Shown piece after piece: positions 1 to 64,000 of a stretch of 64,000 nt of DNA (positions are counted from its first letter, which is position 1; each line of letters begins with the position of its first letter). The notes beneath the pieces were generated by a model, which did not search any database, was not told the DNA's origin, and saw nothing but the letters and a program-made list of their open reading frames with translations. The position numbers and the translations under genes were made by a program. Source of the stretch: Uranotaenia lowii (taxonomy: Eukaryota; Arthropoda; Insecta; Diptera; Culicidae); the NCBI RefSeq assembly GCF_029784155.1, contig NC_073691.1, positions 131,440,714 through 131,504,713 of the forward strand. Reading direction: 5' to 3'.

Positions 1-404
1 CTGCCCGTTGTGTGCCAAATCGAGAGCAGCTTATCCTAGACTCGCGCCTGTCACGGCACACATTCGGGACTTGGAACGCTACGACTCGGATGTTTCCCGA
101 CGGTGACGACATCCTACACCGACTCGAGAGGCTCGCCCGGCGTCGAGAGCCTCTCTACCCGTGGGTATCCCCCGACAGTGGTTAACCCTCTTCCCTCGAG
201 ATCCGCTACGAGGAAGGTAAAGTCTTATCCCCGCAGTTTCCCTCTTAGGAAGCGGAACTACTCGGATACCCCCCGACATTGGGGTATCCTACACACGTTC
301 GCGGCGCACCCCTGACCTCCGCTACGCAGAAGATGTTGCCTTATCTTTGTAGCTTCGATCAAGGGATCGGACGCACACTACTCAGATGCTCCCCGCCGAT
401 GGAG
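1..404 (-). repeat. 3' flank of the minus-strand R1-clade fragment
   Basis: This non-coding, GC-rich stretch lies downstream of the stop codon of the minus-strand R1-type ORF. Its first 60 bases recur in inverted orientation near 2465-2530 and again near 2820-2880, in the 3' region of the plus-strand R1 copy. It is therefore probably element 3' UTR with internal sub-repeats. The element continues past the left window edge, so its 3' end is not seen. Confidence 0.55.
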
Positions 405-1515
405 TCATCCTACACCGTTCGCGGACTGCCGTTGGTTCCAGCTCCTCTGCAGGGCAGTCATGATCCGGGTGAACCCATCGCTGACCGCGTGCCAAGTGTT
501 GGAATCCGCACACATCCTCTGTACAACGTTATCTGCTGTCGTGTCAGGCCCACAGGCGGCAAATATGGAAGTACGTACCGCCGCAAACCTCGGACAGACA
601 AACACCACATGTTCGGGTGTTTCCTCTACGTCACCACAATCTGGGCAATATGGCGAAGCCACATGTCCAAACCGGTAGTGGTACTTCATGAAGCATCCAT
701 GACCAGTCAGGAATTGCGTCATATAGAAGTCCACTTCACCGTGCCTTCTTCCGATCCAGCTCCCGATGTGCGGGATCAGACGATAGGTCCACCTTCCTCT
801 CGTTGAGCTGTCCCACAGCTGCTGCCAGTTGGACATCGAGTCCTCATTGGCGAGATCTCGAACGTTGGGCGTGTCTCTGTTGTCGTAGCAATAGACATCC
901 TCCTCTAGCAAAACCGAGATGGGCATAACACCCGCTACTACACAGGCGGCTTCGGACGACATGGTCCGGTATCCGCTGATAACCCGCAGGTTCATCAGCC
1001 GCTGAACGCTGCTAAGTCGCTGCAGGTTACAGCTTCCTCCCAGGGCCTGCCTCCAGGCCGCTGCTCCGTACCGCAAGATCGAAGTGGTCACACTTGCAAT
1101 GATCCGCCTTTTGCTGCTTTGGATAGCCGAGGAGTTCGGCATCATTCGTGTGAGTGCGGCCGTGGCCATTGCCGCTCTCTTGCACACGTGTTCGACATGG
1201 CTCGTGAAGCTGAGCCTGTCGTCGATCATCACCCCTAGGTACTTAATTGCGCGTTTAGACACGATGTTGCACGGTCCAACGGCAATGGTACCTGTTTGGG
1301 GTGATTTCAGGTTGGTGATAAGCACCATCTCGGTTTTGTGGTGGGCTAGACGCAGGCACTTGGAGTGCATCCAGCGTTCCACTTCCTGGATAGCTACCGT
1401 GGCCAGTAGCTCAACCTCCGCTGTTGAGGAGCCCCTCGCCAAGAGGACTACATCATCTGCAAATCCTACGAGTTCGGCTCCCGATGGGAGGCTCGTTCGT
1501 AGGAGTTCGTCGTGT
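405..1515 (-). pseudogene. R1-clade non-LTR retrotransposon, C-terminal half of reverse transcriptase ORF
   Basis: This is the end of a non-LTR retrotransposon ORF2, read right to left. The reverse transcriptase active-site box FADDVVLL lies at about 1440-1470, followed by thumb sequence (KYLGVMIDDRLSF), the conserved RGRWTYRLIP block, and a C-terminal Cys/His knuckle (CPDC, H, C near 600-660). These blocks and their order are typical of the R1 clade. Everything upstream of the active-site box (endonuclease and fingers) is missing. The break at about 1515 abuts a second copy in the opposite direction. The stretch is open but has no start codon of its own, so it is a 5'-truncated, non-mobile remnant. 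Confidence 0.85.
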
Positions 1516-2138
1516 AACCTGCAAAAGCTCTGCAGTGTACAGTGGCTGACGAACCTGCGAGTAATCAGCGCATACCGAACGGTGTCTTCGGTAGCTGCTG
1601 ATTTTGTGACGGGTTCATTTCTATCTCGGTCTTGCTAGAGAAAGATGTCTTCTGCTACGAGCACAGGCACATGCCCGATGTGCGGAAATATGCCAGAGAG
1701 ACCTCGATGTCCAACTAGCAGCACCAGTGGGACAGCTCGGAACGTGGCCGGTGGACCCATCGCTTGATCCCTAACGTCGGGTCCTGGATGGACCGGAGAC
1801 ATGGAGAGGTGGATTTCTGCATGACACAGTTCCTGACTGGTCATGGATGCATCATGCAGTACCACTATCGGTTTGGATACGTAGCCTCGCCATTCTGCTC
1901 AACCTGCGATGACACAGTAGAGACACCAGAGCACGTAGTGTTCAACTGTCCGAGGTTCGAAGGGGTACGCGCTAACATGCTTACCGCCTGCGGACCAGAC
2001 ACGACAGCCGACAACATCGTGCGGAGGATGTGTGAGAATGTCAATTCTTGGCACGTGGTCAGCGATGGGTTCACCCGGATCATGACTGCCCTGCAGAGGA
2101 GTTGGAACCAGCACCAGTCCGCGACCGGTGTAGGGTGA
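1516..2138 (+). pseudogene. R1-clade non-LTR retrotransposon fragment, opposite orientation
   Basis: The plus strand encodes the same C-terminal region as the 405-1515 fragment: the NLQKLCSVQ block at about 1516, then after a frameshift near 1620-1760 the HGEVDF, MTQFLTGHGC and CSTC...ETPEHVVF knuckle blocks, ending at a stop at 2138. By eye it resembles the minus copy at roughly four residues in five, so it is a separate, diverged copy and not a recent inversion. The 5' truncation lies exactly at the head-to-head junction. Frameshifts make it a pseudogene. Confidence 0.8.
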
Positions 2139-3384
2139 CTCATTCGTCGGAGCATCTGAGTAGTATGCGTCCTATCCTGGCAGTAAAGCATACACAGATA
2201 AGACTCTACCTTCTGCGTATAACGAGCTGTTAGGTACGTCGCGCGACCTTGTGTAGGATACCTCCAACGTTACCATCGCGAAGTATCCGAGTCGAACGCG
2301 CCCTCTGCGATGGAGGTTGTGCGGATAATACATGACCTTCTCTGCAGTCGAACTCGTAAGATGAGGAGTATTCACGTCGCGGAGTACTCTAGAGTATAGT
2401 GGTCTCACGACGCCGTCGGATGAGCCACTCGAGTCGGTTTGGATGAAAACACCGTCGATAACACGTACGTGTGCAGTGACAGGCGCGAGTCTAGGATAAG
2501 CTGCTCTCGATTTGGCACACGGCGGGCAAAAAGCCTAGGGTTGCCAGCCAAAAGGGAGAAGGAAAACCGGACCACGGTTGAAGTAGAATGCCCTTTCGCC
2601 GGTGGGGGAGCATTCGAGTAGTGTGCGTCCGATCCTAGCAGTAAAGCATTCAAAGATAAGACTCTACCTTCTGCGTATGTCGAGCTGTTAGGTACGTCGC
2701 AAACGTTGTGTAGGATACCTCCACCGCCGCGGAATATCTGAGTAGAACGCGGGTGAGTCACTCGAGTCGGTGTAGCATGACGTCTTCGCCGGAAATCCTC
2801 CGAGTAGTTTCGTAAAGCCCCGGACGTGCGCTGTGACAGGCGCGGGTCCAGGATAAGCTGCTCTCTATTCGGCACACGGATGGGGAAAGCGGAGAGGGCC
2901 TCGAGCCAAACCAAGCGGAGCCAAGATCTCGAGTCGTTAGAGGAGAGGTCTTTGGTCTCTTGCAGTGGCCTCGAATAGAGGCGGAGAGCACGATAGTCGT
3001 GCAAACGAAGCGAGCCTAGAGTTGCGAGAAGATACCGGACCTCGAGTTGTCAGAGGAGAGGTCCTTAGTCTTGAATCGTAACAAGGGGCAGGGTATATAT
3101 GCTGGAGTTTTGATTTGAAATTGAGGTAGCCGATGAACGCTTAAGCGCGGACTTGGTCTCCCATCTTGGGTCCAGCCTTCGATGCAGGTCCGGATGGGAA
3201 TAAAGACCAGAGGCCACAGGTGGACTTTATGGCGTAGGGGTACTTAGTATCATCATGAGTCGTCCAATTGCACCTATGGACCCAGAGTAGCATACTGGAG
3301 GGATTCGGTCGCTCACCGTGCCTTGGAATGCAATCCGTAAAAAGGATTTACCACCTGGGATTTACCTTAACTAATAAAAAAAAG
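2139..3384 (+). repeat. 3' region of the plus-strand R1 copy with internal long repeats
   Basis: A segment beginning about 2143 (cggagcatctgagtagtatg) recurs at about 2607 with small changes and runs about 120 bp to a shared ggatacctcca. A second unit (ctcgagtcgg ... gataagctgctctc ... ggcacacgg) occurs at 2428-2525 and 2757-2878. The tract ends near a short A-run at about 3378-3385, which would fit a retroposon 3' end. No ORF in it is credible. Confidence 0.5.
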
Positions 3385-4403
3385 ACCCGGTTATAAAATC
3401 AAAACTACTGAACCGATTTCCAAAAACTATACCATTTTGAAATTTTCCAAATGTCTGCTACCATATGCTTCTTGGAATTTTGTGTTTTGATTTTTATGCT
3501 CTTCAGAAAACGACTTGGAAGCCAAAAAGTCCTAAAAAAAATTGGTGTTTTGCGTCAAATATAACTCATTTTGTTGAAGTCGTTTTAATTGGTATGAATT
3601 CAGAATTTTTCGTTCTGTTTCATCTAAGAGATTACCTATCGTCGTTATTTTTAAAGTATAGTAGGTAACTTGAATTTACATGCTATCATAAATTGTGAAA
3701 TACGGCGAGTTTCTTAAATAGGATCAAGTCTCCCTTTTATCCCCTATCAGTTTCTTGAACCATTCATAGGTGCGAAAAGCTCATGACACCAAATTCTATG
3801 ACGATCTAATTGAGTGTTTAGTCGATTGGTAGAACTCACTGCTCTAAATAGGAGATAAGTTAAAAAGACTTAGATCTTCACGACCATCTGCAAATCGGTA
3901 AGTATCAACTTAATTTCATGAAGGATCTGGAAATAGGAAATACATTTGATATTCATTTGAATAGTTTCTAGATATTGATAAACATTAAATGACACAATCC
4001 ACCATGACGTTACGAGGTTCGCAGAACATATCTGTAGAATCAGAACTGAATGCACTTAATTTTAAAATCAAACGATTTTAGTTTTATGAAGAATGTATGA
4101 AAAATAAATGGTTTAATCCGTGAAATTACAACTAATCGCTTTTGGATTTTTAATGTTCTGAAAAGTCAAACATTTAAAATACTGCGTTTTTAACAAAAAA
4201 TATATAAAATCGGTTATATAAATTTGATACATGGTGTGAATGTTTTTTTAGTAATTAAAACAAAAAGAACTGGGTAGGTGGTCGCTAACAGTTGGTCAAA
4301 TCTATTTTTTTCCCAGGTAGAGTGGTGTAAACTTTTTGAACCAGTGCAGTGCCAAAAATACCAAAGATTTACTTATGATATAAACAGCTGGTATAGCCTG
4401 TAC
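3385..4403. other. AT-rich intergenic or intronic DNA
   Basis: No coding signature, repeat structure or RNA gene is visible. If the transporter gene at 4404-5505 is intact, this is its first intron after the donor at 4403/4400. I looked for the missing C-terminal membrane segments in all three minus-strand frames and did not find them. Confidence 0.5.
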
Positions 4404-5505
4404 CTCGTGAAGCTCCAAGGACGTCCTCGATGTGCTGAAATAGTGCCGAGTTGCCAACGGCACTGGACAAGCATAGTTGCAGCGTTACCAGCAGAATTGT
4501 TATGTAGAGGGACCAGCTTTTCGGTAGTATCTGTAGCACATTGTTGGTAGTATCCATCCCGTATCGATAGGCGGCAAAAATTGTAGTTACCGCTGACAGG
4601 AAACAGGTACTCATCAGTCCCAAGAAGACGGCTTTCCCTATTTTGCTCTTCTGTTCCATGTCCACCTGTATTGTGAGCAACATCGGATGGATGTCGAACT
4701 GGAATGCAATTATTCCGTACGCTTTTAGCAGTCTCACCCACGATGGCCACCCAAGAGCGAGTCCTTTGAATGGTTCGAATTCTTCCTCTAGAAGTGTCTT
4801 GGTTGAGTTTCCATTTAACTCCAAAGTGTCCGCTCCAATTGACCACCACGTGAGAATGGCAACACTGCTACAAACTACAACTGACACACTGGCCAATGTT
4901 CGCATATTTTTGGGGCTTCCTAGCCACATTATAGGGCACAGGAACAACCCTATCAGCACCAGCCAATAGCAGAAAGAAAATTCGAACCGACCTTCGGTGA
5001 TTTTGGATCCCAAGAGCTGGAGATTTTGGGAAGCCACTAGCAAGTTCGGAATTCCTCCACCAAAAACGGTCATATCCAGTAAAATTGTTACAAAAAGTGC
5101 CATGCGTTTACCGTATGTGAATTCTGCTATGGCTGCGTAAGGATATCGATTTTTTGCCACAATCGCGGGGTTCAACTTTTCTGCTATGGTCCAGCATCGA
5201 CCAAGCACTGTCGCGGTATAAATTTGAAGTGTAATCACGAAAATCACTAGGGGAATGCCATAGAGTCCACAGGATATGACGGATTTCGGTAGCGCCACAA
5301 TCGGAAATACACCAAACAAATCAATCACACACAGACTCGCAAAAAATAACGATAATTTAGGCGAGCCTTGAGGTGTCGCGGGCGTTTTGTTCACCTGAGC
5401 CAGCACAATTCGAGCTCTCCTTTGATCACCTAACAGATCATCATCCGGCTCAATGAAACCATCAAAATTTATCAAGTCAGCTTCATTTTTGCTACGGCTA
5501 CCCAT
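4404..5505 (-). CDS. Amino-acid transporter of the AAAP (Aa_trans) family, first coding exon
   Basis: The predicted protein is an integral membrane amino-acid permease of the auxin/amino-acid permease superfamily (SLC36/AVT1-like, secondary transport). The chosen ATG at 5503-5505 sits in a strong context (ACAATGG). It is followed by a hydrophilic N-terminus of about 60 residues with acidic and RRAR stretches, then a run of hydrophobic segments. Family hallmarks are the first-helix ALPKSVISCG, the SWTIAE-like RCWTIAEKLNP loop, the RYPYAAIAE block, and IIAFQFDIHPMLLTIQVDM ahead of a late helix. The frame stops matching the family just after the IEDVLGAS motif, where a splice donor (cacgag then gtacag) occurs at 4404/4403. 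About 367 residues are present, and the last two or three helices must lie on further exons to the left. An insect mahogany-type AAAP is my best guess at the subgroup, but I am unsure. The sequence between 5506 and about 5880 is the likely 5' UTR. Confidence 0.85.
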
Positions 5506-6064
5506 TGTATTTTGAGCACGGCCAGCACACCCGAATCGATACACGGTCAGAAGATAACTGCCCGAATTCAACTCCGGTCGAAGTTTCCCAAGGACTGATG
5601 CGATCAGTGTTGAATTCTACTTCGATGTTTTCCCGGTCACTCAAGAAAGAAATGAGGCGCTTGCACCCTGCCGGTTGAATCCGTACAAGTGAAGAACCAC
5701 ATCGAAGACCTCCTTCTTTCATGCTTTGCGATGTCTCTTGCTTCACTTTCAGCTTCGATTGTAGGTAACTATTTTGCCGAAAAGCGTCGAGAAGTTGGGA
5801 AGTTGTAGAAAGTGATATCAAATTACAAAGTTCTTTGAATTGCGCTTCACAAGCGTTACACGCATTAATCGCACGTTTGTCATTTTTTGCATTCCTTCTG
5901 TGTGTTTTGTCCTAGCAAATGAATACCTACAAGAAATGAATGAAGCCAGTTCAGGGTGTTAATAAAGACATTTTGGACATCATCTGGTTCAAATCCTTTT
6001 GTTTGAGATTGAACTGTCAGATGTTTAATTTATATTTCTGTTAATAAAAAACTATTTCCGTTGG
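5506..6064 (-). promoter_or_regulatory. Probable 5' UTR and upstream region of the transporter gene
   Basis: This is the non-coding stretch between the transporter ATG and the jockey poly(A) tail at 6065-6072. An out-of-frame open stretch at 5498-5821 overlaps the start codon but shows no domain. The first 300 bp are less AT-rich than the rest, as expected of 5' UTR. No TATA box or initiator stands out. Confidence 0.35.
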
Positions 6065-6239
6065 TTTTTTTTATATGTCTTTATTTGTATCAATTCATCA
6101 TTATATTTATATTACATTATTACATTAAATTAGGTGTTCAGCTCAATAATGAACTGTTCAGAGGCCTATAGTTAACTAGATAATAAAAATTTATTTATAA
6201 GATTTAAGTTTGCTGAGCGCAATCAAGTATTTACCAGCG

Positions 6240-6890
6240 CAGCGCAGCAGCTAGACCAAATCGGAACTGCATAAATTATCGCTGATCGGACCACCTGTTT
6301 GTAGATGAGCATCTTATTTCGCAGACATAACTTGGATTTCCTGTTGATGAGAGAATAAAGAAATTAAGTGTATTTATTACATTTAGATTGAATATCTCCA
6401 ATGTGATTTTTAAAAGTAAGATTCCAATCAAGTGTGAGTCCCAAGTACTTCGCGGGATCAGACCATTCAAATGAAACCCCACTAAAAGTTATGAAATGAT
6501 TTTCATTTGGTTTTAAAAAATTTGCTCTTGGCTTATGGGGAAATAAAATAAGTTGAGTTTTGGAAGCGTTAGGAGAAATTTTCCACATTTTCAAATAATT
6601 CAAAAAAGAATTTAAATTTTGTTGCCTCTCCAATAGTTTACTTAAAGAAGGAAGCAAACGAACCGACCAATTGTCGATAACTTGAAGCCTCTGAATCACT
6701 TTTTCCAGGTTTCAAAATTGGAGTTACTTTGGCATTTTTTCCATTTATTTGGAAAATAAGCCAAGTGAAAACATTTATTGAAGATTTGAACTAAAAAATT
6801 TAAAGTGCTTCCAGGCAACTTTTTAATAAGAATATATAAAATCCCATCTTCCCCCGGAGCTTTCATATTTTTAAATTTTTTGAAAATCAA
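6240..6890 (-). pseudogene. Jockey ORF2 reverse transcriptase remnant with the catalytic core deleted
   Basis: From 6890 the minus strand encodes the RT entry motif (MKAPGEDGI) and the NKWK block. It then jumps near 6690 directly to thumb sequence (LKMWKISPNASKTQ, SDPAKYLGLTLDWNLTF), and in another frame to the NRKSKLCLRNK...YAVPIWSSCC block near 6245-6350. The conserved palm, including the GFR..HST motif and the catalytic YADD/FADD box, is absent. Several hundred bases have therefore been deleted and the frame is broken. The residual motifs are those of Juan-type jockey elements of mosquitoes. Confidence 0.8.
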
Positions 6891-7006
6891 TTTAAGTTCG
6901 TCAATATTTGTCTCACAAGAACTTTCAAATACATTTTGTTTAGAAAGAATATCATCAAATTCAAGGGAAATTTGAGCATCAATTGGATTAACAACAAAGA
7001 CTCAAA

Positions 7007-8035
7007 TTATTGGGCTAATTTTTGAGCTTTTTCAGAATTAGTTAAAAGCAGTTTATCTCCATCTTTCAAAATAGGAATTGGCTTCTGGGGCTTTTTCCGA
7101 ATTTTAGTTAATTTCCAAAATGGCTTTGAGTAGGCTTTTATGTCCTCTACTGCTTTTGCAAAATTTTCGTTACGAATAAAATTTAAACGACGTTTGATCT
7201 CTTTTTGAGGGTCGCAATAAATAAATTTCAAATAAGGATCCCTAGTTCGTTGATATTGACGTCGACGAATGTTTTTCAGTTGTATCAAAAACTGAAGATC
7301 ATCATCGATCAAGGGTTGATTTAATTTATGTTTAACTTTGGGTATTGAAGTGGCTTTAGCATTGCCTATTGAAGTTGTCAAATTTTCTACAGCCAAATCA
7401 ATATCTTCTATTGAATTCAGTGGAACGTTTATATATAAATTACGTTGAATAAAATTCCTATATCGGTCCCAGTCAGCTTTTTGAAAGTTAAAAGTTGATT
7501 TTAAAGGGTTTTCAATGGGACTTTGGGATAAAGAAAAAGTTACTGGAAGGTGGTCTGAATCGAGGTCCGCATGAGAAACTAATTGACTACGATGCTCGCC
7601 TAAATCCGTTAGAACCAAATCAATTGTGGAAGGATTTCTAATCGAAGAGAAACAAGTATGCCCATTAGGATATTCAACAGTGTAATAACCAGCAGAGCAG
7701 TCATTAAATAAAATATTCCCATTTGAATTTGATGAAATATTATTCCAAGATCGGTGTTTTGCATTAAAGTCACCAATAATAAAAAAATTTGATTTATTTC
7801 TGGTTATTTTTTGTAAATCTCCCTTCAAAAAATTTTTCTGTTCACCGCTGCATTGAAAATGCAAATATGCGGCAATAATTATAATTTTCCCCATAGAAGT
7901 TTCTAATTCAATTCCAATTGTTTCTAAGACTTTTGTATTGAAAGAAGGAAGAAGTCTAAATTTGAGAAGACTATTGATGACAATAGTAACACCCCCACCT
8001 TGTCGATCAAGTCGATCATTTCGCAAAATTTTAAA
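7007..8035 (-). pseudogene. Jockey ORF2, main part of the apurinic-like endonuclease domain and linker
   Basis: The segment encodes the endonuclease/exonuclease/phosphatase fold that nicks target DNA for target-primed reverse transcription. Visible motifs are DRQGGGV, GDFNAKHRSW with the catalytic Asp/Asn pair, the RNPSTIDLVLTD block, and the terminal SDHLPVTF catalytic His. A linker with basic helices (NIRRRQYQRTRDP) leads to the RT. The true N-terminus lies at 10880-11037, on the other side of the inserted LTR element. The first 20 residues of the continuous open frame at 8041-8092 are LTR sequence and not part of the protein. A stop at 7007 separates this piece from the RT remnant. Confidence 0.85.
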
Positions 8036-8040
8036 GAAAG
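8036..8040. repeat. Target-site duplication gaaag, left copy
   Basis: Five bases identical to 10875-10879 flank the LTR element at 8041-10874. The jockey endonuclease frame is continuous across the site when the element and one copy of gaaag are removed. Confidence 0.9.
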
Positions 8041-8208
8041 TGTGCAGACCAGTCCGCAGTCCGGAACCGACACTCTGGGGCCGCTGGACCACATCCGGCC
8101 GGGGGAGCTACACACGACTTCTTTACTCGCACTGTATTACCGTCTGACTGACGCACACGCTCGAGGCGAATGGCCAAGCATGATGTCTTAGTATAAACCA
8201 TACGCACA
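8041..8208 (-). repeat. 3' LTR of the non-autonomous element
   Basis: The LTR runs from TGTGCAGACC to ATACGCACA on the plus strand. It differs from the right LTR chiefly by lacking a 9-bp duplication (gtcttagta) near its plus-strand right end, plus at least one substitution, so the insertion is not brand new. Confidence 0.9.
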
Positions 8209-8222
8209 TCCCCCTCCTATCC
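8209..8222 (-). other. Polypurine tract
   Basis: On the minus strand the bases directly upstream of the 3' LTR read GGGATAGGAGGGGGA. This is a purine tract in the position expected for plus-strand DNA priming during reverse transcription. Confidence 0.75.
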
Positions 8223-9159
8223 CAAACGAAAATAAAAATTCAATAATTACAAAGAAACCACTTAAGAATAAATTCTTTTCATAAACTTTGAAATTAAAAA
8301 AAAATTCCAACATTAGACCATACTAAATATGCGGGTTTTATACAGAATTGTTCTAACTGTCTAAAAGACTAACTTTTTATTCAAAAACAACTAACAACTT
8401 CGTCAGAATGTCACAGTCCACGTCTCAGATTTGAAAAAATACAAGCAAATGAATTATTTTTATGAATGTTATTTTTTATTGATGGTCCATGAACGCATCC
8501 TGGAATCATTTCAGGTTTATTCCAAGCAAGCTGTCGATAAATTCTTTCAAAAAAAATGTATTCAATATCAAATTTTAATAGGAACAACTATTAAGATATT
8601 GCAGAAAACAAAAGGTCTCCAAGCACAAGAGATATTAGCACGTGGATACACGGTAAATATGTAATCTTTCAGTCGGTGTTAACATTTAACCGTTTCACAT
8701 TTCAACTGAGTTTAGTGGATATGAGAAAATAATATATCAGACGTTCCATTATTTATTCTAGTTTGAATATTGAAATCCGTGCTAGAAAAACTCCAATAGC
8801 TAATTGCACAAAACCAATAAGTTCGAAATTTCAATCGAATGTTGAAGTCTATTCGATGTTGAAGTCGATACTTCAGGATATAGAATCGCAATATTCCTGC
8901 GATCAGTCTTGAGAAACTCTCATAGCATCTGAAAGATTTGCTTTCATTAATCTTTATGATCGAAGATAATCAAAATATCATTAAATACCTTTTTGTCATG
9001 TTGTGTTTCGCGTAATGTAACTTTTAATATATTTATAAATTGCATGTTTTCTAAACAAGAAGAAAAATCAGTAAGGTTTTTTTTCCTTAAGTATACTTAA
9101 TACAAGTTGCCCTTCAAACATCCTCTTTTATTACCATCATTCCTCTTCCCACACATTTT

Positions 9160-10285
9160 TTCAATTTCAAGTTGTCCTGCCAATCTATTAGTATTTTTAA
9201 AGAATTTTCCTAGTTCGTAACATGGCCCATCTTTTTCCTATTTGAGCTCATCTAACTAGTTACTTAATTTCGAATTGATCCCATGCAGAGATTGTTCATT
9301 GAAATTGAATCATGTTCATATAAACTTCTTTCGATTCACTTTTCCCAACTTTTTTGTAGTCCCTTCAACTCTCTTCATGATTTATTTATATCTCAAGCTG
9401 TCCCCTCAGCTTGCATGATTATTCATTTCGATGGATGTGGCTTTCCTCTTAAAGCACCATTCATTTGGTATTCATTTCATTATATTCAAGCAGTTCTTTC
9501 GACTCGCTGTGCTGTCTATTTTCATCTTAAGCTGTTCTGAATTCCTAAGTTGTCCTCTCAATACTCTCAACTCACTTGAAATTTGTATCATTTACATGCA
9601 AGCAGTCCTCTTGACTCACTTGATTTTCATTTTTATCACAAGCTGTCCTCTCAACTCGCTTGATTTAAATTTGATAACATTCTTAAGCTGTCCTCTCAAC
9701 ACGCTTAATTATTCAATTTTTCAAGATACGCGCGTTTCAATTCCAAGTTGTCCTGTCAACTCACTTGAAATTTGTATCATTACTTTCAAGCAGTCCTCTT
9801 GACTCACTTGATTTTCATTCTTATCGCAAGCTGTCCTCTCAACTCGCTTGATTTAAATTTAATAAGATTCTTTCAATTTTTCAAGATACAAAGCTGTCCT
9901 CTCAACGCGCTTTTCAATTCCAAGTTGTCCTCTCAACTCACTTGAAATTTGTATCATTATTTTCAAGCAGTCCTCTTGACTCACTTGATATTCATTCTTA
10001 TCACAAGCTGTCCTCTCAACTCGCTTGATTTAAATTTGATAAGATTCTTTCAATTTTCCAAGATACGAAGCTGTCCTCTCAACGCGCTTTTCAATTCCAA
10101 GTTGTCCTCTCAACGCACTTGAAATTTGTATCATTATTTTCAAGCAGTCCTCTTTACTCACTCGATATTCATTCTTATCACAAGCTGTCCTCTCAACTCG
10201 CTTGATTTCAATTTGATAAGATTCTTAAGCTGTCCTCTCAACACGCTTAATTATACAATTTTCCAGGATACAAAGCTGTCCTCTC
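9160..10285. repeat. Minisatellite inside the non-autonomous LTR element
   Basis: The motif gctgtcctctcaactcgctt and its variants (gttgtcctctcaac, gcagtcctcttgac) occurs about 17 times between 9548 and 10285, with degenerate copies back to about 9170. Above this 40-60-bp subunit there is a longer period of about 176-188 bp, visible from the recurrent acttgaaatttgtatcatt at about 9575, 9763, 9939 and 10118. The open frames at 9283-9802 are by-products of the repeat and not genes. Confidence 0.85.
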
Positions 10286-10678
10286 AAAGCTCTTGAACAA
10301 ATGGTACTCCCTGAGCCAATTTTCGTAAATTAGCCAAGGTTTCAGATAAATCTGTATCCTATCAAATTTTTCTCAATCGGCAAACCCGAATTTGAGTTAT
10401 TTGTAGCACTCGTTTTCATCAGTGAACAAAATTCCCAGCAAAACCATCGTCCAGCGCTGCTTTCCAGTTTAACGGAGTTTTCTCCACAATGAATAATTGA
10501 GTTACCCATTTTTTTCAACACTTTCAAAATGGGTAAATTGTAAATGAGTAATATTGTTATGCCTGATCGGTGAAATTTTCCCACCGTGTATCGTGTTGAT
10601 TACATGTTTTTCTTTTTTGGTTCGTTTTTTCCATCGCAATTCCAATTCCTGCGGTTAAGTAATATGTTGTATTATTAT

Positions 10679-10695
10679 ACCTGCCACGGTCGCCA
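10679..10695 (-). other. tRNA-Arg-type primer-binding site
   Basis: Two bases after the 5' LTR (minus-strand sense) the sequence reads TGGCGACCGTGGCAGG. It is complementary to the CCA-terminal end of the insect tRNA-Arg whose 3' end is CCTGTCACGGTCGCCA, with one mismatch. The site would prime minus-strand cDNA. Confidence 0.8.
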
Positions 10696-10697
10696 AA

Positions 10698-10874
10698 TGT
10701 GCAGACCAGTCCGCAGTCCGGAACCGACACTCTGGGGCCGCTGGACCACATCCGGCCGGGGGAGCTACACACGACTTCTTTACTCGCACTGTATTACCGT
10801 CTGACTGACGCACACGCTCGAGGCGAATGACCAAGCATGATGTCTTAGTAGTCTTAGTATAAACCATACGCACA
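10698..10874 (-). repeat. 5' LTR of the non-autonomous element
   Basis: This is the direct repeat of 8041-8208, with TG...CA ends. It contains an additional tandem copy of gtcttagta. In minus-strand sense it opens TGTGCGTATGGTTTATACTA, which contains a TATA-like stretch where an LTR promoter is expected. Confidence 0.9.
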
Positions 10875-10879
10875 GAAAG

Positions 10880-11037
10880 CATTGCTTTTCAAGTTATTGT
10901 CTGGCTTTAAAAAAGGTTCAGTGATGGCAGCAATATGTATGTTTTGAGTTTTCAAAAATAAAAAGAATTCATCTTGGTTAGCCAGCAAAGATCTAGCGTT
11001 TCAATTCATAATATTTAAACATCTATTTGGATCCATG
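10880..11037 (-). pseudogene. Jockey ORF2 start (endonuclease N-terminus)
   Basis: Reading from 11037 the frame begins MDPNRCLNIMN, is interrupted by a TGA where this family has Trp, and continues NARSLLANQDEFF and IAAITEPFLKPDN. These are the first strand and the catalytic Asn and Glu blocks of the endonuclease. It continues across the LTR element into 8035-7007 with the frame preserved. ORF2 starts close to the end of ORF1, as usual in jockey elements. Confidence 0.8.
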
Positions 11038-12188
11038 AGGGAATCGTAAAGTCATAATAATTTTGTTAGCATAATTAAAAGAAGTTTGGAAAGCTTCAAA
11101 CATTGAATTTGCTTTCAACATAAGTTGCATCACTTCGATTGAAGTTTGATGCAAAAATTTTAATTTTTCCTCAGTAATTCCACCCAAATCAACAAAATTG
11201 TTAGGATCAGAAAATGAAGGAGAAGAACAAATATTTGAATTTCGGGGATTTTCCCAAGCCTTCGCATGAACGTTGAGACTTGGTTTTTTCCCATTTTTAT
11301 TAGTTATGCCTGGAGAGGGAAACCTGCGCAATTCGCACACTTGAAACATTCTGTTTGTGGTTTATCATCACCAAAAAGGCATTTAGATTTTTCATGATCG
11401 AATGAGCCGCAAAGCATGCATCTGGCATTCATTCTACAATTTTTAGTGCCGTGACAAAAAGCTTGACAACGACGACATTGCGTAATATTTTGAAGGAAAT
11501 TGATTGAAGATTTTCGAAAAGGTTCGAATTTGACTCGACAAAGAAACATAAGACGGACCTTTTCAAGAATTTGCAAATTATTAACTTGATCCTTTTTAAA
11601 ATGGATCAAATAAAGCTCAGGAGCAAAACCAAAACTATTGATATTATTCGTGTTGGTTCTTTTCCTAATTTGAATTACTTGAATCGGAGAAAAACCTAAC
11701 AAAGAATTTAATCCAGTTGTGATCTCATCCGGTGTCTGATCGCCGGTGAGACCACGAAGTACAACTTTGAATGGACGATCACTTCTAGTGTCGTAAGTAA
11801 AAAATTGATGTTTTTTATTATTCAAATAATTTAAAATTATTTGAAAATCATTAAAAGATTCCGCCAAAATACGAGCAGTTCCCCTTCGACCGATCTGAAA
11901 GGAAATCTTCACATCCTTGACGGAAGTGACGATTTCTTTTCGAAAGGCATTGAAGTCAGGAATCGTGACCGTAATTGGTGGATTTTCGTAATTTTCGTTT
12001 TTAAGAGTATAAGAAGAAGAAGGTTTCTTAGTACTCTTATCAGAATTAAATATGAATATTTCCTCATCACCGATGTTATGCAGGACATCGAATGAATTGG
12101 AAATTTCAACTTTTTTGGGCGATGGACCTGAATTAGGTTCGGCAATCCGTTTTCTCCCGGCTCTTGAGCCAGCTGATGACTTCCCCAT
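11030..12188 (-). pseudogene. Jockey ORF1 (Gag-like nucleic-acid-binding protein)
   Basis: The ATG at 12186-12188 opens a basic N-terminus (MGKSSAGSRAGRKR) and a central domain with RGLTGDQTPDEI. Cys-rich knuckles follow at about residues 238-290 (CRRCQAFCHGTKNC, CMLCGSFDHEKSKC, CFKCANCAG). Such proteins coat the element RNA. A deletion with frameshift at about 11304-11349 moves the C-terminal part (KNGKKPSLNVHAK ... VMQLMLKANSMFEAF) into another frame. The start codon lies inside the target duplication of the RTE insertion, so the original 5' UTR is now about 7 kb away at 19282. Confidence 0.85.
12169..12188. repeat. Target-site duplication of the RTE insertion, left copy
   Basis: Twenty bases here (ccagctgatgacttccccat) match 19262-19281 with one substitution. 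The duplicated sequence is the start of jockey ORF1, including its ATG. This proves the RTE element inserted into the jockey element. Confidence 0.9.
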
Positions 12189-12202
12189 ACTTACTTACTT
12201 AC

Positions 12203-15166
12203 TTAATGATCCCGCGCCGATCCTCCGGTGCATAGGGCCGTGGTAAAAGACCTCCACTGTTGACGATCCGGAGCCAGCGTCTTCACCTGGTCCCAGTCAA
12301 GATTCTCGTCGACAGTTCGGATTTCAGCGGCTAGGCTTCGCCGCCACGAGTTTCTGGGCCTGCCTCTTCTTCGATGACCTTCTGGGTTCCAGTCAAGCGC
12401 CTCTCTGCAAATCTCGTTTTCATCTTTTCGCAGCGTGTGCCCAATCCATCTCCACTTACGTTCCCGAATCTCGATTTCTAGCGCCCTTTGATGACACCGG
12501 CGATGTAGTTCCTCATTCGAGATCCAGTTGCTAGGCCACCAAGCGCGGATGATGTTCCGCAGGCAGCGGTTTACAAATACTTGCAGTTTTCGCGTCGTCA
12601 CCGCATATGTGCACCAAGTTTCGCACCCGTACAGCAATACGGATTTGACGTTTGAGTTGAAGATTCGGATTTTCGTTCGTAGAGAGATCTGGCGTGACCG
12701 CCAGATGTTTCGGAGACTCGCAAACGCAAATCGGGCCTTTCTGATCCGGGTTTCGATGTCTTTCCTGGTACCACCATCAGGCGTTATCTGGCTACCAAGA
12801 TACTGGAAGCACTCCACTTTCTCAACTTGTTGCCCAGCTACCATGAAACTGGAGGGATTTCCTGTGTTGATCTCCATCGACTTGGTCTTTCCGACATTGA
12901 CTTTGAGACCTGCTGCCTTGGAGCTTTCGGTGAGGTCGTCGAGTTTGCTCTGCATGTCTTGTTGTGTTTGGGCGAGCAAAACAATATCGTCAGCCAGGTC
13001 AAGGTCGTTCAGTTGCTCCATTGTTAAAGGATTCCACGGCAATCCTCGGTTCGGTGCACAGTCGATCGATCCAGTCAGAATCTCATCCATTACGATGAGG
13101 AAAAGTAGCGGTGATAAGATACATCCTTGTCTCACTCCAGCAGTTACCGGGATTGGTTCGGACAAGACACCATCGTGCAAGACCTTGCACGAAAATGCCT
13201 CGTATTGTGCTTCGATGAGATGGACTAGTTTCTCTGGGACCCCTCGTCGCCTTAGAGCCGCCCAGATGTTTTCATGATTAAGTCGGTCGAATGCTTTTTC
13301 GAAATCAACGAACACCAGCAGAAGAGAGTCCTGGAATTCGTTGATTTGTTCCAGTATGATTCGTAGCGTTGTGATGTGGTCCACACATGATCGTCCGGAT
13401 CGGAATCCAGCTTGTTGCCGTCGGAGTGTAGCGTCGATTTTCTCCTGGATCCTGTTCAGGATCACTTTGCAGAGTACTTTGAGGGTTGTACAGATCAACG
13501 TTATGCCTCGCCAGTTACCGCACTCTGTCAGGTCTCCTTTCTTCGGGACCTTAACGAGGATACCCTGCATCCAGTCGGCCGGGAATGTTGCAGTATCCCA
13601 GATGTCAGCGAAAAGACGGTGCAACATTTGTGCTGACAGGGCAGGGTCGGCTTTCAGCATTTCAGCAGGGATGCAATCGATCCCAGGTGCTTTGTTGGAT
13701 TTCATGTTTTTGATTGCCGCTTCTATTTCAGCCAGCGAGGGCGCTTCCGAGTTGACGCCATTTATGCGACTTACTGTTGGCGCTTCAAGCAGCGGGTTCT
13801 GTTGGCCATCGCTATTCGTGACTCGGAAGAGTTGTTCGAAGTGCGCAGTCCATCGTTTGAGCTGATCTGTTCGATCGGTCAATAACTGACCTGCTCGGTC
13901 TTTCAGCGGCATTCTTGCATTAGTTTTTGCACCACTGAGGCGGCGAGAAATGTCATAAAGTAATCGGATATCTCCATTGGCGGCGGCTCTTTCCCCCTCT
14001 TCGGCTAGGGAGTTTGTCCAGGCTCTCTTGTCTCGTCTACAAGCTCGTTTAACTGCCTTTTCCAGCTCCGCATATCGTAAGCGGGCGGCTGCTTTGGCTG
14101 ACCCGGTACATGCCTGCTCAATTCCGACTTTCGCCTTTCTCCGATCATCGACCATCCTCCAAGTTTCATCCGACATCCATTCACTTCTTCTTCCACAAAC
14201 TTTACCGAGAGTACCATGGCTCGTCGTGATAAAGGCATTCTTGATTCCACACCACTGTTCTTCGACTGTTCCGTCTGTCGGCAGCTCCGAGGCTCGGGAT
14301 TCTAGCTGTTCAACGTATGCCCTTTTCACCTCTGGATTCTCCAACCGGCGGACGTCGTATCGACACCCGACTTTCTCCTCGCGCCTTTGGACACGCGCAA
14401 CTCTCAGTCGTATCTCGCCAAGGACGAGGTGATGGTCAGATGCAATGTCTGCGCTTCGCTTGTTGCGGACATCAAGAAGGCTCCTTCTCCATTTTCGGCT
14501 GATGCAGATGTGGTCAATTTGATTTTCTGTTCGGCCATCTCGGGATACCCAAGTGACCTTATGTGCTGGTCGATGGGGGAAGAGCGATCCACCGATCACC
14601 ATGTTGTTATTGCCACAAAATTCTACAAACAGCTCTCCGTTTTCGCTCATCTGTCCTAGGCCATGGCGCCCCATGATGCGCTCAAGGTCTTGATTGTCGG
14701 AGCCAATCTTTGCGTTGAAGTCGCCCAAATGGATTTGAATGTCACCCTTCGGAATTCTCTCTACCACGCTGTTCAGTTGACTGTAAAACTGCTCTTTCTC
14801 CTGCAAATCGGCAACGTCAGTTGGCGCATAACACTGGACCATTGTAAGGTTTCTAACCCGTGTTCTAAATCTGGCTACGATTATTCTTTCGTTTATCGGT
14901 TCCCATCTAAGGAGGGCCGCGTAGGCCTGCGGGCTTAACAGGAAACCAACTCCTCGTTCCCGAGTAGCATGTTCTCCTCGTATGCCAGAGTAAAGCAGGA
15001 CTTGCCCGGATTGTGTCTTGTGTTCTCCAGTATTAGGCCAACGGACTTCGCTCAGTCCCAGAATTTCAAGCTTGAGGCGGCTAGCCTCTCTAGCAAGTTG
15101 TTCCAGTTTGCCTTGTTGGGCAAGGGTTAAAACATTCCAAGTTCCAATTCGTGTCCGTGTTTTCAT
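12203..15166 (-). CDS. RTE-type endonuclease/reverse transcriptase, uninterrupted ORF
   Basis: The 987-residue frame is complete from the ATG at 15164-15166 (MKTRTRIGTWN). A TTG six codons upstream only extends the open frame. Domains in order are an apurinic-like endonuclease (GTWNVLTL, the LSEVRW catalytic Glu, GDFNAK, and the SDHHLV catalytic His at about residue 250); a linker with basic helices; and a reverse transcriptase with MKSNKAPGIDCI, NWRGITL, the QAGFRSGRSC fingers motif, the VDFEKAFD palm Asp, VRQGCILSPLLF and the LADDIVLL active site. A C-terminal region follows with WRWIGHTLRKDEN and GRPRNSWRR. No stop or frameshift is present, so the protein could be active. The same C-terminus occurs at 21704-22448 with very few differences, which indicates recent family activity. 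Confidence 0.9.
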   Translation of the reverse strand: MKTRTRIGTWNVLTLAQQGKLEQLAREASRLKLEILGLSEVRWPNTGEHKTQSGQVLLYSGIRGEHATRERGVGFLLSPQAYAALLRWEPINERIIVARFRTRVRNLTMVQCYAPTDVADLQEKEQFYSQLNSVVERIPKGDIQIHLGDFNAKIGSDNQDLERIMGRHGLGQMSENGELFVEFCGNNNMVIGGSLFPHRPAHKVTWVSRDGRTENQIDHICISRKWRRSLLDVRNKRSADIASDHHLVLGEIRLRVARVQRREEKVGCRYDVRRLENPEVKRAYVEQLESRASELPTDGTVEEQWCGIKNAFITTSHGTLGKVCGRRSEWMSDETWRMVDDRRKAKVGIEQACTGSAKAAARLRYAELEKAVKRACRRDKRAWTNSLAEEGERAAANGDIRLLYDISRRLSGAKTNARMPLKDRAGQLLTDRTDQLKRWTAHFEQLFRVTNSDGQQNPLLEAPTVSRINGVNSEAPSLAEIEAAIKNMKSNKAPGIDCIPAEMLKADPALSAQMLHRLFADIWDTATFPADWMQGILVKVPKKGDLTECGNWRGITLICTTLKVLCKVILNRIQEKIDATLRRQQAGFRSGRSCVDHITTLRIILEQINEFQDSLLLVFVDFEKAFDRLNHENIWAALRRRGVPEKLVHLIEAQYEAFSCKVLHDGVLSEPIPVTAGVRQGCILSPLLFLIVMDEILTGSIDCAPNRGLPWNPLTMEQLNDLDLADDIVLLAQTQQDMQSKLDDLTESSKAAGLKVNVGKTKSMEINTGNPSSFMVAGQQVEKVECFQYLGSQITPDGGTRKDIETRIRKARFAFASLRNIWRSRQISLRTKIRIFNSNVKSVLLYGCETWCTYAVTTRKLQVFVNRCLRNIIRAWWPSNWISNEELHRRCHQRALEIEIRERKWRWIGHTLRKDENEICREALDWNPEGHRRRGRPRNSWRRSLAAEIRTVDENLDWDQVKTLAPDRQQWRSFTTALCTGGSARDH

Positions 15167-15564
15167 GCTAAAAGTCGTCGCCAAAGTTCCAGATCGGTCA
15201 TTTCTTTCGGATTCCGTAACAAGTTATGAATCGGGAGCAGTAGGTTGTTAGCCTAAAGTCCCTATCCCGCGATGGGGCTGCCATCTTGGACTTAGCTGGC
15301 GGGAGCCGCATTTCATAAATTCAGCCGCTTGCTGCAAGACAGACGCTGTTTGAGCCGCCCCTGACCTGGAGAACAGACGCTCGGTTGTTGTTGCACGCCG
15401 CCCCTGACCTGGGGAACAGACGCGTGCGGCCACCTTCTCAGTCTGCATGCGACCAAAGCATCCACCGGGGTTGGGTACCCGATCTCCGCTTAGGTTACTC
15501 GCACCCCAGCCGGCACCGCGGGGAGGTAGAGATAGGAGTTGTGAATAAGAGGTGATATGACCAC
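15167..15564 (-). promoter_or_regulatory. 5' UTR of RTE element A (proximal part), conserved with RTE element B
   Basis: This GC-rich, non-coding leader contains a tandem duplication of about 43 bp (gccgcccctgacctgg..gaacagacgc, about 15355-15440). The stretch catgcgaccaaagcatccaccggggttgggtacccgatctccgc recurs, with flanking sequence, at 28050-28090 in a clearly different RTE element. Conservation of a non-coding leader between families with divergent proteins suggests a functional RNA or promoter. Its most 5' part (19214-19261) was separated by the foldback insertion. The open frame at 15248-15577 is not a gene. Confidence 0.7.
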
Positions 15565-15817
15565 AGAGAACAGACATCGGGCCCCGAACAAAAATTTGTT
15601 GAAATCGTGTGTGAGAATACCCACCTAAGTTTCAAACCAAATTCGTAAGTGGACTAACATCCATAAGATGTCGCTACCAGTACACATATTTTTCCATTTT
15701 TTCGACACGCTTAGAAATTAATACTCATAGTTTATCTCAAATGAGGCCATTGCAATGTATGAGAGTAACACAACTTTTTGTGTGATAAATTTTAAGAACA
15801 TCTTGATTTAAAAAAAA

Positions 15818-18382
15818 ATGCAAATCATATTTCAATCATACTTTAATCGCTGTCATATGTCCCAGCATATGCCCCATATTGTATTGTCTGTAGTGCTAAA
15901 ATCGGATCGTGATTCGCGAATTGAATTCATTTTGTTGGAAATTTTTGTAGATAATACTAAAATATTGATAGGCGCATTCTACAATCCTCCTGATAATGAT
16001 TGTTGTGATATTTTGGAAAGTTTGTTACGTGAGTACACTCTTAGTTATGAATTTGTTTGCTTTCTTGGTGACTTCAATACAAATCTTCTTAATAAAAATA
16101 CCGTGAAAACTCAACGTTTTTTGTCAATGATGTCAGGTAACAGCATTCATTGTATCGGTTCCGAGCCGACTTTTTTTCATCGCTCTGGCCAATCTCAATT
16201 AGACCTAATTTTAACCAATGATTCTACCAAAACGCTCAGATTTAGTCAAATTGAGTTCCCTGTTCTTTCAAATCATGATTTAATTTTTGCATCCTTTGAT
16301 TTTAACACTGTTCGAACAACTCAAACATACTCTTTTCGAGATTACAACAAGATCAATCGAAACACATTATTTCAAGAATTTAATGCAGTTGATTGGAGTC
16401 AAATTTATAGCATGGATGATGCTGATATGTTGTTGAATTTCTTTAACCTTAATACAAGGAATCTTCTAGAAAAATGTGTTCCTTTGCGTCACGGTATAAC
16501 CAAATCCAGAGATAGTCCTTGGTTCAATTTAAACATCGAACGAGCAATCGTGAATAGAAACCTAGCTTACAAACAATGGAAAATTACCCGTGAACTTGAT
16601 GATCTTGCTGCTTATAGGAAGCTTCGGAATCGTGTTAATCTTCTTGTTTATAATGCCAAAAGAAACCACTTTAACCAATTTCTTGACCTTAATCTACCGC
16701 CAAAAACTTTATGGAAAAGATTAAAAAATACTGGAATTACAAACTCAAACTCTATTTCCTTAAATAACTTTCATGCTGAAGAAATAAACCAAGCTTTTTC
16801 TAAAGTTTTTAACCGTTGTAACAACGTTCAAAACAGAAACTGGTTAATATCTAGCTGGAATTCGTTTTCCTTTCGAGAAATTCAAGAAACCGAAGTATTG
16901 AACTGCATTTTTGAGATCCAATCCAATGCGGTAGGATTAGATAACATTCCCCTAAAATTTATCAAAATATTACTACCTCATATATTAACTCCCATAACGT
17001 ACATTTTCAATAGAATTTTAGTTTCAGGTAAATATCCTCGAATATGGAAACACTCAAAAATTATTCCAATTAAAAAGAAAAGCAATTTAAGTTCGTTGGA
17101 TAACCTTCGCCCAATAAGTATACTTTGTGCTCTTTCGAAGGTATTTGAAAAGATTTTAAAAATCCAAATCTGTGCGTATATATCGGAAAACGAACTTATT
17201 AACTCATATCAGTCGGGATATCGACAAAAACACAGTACTAAAACTGCGATGATTAAAGTGCTAGATGATATAGGCTCAGTAATTGACAGGTCTCAATCTG
17301 TTGTTATGATTCTGCTCGACTTTTCTAAAGCATTTGACACGATTCATCACGCTGTTCTTTGCAATAAACTTTCACAAAATTTTGGATTTGGAATTTCAGC
17401 GACGACTTTGATAAAATCGTACCTTGAAGATCGTTCTCAAACCGTCTACAACAACAATCAGTATTCATCCCCTCTACCGATTATATCTGGAGTACCTCAA
17501 GGCTCTATTTTAGGACCCATACTTTTCACCATGTATATCAACGATTTACCTAATGTTCTAAGATTTTTTCAAATACACATTTTTGCAGATGATGTACAAC
17601 TCTATTTAGATTGCACAAACTTGACAGAGCAATGCATCAATTCCCGAATCAATGATGATCTCCAGTCTATCCATGCTTGGTCAATGAGAAACGCGTTGTC
17701 TTTGAATGTGAATAAATCGTATGCAATTTTCCTAAATAAGAATAATTCGATGCAAATAATACCGAAAATCTGTAACACTCCGATAAAAATAGTGTCAGAA
17801 GCTGTAAGTTTAGGTTTTAAAATACAATCCAACTTTAAATTTGATTCGTATGTACTTCAGCAGTGCGGGAAAATATATAACTCTTTGAGAACTCTTCGAC
17901 TTCATAAAATATTTTTAAATACAGAGATGAAGATCAAACTTTTCAAGGCTTTGATCTTTCCTCATTTTATAGCTTGTGATTTTCTACTTTCTCAAGTTTC
18001 CCTAGCAGTTCTTAACAAATTTAGAGTCGCCCTCAATTCTTGTGTAAGATTTGCATTCAACCTCAAACGTATGGATCACGTTTCACATTTACAAACTCGT
18101 TTGATTGGTTGTTCCTTTGAAAGTTTTCCTAAAATAAGATGCTGCCTTTTTATTTACAATCTAATTAATAGTAAAACACCCGCATATCTCTATACAAAAT
18201 TATCTCAGTTAAGAAGTTCAAGAGCTTTAAAATTTGTCATTCCTCGCCACAGATCAGAGCTGTATGGTAATTCGTTTTTTGTTAGAGGTGTGAGCTATTG
18301 GAATGCCCTTCCCAATTCTTTAACACTGGAAACCTCGTTCGCAGTTTTTAAGATGAGATTAATTGAGCACTTTACAAATTAA
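15818..18382 (+). CDS. CR1-type endonuclease/reverse transcriptase ORF, chimeric 5' end
   Basis: This uninterrupted frame of 854 codons has its first 22 or so codons in foldback-arm DNA (15818-15882), so the ATG at 15818 was acquired by insertion. The element part begins midway through the endonuclease (IEFILLEIF, GAFYNPPDND, FLGDFNTNL, a QLDLILTND block, and SNHDLI for the catalytic His). The reverse transcriptase follows (NAVGLDNIPLKF, LRPISILCALSKVFEK, QSGYRQKHSTKTA, LDFSKAFDTIHH near residue 500, GVPQGSILGPILF, and FADDVQLYLD near residue 588) and a C-terminal RT-associated region. Missing endonuclease strands mean it cannot retrotranspose normally, but the RT is intact. The CR1/Kiri-like assignment rests on motif recall. 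Confidence 0.85.
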   Translation: MQIIFQSYFNRCHMSQHMPHIVLSVVLKSDRDSRIEFILLEIFVDNTKILIGAFYNPPDNDCCDILESLLREYTLSYEFVCFLGDFNTNLLNKNTVKTQRFLSMMSGNSIHCIGSEPTFFHRSGQSQLDLILTNDSTKTLRFSQIEFPVLSNHDLIFASFDFNTVRTTQTYSFRDYNKINRNTLFQEFNAVDWSQIYSMDDADMLLNFFNLNTRNLLEKCVPLRHGITKSRDSPWFNLNIERAIVNRNLAYKQWKITRELDDLAAYRKLRNRVNLLVYNAKRNHFNQFLDLNLPPKTLWKRLKNTGITNSNSISLNNFHAEEINQAFSKVFNRCNNVQNRNWLISSWNSFSFREIQETEVLNCIFEIQSNAVGLDNIPLKFIKILLPHILTPITYIFNRILVSGKYPRIWKHSKIIPIKKKSNLSSLDNLRPISILCALSKVFEKILKIQICAYISENELINSYQSGYRQKHSTKTAMIKVLDDIGSVIDRSQSVVMILLDFSKAFDTIHHAVLCNKLSQNFGFGISATTLIKSYLEDRSQTVYNNNQYSSPLPIISGVPQGSILGPILFTMYINDLPNVLRFFQIHIFADDVQLYLDCTNLTEQCINSRINDDLQSIHAWSMRNALSLNVNKSYAIFLNKNNSMQIIPKICNTPIKIVSEAVSLGFKIQSNFKFDSYVLQQCGKIYNSLRTLRLHKIFLNTEMKIKLFKALIFPHFIACDFLLSQVSLAVLNKFRVALNSCVRFAFNLKRMDHVSHLQTRLIGCSFESFPKIRCCLFIYNLINSKTPAYLYTKLSQLRSSRALKFVIPRHRSELYGNSFFVRGVSYWNALPNSLTLETSFAVFKMRLIEHFTN

Positions 18383-18528
18383 GTTAGTTTTTTTTTTATT
18401 CAAATAACTAATTATTTATCGAAATAAGATCCTAGGCACTTGAATTCTATCAACGCACAAAATGTAACATTGAAAAAGATGTAATATCTTACGTTACTGA
18501 ATAAAAATGTTTAATAATAATAATAATA
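15883..18528 (+). mobile_element. CR1-type non-LTR retrotransposon, 5'-truncated
   Basis: The element starts abruptly within the endonuclease domain and ends in an (AAT)n tail at about 18511-18530. The bases ATATTGT occur immediately before it (15876-15882) and after it (18529-18535), a 7-bp target duplication. It lies inside the left arm of the foldback element: the arm sequence continues across it and matches the uninterrupted right arm. Confidence 0.9.
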
Positions 18529-19261
18529 ATATTGTTCAATCAATATTGGCGCTGAATTGAAAGTTGAATTCCCAGTTTTAAAGTATGTCTGTCATTAAAT
18601 AGTTTTATATAACAGAGAATGTGAACATAAATGTTATAATTGTTAATTATGGGTCGGTATTCCGGTTGATGGTATCTTGTAACTCATGTTTATAAATAAC
18701 TTAAATCATTTCTAATGATTACTAACAAGTTACATGAGTTACAAGTCCTCATATATCGATCTCAGGTAACATCAACCAGAATATCGAGTCATAGTTTACA
18801 ATTATAACATTTATGTTCACATTTTCTGTTCTAGAAAACTGTTAACTGATAGTAAAATCCCAACACATACTTTAACACTTGGAATTCAACTTTCAATTCA
18901 GCGCCAAAATTGTTTGAACAATATGGGGCATCTGACAGCGTTCAATTGTGATTGAAATATGATTTGCATTTTTTTTTTAATCATGATGTTTTAAATTTAT
19001 TACACCGAAATTTGTGTTACTGTCATACATTGCACTGGCCTTCTTTGAGATAAGCGATGAGTATTAATTTCTAAGCGTGTCGAAAAAATGAAAACAAAAA
19101 TAGGTGTACCGGTAGTGACATCTTATGTATGTTAGTCCACTTACGCATTTGGTTTGAAACTTAGGTTGGTATTCAAACACACGTGTTGAGCTCCAGCTCG
19201 AACTCTGTTCTCTGTGATATGACCACTATGGGGTCTCGTGTTACACATTATCCACCGTTTA

Positions 19262-19470
19262 CCAGCCGATGACTTCCCCATGCTGGAAAGAAAAGAGAAA
19301 AATATGAATAAATGAAAATGAAAATAATTTTAGCACTGAAAAGTGCTGATTGAAAAACAGGTAAGAATAAAATAAATAATGTAAAATGTTCCTTCAGGTA
19401 CACAGCAACGATACAATGTTCCGGCGTACGTGTTGACGGCTCAACGATACAGATGGAAGTGAGGGCCTAG
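19262..19470 (-). other. Jockey 5' UTR separated from its ORF1 by the RTE insertion
   Basis: The right copy of the RTE target duplication (19262-19281) leads directly into sequence that, on the minus strand, precedes the ORF1 ATG in the uninterrupted element (ctcttttctttccagc). It contains the small palindrome agcacttttcagtgct. The 5' boundary near 19460 is a guess based on the change in base composition. Confidence 0.55.
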
Positions 19471-20099
19471 CTATTTTATCTGTTTGAAGCCTATGCAAAT
19501 TTTCAGCACAAAATTGAAAAAATGTGTTTTGGCATTTATGAAAAAAAGATTCAAATGCAACTCGAATTTTTAAAATCGGTCCACCCAACCATGAACTGAT
19601 CGTGATGAAATATAAAGTGCGATTTTATGAAAAATTTTCCAAGTTTAAGTCATATTAAGTTAACATATACATTTTGCCAAAACATACGAAAAAGGTTTTG
19701 ATCATTGTTTTCAGAATGGGGTGATCAATTATAAACGGAATTTCAAAAATGGCTTTTAAGTACGACAGCGATCATCATATTTTCTGTTACAGAAATCTTC
19801 GAAACTATAAAAAATGTGATAATAAATTTGATAGAAATTTTATCGCACAAAAAAAACACGTGCTGGCGGTTCAGCACCCGCTTACTCTTTTTCGGGATCT
19901 CCCATAGTGACGTGGAGCCCAAAAAATAATGTCGAATTTGCCAATGTTACTAAGCAAGTTAACAGAAAATTTCAACTAATTTCATCCATACATTCGAAAG
20001 TTATGTAGAAAACAAAGTGTTGCACTTTTTCGAGTTCACTCCTTATTTATGGCAAATTAAAAAAAAACTTTTACCATAGCACACTTTAAATGCAGTCTG
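19471..20099. other. AT-rich DNA without recognised features
   Basis: No ORF, inverted repeat, tRNA-like sequence or known element motif was seen. Confidence 0.4.
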
Positions 20100-21330
20100 A
20101 AGACCGTTATTGTATACAACCGACCGTTTTATTTTCGGTAAGCTTCGTTATGTTTTCAAATACGAGTTGTTCGTTCAAGAGAAGCAACCGCTCCCCTGTT
20201 TGTTTTCTCTCTCTACAATCATAATTATGCTCCGAGCACACCGCGAGCGTAAGTTGCATTCACGTAGTAAACTTTTCCGACATGAATGGAAAACTCCCGG
20301 AAAAGCCTTTCGTTCCTGTTCCGATATCGTAAATCATTCGTTGAAAAGTCGTGGCCGAGAGCGGACTATTTCGGGTGATTATTCTGCTGTATTTTTCCTC
20401 CATAGAGGAGTTTTCCTGGTGAAAAATTGACTAAAAGTGTTGAAGTGTGTACGCAGAATATTATAAATTGATTGTTTTAAAGTGAGTAGTGATTGATTGT
20501 TCAGAAATAATCATAATGAATGGAATCCAGCTTCAGTTGGCCCTATTTGGAAGTGAAATAGAAGGATTAAAAAACTACTTTATTCCAAGTGATTTATGGG
20601 GGGTGGAAAAGTGTCATGTTTTCTGTTAAAAGTTTTTTTTCTATCTGTTCTCAAGGGATTTATCTTAGTTTCTTTTATTTTTCTTAAGACGTTAAAAAGA
20701 ATTGGGGTGGACCCAACGGGATGCTGCAGCGAGATCAGTTTTAAAGAAGACGGCTGCGAGTGAACGGAAGAAGGAAAAAAAAATGAGTGCTACTGTGTGT
20801 TTACTTTCAAAAGAAATTAAGTGGGATCAAGAGTACGGCTGGCAAACTGAAGAGCTTTTCATCTCGGGCTGGCCTTTCTTCGCCTTTTCCGCTTTATATT
20901 AGATTTTTTTTCTCGGAACAGAGGTTTGTTCTTCTTCGTTCGATAGAAAAACAGTCACAAAAGGTAGGCCAGCAGCGATAGGTGGGGGGTTTTGAGGCTC
21001 TCCTGTTCTTAAGCGGAAATTGAGGACAAGTGGCAAATGGCGTCTTGACGAAGGGAAATGTGTAGTGTGGGGGTTGTACTCTTTTCACAAATCTCGTTTC
21101 CTCTCTCTCTGAACCAAGAAGGTGCAACAGAATGAGAGCGAGAGGGCGAGAAAAAAAACTAGGGCGAAGGATTGTCTTTTACATTTGTACTACGGGAACG
21201 TGCATTTCTTCGAGCTTATATTGTGAGTGTGGGTGATTTTGGCGAGAGAAGTGCATTTCGAATGTTGCTCCCCGATTCAAGGCGTGAGTGTGCTTATCGA
21301 GTGCACGCCAATTTGGTATGTCTACAAACC
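20100..21330 (+). promoter_or_regulatory. GC-richer, repeat-free tract, possible promoter or 5' UTR of an unidentified gene
   Basis: Base composition shifts from the AT-rich surroundings, no transposon motifs are found, and purine-rich leader-like sequence appears (gaaaagcctttcgttcctg, ggcgagagaagtgcatttcg). Small ORFs at 20110-20430, 20702-20902 and 20787-20981 have no recognisable domain. I cannot name the gene. The direction is inferred only from the similar tract at 29040-32046. Confidence 0.25.
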
Positions 21331-21703
21331 TGACCTATCTTAATTATCACTAATTGTTGTACAACTGAAAGTTCCACAATATTAGGCGAAAAGTATCGTT
21401 ATTACCTTCAGCATTGCATGGAAATAAAATGACTTTGAACCTGTATCTTCATGCTGAGTTTATCAACAATTTTGATTTTTGTGTGATATTTCAAATGATT
21501 CATTCGATATGTACATTAGACCACTGAAAAAAAAAAAATTATTTTTGCTCCCATATACTTTTTATGCCTTTTGGGTCGCCAAGCATCAGTGTAAATCTTG
21601 ATATTGATTTGGATGATTCCTGAGTTAGCGCAACGTGTTTCAATTTTGTATGGAAATTTTTATGGAAGAAGAAATCCCTCCATCATCCAGAAAATTCAAA
21701 TAA

Positions 21704-22466
21704 CCTCGACGACCTCACCGAAAGTTCCAAGGCAGCAGGTCTCAAAGTCAATGTCGGAAAGACCAAGTCGATGGAGATCAACACAGGAAATCTTTCCAGT
21801 TTCATGGTAGCTGGGCAGCAAGTTGAGAAAGTGGAGTGCTTCCAGTATCTTGGTAGCCAGATAACGCCTGATGGTGGTACCAGAAAAGACATCGAGACCC
21901 GGATCAGAAAGGCCCGATTTGCGTTTGCGAGTCTCCGAAACATCTGGCGGTCACGCCAGATCTCTCTACGAACGAAAATCCGAATCTTCAACTCAAACGT
22001 CAAATCCGTATTGCTGTACGGGTGCGAAACTTGGTGCACATATGCGGTGACGACGCGAAGACTGCAAGTATTTGTAAACCGCTGCCTGCGGAATATCATC
22101 CGCGCTTGGTGGCCTGGCAACTGGATCTCGAATGAGGAATTACATCGCCGGTGTCATCAAAGGGCGCTAGAAATCGAGATTCGGGAACGTAAGTGGAGAT
22201 GGATTGGGCACACGCTGCGAAAAGATGAAAACGAGATTTGCAGACAGGCTTTGCTAGATTGGAATCCAGAAGGTCATCGAAGAAGAGGCAGGCCCAGAAA
22301 CTCGTGGCGGCGAAGCCTAGCCGCTGAAATCCGAACTGTCGACGAGAATCTTGACTGGGACCAAGTGAAGACGCTGGCTCCAGATCGTCAACAGTGGAGG
22401 TCTTTTACCACGGCCCTATGCACCGGAGGATCGGCGCGGGATCATTAAGTTTAAGTTAAGTTGAAA
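21704..22466 (+). mobile_element. RTE element A, second copy, 5'-truncated
   Basis: The plus strand carries the last 250 or so codons of the RTE-A protein (from DDLTESSKAAGLKVN through GGSARDH, stop at 22446-22448), almost identical to 12203-12950. Differences include one extra codon (RQALLDW versus REALDW). The tail (taagtttaagttaagttg) is a degenerate version of the element tail. The 5' truncation lies at about 21704, downstream of the RT active site, so it is dead on arrival. High identity implies recent activity of the family. Confidence 0.9.
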
Positions 22467-22761
22467 TAAAGTTGGTCTTTGATTTTGATTTGGATTTATA
22501 CCTTTTTGACTAGAGTAATGTCGTAAATCAGCTAGTACTGATATAATTTTTGCATGTTGGAAACATTAAAAATGACGAAAAATGATAAATTTGTCTGATC
22601 TTCATAAGTTTTCGAACAATGTTGAGTAATTTAATGAATTTTGTTTTTATTTATTTTAAATAATTAAGATTATGGTTTTGCATCATTTGGCGCTTTTTTC
22701 TAGAATACTTATACCAGCTGAGAGATGTTCAAATGTGCAAAATTTGGTGGCAATCTATTAA

Positions 22762-23703
22762 GGCTATGATCATTTAGTATCCGGGCAGTTACAAACGTGT
22801 CTATTTTAAAAACTGTTGATTTGATCGAAAAACTTTCTATGGAGGAAATGAAGGTGTTAATATGACATTTAATGTAAAAATATAAAAAAATATATTTATC
22901 AATGGTTTCATGAAATACTCTTACTTTTTCATAAAATCTCTTTTTTATCTTTGCACACTTTTTGAAGTCATGTGTTCATCTATTATTTTAATCACAGGAG
23001 CAAAACCTTTGCAAAATCATGATATTTTACACAAACTCACCTGGAAAAAGCTATTGGAATCTGGTTGGAACCTTTCCATGAGTAGGCATCTCAAAGAATT
23101 TGATCTCTTAAATCCGGTTTTAACATAATTTTTTTGTCCATCAGAATACATCTGTCATATTGCGTAAAAACCGGATGCACAGATTGCTATCTTTGGAACT
23201 GATCAAAATAAGATATTTGCTGGGTGTGTACTAGACAGGCAATACTTTTTGCCTGCCGGAAATGGATTTTTTGCATTATTTAAGGAGTCTGCATTCAGTT
23301 ATCCCCAATAACCATAGACTTCTTAATATATTTAAGATCAAGGATTGCACTCCGATGGTTGGTTTGAACTTCGTGTGGATCCTAGAGTGGCTCCTTATAC
23401 TTCTTAACCATTTGGTTAAAAAAAAAATCAGAAAAAATCAACAATTCATAAGCTTTCAATTCAACAATGAAGAATTTTCGAGGCGCAAAATGCGTAAAAG
23501 GAGCAAATTTGAGCAAAATTATTTTTACCATGTCTTTTTGCATCGTAAATATCTCAAACACATGTTAACTTAAAAATATATCAAAAATAGGCAAAATAGT
23601 CCTTTTCATAACCAACACAACGCTGCTAAAGTTTTGCATATCCGAGCTCTATTAACGTAGCTATCACCAAAATAAAGTGCCCGGATACTAAATGATCATA
23701 GCC
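22762..23703. mobile_element. TTAA-flanked MITE (piggyBac- or Kolobok-like)
   Basis: The sequence GGCTATGATCATTTAGTATC and about 8 further bases at the left end recur as the exact inverted complement at the right end (TGCCC...CATAGCC). Both ends are flanked by TTAA (22758-22761 and 23704-23707). At 942 bp it contains only short ORFs (22910-23128, 23262-23573) with no transposase motif, so it is non-autonomous. Confidence 0.85.
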
Positions 23704-23707
23704 TTAA

Positions 23708-24670
23708 GTGGTTTTTTAGATAGCATCCAAACTAGATGACCAAAGACCCACAATGTGTAGGGCGCTACTGGTCTTTTGATATGAACATTAATTTTTATCA
23801 AATTCTGGGTATAAAGATTTTCTATGTAGATACTGGATTTTGCCTTTCAAAATAACCCAGAGATATTATCATGAATGTTATTATACAAATTAGAAATATT
23901 TTTCTACAACGAAAGGGGCTCAATGGGCAAAAACAACTTGAACTTTTTGTTTGTTTCGATCATAGTAGTTTTAACATTTGTACGCCATTTGCGACTTTTG
24001 TGAACGATTCAGTTTTGCTGCAAACACTCAACAAAGCACGAAAAAAATAGTATTTTTTTTATCTGCTTTGATAAGTACTTTTGTTTCCATGTTGTTAGAA
24101 GTTAGAAATCCGCGCTACCTCCATATGCGAGTGCAGTTGTTCGACCATTGTTTGTTTTCGATGCAAAAAAAAAGAGATTTATTGTCATTATTTCTTTCAT
24201 AACTCTTCAAGAAGTTGATGGCCTATCTTGGTGTCTTCAGATGAAAGTTGGATCGTGAATTAAGCTATACAATGGTATTTTCATTCTAAATATTCGATGA
24301 TGCAGACGGTACTTTTAGACACCATTTAAAGCTTATTTACAATTTTTCATGTTGAAGGTAGTTAATTAATTTTTGTAAAGCATTTTATTTGGATAACTGT
24401 TAAAATTTCAACGCATTTTGATGTGCTATTTTATAATTTCCGTTGAAAAATAACAGAGTTATGTAGATTCGAAACATAGTTATTTTTATTTACAAAACAA
24501 TCTAGCCGAGGCTAACTCAAAAAATAGAAATGTTAGAAATCTGAAAAAATACATGTGGTTCACAGTCGTTAAATGAACCAAATTTTCAATTTTGGGGAAA
24601 ATCTGAAAACCCCCGGCACAAACCCGTAAGATAATAAAAAATATCCCCAAGTGCCTAGTAACTCTCATGT
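23708..24670. other. AT-rich DNA without recognised features
   Basis: No credible ORF or repeat end was found. The RTE-B 3' end starts at about 24670. Confidence 0.4.
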
Positions 24671-24677
24671 TGAAATC

Positions 24678-25061
24678 TTATTCATCTTCATGACGAACAT
24701 AATTTCCAAAATTCACTCGGTTCATGGCAACCGTTCTCCAATTTCTCGGATACCCCACGTTCGCCAGATCACGCTCCACTTGGTCTAACCACCTCGCTCT
24801 TTGCGCCCCCGGTCGTCTTGTTCCTACCGGATTCGTAGCGAACGCTTGTTTTGCAGGACAGTCGTCTGGCATTCTCGCAACATGTCCCGCCCAGCGTATC
24901 CGGCCAGCCTTCACCACCTTCTGGATACTGGGTTCGCCGTAGAGTCGCGCGAGCTCGTGATTCATCCTTCGCCTCCACACTCCATTCTCCTGTACGCCGC
25001 CAAAGAAGGTTCTTAACACTTTTCGCTCGAATACTTCGAGTGTACGCAGGTTCTCCTCGAG
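24678..25061 (-). pseudogene. RTE-B C-terminal region
   Basis: The frame encodes the post-RT block VWRRRMNHEL, GRIRWAGHVARMPDD, QRARWLDQVERDL and WRTVAMNRVNF, which corresponds to the WRWIGHTLRK/GRPRNSWRR region of RTE-A. It ends at a stop at 24678. It is frame-shifted from the RT upstream. Confidence 0.8.
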
Positions 25062-25890
25062 TTATATCCATGTCTCGTACCCGTAGAGAACAACCAGTCT
25101 AATGAGCGTCATATACCGCATTTGCTTGTGGAGTCCATAGTAGGCACGACTTCCGCTGATAATTCGCCGCCGGATTTCACGACTGAAGGCATTGTCTGCC
25201 GTCACCAGTGAGCAGAGATAGACGAAGTCTTCGACTATCTCCAGCTCGGATCCGCAGGCCAGCATGTACTTCGTCTTGGACGTATTATCATCAACCCAAT
25301 CCTTCCTGCTTCGCGTTTAAGTTTGCAGTAGATCTCCTCCACCGCCACAGATGATCTGCCGACTATATCAATGTCATCGGCAAAGCAGATAAGTTGACTG
25401 CATCTGTTGAAAATCGTGGACCGCATTTCGCCCACCGCTCGTCGAATAACACCTTCTAGCGCCACGTTGAACATCATGCAGGATAGACCATCACCTTGTC
25501 GAATCCCCCTGCGCGATTCGAATGAACTCGACAATTCTATCTGGTCCGTCGTTGACCGTCCCTCCTTGAAGCCGGCCTTATGACTTCCCACGAATCTGTT
25601 TTCTTGTGGCGTTAGGCAGCGGGGTAGGATTCGGGACAACACTTTGTAGGCGGCATTGAGGACAGTGATCGCTCGGTAGTTCTCACAGTCTAAGTTGTCG
25701 CCCTTCTTATAGATGGGGCATATTACCCCCTGCTTCCACTCCTCCGGTAGCTGTTCTATGTCCCAGATCCGGACTATCAACTGGTGTAGGCAATGGGCCA
25801 ACTTGTCCGGGCCCATTTTAATGAGTTCAGCTGCGATGCCATCCTTCCCAGCCGACTCGTTTCTATTCAGCTGGCGAATGGCTTCCTAAA
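25062..25890 (-). pseudogene. RTE-B reverse transcriptase, frameshifted with an internal deletion
   Basis: The RT motifs run from NESAGKDGIAAELIK at about 25860 through EEWKQGVICPIYKKGD, NYRAITVLNAAYKVLSRI, KAGFKEGRSTTDQI, a junction lacking the usual palm VDFxxAFD segment, then RRGIRQGDGLSC and the active-site FADDIDIVG, ending LACGSELEIVEDFVYL near 25062-25265. The missing palm motif and frameshifts make it non-functional. Confidence 0.8.
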
Positions 25891-25979
25891 CTTCACTCAT
25901 CGTTGGAAGTGGCTCCTCTACGTCGTTGGCTACGCCGGCGATGTACCTTCCCCCACTATCTTGTGTGCATGTGCACCGT

Positions 25980-26684
25980 TCAGGTGTGTAGTAGTGTAGT
26001 GTTCACTACGGAGAGTTTTGGGCGCATTTTCACCATCACCAGATAATGGTCTGACTCGATGTTGGCGTCTCGACAGGATCTGACGTCGATGATGTCTAAG
26101 AAATGCCGGCTGTGGTCGATCTGTGATTGCGTTTGGTACGGTGATCTCCAGGTGTACTTGTGTGGGAGGCGGTGCTGGAAAAAGGTACTACGTACGGCCA
26201 TTCGTTTGGAGGCGGCGAAATCTATAAGTCTGAGGCCGTTTTTGTTGGTCAGCTGGTGCGCACTGAACCTTCCAATTGTCGGTTTGAATGCCTCCTCCTG
26301 GCTGACCTGAGCATTAAAATCCCCGATGACGATCTTGATATCATGTTTTGGGCAACGGTGGTATTCACGCTCCAGCTGCGCGTTAAATTCGTCTTTGTCG
26401 TCACCGGTATTTCCGAGGTGAGGGCTGTACACGTTGATGATGCTGATTTTGAAGAACCGACCCATTCGTGAGTTGATCGGCCACCACACGATCACGCGCT
26501 TTTGCATCTTTCCCATCACTATAAAAGCTGTTCCAAGCTCGTGTGTGATGCCGCAGCTCTGGTAGATGGCACGACCATCTGGATAAGTTCGTACCGTGGA
26601 GCCCTTCCTACATACCTCCTGCAGCGCTACGATGTCGAATTTGCATCTCTTCAATTCGTTGGAGAGCACGTGGGTACTGCCCAC
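25980..26684 (-). pseudogene. RTE-B endonuclease domain
   Basis: The frame of about 234 codons holds the endonuclease motifs CKFDIVALQEV (catalytic Glu), FKISIINVYSPH, KIVIGDFNAQV (catalytic Asp/Asn), YTWRSPYQTQSQIDH and ESDHYLVMV (catalytic His). It opens after an in-frame stop where the unrelated 26700-27780 segment joins. It should continue from GTWNCRSLN at 27795-27830. Confidence 0.8.
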
Positions 26685-26699
26685 AAAATTTTAAAACCT

Positions 26700-27780
26700 T
26701 CTGGTCCAACACTCCCGGAAAGCTAGCTCAGCAGCAGGAGACCCTTGAACTGTGTCTCAGGGTCGGCCTACTACTGGGTACCCGGAGGGAACGCGGAGCA
26801 AAGTTTAAGGAGCTAACTGTGGTGTTTCTTGCTAATTCAATGAAAGTTTAATTTCAATTGAAACTGAAAGATTTTATTCTTTAGCAAATTCTGGGGTTTT
26901 ATTTTTCGTTTCGAGAAGTGTGGGTGTGGGTGTGTGGTGTGGTTCAGGGGTACTTCACGAGCTTTTATGGGGTTCAATAGTACCTACCGTCGACGGTTTT
27001 CTAAGTTGGCGCGCTTACCGGATTCTGGCTGTAGCTCTGCTCTCGATGATTTTCGGGTTCTGGATGGGTGGGAACGTGGCTGATTTGGGCACAACTTGGA
27101 GGATGTTGCGCTCTGAGGATGGTTGGCAATGGCGTCTTCCCTCTTTGATGCAATCGGCGGACCACAGCAAGGCCGTATTGGTCGCGCCGAGAGGGGTCTC
27201 CTTTGGAATTAAGGCACTTGTGCCTGAGACAACTCTCCTTTGCGTTGATGGTTCCTCGGAACCAGAGAGTGCGAGTCCTTTACGGGTAAGGCGTAGCCAG
27301 TCTAGGACTGACTAGGCCGACTCGTGTGTAGTGTGAGGATTCTCGGGTAAAACTTGATCCAAGATCAAAAGGTCCTGAATGATCCAAAACGACCGACACT
27401 AAAGGCCACATACAAAAAAAAACGAACTTATTTTTGAACACTCACAACATTAACACACGAACGCCAAGATGGAAATCACATAACGGAAGCTGAGTCATCT
27501 TCCTCTTTGCCCATCCTCCTATGCCACCCCTTGTTCAGCCACCCAATATGGCGGACCACCCCCATTGTTCATAGTACCATGAACACCCTCTATGAAGCCC
27601 GCTCGTCTAAAACTAACAATATATGTTTTTGTATATTTAAAAATCCCCATTCTAGCTAATATAAAGAACAATCCCTACTTCCTACACATAAATTCAACAA
27701 AATACACTACAGCTTACTCATTACATACAGAAAAATTGCAAAAAGATTTAATGCATTTTGTAACAACGGTTACAATTTAG
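26700..27780. other. Unassigned 1.1-kb segment interrupting RTE-B
   Basis: This segment separates the first endonuclease strand of RTE-B from the remainder. It is moderately GC-rich on its left (one open frame, 26920-27315, with no recognised domain) and AT-rich on its right. I see no clear terminal repeat or target duplication. It may be an inserted fragment of another element or a chimeric junction. Confidence 0.4.
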
Positions 27781-27859
27781 AGATCGGCAGTTCCATGTTC
27801 CAAGTTCCCAATCGCTAGTCCCTTTTCGTCGCGTGGGTCTTTGCCGATTTCCATCCGAA

Positions 27860-28240
27860 ATTTGTTGTTCGTTGCATTTGTTTTTTGTAGTCACGGGCTC
27901 GCAAGGCCCGCAGCTAACCCCACTATCTCGCAGGAGGACCGTCGTGATGTTGCTGCTTTGGGTTCCGAACACCACCAGGTGTTGTTGCACTCCGCACGCC
28001 TCCCCTGACATGGAGAACAGACGCGTACGAAGCTTTCTAATTCAGTCTTCATGCGACCAAAGCATCCACCGGGGTTGGGTACCCGATCTCCGCTAAGGTT
28101 GCTCGCACCCCAGCTAGCACCACGGGGAGGTAGAGAGTCGAAGTTGCAGACAAGAGGTGATTTGACCACTACCCGAAGGTTGGGTGTATGGGGTCTCGAG
28201 TTGCACATTGTCTACCGTTCGCTAGCCAAACTGATAACAT
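27860..28240 (-). promoter_or_regulatory. 5' UTR of RTE-B, homologous to the 5' UTR of RTE-A
   Basis: The order of blocks is the same as in RTE-A: a distal part (tatggggtctcgagttgcacattgtctaccg at 28188-28221; compare 19228-19258), then gaggtgatttgaccac, cggggaggtagag, gggttgggtacccgatctccgc, and the gaacagacgc motif. The 5' end falls at about 28230. Confidence 0.7.
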
Positions 28241-28242
28241 TC

Positions 28243-28868
28243 ATACGACAAAGCTGAAGTTTTATAAAAATGTCTATGTCTTTTATAACTTTATGGAATA
28301 AACAAAATTAAGGGTTGCCATCATATGGAGAAATTTCATTCCTAAGATAAATTTTATCAAGTCTGTTTTGAGATCTTCGATTTGCTTTTAAGATGTTAAT
28401 TAGAGCTTAGATTTGAAGTTTTAATGACAAAAATCATATATTTATTCTATTTAACCTGTTATTTTAAGGGTAGCGGCATTTTACAAACCTGATGGGGGCA
28501 TACAAAAACACTGTCTTATTCCACTTTCCCATCATTATGAAACCATCATAAAAGCTTAAATTTGTTTTACTTCTAAGGTTCATTTGAATAAAAAACAAAA
28601 ACCACCCAACTTTTTGTTTTGAGCTTCTTTACGTATAATTTTTAAAAGTCAAAATATCACATCAAAAAATATCAAAACCTTGTATGTATTTTTGATTTTT
28701 TTTTGAGTTGGTTTACTCATAAAATTCTTTCTTGCCTTATGTTCAAAAGGGAATCACCCTCAAAATACATTGATTAGATGTGTTGTCTTGTCAGCCATTT
28801 CGTCAAACGGCCGTAGGCGCATTTAACCTGATAGGCCCATCGGCCCATTTAGGAAACCTCTCCCCTAT
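28243..28868 (-). repeat. MITE copy, inverse of the 36347-37270 element, truncated
   Basis: The stretch from acgacaaagctgaagtttt to aggaaacctctccccta is the diverged inverted complement of 36347-36975. Only one terminal inverted repeat is present, because the other end is cut off at the 5' end of RTE-B near 28240. It is non-coding. Confidence 0.75.
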
Positions 28869-29039
28869 GTTTGATCGTTTCAAAAATATTGTCCTCACAA
28901 TTAATTAGACATGTCCTGACATTCAGCTGACAGGGTTCGGTACGATTTCAAAACACACTGAGTAGGATTTTGTAAATTCTCTAACGATAGATAAAAAAGA
29001 AGCAAAGCCGGATCTCTCGCAACGCATCCTCATTGGTAC

Positions 29040-31330
29040 ATTCATTTAAACGTCGGCCATCTTGGATTTCGGAAAGCTCACTCCCGGAAAAACAGGAGCC
29101 TAGAGAGACCTGTTCCCAGGGCTCTCTTTTCGTCTGGTTCGGTAGCAAAGATGTCGGAAGTGGAAGCAGTGAACAGCAGTAGGGGGGTCGATTGGGATTT
29201 GTGCTTTGAGTTCGCTGCCGAAGAGTGTGAAAATTGTTTCACATTAATATTTTACGAGCCGAGCCGCCGTGTTGTGTGTGGAGTATTTTTGCTCCAGTAT
29301 CACCTTCGAGATTGTGTGTTTGCATTTTATGAGCTCTGCTGGTGGAAACTAAGTCAGTGGATTTTTCCGTTTTGTGATAAGTCCCGGATGATCGCGGGTG
29401 GTAAAGATTTTTTTTTGGGTTTTGATATCAGCTGAATTGGGGAGTGAAAATTTGATTTATTTTGGAATATCCGGAGAAATCTTGCCAAAACTGAGCCGTT
29501 TTTGCTGAGGTGTGTATTTGGGTGAGAAGAGCACGAGACAGTTTTGGCAGATTGGGATAGTGGGTGACCGATTTTTAAACTGATAGCTTAGCAGGAGAGT
29601 TCAGATTACGGTTGTTGAGGGAATAGTTGAGGACACCAGAAAGGTTAGTTGCTTATAGTGGATCGAAGATTATCAATGGTTTGGTTGCGATAAATGAGTT
29701 TTGATTGATGATTTCACTATGATAAATTGCTTTGGTTTGGAATTATGTGTGCAGCGCGTGAGCTTTTGACAGGAAAATAGTTTGGGCTTGGTTGAGTAGT
29801 TAGTGAAAATTGACTACCGGAAAATATGTTTTGGAGAGCAATTTGACTCGGGTTAAGTGACAATTTTGCTTGAGTTTACATCTGAAAGAGGTACACACCA
29901 GGATTAAAAATAACAGAACATGTAAAAAATTGGACATCAGCAAAAGTAATCAGAAAAAGTGAATATCGATCGGTTTTCCCATTCGCGGGAGGAAAAACGC
30001 AGTGAAAAGCCGAACGGACGTTGTTCACTCCCGAGTGTGGCGCACGAAGAAGAAGAGCTCGACGACGTCACGACGACACTTGCAGCCAGAGGTCGATGAC
30101 GGAAGACAACTAGCAGACCGACAACCTATACAGTACACAGCGAGCAGCTTTTGGGAGGCCCACACACACGAAAAAGGAAAAACGGGTGGACTTTGGCTCA
30201 CTTGCGGGATTAAACGTATGGACTTTTCGGGGAATCCGTTGGGGACACACACGCACAGCAAAAGAATAAGCAACCTACACCTCGGAAAATCCGCGGGGGA
30301 GCGGGATATAGAGAGAGAACGAAAGTTTGTGGAGCTTAGTACACCACCCTCTACGACGTGTTGGGTGGTGAGTTCCACGCAATTCACCATCCTGAGTGTA
30401 GTGGGTTGGGTACGGCCGATAATACGCACGCCGTTCCCGCGTTCTGAATTGGTTTGCTCTGTGTGGGTTCCGGGTTTATTTTATTTCGTTTTTTCTCTGG
30501 ATATCTATTTTCTGGGATAGTTTTGTTTTGGATGGGAGGAAAGGACGAGCATATCGTAATTCACGTAAATGCATAGCATGGAAGACGACACTCATACAGC
30601 TTTACAACTTTTCCTGTAAGGCAGTGGACACTCGAGGGGGAGTTTCAATTTGCGATGATAAGGTGGTCACGTGTATGCGAGAACTTCCACCTGCATTAAT
30701 GAGTGCATCTTAGTGAACGAATTTGCACAGACTCCATGTTCTGCGTCAACGGAAATCGTAGTGATACTCGCACGCTAACGGAAGAGACGTTTATAGTATC
30801 CGTAGCAGTTAAGTGTCTTCTTAGTTCGTGTAATATGCTCATATTCAACTCGGTGATTTTAGCATAAAAATTAGAACAATATTTTGTGAGTGCATTCAAA
30901 TCAGAATGTTTTTAGTTATGTGTGAAATCTTATCCTGCAAAAGATCGGATAACTTCGGAGACCTTTGGAACCACGGCCTGGAGTGGAGCCAGATGGAAAG
31001 GTTAAACAGTCTCCACCCGACAGTATGCAACTGATTACAAAACTAGACCGTCCCAGACAGATGAAGAGCGAAGACAAAGCATTCGTCATGATAATGGAAT
31101 GCCAGCGGCAGTTTGAATTTTAATCGGATGCCCGGGTTGCGGTTTTGACTAGCTGCCAAGAATCTTTTTGTGGAGGGGCTAAACCTTTTGAAAAACCCGT
31201 GACCGGAAACCTTTTTGTGTGTGACTGTGTGTATTTATGTTTGAATGCGCGCGGTTTCGGTAACAAACATAAATGCGGGAGGTTTGAACTGGGATTTGCT
31301 CCGAGGGTCTCCGAGGATCCGATCTTTTCC
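29040..31330 (+). promoter_or_regulatory. GC-richer tract, candidate promoter and 5' UTR of an unidentified plus-strand gene
   Basis: This is a 2.3-kb tract with no transposon motif and balanced base composition. It includes a YY1/Pho-like motif (GCCATCTTGG at 29053-29062) and leader-like sequence with many short upstream frames (29151-29435, 30002-30520 and 30528-30713, none with a recognisable domain). It resembles the long 5' UTRs of insect developmental genes. Transcription is not shown by the sequence. Confidence 0.3.
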
Positions 31331-31559
31331 ATTGTATACCTGGGTCATGGATGAGGTTTGCTGATTACCTGCTCGATAAAATAGCCCTGTTTTCTATCCC
31401 ATTATTTCCAGAGAGATTAAATTCATAAATGGTCAGCCCCAGAAAAAGGAAGAAAAAATCAAAAGTTTAATCACATGTGAATACCTGTGAATTGTGTGTT
31501 TAGTAGTGTCCGGTGTGGAACAGAATGGACCCGGATGCTGAATTTTGTGGTTGGAAAAA

Positions 31560-32046
31560 GCGAAAATGTCCGGCGAAGAGTACGAACCAGTTGTTACTGA
31601 ACGGAAACTTTTTCTCTCGATCAAAAGTGTCTCCAGCAGCTGCTGCAAGCGAAGAACCTGTCAATGAATTTCGTTTGTGTTAGGAAGCCGGAAGTAGCAG
31701 CAGCCGCAGTTGCAGGAGTAGTTGAGGTGGAGGAAGTGGAAAAAGTGCAAAAGAAGCAGAACCGAAACAGTAGGGCACGGTGTTGTCGAACGGGACTGGT
31801 AACATCTGTGGCGGGGACGGCAGCCAGCTTCCTACGGAAATCGGGTTGCAGGGACGACGGTGGTGGTGGTGGTAAGTCTTCATAGCACGGCCGGTTCAAC
31901 CTCACTGCTAGCAACCGAAGTCCGCGGCTAGTAGTAGTTAACCGTGCCCGGCGGAGACTAATGCAGTGGAGGAAGTTTGCTCGGCTGAAAACGACTGCTA
32001 CTGGACATTCGCGTACGCGGAGGATGCTTTGTTGTGGCCGAAGAAA
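31560..32046 (+). other. Candidate 5' UTR or first coding exon ending in a strong splice donor
   Basis: A GC-rich segment with CAG/GGT-rich runs ends at 32046 in a near-consensus donor (aaagGTAAGTTCC). AT-rich intron-like DNA follows. A frame opening at the ATG near 31960 (MQWRKFARLK) stays open to the donor but has a poor start context. A second candidate frame (31664-31885) ends earlier. Neither is recognisable, so the exon is more likely untranslated. Confidence 0.35.
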
Positions 32047-32764
32047 GGTAAGTTCCATATCTTGCTAGAGCAACCATCAACATTTTCAAAAAATTCTTCA
32101 AGGACGCATCAAATCAACTTCAAATATTCAAGCGTCTTTACAAGAAACTCTCCTTTTTCTTGTTTCTATTCGCTGATGCTATTTTGAGCACAACTCGGAA
32201 CTGCATTATGCTCCTTTAATAGTCCAGTTACAAAGACTATATGATCAGCGTGTTCGACTGTACTCCGTAGAGCTTACTTTTTTTTCCTCCGAGAGATATT
32301 TTGCATTCTTTTATACTTCGTAAAGTTTACAACTTCGTTCCTTTGTGTTTCCTGTTTGTGGGTGTTTATTTGAAGGTCCGTGGACTAACAAAATTTCCTT
32401 AACTTAGTATGGAAGCTATGGGATTCGATCCCTAGTCGTATGGCTTGTGAGCCAAACACGTTAGCCATTAGACTAAACTTCCGTCCAATGAAACTCAATT
32501 TTACGATTATCTTATTAATTTAAAATGACTTTGGCAAGAGCCTACTACAATGATTAAACAAGAATAGAAACACTATGTGTTTTGCTTGTTAAAATGTGAA
32601 ATATTGAAAATCATCAAAATTTTCTTCTTATATTCGTTTTGAATTACTCAAAGAATAAATCAAGTATAAATTGACTTATTTTGGATGAATTAATAGGCGT
32701 TCACAACCAAGAATATGAAAAAAAGTGCGAAATCAGAATAGTACCCTTATGTTTTCTACAAGCT
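32047..32764. other. AT-rich DNA, possibly intronic, with one tRNA-like relic
   Basis: Apart from the tRNA-like sequence at 32411-32482 and the MITE target duplication at 32758-32764, nothing is recognised. Confidence 0.4.
32411..32482 (-). ncRNA. tRNA-like sequence (pseudo-tRNA or SINE head)
   Basis: On the minus strand, 72 nt start GGAAGTT and end AGCTTCC, which pair along all seven positions (one G-U) like an acceptor stem. Inside are an A-box-like TAGTCTAATGG, a central hairpin (GTTTGGCT/AGCCATAC) and a B-box-like GGATCGAATCCC. The central hairpin has a 4-nt loop and the T-stem pairs poorly, so a canonical functional tRNA is unlikely. A tRNA-derived retroposon head or decayed tRNA fits better. 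Confidence 0.5.
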
Positions 32765-33224
32765 AGGGGAGATAAGGGCATAACGAGCACCCAGGGCATT
32801 TCTACAAAAGTACGTATTTTCTTAAACAAGTTTTCATGAGGATTTATTTCGTATATCTATATATAGTATTAACTTTTCACCAAAAAAGAAATATCCCTTT
32901 CATCTTTACAGCAATCTTCAATAATAACCAGTTAGGTTCTCAAGTGACAAAAATATTATAATTTTTGAGCACCTCCAAATAAGCTTTTATGACCTTTAAA
33001 TCATCTTGATCTAAAATCATCAAAAATCTGAAAATCATCAAATTTTTTACTTTTCACTTTAACCAATTTTAAAACGCGCTTTTACTTAATTTTTTTTGAC
33101 CTTGGGCGAACAGAGCGCTATTAATCAGGGCAAAATGAGCGCTTTCTGCCGTATAATCAAGCAGCGAATTCAACTCAATGAAGTCATCCGAATAATAGAG
33201 CTACAGCTTGACTTGTTTCATCTG

Positions 33225-33290
33225 TCGATTTGGCATATTGGTAAGGTTTCGGAAAGGTAATCAGTAGACTCGAGCTCGATTCCTGTTTGA
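33225..33290 (+). ncRNA. tRNA-like segment in the left foldback arm
   Basis: The segment contains an A-box-like TGGCATATTGG and, about 35 nt later, a B-box-like GAGCTCGATTCC with one deviation. The same sequence is present inverted in the right arm (33516-33588). Confidence 0.4.
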
Positions 33291-33515
33291 GAGGATTTTT
33301 TTCACACACCATACATGATTGATTTTTTTGATTGTTTCATTATACGGCTAGTAGCATCATCCGTGAAACAAAAAACCAGAATCATAATGTATGAACATGT
33401 GTTAGTTGTTTGATTCAACAAACAGATTACTTTGTTATTGCTTTGTTGAATCTGCGCCTCACCGTTTAGTGCAAAATACATCGATCATGAATGATAAATG
33501 AAAAAAAAAAAATTA

Positions 33516-33588
33516 CCTTGACTAGGAACCGAACTCGAGTCTACTGATGACCTCTCCGACACCTTACCAATAAGCTAAATCGTCAGAT
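33516..33588 (-). ncRNA. tRNA-like segment in the right foldback arm
   Basis: On the minus strand it reads TTAGCTTATTGGTAAGG as A-box-like sequence and GAGTTCGGTTCC as B-box-like sequence, facing the left-arm copy. Each box carries different small deviations from consensus. Confidence 0.4.
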
Positions 33589-33941
33589 GAAACAAGTCAA
33601 ACTGTAGCTTTATTATTCAGTTGACTTCATCGAGTCGAATTCGCTGCTAGATTCCCCGGCAGAAAACGCTCATCGTGCCTAGATTAATGGTGTTTATACT
33701 GCCCCTGGTTCTAGTACTGGTTCTCATTATGCCCCTACAGTGACTGGTTTTCATCTTTCGGCAAAAAGTTTAAAATGCATTTCTAAACGTTTCCATCTAC
33801 TTTTTCAAGCTTCATCCTATTAGGCAATAGACTATTTGAGTGTCTGAACACGAAACAATGATGTAATTTACATATTATAGCTGTTCTCTATGGTTAAAAA
33901 AGCGTTTTCCTTAAGGTGGCCATTATGCCCTTATCTCCCCT

Positions 33942-35348
33942 ACAAGCTTTTTTCAGCGTGAACTCAAACAAAACAAAATTGGAAAACTACCTCGAAATGA
34001 TGAATTTAGGCCTAAATAAATCCGGAAAATCCAATAATCAATATCTAGCGAAGTTTCAAAGACTAGCAACGCTAGCTATAAATGGCGCAAAGCGAAGCAC
34101 ACCGAATGAGGCTCTAAATGCACTACTAAATATTCTGCCTCAACATCAATTCGTTTAGTTAGAGGCGGAACGCAGTGCCTTGAGACTCTCCAAACACAAA
34201 ACGCTCTATAAAGGAGATCTTACAGGACACCTCAAAATCCTTAAGAAATTTAAATTAAACTCACTCATTATGAAAAATGATGACTGGATGGAGCCCATTT
34301 TTAACCTAGACATACCATACCATATAACTATCAATGATAGGGACGTGTGGGAGTCAGGTGGACCTGCGGTTCCTCCCAGATCGATCCTATTCTTCACTGG
34401 TGGGTCAAAAATGGATAATAAAACTGGGGCAGGGGTGGTCGGACCTAGACTCAGGATCTCAATTCCTATGGAAAACTGGCCAACAGTATTCCAAGCCGAA
34501 ATTCAAGCAATTCTAGAATGCACTTTAGCCTGTTTGAAAAGGGGATACAGGAACACAAGTATCTGCATATTCTCTGACAGCCAGGCTGCTCTTCAAGCAC
34601 TAAGTACGCTCACATGTTACTCCAAACTTGTTTGGGAGTGTATAGTTGCCCTAAGAAACCTGGCCATAAGGAACAGAGTATCTTTATTCTGGGTACCAGG
34701 CCACTGCGGTATCCTAGGGAACGAAGAAGCAGACCAACTAGCTAGGGAAGGATCTCAGGGACTGTTGATTGGACCTGAACCTTTCTGCGGAGTATCGAGA
34801 AGTGCCCTGACTATGGAGCTCAAGAACTGGGAAAGCACCACTATTGTTTCCAACTGGAAAACAGCGGAGGGAGCAACTCAGGCAAAAAGATTCATTGAAC
34901 CAAGCGCACGACTCTCCAAACCCATGTTGAACTTAAGTAAGCACGAGTTAAGTACTTACACAGGTCTCTTGACCGGACATTGTCCAACAAAACAGCATCT
35001 CAAAAGGATAAACATAATTCAAAACGATGACTGTCGGTTCTGCGGGTTCGAAAAAGAAACTGCAGAGCATCTTCTATGCAACTGGTGCGCCCTCCTAAAT
35101 AGGGGAGAGCGAGTACTCGGGGCAAAGTTAATAAGCGCACAAGATATATGGTTGCATATCAGGCCTAAGAAGGTTATATCATACATCTTTGATATCATAC
35201 CCGATTGGGATAAAATACTTAGTCAGCAATCATTTGTCACTCCAATCAATAGTGCAGGTGAACCTGAAAGCATATAGTAATGCGGGGTAAATATCACAGT
35301 AGATCAACTACTGGTCACATTGGGCTCTCCCCTACAAGGAAAAAAAAA
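33942..35348 (+). mobile_element. I/LOA-type non-LTR retrotransposon, 3' end with RNase H domain
   Basis: The plus strand holds the last part of the RT-associated region, an RNase H domain, a terminal Cys/His knuckle, a short 3' UTR and an A-run at 35340-35348. It is 5'-truncated, or cut by the MITE that ends at 33941. The presence of RNase H separates it from the jockey and CR1 elements nearby. Confidence 0.75.
33949..35277 (+). pseudogene. RT tail and RNase H domain, with nonsense codon and mutated catalytic residue
   Basis: The tail block (KFQRLATLAINGAKRSTPNEAL, ILPQHQ) runs to a TAG at 34156-34158, after which the same frame resumes (LEAERSALRLS, GDLTGHLKIL). The RNase H domain covers about residues 65-190 of the 34180-35277 frame: FFTGGSK where the family has TDGS, QAEIQAI (Glu), IFSDSQAAL (Asp), and WVPGHCGILGNEEADQLA (His and Asp). 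The first catalytic Asp is therefore Gly. The C-terminus has CRFCGFEKETAEHLLC, a zinc knuckle. It cannot act as an RNase H as it stands. Confidence 0.85.
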
Positions 35349-35484
35349 TGAACTTAACTATCACCAAAAAAAAATGTTCCATTTCAAACTAAACTAAGCT
35401 ATACGAAGGGTTTCATACAAAACCAAAGAGAATTGTGACATAACCTGATAATTGTCAAAAGTTCTCCTTTTTACATTTTATATC

Positions 35485-35688
35485 TTCGACTCACCGTTTA
35501 GTGCAAAACGAATCGATCATGAATGAAAATCATTTGAATTCATCGAGTTGAATTCGATGCAAGATTATACGCCAGAAAACGCTCATCGTGCCCGGATTTA
35601 GTGTCTGAACACTGATTAAAGCTGTTTTCTATGATTAAATAAGCGTCCTTCTTAAGGTGGCTATTATGCCCTTATCTCACCTATGTAC
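35485..35688. repeat. Partial copy of the 32765-33941 MITE (right end)
   Basis: From cgactcaccgtttagtgcaaaac to ggctattatgcccttatctc the sequence parallels 33455-33935 with a central deletion. Only the right terminal repeat is present. Confidence 0.7.
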
Positions 35689-36346
35689 TATGAGAGCTGA
35701 TTTAAAAAATGGGAGGCTCTTTCATTAATATAAATCATCTTATGTCATAAGAACTCGTTTGCCAATTCAATCAAACATCTCTTAATATCAAACCTTTTTA
35801 GTGTATCAATTTATACCTAAGGATTTTTTTTAAATTGTTGAGGTTCCTTTTGGTTTATTTTGTATAAGAGCCCAATGGTTCATGCTCTTTAATCATCTCA
35901 TTTCATCAAAATTTGAATGTTAGCCAAATTTGATGGAAAACGTTTGGAAATTGTTTATGTTCTGTCAAATTAAACAAGTTATATGGGGAATGAGATATAT
36001 ATGGGATAGAATATGGGAAAATATATGGGACCCCCCCCCACTATTCAAGCAATTCGGGGGTTTTCATTACAACTAATCACATGAACATATAAACTTTTCT
36101 ACTTATATATTAATTCATCTCATCACGTTAAACTTTGTTTGTGTTACAAATATGAGGTAAATCGCTTGAAAATGATTTGAGGTTTGTCATATGTTATGTT
36201 TATTTTGTATGGAAGCAATAACTATAATACAAACCAAAACCCTCAGATGCCCAATTTCACGATGATCGATTTAGTTGTTTCCAAGTCTTTAGGGAACAGG
36301 CAAACATACTTTTTTTATATAGATAGATGTGATAGATATTACGTAG
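35689..36346. other. AT-rich DNA without recognised features
   Basis: It includes a C9-10 run at about 36031. No coding or repeat signature was seen. Confidence 0.4.
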
Positions 36347-37270
36347 GGTAGGGGAAAGGTTTCCTAAATGGGCCTATCGGGTTAAATGACCCTACGGCTG
36401 TTTGACGAAATGGCTGACTAGACAGCTTATCTGACCAATGCATTTTGAGGGTGATACGCTTAGAACATAAGGCAAAAAAGAATTTTATGAATTTACAAAC
36501 TCATAAAAATTTAAAAAATCATACAAGGTTTTGATACATTTTGATGTAATATTTCGACTTTTAAAAATTATACGTAAAGAAGCTTAAAACAAAAACTAGG
36601 ATGGTTTTTGTTTCTTTTTCAAATGAACTTAAGAAACCAAACATATTTTAGCTTTTGTGGAGGTTTTATAATGATTATGTAGTGGAATAATAGAGTGTTT
36701 TTGTATGCCCCCATCATGTTTGTAAAATGCCTCCATCTTAAAATAACAGGTTAAATAGAATAAATAAATCATTTTTATCATTGAATCTTCAAATCTAAGC
36801 TCTGAATAACATCTTAAGAAAGAATTGAAGATCTAAAAACAGATTTGATAGAGTTTTTCTCATGAATGAACTGCCTCCATAGTATGGCAACCCTAACTTT
36901 TGTTTTATTCAATAAAATTATAATATACAAAGACTTTTATAAAACTTCAGCTTTGTCGTACGGAAATAATTACTTTCTAGCAGTTTCAATGAAATTATAC
37001 GGAAATATTGCCCAAAAAAAAAGAAATTTTGTTCAAAACATAAATAGGCGCATTTAGCCTGCACAGTTTGAGGTTCGGCATTTTAGACAACACCTAGAAT
37101 AAAATCGATTTCTTGGAAACAGAAGAAAATTTTAACATATAAATTACCCCAATGTATAGAAAACAGATGCCTGCACACGTGTATATAGTTTTTGTACACA
37201 TATTCGATGTGATATTTGATTAAATCAACGTTCTGCTTAATAGGCGCATATAGCCCGCTCCTCCCCTACC
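36347..37270. mobile_element. MITE with GGTAGGGGA terminal inverted repeats
   Basis: The left end is GGTAGGGGAAAGG and the right end the complement of GGTAGGGGAGGAGCGGG. Internally it contains repeats of the motif aggcgcat.tagcc. Over 36347-36975 it is the inverted partner of 28243-28868. No transposase is encoded and the target duplication is unclear. Confidence 0.7.
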
Positions 37271-37330
37271 AATAAAGTGGTTTTTATTTGCTGGGTTCGT
37301 ATTGCTTCTGATAAACAAAACAAGTAATTG

Positions 37331-37402
37331 GGCTTGTGATATAGCTCAGTTGGCAACGCAGTTGTCTTCTGAGACAATGTCCACGGGTTCGAGCCCGAGA
37401 AT
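37331..37402 (+). ncRNA. tRNA-derived SINE head
   Basis: A perfect A-box (TAGCTCAGTTGG, about 37342-37353) and a near-perfect B-box (GGTTCGAGCCC, 37386-37396) are spaced as in a tRNA. The anticodon-arm equivalent TTGTC..GACAA is intact, but the acceptor stem does not pair. This is typical of the RNA polymerase III promoter of a SINE. The downstream body (to about 37490) is short and unidentified. Confidence 0.6.
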
Positions 37403-37525
37403 TTTTTAGGCACAATTTTCCAGTATGTTTGGATAACGAGCCGGTATTAAGCCTACCCCATCCTGATACCAAGAGTAAACATCGAACACATTATTTATTT
37501 ACATAGTATTCCGTCTTACGACATA

Positions 37526-37584
37526 ACTTGACGAACATAATTCCTAAAATTCACTCGGTTCATAGCAACCGTTCTCCAATTTCG
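37526..37584 (-). repeat. Fragment of the RTE-B 3' end
   Basis: The stretch cgaacataattcctaaaattcactcggttcatagcaaccgttctccaattt repeats 24690-24745 with few changes. It is the last codons of the RTE-B ORF, inserted or left behind next to the SINE-like sequence. Confidence 0.75.
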
Positions 37585-37599
37585 AACACATCGAACACA

Positions 37600-39403
37600 G
37601 TTGTACTCGTTAAGTTTTTCAATGACTGTCCGCTAACTGCAACGTTGATATAAAGTCGCAAATGCCATAAGGATGGTAAAACGACTATAATGGAAACATG
37701 ATTGCTCATTGGTAAAGACAAAAAGTAACTTTCATATGTTAAGCTTTATAACAACAAAATCATTACTTCATCCGTGAGATTACGTTTGAGAAACGTTTTC
37801 CCATCAAGTATTTATTCCCATTTGTTTTAACAGGTTATCGTTATCGTCATACCATCTTTTTCGGTATAATTAAAGGTATCCTCTGATAAACAAACGACTC
37901 CGAATCGTATTATGAATATTTTCCACTTAACCCAAAACATTTTCAATTCTATTTTTCATCGGTATGTTTTATGTCTTCCGGCTTTTTCCAAGATCCGGAA
38001 CGAATAGAAAGAAACAGGGATACGAAACGAGGGCACATCGCTGATCCTCTTCTTTATCCTCATTCCGGGACAAGCACTTAGGAGCTCAACGGGGGGGTTT
38101 GGTGTGCTTGAAAAATTGCTACATGCTCGTATGCGTGGAAATCCGGAATCACACTACCGATGGCTTAAATTCGAAACAACCAAGAAAATTTCTGCAGAGA
38201 AACGAATCCTGTCACAAACAGAAAGACAAACACACTTCATTGTCAGATGGATAACGTGAAAACATTGGTTAGGAGCATGAAACGCAGAAAATCGATGGCC
38301 CATACTACACACATACTTACCTAGTCTGTTTTCGATGGAAATCAAAAGTTTTCAATACCATCATCAAAAATTGAGTTTCAAGAGTCAAAACATTATCTTG
38401 TACAACCATCAAAGGAAAAAATTTACCTTAATAAATAGATGGTATGAATAGGCGTAGGCGTTCAATGTTGGCGTATACTTTACAATATTCAGCGGCCAGC
38501 CCACGTTCGTTGATAGGGCTCTTTATCTGTACATGAAGTCACGTGTTTATCCACCTACAATGTCGGCGATATCATATACAAATGATAAAAATCATAATTC
38601 AAATTTGCGCGCGCCTAACTAACGACACCTACACTGAGCGTGTCTACTGAGGAAGAAAACGTCATACGAAAAAAGTTTTTACGCTTGCTTGGCTTCAGTC
38701 CATTTGAGCTTTCCCTGTCAAACATTCTACGAAAAAAAAAAATCAGATTAGGATCAATGAATTGATTAACTTATGATAGCTTATGAAAAAGTTTTCGACA
38801 ACAATACTTCGGAGTTCAAACAGGATAACATCTGAATTTGTCCTATAAAATAAAGTTTTATAGGAAAATCCAGACTATATACTAGACTGAGTCGATTTGA
38901 GGTCTTTTTCGAAATCCTCAAACCCTGGGGTCTGAAAAGCTTCGTTTTGATTCAAAACACATCCATGTTTTTTTGCAGAATTTTTAAGTAACATTTACAT
39001 GAGTAGATTTTAACTTTTAGATTTGCTTGGGAAAATTGAATATTTTGTACTAAGAAATCAATATCATTTTTGTTTCTTTTGTGGAACCAAGCCTGCTAAT
39101 GGTTTTTGTGCCAATTTATAATTTCTCCAAAGGAAATTTTCCGCTGAACAACTATCGAGGAACGTAACTTCGTATCGTGTTAGACAATCAAGTTATCAGC
39201 TGTTTAATTAACAGAGGTTTGTCTTTTTGCATTGATAAACAATAAATTTAATTGACACCATTCTGCAGGGTGCTTTGCGAGGAATTGCATGACCACTTTT
39301 CATGCAATAGTTCGCGGGGCGGGACTTATCGGTGTCCTACAGAAAGCTACTGGATTTTTTTATCAACTCAAGCAATTAAACTTCCAATACTGTCAAATTG
39401 ATA
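37600..39403. other. Intergenic DNA without recognised features
   Basis: Composition is mixed, with a slightly GC-richer part at about 37980-38240. No element ends, domains or RNA genes were seen. Small ORFs lack any recognised motif. Confidence 0.4.
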
Positions 39404-39806
39404 CCGTAAACTGGGGGAACTTTGATCACTTTTTTCATTCGACCCATTCCAAGCACCCCTCAACTGAAGAACCGATTTTTATTTTTCATTATCCAAAAAT
39501 AAATTACATAGCGTTAGAAAGGTTATTTCTTGAGTGTCATTTTCCATTAAAAGATTTTCAGCTACCTTTTTTTAGAAATGAGTTTGTTAACGTTGAAATT
39601 TAAAAATTTCAGTATGAAATTAAATTGATTTTTGCAAATATTCTTTACTTATAACATAACTTTGTCAAAAATCTAGCTATGCCAAAAAAAATTACTGCAA
39701 AGTGATGGTAGAAAAGCCATCTTTTAAGCATGATATAAGATTAATAACAGTTACTGCAAGTTTACGCTCTAGAATCGTTGATAAAGGTATCTATTTTTAA
39801 GCGTTG

Positions 39807-40203
39807 TGACGTCACAAAAATTCTACTGTTTTTAAATTTATGATTTACTGAAATTTCACATATTGTCAAAAATTGGAGGTCTCTTCAAACTTTTTGAGTG
39901 GAATTTAATGCAATTTTTAGATTGAAAATCGGTTTAGCAGGTTTCGAGTTGCACCCGGATAAAGAATGCGTTGTGACGTCACGAAAATTTATTTACTTTT
40001 TTTTTTGAAAACGTTCAAGACATTTTACTTCAACACTATGATAGTATTTCTTCAATTCAAGTTCAACACAACAATGTGCTTCAATAAACGAATTCTATTA
40101 TCAAGTTTTTAAAGAAACTAATTTCTTTTTTCATTAACTCAGTTGTTTTTAAACATTTCTAATAAAACATATAAAACATTATTTGCAAAGGGTTGTGACG
40201 TCA
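39807..40203. promoter_or_regulatory. Three CRE-like palindromes
   Basis: TGACGTCA occurs at 39807-39814, 39974-39981 and 40196-40203, each inside the longer shared context GTTGTGACGTCAC followed by AAAATT-like sequence. TGACGTCA is the canonical CREB/ATF site. Whether it acts here is unknown; the repeated longer context suggests descent from an ancestral tandem unit. Confidence 0.5.
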
Positions 40204-41827
40204 CGAAATTTTATGGTTAGCTACATGAAATAAATCAAAGTATAATCTTAAAATGCATGCTTGATTTACTTAAAATACTTAAAAACTTAATAAATAATGT
40301 GATTTGGTGATGAAATCGATACATTTATTCCCAAAAATTAAAAGGAAATTAATCTCAAAGGCCCATATAAGCAGATAAAGTTTGCAACACTGCTCACATC
40401 AATTTTATTCGAAGTTTTTTTGTGCGATCATATGAATATTATTTAGGACAAAACTAAAACTAGGAAAAATTTATTCGTAAAAGCATTGAAATGTGTTTCT
40501 GAATCTTTTTAATCTTTAATTGCGAAGGAAAGGGAAAAATAAATGATAATTTCAAAGCCTTTGATCTTTTCAAAGATAGTTAATCGACACTAGAGTGCCT
40601 AAATCAGCCATCTAATGAAAATCTTATAAATTGCAAGCTTAAATAGATCCTAGGCCTAACACAAAGTCCAGTGCCAAATTTGGGGATTGGCCCACGGAAA
40701 TAGAGGGCAAAACGAGTTTAAAATTTGTATGGAATTATGAGAAATTGGGTTTGGAAAGACATGAAAACAAAGTTATGCACCAATTTCTAAAGTCCCTATC
40801 GGCTGATTTGTTTTAATTATAGTCATTCACAAAACTTTCATTATGACAAAAAGTTTATCTCAAGATCCCATTTCGACAATGGTTTAGTTAAAAAGGTTTT
40901 TGAGTTTCAAAAATTAGCTTCTGATGGGACAAATACAAAAAATACCTGAATGATCGTTAATCGACGCTAATTTTAAACGTTATAGCTGTTTTATGATCAC
41001 TCTAATCGAAACGCGTTCCTCAGACGAAATATTGTCATAATCAAAGCTTTAAAATACTAAAATTAAAAGAAAAATTGGTTGATAAAGACTTAAATTATTG
41101 AGGTAAATCAGCTGCGTTGCACAACCCCTTCCCTTAGAATAATCTGACCCAAAATTTTGCATGAGACCATGTGCTATTACATATTTGAATTTGTTTAATT
41201 TTGTAATTCAGTTCAAAGTCTCTTTTGTGAGATTTTATGTGAACACGGGGTTCGATTTGGATTTTCTAGTGACATTCTTTGAGGTGGAAATTTCAATAAG
41301 GGCAGTTTTCTATTAAAATAATTTATTTAATTTAATTTATTAATTTTCTATGAAAATCTTATGAATTTTTCAATAAAAAAAAAGTTAATCTGTTAAGTTT
41401 ACCATGTTCAAAGATTTTTTGAATCTCATTACATTTATTTCATGGAACTTATTTTGTTTGAACATAATGTTTTACGTCACGCTGGAATCACGCTGGAATG
41501 GGTCATTCATTTTTCAATATTCTGGAAGGGGTTGCTTTTTCGTAATACCTAAAAACTTTAAACCCCTTACTGAGGTGAGGAGTATGCAACATGATCATTG
41601 ATTGCAGTAAATTCAAACGACATTGGTGGTTATAATTAAATGTTAGTTATAAAACCAGATTTCGAGTTACGGGGTAACTTTGATCACTACGGTTTTTACG
41701 TATCTGAACTTCTTCAAATTTATTATTTTGATGACATTAAGCACAGGAGGCTCGAAAAAACTATAACAGTATTTTTATGTTGGGACTCAATTGAATTTTT
41801 CAACGTTTTCTTCCAAAAACAAATATA

Positions 41828-42781
41828 CCGTCAAACGGGGCATCATGCAACAGCGGGGTTCGATGCAACATTTATATAACACTACATTGAATCAATTTTT
41901 AATTTAATGTATTGTAATAAAGTTATCTTTAAATGATAACAAAATGATGATGACATAATTTCTCGCATCTTAAGCTAGTTGTCTCAAGTTTTTTATTTTT
42001 ATGTAAAATTTGAAAAATCGAGCAATAAATGTACAAATTTTAACATTTTTTGATGCCGAAAAAAACTTTACCCAGTATGACGGATCGGCTTGATAAAATT
42101 ACCTACAAACTTTTTACTGGTTTCCTCATATTATACCAACATTGTTTCTGTAAAAATATTTTTCGAACAATCACCCAATTTTTTTAAATGAATATTTTTA
42201 ATATTCAGTTAGGTGTCTGGGGTTAAATGCAACAAAATGCAAATCAAAGAAATACCTTGTAAATCTCGTTTCCAAGTGTTGGAATATGAATGTTTTGAAT
42301 CACGCGTTTGTAAACATTTAAATTTCATTCATCCAAACATTTATTTTTATGATTTCAGCTTTCAGAATTTTTCGTAGTATTATTTAACCCCTAAATGTAT
42401 GCAGCATCCTTAATTTCAGAAAAAAATGTGAAAATTTGTTTTTACAGACCCAAAAACTACTGCAATTGGTGTTGTCAGGCGTAATGGTCTTTAAGACATC
42501 GCAAATATATTAAAAATTATGAATTTTCGTACGTGTTCATAAGATTCTTCATTAAAAACAAAGTTTGTTGCAAGTTACCCCATTTTCTAAGAAGGGTGAA
42601 AATCGCATGTTTTAAGAAAATTAAAAATAACTGAAGAAACCAATAATTTTTTTAACTACGCCAATTTGATGTCCCAGCATCCTTAAAACTTTTGATGCAT
42701 AAAGGATACGATTAACTGTGAACATAAGTTTTTTAGAAGCTATTGAAGTTGAAAATTGTTGCATGTTGCCCCAGTTGACGG
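41828..42781. mobile_element. TA-flanked MITE nested in the 39404-43375 element
   Basis: The ends CCGTCAAACGGGGCA and the inverted TGCCCCAGTTGACGG are flanked by TA (41826-41827, 42782-42783). It is 954 bp and non-coding. The ends are related to those of the host element (CCGT.AAC..GGGG), so the two belong to one superfamily. Confidence 0.7.
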
Positions 42782-43493
42782 TACTCGAAAGATGGATCAT
42801 GTTGCTGCATACATTTAGGGGCAAAAATTATAAACATTTCTCAATATTTTTTGGCTTCAAAAACAAATAAAATTTTACCTTCACGCAATTCCCTAAGTCC
42901 TCGTACTGTTCCCATGTTCTTTTTTATTCAAACTTAATCATTTGATAGGGTTTTTAGCGTTTTTTTTCTATACGGGCTATTTCATGGAAAATACCCGTTT
43001 TTTTCAATATCCAAAAATTATCATCAAATGACCATAAAAACAACACTTAAACTTAACCTAAACCAAGAAAAAACGTGAATTTTCTCATTAAATAACCCAT
43101 TTGCTCCTAAATGCTTAAATTTGATCAGGGAGATGTTTGTTTGTGAGCCTTCAAAAAACCAGATATTTTCAGTTTTTAAAATTATGTTTTAATTAATATA
43201 AAAAATCTCCTAATACAAACCAAATTTAGCTTAATTGTAACTCAATTTACAGGCTTTCAAACGTAGTAAACAGTTTTTAGATATTTTAACTTTATACTTA
43301 GTTGATGATGATAATCTGCAAAAATTTCAAGTTGATCAAAGTTACCCCGCTGATCAAAGTTCCCCCAGTTTACGGTACTCTAAACAAGATGAGAGTTAGT
43401 AATTATTTGTTGTAGTGTTGATAACAATAAAAATAAGATGTCCAGTTGGTTTTCTCTTTCTCGTCGGTTTCGCCGACTGAAGTTATTTTTTAG

Positions 43494-44079
43494 CGGCGCA
43501 CACAGGGGTAAATGCACCTAATAAGCGATCAAAATTATTTGCGGACGAACGGTAAACGGTAGACATTTGATGTCTTCGCAACATTTTTATATTTTTAGAT
43601 GATCTATCAAATTCTTGAAAGAAAAAAAAGTGATTTTTTCACCTGGAAGGGAGATAAAAAAATTATTTCTTGAAACAATTAGTTTAGATACTTGATGTCT
43701 TCACAAAAGTTGTAGATCTTATTATTTTAAGCAACTTAAAATTCAAAGAAAAGAAACCCCAATTTTTCCTGTTTTTAGAGGAAAAATCTCATTATTGATT
43801 GCTAGTTTGCAGAAAATCTATCCAAAATTTATGTTAAATTTATATATAAATGAAAAGCCAATAATTTGACCTACAAAACCCACTCAAAAGATTATCCGAA
43901 CTCGTCCGAATTCTTAAGTTATAACTTACTGAAAAAAGGCATTATATTTATTAAGGCATCTCCCTTCCAGGTGAAAAAATCACTTTTTTTCTTTCAAGAA
44001 TTTGATATGTCTACCGTTTACCGTTCGTCCGCAAATAATTTTGATCGCTTCTTAGGTGCATTTACCCCTGTGTGCGGCG
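43494..44079. mobile_element. Foldback MITE with CACACAGGGGTAAATGCACC arms
   Basis: The left arm (43494 to about 43655) and the right arm (about 43955-44079) are inverted complements over more than 100 bp (gcgatcaaaattatttgcgg, gaacggtaaacggtagacat, tcacctggaagggag). It is 586 bp and non-coding. No clear target duplication was found. Confidence 0.8.
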
Positions 44080-45995
44080 TCACTCTATGACGTCCAAAAT
44101 ATTTTCCATCCCATTAGTTTTAATCAAACCACAAAAATCAACCAAAAAAAAAATTTAAATTTTGTGGATGACAAACGAGAATGTAAATTCCGAAAATTTA
44201 AAGATGTAATCAATATGTAGTTTGAATTTTTTTTTCTCAAAAAACGTACCTTTACAAAAATGGATGTGTACTGGTGTGATCGCCGGATAGAATCCCAGGT
44301 AGCAGGGTCGTTTTTCGTCGCAAAGTCAATTTCCGCCGGGAACTCCCCTCGGGCACATTCAAATGGGGTAGACTTTTATCATATCTTTCAATTCCCTTTC
44401 CTAGCGGCTGGTGCAGATGGTGACGATGATTGAATTTCAAAACGCTTGGGGGCTTCGAAGTGGAGAGAACATATGTACTATTGAGAAGATAAAATGCGTG
44501 ACCTCTTCCAACCAAACTGATTTCTCTCGTTCAGCTTGAGATGCGATTGAGTCTAGGTTTTCTAGTTAATGAATTCTCTTTCTAGGAATCTTGTGAGTTT
44601 GAAATTCATTTTTAGATATTACTGAAAATTCTTCTAGAAGATGTGTAATGAAATACGAATTTGAACCACTTATGCCTAAATTTTCCAACAATTTGACAAA
44701 AGGGTTTTTTTCCGGTTGGTCAATCATGATAACTCGACTGACCATACTGACTGGACACTCGATTTCGTTTGTTTGATAATTTTTCCAGCAGTAGATACGC
44801 AATATCGATTCCAGAGTGCGCATCGATCGCTTTTGATGAAATACTGGAATACTACCCAATTGGAAAGTGTCACCCAACTTTCAACGATACAATCGGACTA
44901 AACAGGTAAATTTTTCCTACAGGGAATTTTTTATCAAATTTTTTTTAGGTTTGCAATACCTACGATAGGTGGAAAAATTAGACAGAAAATGATCGGATTT
45001 TTGCTCTAAGTGCCGTGTCAGTGTGATTAGTGATAACTTTTTGAATCTCAATTTAATGCAAAGTGCATTTCACTGCATGGGACAGTGAAATTATGCTTAC
45101 CAAGCAATGTCCCACCTATGCCCAAATGTACACCCACATGCACATGCGGCTTTGGTTGCGGTTTTCCTCTGGAAATCGGTTATAAACGACAATAGGTACG
45201 AGAAAAGCAGCATAAAAAAGCACGGTGATTCTCAACGACGACGCCGATTCCAGGCATAAGAAGCTTTCTTGAGAGAAGAATGGGACACGAAAGAAAAATT
45301 CTGACAGCAGCAGAATAGACTATTTTATGGCCCGATTAAAATATGCATTATTCATCCTATGACCTATTTATTTCCCAACCCTTCCACTAGCCACGTGGAT
45401 CCACACTTGATGGCTTGATGCCTATAAAAGTTGATATCCAGTACGACACCACAGCAACAGCAAAGCGTCTGGAATGAGGCGCTCTGCCTGTTTCCCGAGC
45501 GTATGGTCACATTTATATACATACATACATTCATAAACACGTATGTATGTTTTTTCATACCTACAAAAACTCGTATATTACATGAACGGAAGGCAAACGA
45601 CAAAACCCCGGTAGGATGGTCGTCCCTCGACGGGAGCAAGGAACAGTTGAAAAAGGCAAGAAGCTCTGTATCCTACTAGCCAGAATGTCTCCGCCGCATT
45701 TTCTCGCTAACAGCATTTGAAAGGTACCAATGTAGGACCTTTTACACGCGTCTAAAATAATCTTTCGAACGAAGAAGCTTCAATCCGGATTCCTCAGACA
45801 CACGGCATGGGTGTAGAGTTTTCTTGGCGGAAAATATTTCGATCGGTTACTTGGATTCCAATATGTGTTGTTGGAACTTTGGAACTTCTCCACGATTGAT
45901 CCGCCGAATATCTAAATTTTCCTGGATGCTGTCGAAAATTTTCAGTAAAATTTTTGCTGCCACAATTCTTGTTTATCGCTAATGAGTTTTAGTAA
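44080..45995. other. Intergenic DNA without recognised features
   Basis: It contains short dinucleotide- and tetranucleotide-rich patches (acatacatacat near 45521). The small ORFs have no recognised domain. Confidence 0.4.
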
Positions 45996-46600
45996 GTACC
46001 ACACTCACTTACTTAGGGCCGTGATCAAAAACCTCCACTTTTGATGATCCGGAGCTAGCGTTTTCCAAGCACCAAGTTTCGCACCCGTACAACAATACAG
46101 ATTTGACGTGTGAGATGAAGATTTGGTTTTTCGTCCGAAGTGCCAAATGTTTCGAAGGCTCACAAACGTGAATTACGCCTTTGGAACCCAGGTTCGAAGT
46201 CTTAACTGCTACTACCATCAGGCGTTATTTGATTTCCAAGATTTATCACACCACATTTATGATGAAAGTGTGAAATTAAAAACTTCTACACCGTTTCCAA
46301 TGCAAAAGAGTGCCAATCAGAATACTATAATGGTAATAATACCCATTATTTAGATTCTACTAGCCCAAAAGCCTCAATGCTCTAAACAATAGAAGAAAAA
46401 AGTATGAAATGAAATTATCTTGTGTTGCATTCCTAAACCATACGATTGGATATGCATCCAGAATATTGTAGGATGCGTTCCACCTTCTCAATTTGTTGCC
46501 CAGCTATTTATTATTAAACAAGAAGGATTACTTCCGTTACCTCCATTGATTTGGTCTTTTCGACATTCTTCTTGTGATCTGCTGCCTTTGCACGTATCCT
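45996..46600 (-). pseudogene. Highly decayed RTE-A relic
   Basis: Tail-like actcacttactta at 45999-46015 is followed by pieces that match RTE-A 12238-12290 (gatccggagctagcg), 12600-12800 (ISHVKSVLLYGCETWC on the minus strand) and, at 46470-46600, 12815-12915 (ttctcaatttgttgcccagct, ttgatttggtcttttcgacatt). Large deletions separate the pieces. It is far older than the two intact-looking RTE-A copies. Confidence 0.75.
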
Positions 46601-46859
46601 AAATCCATCGTTACAGCTGTCTGATGATAAAAAAGTTTAAAACACCTGCAATTATGTATGCACCCAAGTTTCTTTGGTGCCTCTGGCATTTGGTTTCACC
46701 CTGAACTATGGAGAAGCTTTTCTTGGGAAGTTTGGCGTCATATTCGCTCTAGTGCTCTCCGTACCAATTTTCCCAAGTTTGCTACTCTGGATCCATGGAT
46801 AAAAATGGACGACCCAAGTATACCTCCTCATCCCTTAACTCCAAATGAGACTTTCGACC

Positions 46860-48440
46860 TTTAGTCCTGTCCCGAACTGCGGTTAAGCTAGGCTTTGATA
46901 ATGAAAGGTCATATAGTTCGCAATCCTTAAACTGTGACGACGCCTACTTCGAATCCTTGGCTACCTACAACATTAGGCTGCCACAGCCTGATTTCACTAT
47001 TGAGGAGGTGTTTATTGCTTTGAGTAAGCTAAATCCGTCGAAAGTACTCGGTCCTGATGGGATCCCATCGTCGTTGGTATAAAAAACCACAGCATCTCTT
47101 GCCATACCGCTACGTATAATTTTCACCAGATCGATTTCTGAATGTGCTTTTCCTAGCCACCGGAAAACTGCTTAAGTATCTCCAACCCTGAAATCTGGAA
47201 ACTCTCACCGAGTAGAGAACTACCGGCCCGTATCAATCCTGGGCTATGTTTTTCCAAAGTTCTCGAGTCTCTGATATACGAAAGGCTATATTCAGCAGCT
47301 AGACCGATCCGGAGCTAGCGTCTTCACTTGAAGTATAAATAAAGTGGAACGAGGTTCCAAGTAAGGAGTATTAGATTAGACACACAAGTAGACTGATCAT
47401 TGAATCCGAAAGTTCCACACCGAATACCAGCACGGATTTGTAAAGAAAAAATCGACCCTGACAAACCTGATGTGCTATGAAAATGAATTGCACACCGCAA
47501 CAAATAAAAAAATGCCTGGTAAAACACCAAGGTTACATAGACATCCGAGTAACACACTCTACAGAATTCGACTTGGCATCTAGTGTTGCACAAGGTAGTC
47601 ACCTAGGGCCTCTTATCTTTGTGCTTTTCATAAACGACCTACCATAAGCTAACCTTTTCCATAAGCTAAAGCTTTTCATAAGTTACCTACCTCAACTCGA
47701 CTAAACTACTGTACGCCGATGACCTAAAAATTTACAGAGTCATTGACTCGATAGTGGACTGCATTGCGCTTCAGGAAGATGTGAACAAATTATTTTTATG
47801 GTTTGATACGCATTGGATGGAAGTGAATGTTGGAAAGTGTAAATGCATATATTTTTTCAGGACTAGAGCATCAATTTCATACGACTATTTGCTCAGAGAC
47901 TCCACCTTGGAAAGAATTTCAACGATAAAAAATCTCGGAGTTACTTTCGTTCAAAAGCTTTTGTTCGCACAGCATATCTCGAAAAGACCCCTATGCCATT
48001 GAAATGCTCATGAGTACGAATTGTACTGGAATATGCTGCACTCGTTTGGGCACCTTCACAATCCGTTCACATCGAAAGGATAGAGAGGGTCAAGAAATTT
48101 CTCCGCCATGCATTACTAAGATTGCCCAGGCGAGATTCTGTACGTTTACCACCTTATTCCGAGAGATGCGGCCTTCTGTCACTGACGTCTTTGAGGAAGA
48201 TCTTTGAGTACGACATCTTAACAAACGTTATTGATTGCCCCCAATTGCTGTATTCTCTCAATCTGCACGCTCTAACTCGGCAACTGCGCAATCAAAATTT
48301 TCTCTGGCTACCAAGAAGCAGAACGAGTTTAAGCCAAAATCATCCACTACATCGATGCTGTCCTGCTTTCAACGAGGTTTCCCACCTTTTCGACTTTAAC
48401 GTATCAAATTTGATGTTTAAAGGTTCTATCCGTGATTAAA
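46860..48440 (+). pseudogene. Decayed CR1/jockey-group reverse transcriptase
   Basis: Across several frames the plus strand shows RT motifs in order: IRLPQPDFTIEEVF with LNPSK.LGPDGIPSSLV at about 46970-47080, a SKVLESLIYERL block at about 47255-47290, QGSHLGPLIFVLFINDLP at 47595-47645, and YADDLKIYRVIDSIVDC at about 47715-47765. Thumb sequence (WMEVNVGKCKCIYF) and C-terminal blocks extend to 48440. A small RTE-A scrap (gatccggagctagcgtcttcac, about 47304) interrupts it. Numerous stops and frameshifts make it a pseudogene. Confidence 0.75.
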
Positions 48441-49765
48441 CTTAATTTTAAAATGATACTTTGCATGTTATTTAGGTGAATTTTTAATTTTAAGATTTTA
48501 AGTCTGTATGACTTCACGGTCAAAGACTACAAATAACCACTTGAAACCTGACTTCTTCTACACACTCGTGGTCTCGCACGCACCAGAGATTTCTTTTCTT
48601 AGCTCGTTATCGAGAGTTACTGTATCACTGTCGGGGGAGTGAAATACCCCTTTCCTTCAAGATCCACTATAGAGAAGATCTTGTCTTGTTCCCGCAGCAT
48701 GTTTCGCAGGAAATACGGTGGGGGTATCGTGACCCCAGCAAACATGAAATCGTATCATAAATGATGACTTAAGTCGTTCACAATGGTGTTGCGAATCGCA
48801 ATTCCAACTGCATAGTGAAAAAATCGAATAAAATGTCGTCTGAAGTCATTTTAAAATGCATATGATAGAAAGTCCGCATGTTTATAAATATAGTTCTTGC
48901 TCACGCGCGAGCTTCCAGTGAGAAAATTATCGTCATGTTCTCTCTGCAACCAGCAGTGCATGCAGATGGCTTAAAATCAGATGGAAAATGAATAATATTG
49001 ACCAATGAGAGCTGTGGAATATATTGTCGCTGGCAACGATTTGCAGGCTCTAATTAAAAAAAAAAAAAAAAAACGATTTGCAGGCTATGAGAGCGAGATC
49101 TTGCACTCTCTTGCATTCTTCCGATAAGTACGTAAAAGGTATCGGATAACGCCTAATTGGTGTAGTTTGCAACGCTAGAATTGAAATTTATATATGTATA
49201 TTGTCCTCACTTTGGTAGGTGAACGTATATCAAAACAGCATAAGAATATAGCTACAAAAATGTTTGCTGGGACGTATCCATGCACGAGGTCCACTACGCA
49301 GACGGTTTTGTATGATCTTTGTAGTTTCACTTACCCGAAGATGGAGCGATTTTACGCCGTTTGTGGTTTGGTGTAAGCTACATCCCCTATTTACCAAGGG
49401 CCAATCAATCGCATGCCTAGTGATAGCGATTTTGCATCCTACCACGTTTTCGGATGTCGTAACAGGACCATCGTGTTGGTTCGTTCTTCTTCAAATCTTG
49501 GACAGTCGATGTTCTTGAGAGTCTTGCTGTCTCTCTTTTCAATGCCCAATGATTAGAAGATGGGTCCACCTTCCTCTTTCTGAGCTGTTCCACAGTTGGC
49601 CGTAGAAGACTTTCGCACTTCTTTCCGTAGAGTGTCTATCGCAGAGCTTTTTGTGGTAATTTATCCCAGGCTTAAGATAGGTGGTGCTTTAGAACTTCCC
49701 AACCGTCATGTTTTGTAGAGTAGGCTTTGGGCTTTAATATAATCTAGACAGCCAAGTCCTAGGTT
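48441..49765. other. Mixed intergenic DNA, possible R1 scrap
   Basis: At about 49558-49600 the sequence tgggtccaccttcctctttctgagctgttccacag resembles 783-818 of the R1 minus copy, so a short R1-type relic is likely. An A-run of 17 lies at about 49054. Nothing else is recognised. Confidence 0.4.
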
Positions 49766-50743
49766 TATTATTATTATTTTATTATTATTTTATTATTAAT
49801 TCATCGAACATACAAGTTTAAATGAATAGTAAAAAAAACACGGTCAAACAATATTAAATAATCTGGACTGGCGTATTCGACGAATAAAACGACTTGTAGA
49901 TTCTCCAAACTGGTGTAAGTGTTCAGCAACCTGGAACATACGCACCATTGCGCTTATTGGCTCATTAAAGCCATACGAAGTTCGATGAGTTTGGTTGAAC
50001 AGTAACGAGCTAGATCGTAGGATTCTTGATGGGGCACTGAAGTTTATTGTTCCTAGCAAATTTGGCGATTGCACTTCTCCGTTGAGAATTTTTGAGATAA
50101 ATACTGCCTGTTGAGTCTTTCGGCGGCATCCAAGAGTTTCTAGACCCAAAAGCTGACATCGCTCAGGATAAGCCGGGAGATCTTCGGGGTGGCGCCAGGG
50201 AAGGTGTCTTAAGGCGACTCTGACAAATCGCTTCTGTACGCGTTCAATCCTCAAAATCCAACTTAGCTGGTAAGGGGCCCAAACAATTGAAGCATGTTCA
50301 ATTATTGATCGGACGAGCGCACAGTACAGGGATTTTAGGCATAACGGATCTGTGAATTCACGCGCCACTTTGGTGATGAAGCCGAGTTGACGATTCGCTT
50401 TATTGATGACTGAAGAACGTTGACTATTAAACGTGAGCTGTTCATCAAGGATGACTCCAAGGTCCTCGACTTCTGATACCCTGTTTAAAAGCTGGTTGCC
50501 GATTTTATATTCGTAGAGGAGTGGTGTTTTGTTTCGATGAAAAGTGATGACGGAACATTTCGACACACTAACTGATAATTTGTTCAGTGTGCACCATTCG
50601 CTAAAGTGGTTCAAGAGTGATTGCAAGCGAACGCAATCTTCGATATCTATAACAGGAACAAATATTTTAAGATCATCGGCATATCCAATTTTGGTTCCAT
50701 CTTCTAAGCTGATAATCAGATCATTAAAGAACAAACCCGCCAC
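49766..50743 (-). pseudogene. CR1/jockey-group reverse transcriptase, 3' part
   Basis: The minus-strand frame (50743-49844) begins at the end of the palm (LFFNDLI), has the active site YADDLKIFVPV, thumb blocks (NKLSVSVSKCSVITFHR, DLGVILDEQLTF, LYCALVRSIIEHASIVWAPY) and the C-terminal block (RVQKRFVRVALRHLPW...YPERCQLLGLETL). It ends at a stop at 49844, followed by a 3' UTR and a tail of AATAATA repeats (49767-49797). The 5' truncation is at about 50744. The frame is clean, so the insertion is fairly young, but the element is dead on arrival. Confidence 0.85.
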
Positions 50744-51373
50744 TCTCTAAAAATATTTCTTATCAAAAAAAAAGTTGAGTTTTCTTTCCTTTGTGATCCA
50801 ATGAGAAGTCCTGCTGAAACAACGACATTCCGTAGAACTAGTCCCGATAAAGAAGTTTGGCCATTACGGATGATTCCGGCTCAGACCTTTAACAATGCAG
50901 ATTTGTTTCACTGAGTGGCCTTCAGTACGTCTTTACAGGTTCGTGATCTTTCTGGCAACCATAATCTGTCGTTCTTATTCTTCATAAACCAGTGTACGGC
51001 GAAGAGTTTATTGGTAGAAAACACGATATTTTCAAAATATGTAAGCAAATACTTAGGCAGAAACTGCGGTTAATCCGTGCACCCTTCGTGGATTATCAAC
51101 ATGCATATAGCATACAAAACACGATATTCTCCAAATCAGACCTTCGTTTTTTCACCCGTTCTTGCTTTTGATCTAGTTGCAGGTTTCAATTTGGATATTG
51201 TTAGGCGTGGTCTAAAGTTCATCTTTCAGGGTCCAACGGCGATTTCTGATCCGGTATATCGAAATCTATCGCCAATCTAGTGATACTGCGATGAGGAATC
51301 GGAACATTTCATATCTCTAGCTTCAACAATTTCTGAGATATAGCATGGAGAAATTGCAACTTGTTTTATATTA
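50744..51373. other. Intergenic DNA without recognised features
   Basis: Only short non-descript frames were seen. Confidence 0.4.
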
Positions 51374-52559
51374 AGGGTGTCCACGTTGAAATCGCACCCA
51401 CAAAATTGATTCGCAAAATTCGAGTTTTCATCCGATTGCTATCAAATTTTCAGGGATTGAAAAATAGTTATTAAACTTCATTTTATCAATTTACTCGTAT
51501 TTCATTTACAGTCCATATGCAAATGCCAGCACCTTGGCGTTAACCCCGGCCATAAGATTCTGAAAAACCTGTGAATCAACCGTTTTTTGCATGTAAACCC
51601 ATGCTTTCTACAGTTCCTCAACTGTCTTCACTACCTTAGGTTGTTTAAGAATGTGCTGTTTCATAATCGCCCAGTACTTCTCGATGGGGCGGAGCTCCGG
51701 AGTGCTGGGAGGGTTGAACATTTTCGATACGAAATTGACCTTATTGTCCGCATACCACTTCAGCACGTCCTTGGAGTAGTGGCATGAGGCCAAATTCGGC
51801 CAGAAGATTGTTGGGATGTTGTTGACCTTCAGGAGAGGAAGCAGCCGCTTCTGGAGGCACTCTTTCATGTACACCTGTCCGTTCATCGTGTCCTGGGTGA
51901 CGAAAGCTGCACTCCGTTTCCCGCACGAGTAGATGGCTTGCAAAACCAGGAATGTATTCGCAAATTTCGACATCTTCTGAGTGCGGAACGCTGAACTTAT
52001 CCTTGGCCATGAAAAACAGGTTGCCGGGTATCTGTTTGAAGTCGGCCTTCACATATGTTTCGTCGTCCATGATGCATCATTCAACTTTCGTCAGCATGTT
52101 GAGGTACAACGTGCCATGAAGGCACGGGTTTTGGTGGACTTGTCCTGCTTCACGTCGCAATTAGGGGTCTTTTGTACCTTGAACGTTCGAAGCCTATCGT
52201 TAGTTTTGGTCTTCTGGACAAAACTTCGGCTTAGGTGCAGCTTCTTAGCAACATCCCGGACGAAGGCGTTCGAGTTTCGGTTGAAGGCACCAACTCTGCG
52301 GTTGTGATTTTTGGTGTTGTACGGAATACTTTTTCCTTCACTTCAGGGCTTCCGATCGGTGATTTTCGGCAAGATTTTATCACGCACGAGCTGTTCTTTT
52401 GACTCCATTTCCCCGAGTATTGATCACAAGACTTTAAAACTTGCAGGATGTAAACAATGCACTATGAACTAAATTAACCCAAATTTTCATTAAATTTTAC
52501 GCAACGGTTGAAAAGTTAGAGTAATTTCATAGTGTGGCAATTTCATCGTGAACACCCTT
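51374..52559 (-). mobile_element. Tc1/mariner element of the DD37E group
   Basis: The ends AGGGTGTCCACGTTGAAATCG (left) and the inverted AGGGTGTTCACGATGAAATTG (right) form terminal inverted repeats of about 25 bp. TA dinucleotides stand beside them. The size of about 1.19 kb and the encoded transposase relic fit a full-length but mutated mariner. DD37E elements were first described from mosquitoes, which supports the host assignment. Confidence 0.85.
51608..52408 (-). pseudogene. DD37E mariner transposase, inactivated
   Basis: From the ATG at 52406-52408 (MESKEQLVRDKI) the minus strand gives a helix-turn-helix N-terminus (NAFVRDVAKKLHLSRSFVQ), broken by a stop and frameshifts. The C-terminal catalytic part (51973-51608) has the block FWPNLASCHYSKDVLKWY...NPPSTPELRPIEKYWA. 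Counting from the second catalytic position (Asn here, Asp in active proteins) to the Glu of RPIE gives 37 intervening residues. The Asp-to-Asn change plus the frameshifts inactivate it. Confidence 0.85.
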
Positions 52560-52561
52560 TA

Positions 52562-53810
52562 GTAGACCCTAACCGAGAAGAATGGTTAAATACAAAAATG
52601 GGTAAAATGCTATGGTTCAATTATTTGCAGGAAAACGATGCAAAATCACATGAGTATTTATTCCAACGGTATTACTTACAATGCCAAAAATCTAAATGTT
52701 TCATAAATTTATTGAAACACATGGCTCTGATATTAGACTTCTTGCACCTTTTAGACGTTCAGCTCAATCACTACACACCGCGGTATCTGAAATTTTTTTT
52801 TTCTTTAAATTACCTATGATGAAACTTTTTCTAAGTAATATACCGCCCATGGTTTTAGAGAAAGCTCCTCACACTTGTTTCGAAACTTTGAACAACCTAG
52901 AGCAGCGACGGAAAAGTCCCGGAGCCATAGGATATTCACATTCCACGCACCCATTGGAAGCGAAACTGGGAAAGTTGCGTTGCGAGGCAGGAATTTGAAC
53001 CGACGTTTTTCCGCAACTACCAGCTTGGTACCTTACTCGCAATTTCGGCCCATGGCAAAACTTCCAAGACAATCCCCCTACCCTTAGCCGGGAAGCGTCT
53101 TCCTCGAAAGTTTCCAGAAAAGGAAGGGTAGCATTGTTTCCTGCTCTGCTCCGATTGCGTCGCGTTTGGTCGGATGTGCCTTAAAATGACAATAAGTGAG
53201 CAAAGTTGTCATAGTTGCAGCTCGAAAAGTGCAATTTAGTCACACCCATTTGTTCTTCTGACAAGTTGGCAGCTGCAAGTGCACCTTGCTCGCTCGGCTG
53301 GGTGGTTGTTTGTGTCGAATTGATGGGTTGGCGCATAATGAATTTCGTGATGGAAGTTTTTTCTTTTATTATTATCACTAGACTTTCTCGAGAGCTTGTT
53401 ATGGAATGTTTTAGTTTGAGCAATTACTCACAAACGAACTTCATTTTGACTTGAAATATAGAATGAAGATACTCATCTTAGTGCATTTTTTATTACGATG
53501 GTGGGAATTTTCTTATGTTGGAGAAATTTGAACCTATTATCGTAACGATAATCGTCTCAAAAACTCCGAGTACCAAGTTTCTCGTCAATCGAATTACCTG
53601 TTTTTAAGTGATGATACAGCTTAGAAAAACCTTCATTCTAATATGTTTATAAGATTTTTCTTTTAAATTATCTGTATTTGAATCCAAATTAGGTTTTTTT
53701 ATGACGATCTTTCGACTTCAAGTGATGAATGTAACCTTCAAAAATCAAACAGAAATTCAGAATTAGGAAAACTGCATTCAGTACGAATGAGATTTAAAAA
53801 AAATTGCTTA
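52562..53810. other. Intergenic DNA with one tRNA-like relic
   Basis: Apart from the tRNA-like sequence at 52980-53042 there is no recognised feature. Two small frames (52532-52998) have no known domain. Confidence 0.4.
52980..53042 (-). ncRNA. tRNA-like sequence with shortened body
   Basis: On the minus strand the first seven bases TTGCGAG pair perfectly with the last seven CTCGCAA. The interior has a D-arm-like AGGTACCAAGCTGGTAG and a T-loop TTCAAAT in GTCGGTTCAAATTCCTGC. At 63 nt, the anticodon arm is truncated. It is probably a tRNA-derived pseudogene or SINE head. Confidence 0.4.
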
Positions 53811-53815
53811 GAAAA

Positions 53816-54058
53816 TGTGGCTCCTCTGGTAAGCGCCAACTCGGGAGAAAACCGCCCAGCGTGTCCACGCACACACCTGCTCGCCTGCACGTCCAACGGA
53901 GAAATGGACGATTCTTTGCCTCGTCGCATTCGGCTCGATGACGGTTTGCTGTGGCGGCGCCGACGGCTGCGTCGGCGACGCAGTGTTGCCCGATTGACAG
54001 GCGAAGTCAAATCGGCTACACGCTCAGATCGGCTACACGCTCAGATCGGAATACCACA
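53816..54058 (-). repeat. 3' LTR of the gypsy element
   Basis: The LTR is 243 bp, GC-rich, with TGTGG/CCACA termini. It contains a 17-bp tandem duplication (atcggctacacgctcag twice, at about 54011-54046) and appears base-for-base identical to the other LTR. Confidence 0.95.
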
Positions 54059-54075
54059 TCTCACTTCTTCTCTGG
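54059..54075 (-). other. Polypurine tract of the gypsy element
   Basis: The minus strand reads AGAGAAGAAGTGAGA directly upstream of the 3' LTR, where the plus-strand primer should form. Confidence 0.8.
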
Positions 54076-54185
54076 AAAAATGTAGATTTTATTAACAATT
54101 CAAGGGATGGCTTAAAATATCTAACAAACTGAAGAAATTCGGATTTTTTTTCAAAGGAAAGTATATTGTATTCGATGGTAGTTGT

Positions 54186-55819
54186 TTACTGACGTTTGTT
54201 GGTTGCATTTGACATTCGAGACTTTGATAACTCGGCAAGTTCTGTTTCAACCAACCTAACATACTGTTGCAAGTAGCCAGGGGCACGCTTCTCTCTTGCA
54301 GGGCGATGTTGAGGTGGGATATCTTCAGGATTAATTTCAGGGCTGTTTATGTTAGTTGAAGGAATGGTTAGAAAATCTGAGTGTATCCCTGAATCGGTGC
54401 CAGTACTCCTCCAGGGCACAACCTTTTTTGTTTGCGAGACGTGTCGTTTCAAAGTAAGGCCGTCAATGTCTGATAAAAGCAAGTTACCGTTCTCTTCTTC
54501 AAGAACTGTATACTGTTTAGGGTAGAAACGAGATTCTCCTTTTGCTCTTGGGAATCTCTCGATGATAACTTTATCACCACGCTGTATGCGGCACGGTTTG
54601 GCGCCACGGCGTGCGTCCTCCTTCATTTTCCCTTTTAATTTAGCTTCTTTGTCCCTAGATGTAAGAAGATCGTGATCGTGGTGCGTTGAGGCGTATTGAA
54701 AAAGTGGTAGACCCCTCCTTATTCTTCTGCCATGCATTACTTCCTCCGGGGCCACCTTCAAGATGGAATGGGCGGCTGAGTTATGGGCGTGTATTGCTGA
54801 CTGAAGTTCTTCGTGATAATTGTTCTTAGAGGAGGATGCCGCGATCATTGCTTTGTTAATGAGTTTCATACAGTTTTCAGCTAAACCATTTTGCTGAGGG
54901 AATAACGGGGTTGAATATGTGATTTCAATTCCTCTTTGTGCACAGTACTGTTTATATTCTTGTCCATTAAAAGGGGGGCCATTGTCTGACCTTATTTGTT
55001 TTGGGAAACCCTCTTTATCAAAAATATCCTCAAATACTTTCCTTGTATTCTCGAAATTCGTGGATTTGACGACTCTAGCAATTATATATCGAGAAAGATA
55101 ATCTACTAGAACTAGGATATAAATGCCTCCAAATTTGGCGTAGGGGCCATTGAAATCTACGGCTATCATTTCCCAAACTTCTTTAGGAGCTAATACTCGA
55201 GCCATAGGAGTAACGCGTTCGGGTATTCCATTTGTTGCACATATTTCGCAGGATTTAACCCAATTTTCAGCATCTTTTGGCATCCCAGGCCACCATACCC
55301 GTTCTCGCAATATGCTTTTTAGCTTTTCAATCGCTGGGTGACCTTCATGAGCTACAGTGAGAGCCTTTTTGCGTAGCTTTTCTGGAACGACAAAGCATCC
55401 GTTTTTAATTAAGATGCCATTTCTTACGGATAATTCGTCGGCAATCAAATGATATCTTTTCAGATCTTTTGCCCACTGCTCTGTTTCCAAAGCATTCATT
55501 ACATTTAATAATATTTGGTCTTTTGCTAAAGCAGTTTTGATCTCACGTTCGGTAAGAAACTGCACTGCATTAGCTTCTACAGTAGCAACTTCCCAGGGGC
55601 TATCGTTTTCGTTGAACGCGCTGTCTACTCCGTTATACAGTCTGGATTACGGGTCAGCAATATTGTACCTCCCTTTTACAAATTCAATCGTATAGTCGTA
55701 AGGACTCAGCCTGAGGGCCCAACCGTCCGCTCTAGTGAGGGCTCTTTTGGAATTTTCGCGAGATCTGTCCAAGATAAATGTTATTCCCTGAGCGTCCGTC
55801 CGTAAAACGAAATGCCTAC
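54186..55819 (-). pseudogene. Gypsy pol, end of RNase H and integrase (one nonsense codon)
   Basis: This is the downstream part of pol after the intron-like segment. It begins with the RNase H strand holding the last catalytic Asp (RHFVLRTDAQ). A TAA at 55647-55649 occurs where the family usually has Leu (ADP*SRL), and the frame continues to the integrase. Integrase shows an HHCC zinc finger (HEGH ... CEIC) and the DD35E catalytic triad (Asp in AVDFNG, Asp in RSDNGPPF, Glu in QNGLAEN, with 35 residues between the last two). A C-terminal basic tail ends at 54186. Apart from the single nonsense codon it is intact. As a retrotransposon without env it is described only, not restored. Confidence 0.9.
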
Positions 55820-55901
55820 CTATGTAAAACAAATAGTCAGATTGTTTAATAAGTCTTCTGTGAATAAGTATATTAAGAAGAATAAAAGTAAAAGTTCATA
55901 C
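55820..55901 (-). other. Candidate 82-bp spliceosomal intron inside the RNase H coding region
   Basis: On the minus strand the segment begins GTATGAAC and ends TTTTACATAG. It has a CTGAC branch-like motif about 20 nt before the AG and a pyrimidine-rich end (tatttgttttacatag). It is AT-rich, 82 bp long (not a multiple of three), and its removal joins two parts of a conserved RNase H domain in frame with no residue gained or lost relative to the family. Unspliced, the frame stops at 55873. The two frames overlap by about 20 nt, so ribosomal frameshifting is formally possible, but it would leave over 25 extra hydrophobic residues in the domain. Confidence 0.75.
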
Positions 55902-57447
55902 CGAGCAGGAAATACGAAAAATGCTCCACTGCCCACACGGCGGCCAATGCTTCTCTTTGATTTTGAGCATATTTCTTTTCAGTTTCCGTTAGGGCCTTGC
56001 TTGCAAAACTTATTATGCGAGGTGGTTTTTCGAGGGGCTCCTGCACCAGCACTGCTCCAAGTGCGTTTGGACTTGCATCTGTATAGAGAACTGTTGTGTC
56101 GGAGTGTGAAAAGAACCCCAAAGTTATTGTGCATTCGATAATTTTCCGTTTTACCGATTCGAATGCTTCGGTTTGTTCCGGGCCCCATTTCCAGGACCTG
56201 GTAGTTGCGACTGGCCACAACGCGCTGGTGATTTCCGAAAAATGGTCAATATACGGACTGATAAATGCCGCTAGCCCAAGAAAGCTCCGTAGTTCAGAAG
56301 ATGTTGACGGTTCTCGAAATTGACGGATGCTCTTGACTTTCTGTTCTTCGATGTGGAATCCCATTTGATCGATTTCGTGTCCGAGGAACTTAATGCGAGT
56401 TTTATCGTACTCACATTTTGCATAGTTTAATGATAGGTTGTTGTTTCTAAGAATCTCGGAGACTTGTGCGACTGTTTGGTGGAGTTTATCCAATGAGTGA
56501 GAAAATACCAGAATATCATCGATATATACTATTACATCGTCAATGTTTTCTAGTATTCTTGTCATTTCACGTTGAAAGATTTCTGGCGCACAGTTAACAC
56601 CAAACATAAGACGCCTGAAGCGGAACATGCCACACTCAGCTAAAAACGTTGTTAATTCTCTGGATTCTTTTGCCAATTCTAAGTGATAGAAAGCGTTTGT
56701 TAAATCGAGCTTGGTAAAGAATTGAGCTCCGTTTAGTTTGACTTTCATTTCTTCGATAAGAGGGAGGCGAAAATACTCCCTTTTTATAGCTTTATTTGGG
56801 GCCCGCATATTAACCACTAGCCGAAAATCGTTTTTTCCTTTAGCTACGGCCGACATTCCACTTATCCATTTTGGAGCTGTTAAAACTTTCTCGATAATTC
56901 CCTGTTGCTCCATTTCTTTAAGTCGGAGCCTAGCTCCGGATCTGTATGCCGCCGGAACATTATAATATGCATTTCTAACGGGGGGGATCGACTTATCGAT
57001 GCTGAACTTTACAAGGACTCCAGGCATTTTTGGAAATGGCTTAACTGAAACGTGGTTTTCACAAGCGAACACGTCTATTCCGACTTGGAGGAGTTTTAAG
57101 TCACTAGCAGTTTCTCTACTCAAAATGGAACGGTTACCAGCGGGTACCACCAGGAAGTTTCTTATGATGGGAGGTGATCTTGACCCAATAACTTCTATAG
57201 TTGTAGTGAACGCGTGCTCTACTTCCAACGGTTGATGAGCCGCATAGGCTCGTAGTGTGCATGATTTTTGATTTCCAGATTGTTTCATGATTAAATTTTG
57301 CAAATCGGGATTTGTTTTCATATGTTGCCAGTCTGCTCCCCCTATAATGTTAACGTCGGAGCCAGAATCTACTAGGAACTTTAAAACGGTTGACGCTCCA
57401 AGCCGACACGGAATAAGTACGTCTTCCAATGAAAGAGTGTGAATTTC
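55902..57447 (-). CDS. Gypsy pol: protease, reverse transcriptase and start of RNase H
   Basis: The segment encodes an aspartic protease (FLVDSGSDVNIIG, Asp of DSG), a linker, and a reverse transcriptase with VNMRAPNKAIKREYFRLPL, LDLTNAFYHLEL, LMFGVNCAPEIFQR, the YIDDILVFS active site and the FLGHEIDQMGF thumb. The first RNase H strands follow (YTDASPNALGAV, QREALAAVWAVEHF). There is no ATG in this frame upstream of the protease Asp, and a TAG stands at 57448-57450. It can therefore be translated only as a fusion with the upstream gag. The clade within Ty3/gypsy is not resolved; it resembles non-env insect lineages. Confidence 0.9.
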
Positions 57448-57631
57448 CTATGATCAAGGAAACCATACGCATCGAATGACGAGTAGTCAAAACGAGAAGG
57501 AGAGAAGTGAAAGAAACGTGAATGACTTGATGGTATATAAAAAAGGAAAATATTGGTCTTAGTTTTCTAGGGGATTTTATTTGATGAACTTTAATATTTA
57601 GAAATGAACGCGATAACAATTCTGTTTATAC
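57448..57631 (-). other. Candidate 184-bp intron between gag and pol
   Basis: On the minus strand it begins GTATAAAC directly after a gag Lys codon and ends ttccttgatcATAG. The last 80 nt are strikingly pyrimidine-rich (tttctttcacttctctccttctcg). A TTGAC branch-like motif lies about 40 nt from the end. The length is not a multiple of three. Removal joins gag to pol in phase 0 and bypasses the gag stop (57626-57628) and the TAG at 57448-57450. The gag and pol frames do not overlap, so simple frameshifting cannot connect them. Confidence 0.7.
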
Positions 57632-59047
57632 CTTTTCGTCATGTTCTACGTCTCCCTGGGATACGTTGAAGGACTGCCTTTCCGCCTTAGCGCTGTTCAC
57701 GTCCGTACGTTGGTTCTGGTACGATCGATTTTGGGTGCTGTTGCGCTGTTGGAAGCCTTCCCGGTTTCGGTCTTGGAATGGATGGTAACGGTTAGCCTTC
57801 TGCTGATTCGTTCTCGGATGTCCTCGGAAGTTGTTTCGATGTTGATTCTGATGGGAATCTTTCCTCTTTCTACGACAAGTTACCTCGATATGACCTTTTA
57901 TATCGCAGTAGTCACAGTATTCGTTTTTAGCTGGGCATGAGAACCCATTATGGGACAACTCGTTGCAGTTGGGGCAGCGGTTTCGTCGCCCTTTACCGTG
58001 TCTTGCTTTCGAACTCTGCCATTGACGTCTCTGATCGATTGCTGCAATTATTGGTCCTCTTGAGGTACCTTCCTGGGGATCTTCTCTATAAGATATTGTT
58101 TCGAGGGTATCTGGGACAGAGTGAGCTTCATATCGTGTCGCCTGTTGTATGATGGTAGTCAGATCAAGGTTTGATATTCTTGCCGACATTGCTAGTTTTT
58201 TATTAGTCATTCCAGCAATTAATTGGTTGCGCACTGCAAATGTTCTATCTGCTTCTGAAGATCCAAAATTGCAGAGTCTAATTTTGTCCATAAGACGCGC
58301 ATGGAATGTTACTGTCGTTTCTCCAGCAAGTTGCCTCATTTGACCAAATGAGGCATGCTCTGCTGCGGGATCCATCATTGATTTTAAATGATTATTTATG
58401 TTGTCGATTAAGGTAGTGTAACAATTTGGGTCGTCAAGTTTCGGTAACAAATGTGCTGCTCGGATAATACTCTGTAGTTCATCTCCTATCGAGAAGTATA
58501 ACAGTCTTGCTCGATAGGTTTGGTCGGAAATATTTCGTAGGGAGGAAGCTAATTCGAAATGCTCGACATATTTCGACCACATTTCCCACATGCGACTGGA
58601 TGGTACATTTTTCGGAAATGGTTGGATTGGTTCCCATTTAATGAAATTGTTTCCAGCATTCGAAACTGGCAATGATTTAGACAAATCCCAAGATTCTTGT
58701 CCGACCGAAATTTTGGTTTGAATTGGTATGGAGTGATCCTTAATGACCTGGACAAGGTTAGCCATTTCGGTTCGAAGGTGGGAGAGCATTGACGCGACTT
58801 GGTCGTTTTGCGATTGTTCGATGTGGTGTCGGGGGTAAGACAACTGGTTCATCGATTCGTTTGCACAGTAAGGCTTCTCGGATTCCCGGTTAGGCCTACA
58901 ATGCGTGTCAGTAGCTTGTTCCACTAGTGATTCCGATGATACACTCTCATTTTCGTCGCAATCGCTTTCAAAAGTTTCTCCTTCTTCCGACACTACTTCC
59001 TCTGTTGAAACGACTGGGTTTCTCACAAATTTTCCTGATTCTTCCAT
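57626..59047 (-). CDS. Gypsy gag (unspliced reading)
   Basis: The ATG at 59045-59047 (MEESGKF) opens a frame of about 473 codons. It has an acidic N-terminal region, a central helical region (PFPKNVPSSRMWEMWSKYVE; SIGDELQSIIR; FHARLMDKIRLCNFG) of retrotransposon capsid type, and two zinc knuckles near residues 370-400 (CPNCNELSHNGFSC; CDYCDIKGHIEVTC). A basic, Asn/Gln-rich tail follows. It binds and packages element RNA. The stop codon at 57626-57628 lies inside the candidate intron, so unspliced RNA would give Gag and spliced RNA Gag-Pol. Confidence 0.9.
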   Translation of the reverse strand: MEESGKFVRNPVVSTEEVVSEEGETFESDCDENESVSSESLVEQATDTHCRPNRESEKPYCANESMNQLSYPRHHIEQSQNDQVASMLSHLRTEMANLVQVIKDHSIPIQTKISVGQESWDLSKSLPVSNAGNNFIKWEPIQPFPKNVPSSRMWEMWSKYVEHFELASSLRNISDQTYRARLLYFSIGDELQSIIRAAHLLPKLDDPNCYTTLIDNINNHLKSMMDPAAEHASFGQMRQLAGETTVTFHARLMDKIRLCNFGSSEADRTFAVRNQLIAGMTNKKLAMSARISNLDLTTIIQQATRYEAHSVPDTLETISYREDPQEGTSRGPIIAAIDQRRQWQSSKARHGKGRRNRCPNCNELSHNGFSCPAKNEYCDYCDIKGHIEVTCRRKRKDSHQNQHRNNFRGHPRTNQQKANRYHPFQDRNREGFQQRNSTQNRSYQNQRTDVNSAKAERQSFNVSQGDVEHDEKV

Positions 59048-59222
59048 TTTGTATGCCGAAATCGCTTGTTCCAATGGAGATGGTCCGGATCTTGCACTTT
59101 TTTCTCTTCACTTCGTAGTTAAAACACGCACGCACTCAAAACTGTTGAAAAAAAAAAAGAAACTTCCACGTTGGACGGTTTTCTCCCGAAACAAAAAACA
59201 AAAGGTTCTCTTCAAAATTAAA

Positions 59223-59240
59223 AGCCTGCTTCGGTCGCCA
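59223..59240 (-). other. Primer-binding site of the gypsy element (TGGCGACCG type)
   Basis: One base after the 5' LTR the minus strand reads TGGCGACCGAAGCAGG. The first nine bases agree with the tRNA-Arg complement found at 63453 and 10695. The remaining bases differ, so another isoacceptor may be the primer. Confidence 0.7.
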
Positions 59241-59241
59241 T

Positions 59242-59484
59242 TGTGGCTCCTCTGGTAAGCGCCAACTCGGGAGAAAACCGCCCAGCGTGTCCACGCACAC
59301 ACCTGCTCGCCTGCACGTCCAACGGAGAAATGGACGATTCTTTGCCTCGTCGCATTCGGCTCGATGACGGTTTGCTGTGGCGGCGCCGACGGCTGCGTCG
59401 GCGACGCAGTGTTGCCCGATTGACAGGCGAAGTCAAATCGGCTACACGCTCAGATCGGCTACACGCTCAGATCGGAATACCACA
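59242..59484 (-). repeat. 5' LTR of the gypsy element
   Basis: It appears identical to 53816-54058. It provides the promoter for the minus-strand transcript. Confidence 0.95.
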
Positions 59485-59489
59485 GAAAA

Positions 59490-60332
59490 TATGTTTTTAT
59501 CTTGACATAAAACAATTTACTTGTTAAACCTGTCAGTATTTTGAAGGATTATATTATCTTAAATTAAACGAATTGTCTAGAACTATAGGAATTAAATTTT
59601 AACTGTTTGTGTATTCAATTTCAACAAATATTGCGTTGTTAATAAAAACACAGAGTTTTGAACAAATTTCGTCAAAGTTACAGTTTGCATTCTTGATTCT
59701 AGATTTTTTTTTACAGATTTGATGAATTTTCATTAATGGAATTTAAATGCCACTGGGATAGGCTTTTTTAAGCTAATTCATGTAAATCTTATGACTACAG
59801 TAATGTAAATTGCCTGTTTTCAAGTAAAATGACTCATGTTATCGATGTTCGACATGATTTATCTATGAAATTTTTGAAATAACATTACAGGTAATCGTCA
59901 CAATATTTTTGGGTCGAATCACAGCATTACGAATATTGTTTTTGACGAGAATTCAGAATTTTTGTTGGAGGCTTAGATGCTTAGTCAAGTCGATAAGAAA
60001 TCTGAAATCGTGCTGAGCATGTTCGTGTTAAACTTTATCTTTGCTTGAAACAAAAAAAAATTATTTCACTAACGGACTTCGAAATGCTTGTGATCATCTG
60101 TAGCCTTACGAGTTTTTGTTTTCCCTTCCGATCCGTTTCATGGATTTTAATTTGAAAGTGGTAGTTAAATAGGGTCAGTGCTCCTATTTTGGACCTAGAG
60201 CCTACTTTAGTCCAAAAATGCCGAAAATTGTATGTAGGTATTTTATTTTGCTGGGATAGAATAAAGTGATTCCTATGCACACAATGAACTCCTATTCTTT
60301 CTGAATCCTACTATACTGTTTTTTTGACATAA
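59490..60332. other. AT-rich DNA without recognised features
   Basis: No credible ORF was found. Near 60178 the motif gctcctattttggacc has a loose inverted partner near 61240-61256, which might mark an outer, decayed TIR element around the MITE at 60333-61025. Confidence 0.35.
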
Positions 60333-61025
60333 AGGGGGGAGTAGAGTCTAACGGGTAAAAAAAACACCATTTTCACGAATTTTTTTAGAGCTATCGTTCA
60401 AACAAATGTATTCAAATTTTTTGCATTATACAAAGCATTGTTAAAAGAACATTTAGTAATTTTTTCGTAGAAAAATATTGAAAAAATGAGCCGGTGACGG
60501 AGCACTTTCGAGGATGCCTTTTAGAAAACAGGATATGCGGTAGACACTGTATCTCAGCACAAAATCATCTGTTTTTCTGGACCCCAACGATATTATTTAA
60601 CTTTAAAAAAATTTAAGCAATTTTTGTGGCTGGTTGAAGCAAAAACTACGATTTTTCACGATAACATCCACCATTTTTTATCTGTAAAATCTCTCCAAAG
60701 TAAAAAAAAAAGAAAATCGTTGGGGTTTGGTATTTTCTATGTATAAAATATGTTCCAAATTTGAGAATCGGTGAAGTAGTTTTAAAATGACGATGTCCAC
60801 TGACTTTAAAAATGTACTTTCGGGAAAAACGCGTTTGAAGTTTCTGCTCTCCCTCTCTTGCAGTATTAGATAAGAGGAGATAAAGGCCTATAATTTCTAC
60901 AGTTTTGCTTCGATTGACTTGAAAATTTCACACAACATTCTTGAAATGTTTTACAATAAGAAAATAAGAAAATAAAAAAAATTAAAAAATCGATTTTTTG
61001 AAAGTGTTAGACCCTACTCCCCCCT
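60333..61025. mobile_element. MITE with AGGGGGGAGTAGRGTCTAAC termini
   Basis: The left end AGGGGGGAGTAGAGTCTAAC is the inverted complement of the right end GTTAGACCCTACTCCCCCCT with one difference. It is 693 bp, AT-rich and non-coding. No clear target duplication was found. Confidence 0.7.
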
Positions 61026-62335
61026 AGGTCCTTCTCATAAAATTTTCAACGTTTTTAAAAATGTACCTCCTCATTAGTGGTAAATCAGACAGGTCGACTA
61101 TTGGGACACGTATTGAGAAATTAGAGTGTTCAAACCAAAGTTTAAGGAAAATTACTTTCACTGTGAAGAATATTAACCATATTACCTACTTTTCCTGAAA
61201 TTCATGAAAATCTATGGAAAACTCGGAAAATTTTCCAAGGGCCCAAATATAGGAAGCTTTTGACTTTGGTGTTCGATTTTTAGACCTTAAATCACCATAA
61301 CTTTGTTTCAATTCCAACAAAGGTGCGAATTTTTCAGTAGGGCATATTTCAGAATAATGAAATATTGAATATTTCTAACATTTTTTGCCAGTAAAGTAAA
61401 CACAAACAAGTTTCAGATATTGTTTTGCTTCTAGAGCTGACGAAGAAAGAAAGTGTTTGTGATATTCATAACAAAAATTTTAGTTTTTTTAAATGTTAAA
61501 AAGCTGTAGTGATAATTAACTTGTGAACCACCGTTAATCCATATTAATCCACACCTAACATAAACAAACCATCATAAAGGCCAACTGCCTCAAAATGCAT
61601 AATAATTAAAATAGGAAAGTATTCAATCCCAACCATATGTGACACTACAATACCTCACACCCATAAGCGCTCTTTCCTTCCTTTCCTTTCCACCCGCGTG
61701 TTGTCATACAAAAGTACACTCGATAGAGTGGCATCAAATTGCACAGCCCAATAAGTTCAATAATCCACCAAATTCTGACACAGCAGTAAATAACTTTACC
61801 TATGAGCACTCCAGGCGTCTCGCTCACCCGTATGTAAACCATAGATTAAGAATGATTGTAAAACTCTATATAAATGAATAACTGTTACGAATAAAACTCA
61901 ATCTTTGACTGGAAGTTGAATCTGGCAGTTTTTCGGTCTGAACCGGTAAATCTTTACCCTAGTTCGGTCACCGATAAATTTAATAGAGAAAGCCTTCTCC
62001 AGCTCAAAGGCACGGCATCCAACACAAAGCTGTAATACTTTTTTATGATAATAAGGCCGGAACAAATTTCAAATCCTTCTTTTGTCACTCGGAGTAGAAG
62101 CATCGCGAGGGGGGTAATAAAAAATAATGCGAAAAACAAATAAATTGGAATAAATTGCACAAAAGGTTGTATGAAACCAAATTGTATACAATATCATTGC
62201 ACAAAACCTATAAATCAAGTAATTGTTTATCGTTGTTTGGTTTTGATCACCGCACTTTTCTATGGTTTTCTTTGATTGATAATTTTTCGGTGATTTATTT
62301 AGGACGAAATTAAAACTGCTGTTTTTTTTACGTTT
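61026..62335. other. AT-rich DNA without recognised features
   Basis: A frame at 61639-61881 has no recognised domain. No repeat boundaries were detected. Confidence 0.4.
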
Positions 62336-63330
62336 CGGCCTACTGAGCTTCAATATCAAGCCAAAGTCTTTGAGAGCATGGTTCACTCGGTGCTCTATAA
62401 CGCCACTCGTCACTTGATCTCTGACTATCAACACGGATTCGTTAGGAAGCGATCCACAGTGTCAAACCTGATGTGTTACACCAACTTCCTATCAACCGAA
62501 ATCGAGAAGCGTCGACAAGTGGATGCAGTCTACTTTGACTTTAGTAAGGCTTTCGACAAAGTTCCTCATAGACTCGCCATTGAAAAGCTGGTTCACATGG
62601 GTCTTCCCCCTTGGATGACCGAATGGCTTCAATCGTATTTAACCGATCGAAGAGCGTTTGTCTAGATCAATACATCACGTTCGCGTATTTTTTATTTGAC
62701 CTCAGGTGTCCCGCAAGGCAGTATTCTAGGCCCTTTGATTTTTGTTCTTTTTGTGAACGATCTGGCTTTCCGTTTGAAATCCTGTATGCTGCTATATGCT
62801 GATGATCTTAAGATCTACAAAATAATCTCATCGGTTCTAGATTGCCACGCTCTTCAATCTGACATTGACGAGCTTCTCCTGTGGTGCTTGGAAAATGGGA
62901 TGCAGTTGAACATAAAAAAATGCAAGTCCATAACTTTTAGTCGCCGTCAGTCCAATGTCTGTTTCGAGTACAGTATCAACGGTACCAGCATCGAACAAGT
63001 CAGCTCCATGAACGATCTGGGCGTCATCGTAGATAAAAAACTAACGTTCAGCGACCATATCAGTGCCATCACAGCGAAGGCTTTCTCTGTTCTTGGATTC
63101 GTGAGGCGCAATTCACAATCCTTTCAGGATGTATACACTCTTAAAGCTGTGTACTGTTCCTTGGTGAGAAGTGTATTGGAGTACGCCGCTTGCGTGTGGG
63201 CTCCTTACCATACATCTTGGAGTCTTCGAATCGAAAGGGTGCAGCGATCATTCATTCGTTACGCTCTTAGGTCACTTCCGTGGAACGACCCCATCAATCT
63301 TCCGGATTATGAGAATCGGTGCGTGTTGAT
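62336..63330 (+). pseudogene. CR1/jockey-group reverse transcriptase, truncated at both ends
   Basis: One frame carries RT motifs from AKVFESMVHSVLYN through YQHGFVRKRSTVSN, VDAVYFDFSKAFDKVPH and WLQSYLTDRR to a single TAG at 62663-62665. It resumes in the same frame with TSGVPQGSILGPLIFVLFVNDL, the active site YADDLKIYK, thumb and C-terminal blocks, up to NLPDYENRCVL at 63330. There an LTR element begins and cuts off the remainder. The 5' part (endonuclease) is missing. It is closely related in motif content to 49766-50743 and 46860-48440. Confidence 0.85.
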
Positions 63331-63449
63331 TGTGGTATCCTGACGTAAGAGATAAACAGCAAGAGTAAAGAGAACATAAAAAGCGAGCATAGACGAGAGC
63401 AGAGGCTCAGTCTAGATAGAACCGGCTAGCAGTTCAGATGGGAACATCA
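63331..63449 (+). repeat. Probable 5' LTR (about 119 bp)
   Basis: It starts TGTGGTATCC and ends GGGAACATCA immediately upstream of the primer-binding site. It is unusually short for a gypsy-group LTR. No second copy is in the window. Confidence 0.6.
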
Positions 63450-63452
63450 TAT

Positions 63453-63470
63453 TGGCGACCGTGACAGGAC
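63453..63470 (+). other. tRNA-Arg primer-binding site
   Basis: TGGCGACCGTGACAGGAC is an 18-base complement of the 3' end of an insect tRNA-Arg including CCA, by recall of the Drosophila tRNA-Arg(UCG) sequence. It is the best-preserved of three PBS-type sites in the window. Confidence 0.8.
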
Positions 63471-63794
63471 CACTGCCCCTCTCGAAGAAAGAGAAGTCTT
63501 GATCCGATTAGCTGTGCGAGAGTCGTTGCGAAGGTGCTGCGGAAAGTTGGAGAGGCGTTACGGGACGTTTTTATTAAGTGTTTGAGAGCCGTTGCGTAAG
63601 GTTCTCCGAGAGGTTCGAGAGGCGCTGCGTAAGTTGCAAGAAGTGTGAGGAGTGGGGACGCAATATAAGAGTTGTTGCGCGATATAATGACAGGAACTGC
63701 GGGATGGCGTGCAGCACGTGAGTGATGTGTGAGCAAGGGGGTGTGCTAGATTTAGTGGTGCGCAAAATGTTCTACAGTGAATATGCAAGAAAGA

Positions 63795-64000
63795 AATGAG
63801 AACACTAGTCCGGGTTAGGCCCAAGGCAGTGTTATTATTTGCAGTCGGGGTTAGCCCAAGGCGCAGATAGTTGAAACTATAACACTAGTCTGAGTTGAGC
63901 TCAAGGTAGTGTAGATTTGTAGAAATTTGCAGTCGGGAATGGCCCATGGCGCAAATTAATGGAACGAAACACTAGTCCGAGTTAAGCTCAAGGCAGTGTT
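63795..64000 (+). repeat. Tandem array of two alternating hairpin motifs in the LTR element leader
   Basis: Motif A (ACACTAGTCCGRGTTARGCY..AAGGCAGTGT) occurs at about 63803-63833, 63880-63910 and 63969-64000. Motif B (TTTGCAGTCGGG...GCCCA.GGCGCA) occurs at about 63838-63866 and 63925-63955. Each can fold: ACACTA with TAGTGT for A, TTTGC with GCAAA for B. The A-to-A spacing is roughly 77-89 bp and the array continues beyond the window edge. Confidence 0.65.

What the first reader, a model, noticed from the sequence alone, without database searches (positions are those of the whole stretch)
57448..57631. Intron-like segment separates gag from pol in a young gypsy element
The gag and pol frames are about 180 bp apart, do not overlap, and pol has no start codon before its protease active site. 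The gap begins GTATAAAC and ends in a long pyrimidine tract and CATAG. Removing it fuses gag and pol in phase 0. Ty3/gypsy elements normally use frameshifting, readthrough or a single ORF. Splicing control here would mean unspliced RNA makes Gag and serves as genome, while spliced RNA makes Gag-Pol, a retrovirus-like or copia-like strategy in reverse.
Basis: partly seen in the sequence, partly recalled or inferred. Interest (0 to 1): 0.88.

Follow-up and report, generated by a model that had tools for sequence, protein, structure and literature searches.

The report
Intron between retrotransposon gag and pol
A recently inserted mosquito-type jumping element appears to carry a splicing intron between its capsid gene and its enzyme gene, so that the host's splicing machinery, rather than a ribosome trick, would set how much enzyme is made; relatives in other mosquitoes show the same boundary.

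Summary
On the minus strand, window 57631..57448 is a 184-nt GT...AG segment between a complete gag ORF and a pol ORF with no ATG before its protease site. Frames match at phase 0. The element is a Ty3/gypsy insertion with identical 243-bp LTRs and a 5-bp target duplication.

The segment is not copy-specific. In relatives (those with organism names are mosquitoes), contig gag ORFs stop 1-4 codons after a Q|V step (4 of 4). Contig pol ORFs of the close clade that reach upstream have Q just before the conserved block (10 of 10). In NCBI gag-pol gene models the residue before the junction is K, Q or E in 48 of 50, the signature of an exon ending in AG.

I also found a second intron in the same copy, 82 nt in RNase H (55901..55820), matched in one close relative and absent from others. 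Best reading: intron-retaining RNA makes Gag and serves as genome; spliced RNA makes Gag-Pol. Splicing itself is inferred: no RNA data and no second DNA copy were available. Plant Ogre elements are a precedent; my searches listed none for an animal Ty3/gypsy. This copy carries one in-frame stop codon.

The parts
53816..59484 (-). Ty3/gypsy LTR retrotransposon (whole insertion)
   Evidence: 243-bp direct repeats, 100% identical; ORFs; domains
59242..59484 (-). 5' LTR, TG...CA
53816..54058 (-). 3' LTR, TG...CA
59485..59489 (-). target-site duplication TTTTC, upstream side
   Evidence: read
53811..53815 (-). target-site duplication TTTTC, downstream side
   Evidence: read
59226..59240 (-). likely primer binding site TGGCGACCGAAGCAG
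   Evidence: read; tRNA not identified
54059..54073 (-). purine-rich tract before the 3' LTR
   Evidence: read
57626..59047 (-). gag ORF, 473 aa, two CCHC knuckles; stop TAA lies in the second codon of intron 1
   Evidence: similar to gag parts of mosquito gag-pol models
57448..57631 (-). intron 1: 184 nt, AAG|GTATAA ... CATAG|GAA, phase 0, between gag and protease
   Evidence: boundary shared by relatives
55902..57447 (-). pol exon: protease (DSG at residue 27), reverse transcriptase, first part of RNase H
55820..55901 (-). intron 2: 82 nt, CTCG|GTATGA ... TACATAG|GTAGG, phase 1, inside RNase H (FLLG / RHF)
   Evidence: most relatives continuous here, P0002 interrupted at the same residue
55650..55819 (-). 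pol exon: rest of RNase H
   Evidence: frame arithmetic; sequence
55647..55649 (-). in-frame TAA between RNase H and integrase; this copy is broken here
54186..55646 (-). pol, integrase part (H2C2 zinc binding, rve core)

Best explanation
The segment is a spliceosomal intron that a mosquito lineage of Ty3/gypsy retrotransposons keeps at the gag-pol boundary. RNA that keeps the intron is translated to Gag, because the gag frame meets a stop 1-4 codons inside the intron, and the same unspliced RNA is packaged and copied. RNA from which the intron is removed joins gag to protease-reverse transcriptase in one frame and is translated to Gag-Pol. A mediocre donor would keep splicing partial and so set the Gag to Gag-Pol ratio. 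Shown: intron-like anatomy, frame match, a shared boundary signature in relatives. Inferred: that splicing happens, that it is partial, that unspliced RNA is the one reverse-transcribed (deduced because inserted copies keep their introns), and that intron 2 must also be removed for a complete Pol.
For: 1) Anatomy: GT-AG, phase 0, no overlap of the gag and pol frames, no start codon before the DSG; acceptors of introns 1 and 2 tie for rank 2 of 367 AG sites by a simple score. 2) Acceptor side: 10 of 10 contig pol ORFs of the close clade (59% identity or more) that extend upstream have Q just before the conserved xINALS block, with F before it in 6 (P0015 is shifted by one residue, P0043 and P0091 are near duplicates). 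3) Donor side: 4 of 4 contig gag ORFs end 1-4 codons after Q|V (P0150 and P0151 nearly the same; P0172 could also be read as K|V four residues earlier), and the window and NCBI model P0165 end after K|V. 4) Joined side: 50 NCBI gag-pol models, none from contigs, join at that boundary; residue -1 is K/Q/E in 48 of 50 (Q 30), against 29, 17 and 17 of 50 at -2, -3, -4 (Q once at each); residue +1 varies and is V in none. So the V that ends unspliced gag ORFs looks intron-encoded. 5) Other introns in the lineage behave alike: window intron 2 is matched at the same residue by P0002, while P0002's sister P0169 (79% identical) is uninterrupted. An integrase-N-terminal intron appears in P0170 as an in-frame 19-residue insert that can be read as starting with V and ending with Q, ends the ORF of P0005 (92% identical to P0170), and is absent in P0019 (79% identical to P0170). 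That trait follows the tree: 3 changes against a mean of 17.5 for shuffled labels, 0 of 500 as low.
Against: No RNA evidence of any kind. No other DNA copy could be read: the own-genome search did not complete (12 tries), and scans of viral and prokaryote contigs found no relative. NCBI models are predictions whose exon structure was not visible; some could be intronless copies. In this copy the donors are ordinary (6/9 and 5/9; 30 and 93 of 266 GT sites do as well), the AG-free run and the open gag frame are each reached in 6% of shuffles, and the intron has no special RNA structure (z 0.79). This copy has an in-frame stop in pol. Only four contig gag ORFs were seen. Two of 50 models do not fit at -1 (P0142, P0168) and P0154 lacks the block. 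The end of gag is rich in K and E anyway, so Q is the more telling residue.
Confidence: 0.8

Rival explanations
1. Copy-specific insertion or decay: the gap is damage in one copy of a normal single-ORF or frameshifting element.
For: This copy is broken by an in-frame TAA, and only one DNA copy could be read.
Against: Relatives show the same boundary with donor- and acceptor-like signatures; the LTRs are identical, leaving little time for damage that happens to be GT-AG and in phase.
Confidence: 0.05
2. Translational recoding: TAA readthrough followed by a +1 frameshift makes Gag-Pol from unspliced RNA.
For: After the TAA the gag frame stays open through the intron to about 57350, overlapping the pol frame by about 95 nt.
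Against: Two recoding events would be needed; the open frame is reached in 6% of shuffles; relatives' gag ORFs end with different tails but just after Q|V or K|V; it does not explain K/Q/E at the junction.
Confidence: 0.04
3. Pol is made separately, foamy-virus-like, from an mRNA spliced from a 5' leader donor into the 57448 acceptor.
For: The acceptor scores well, and a separate Pol needs no Gag fusion.
Against: Pol has no Met before the DSG, and the donor side at the end of gag is shared by relatives and in phase with pol. Leader donors and leader ATGs were not tested.
Confidence: 0.06
4. The introns are real but merely tolerated: spliced constitutively, with Gag levels set otherwise; daughter copies keep them because a minority of unspliced RNA is packaged.
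For: Introns inside pol come and go between relatives.
Against: The gag-pol intron was not seen to be lost in any of the 14 contig ORFs that show the boundary, unlike the pol introns, and it sits where retroelements regulate Gag versus Gag-Pol. The sample is small.
Confidence: 0.12

Closest known systems
Ogre elements (plant Ty3/gypsy, Tat lineage)
   Same: [quoted passage not shown] passage in PMC12786077). Works the same way in principle.
   Different: In Ogre the first ORF holds gag and protease and the intron lies before RT; here it lies between gag and protease. The host is a plant, and Ogre has an extra RNase H domain (passage). Here further introns occur inside pol.
Ty1/copia elements that splice (copia, BARE, EVADE)
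   Same: Splicing makes subgenomic RNA apart from the full-length RNA (EVADE: passage; BARE: title and abstract start in the listing).
   Different: There, as I recall, the spliced RNA makes Gag and the unspliced RNA Gag-Pol: the reverse of what is inferred here.
Cer1 of C. elegans
   Same: An animal LTR retrotransposon with used splice sites whose unspliced genomic RNA must be exported (abstract and passages of PMC10309623).
   Different: Cer1 has no stop between gag and pol; splicing makes a separate protein, CERV, that exports genomic RNA.
Mag-like elements of Culex quinquefasciatus
   Same: Mosquito Ty3/gypsy elements (abstract and seven passages of PMC3286476).
   Different: In those passages introns are mentioned only for host genes, not inside the elements.

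Membership tests
Ty3/gypsy (Metaviridae) LTR retrotransposon | Pol order protease, RT, RNase H, integrase | tested here: met
   Pfam RVT_1, RT_RNaseH, Integrase_H2C2, rve in that order; protease by DSG motif only
Ty3/gypsy (Metaviridae) LTR retrotransposon | LTRs TG...CA, short target duplication, primer site and purine tract | tested here: met
   duplication, primer site and tract read by eye
Mag clade | RT groups with Mag reference elements in a tree | not tested
   No Mag reference sequence was used; relatives are named K02A2.6-like, which I recall to be Mag-like
Ogre lineage | Intron between gag-protease ORF and RT-RNase H-integrase ORF | tested here: not met
   The intron lies upstream of protease
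Ogre lineage | Plant host, extra RNase H | tested here: not met
   Listed relatives with an organism name are mosquitoes; no extra RNase H hit
Spliceosomal intron | GT-AG ends, matching phase, interruption of a continuous protein | tested here: met
   both introns; the intron 2 boundary is fixed by homology only to within about four nucleotides
Spliceosomal intron | Same position in relatives | tested here: met
   At protein level only. Intron 1. Intron 2: one close relative, P0002
Spliceosomal intron | Removed from RNA | not testable with these tools
   No RNA reads available
Foamy-virus-like separate Pol | Pol has its own start codon | tested here: not met
   First Met is residue 43, after the DSG; a leader ATG was not tested

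The most novel reading that the evidence does not exclude
A mosquito-wide lineage of Ty3/gypsy retrotransposons uses regulated intron retention, not recoding, to set Gag versus Gag-Pol. It carries several spliceosomal introns through repeated rounds of reverse transcription, gaining and losing those inside pol while the gag-pol intron is held by selection. This would be an animal counterpart of Ogre that arose separately, and a natural setting for watching intron gain and loss in a retroelement.
Probability: 0.55. Interest if true: 0.8.

Novelty: new variant of a known kind. Interest (0 to 1): 0.66.

Why it matters
As generally understood (recalled), the Gag to Gag-Pol ratio in Ty3/gypsy elements is set by ribosomal recoding or protein turnover. 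An animal lineage that hands this job to the splicing machinery must also export and package unspliced RNA, a problem usually discussed for retroviruses and Cer1. Because reverse transcription of spliced RNA erases introns, introns that persist at fixed positions across mosquito genera would show that genomic and messenger RNA are kept apart, and they would allow intron gain and loss to be followed in datable copies.

Tried and rejected
Recoding: the gag frame is open past its TAA to about 57350, but pol would need readthrough plus a +1 shift; rejected as unlikely.

Separate Pol: no start codon before the DSG; leader ATGs were not tested.

RNA structure in the intron: none beyond chance (z 0.79).

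Single-copy statistics: donor rank, AG-free run and open frame are not decisive alone. The intron 2 boundary is fixed by homology only to within about four nucleotides, because GGTA occurs at both ends. Likewise the insert in P0170 is fixed at 19 residues but its register is not, because QQV occurs at both ends.

DNA of relatives: scans with a single pol and with an alignment of viral and prokaryote contigs found no relative. The own-genome search was sent 12 times in the same form and never answered.

Gag query: the window's own gag found only one protein, so donor-side evidence rests mostly.

Literature: searches listed no title about an intron between gag and pol in a mosquito or other animal Ty3/gypsy. 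Three of these lists were cut: 30 of 63, 12 of 761, 15 of 43. I saw listings, plus passages of four papers and one outline. Subscription papers are mostly not held, and Steinbauerova 2008 on Ogre was not held.

Rows dropped: of 172 proteins, one search used 50; one more with both knuckle and protease (P0154) lacked the motif, 52 had a protease but no upstream knuckle, and the rest lacked the protease pattern. In one search the junction was set by fixed spacing from the conserved block, so P0121 (E|QV or EQ|V) and P0137 are ambiguous by a residue. First try of that count used a wrong protease pattern and kept only 2 rows. For the tree label, 17 of 24 interrupted rows came from a pattern and 7 I added by eye; two of those 7 (P0006, P0023) had matched the continuous pattern by chance. 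P0170, which reads through the insert in frame, was left unlabelled.

Full report
The element. The finding lies in an LTR retrotransposon on the minus strand, window 59484..53816. Its LTRs are 243 bp and 100% identical, begin TG and end CA, and are flanked by a 5-bp duplication TTTTC. A likely primer site follows the 5' LTR and a purine tract precedes the 3' LTR. Pfam finds RT, RNase H, integrase zinc-binding and integrase core in Ty3/gypsy order. Gag has no Pfam hit at E 0.01 but has two CCHC knuckles and resembles the gag part of mosquito gag-pol models (for example 33% over P0009 residues 1-376).

The segment. Gag ends GAC GAA AAG GTA TAA. The GT of the proposed donor begins at 57631 and the gag stop is the second codon from there. 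Pol opens at 57447, directly after the CATAG ending at 57448. The segment is 184 nt, the frames meet at phase 0, and pol has no Met before its protease DSG. The description is therefore accurate. In this one copy the splice sites are plausible but not remarkable: acceptor tied for rank 2 of 367 AG sites, donor 6 of 9 matches (30 of 266 GT sites do as well), AG-free run reached in 6% of shuffles.

A second intron. The pol frame breaks again inside RNase H. At 55901..55820 there are 82 nt, GTATGA...TACATAG, between the codons for FLLG and RHFVLRTDAQG, with matching phase 1. Relatives such as P0001, P0005 and P0169 run straight through here. One close relative, P0002 (64% identical to the window), breaks at the same residue with LLG-MYVCIFI, consistent with a GTATG donor. 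The distant P0078 (49%) also breaks there with an unlike tail. The element also has one in-frame TAA at 55649-55647, so this copy would not make full Pol even if spliced.

Relatives. A search with the first pol piece gave 331 proteins, of which the best 120 were listed and used; a search with residues 60-440 of P0009 gave 64; the window gag gave 1: 172 distinct proteins in all. Every listed relative with an organism name is a mosquito: Armigeres, Malaya, Wyeomyia, Uranotaenia, Toxorhynchites, Aedes, Topomyia, Sabethes and Ochlerotatus. The other 100, by my sorting of the source column, are ORFs from assembled contigs without organism names; on the RT tree those of the close clade mix with the mosquito ones.

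Acceptor side. Of the contig pol ORFs in the close clade (59% identity or more), 10 extend upstream of the conserved block xINALS. All 10 have Q there (P0015 one residue off; P0043 and P0091 are 99% identical), with F before it in 6. TTYCAG would be a typical acceptor (recalled), while a TAG acceptor such as the window's would simply end the ORF. Distant contig relatives (40-51% identity: P0062, P0074, P0080, P0094, P0106, P0115) are mixed: P0094 and P0115 have Q there, the other four do not; P0094 looks like continuous coding upstream, and P0115 looks like a pyrimidine tract. I draw nothing firm from them.

Donor side. All 4 contig gag ORFs with a knuckle (P0150, P0151, P0152, P0172; the first two alike in this part) end 1-4 codons after Q|V; the window and the NCBI model P0165 end after K|V.

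Joined side. Fifty NCBI models hold gag and pol joined at this boundary; none of the contig ORFs does. Residue -1 is Q in 30, K in 13, E in 5, P in 1 and A in 1. K/Q/E reaches 29, 17 and 17 of 50 at -2 to -4 and 20 of 49 at -5, and Q only 1, 1, 1 and 3. Residue +1 is varied and V in none. Q, K and E are the residues whose codons can end in AG, and CAG and AAG are the usual exon ends (recalled). This reads as a DNA-level splice constraint, not a protein one. The models are predictions and their exon tables were not visible, so some may be intronless copies; they come from nine genera, and many are related to one another.

More introns in relatives. Contig ORFs also stop at recurring places: after L-x-x|V at the start of integrase (24 rows, the residue before V being E, Q or K in 23 and R in one), after GAVLVQ or GAALVQ followed by V (P0046, P0048, P0055, P0074), and at or just after DYRSR (9 rows). 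P0170 shows the first of these in full: where P0019 reads LQQ-VSEA, P0170 carries 19 more residues, VIWLICTIFYNIDFYQLQQ in one of the possible registers, starting with V and ending with Q, in frame; the 92% identical P0005 stops there. On a quick RT tree of 144 rows this trait needs 3 changes, against 17.5 on average with shuffled labels. The tree has many weak branches, and near relatives inflate such clustering. The DYRSR ends could be contig ends.

Mechanism. The simplest account is that unspliced RNA makes Gag and is the genome, and spliced RNA makes Gag-Pol. The genome role of unspliced RNA follows from the persistence of introns in inserted copies. Intron 1 was not seen lost in any of the 14 contig ORFs that show the boundary (10 pol, 4 gag), whereas introns inside pol are present in one and absent in another of close relatives; this fits selection on intron 1, but the sample is small.

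Known or new. Plant Ogre elements have an intron between gag-protease and RT that is spliced from part of the transcripts (passages). The present case differs in position, host and number of introns. Copia-type elements do the reverse (direction recalled). My eight library searches (three of the lists were cut) listed nothing on a gag-pol intron in an animal Ty3/gypsy, and many journals are not held. I therefore call it a new variant of a known kind.

Noticed in passing
window 55901..55820 (minus): A second 82-nt GT-AG intron inside the RNase H domain of the same element, outside the coordinates given; GGTA occurs at both of its ends.
   Followed up: yes
window 55649..55647 (minus): In-frame TAA between RNase H and integrase in an otherwise young copy.
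   Followed up: partly
P0170 versus P0005 and P0019: An integrase-N-terminal intron visible as an in-frame 19-residue insert in one relative, ending the ORF in another, absent in a third; QQV flanks the insert on both sides, which could also mean a tandem duplication took part in its origin.
   Followed up: partly
P0011, P0016, P0021, P0028, P0031, P0032, P0042, P0088, P0103: Nine relatives' ORFs end at or just after DYRSR in the integrase core; perhaps another intron, perhaps contig ends.
   Followed up: no
P0046, P0048, P0055, P0074: Four relatives' ORFs break right after GAVLVQ or GAALVQ, followed by V, perhaps another phase-0 intron.
   Followed up: no
window about 63330-64000 (plus): What looks like the 5' end of another LTR element (TGTGGTATCC start, primer site TGGCGACCGTGACAGGA near 63456, 88-bp tandem repeat 63837-63999) next to a LINE-type RT ORF at 62303-63343, cut off by the window end.
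   Followed up: no
window 59433-59475: A 17-bp unit repeated 2.5 times at the start of the LTR.
   Followed up: no
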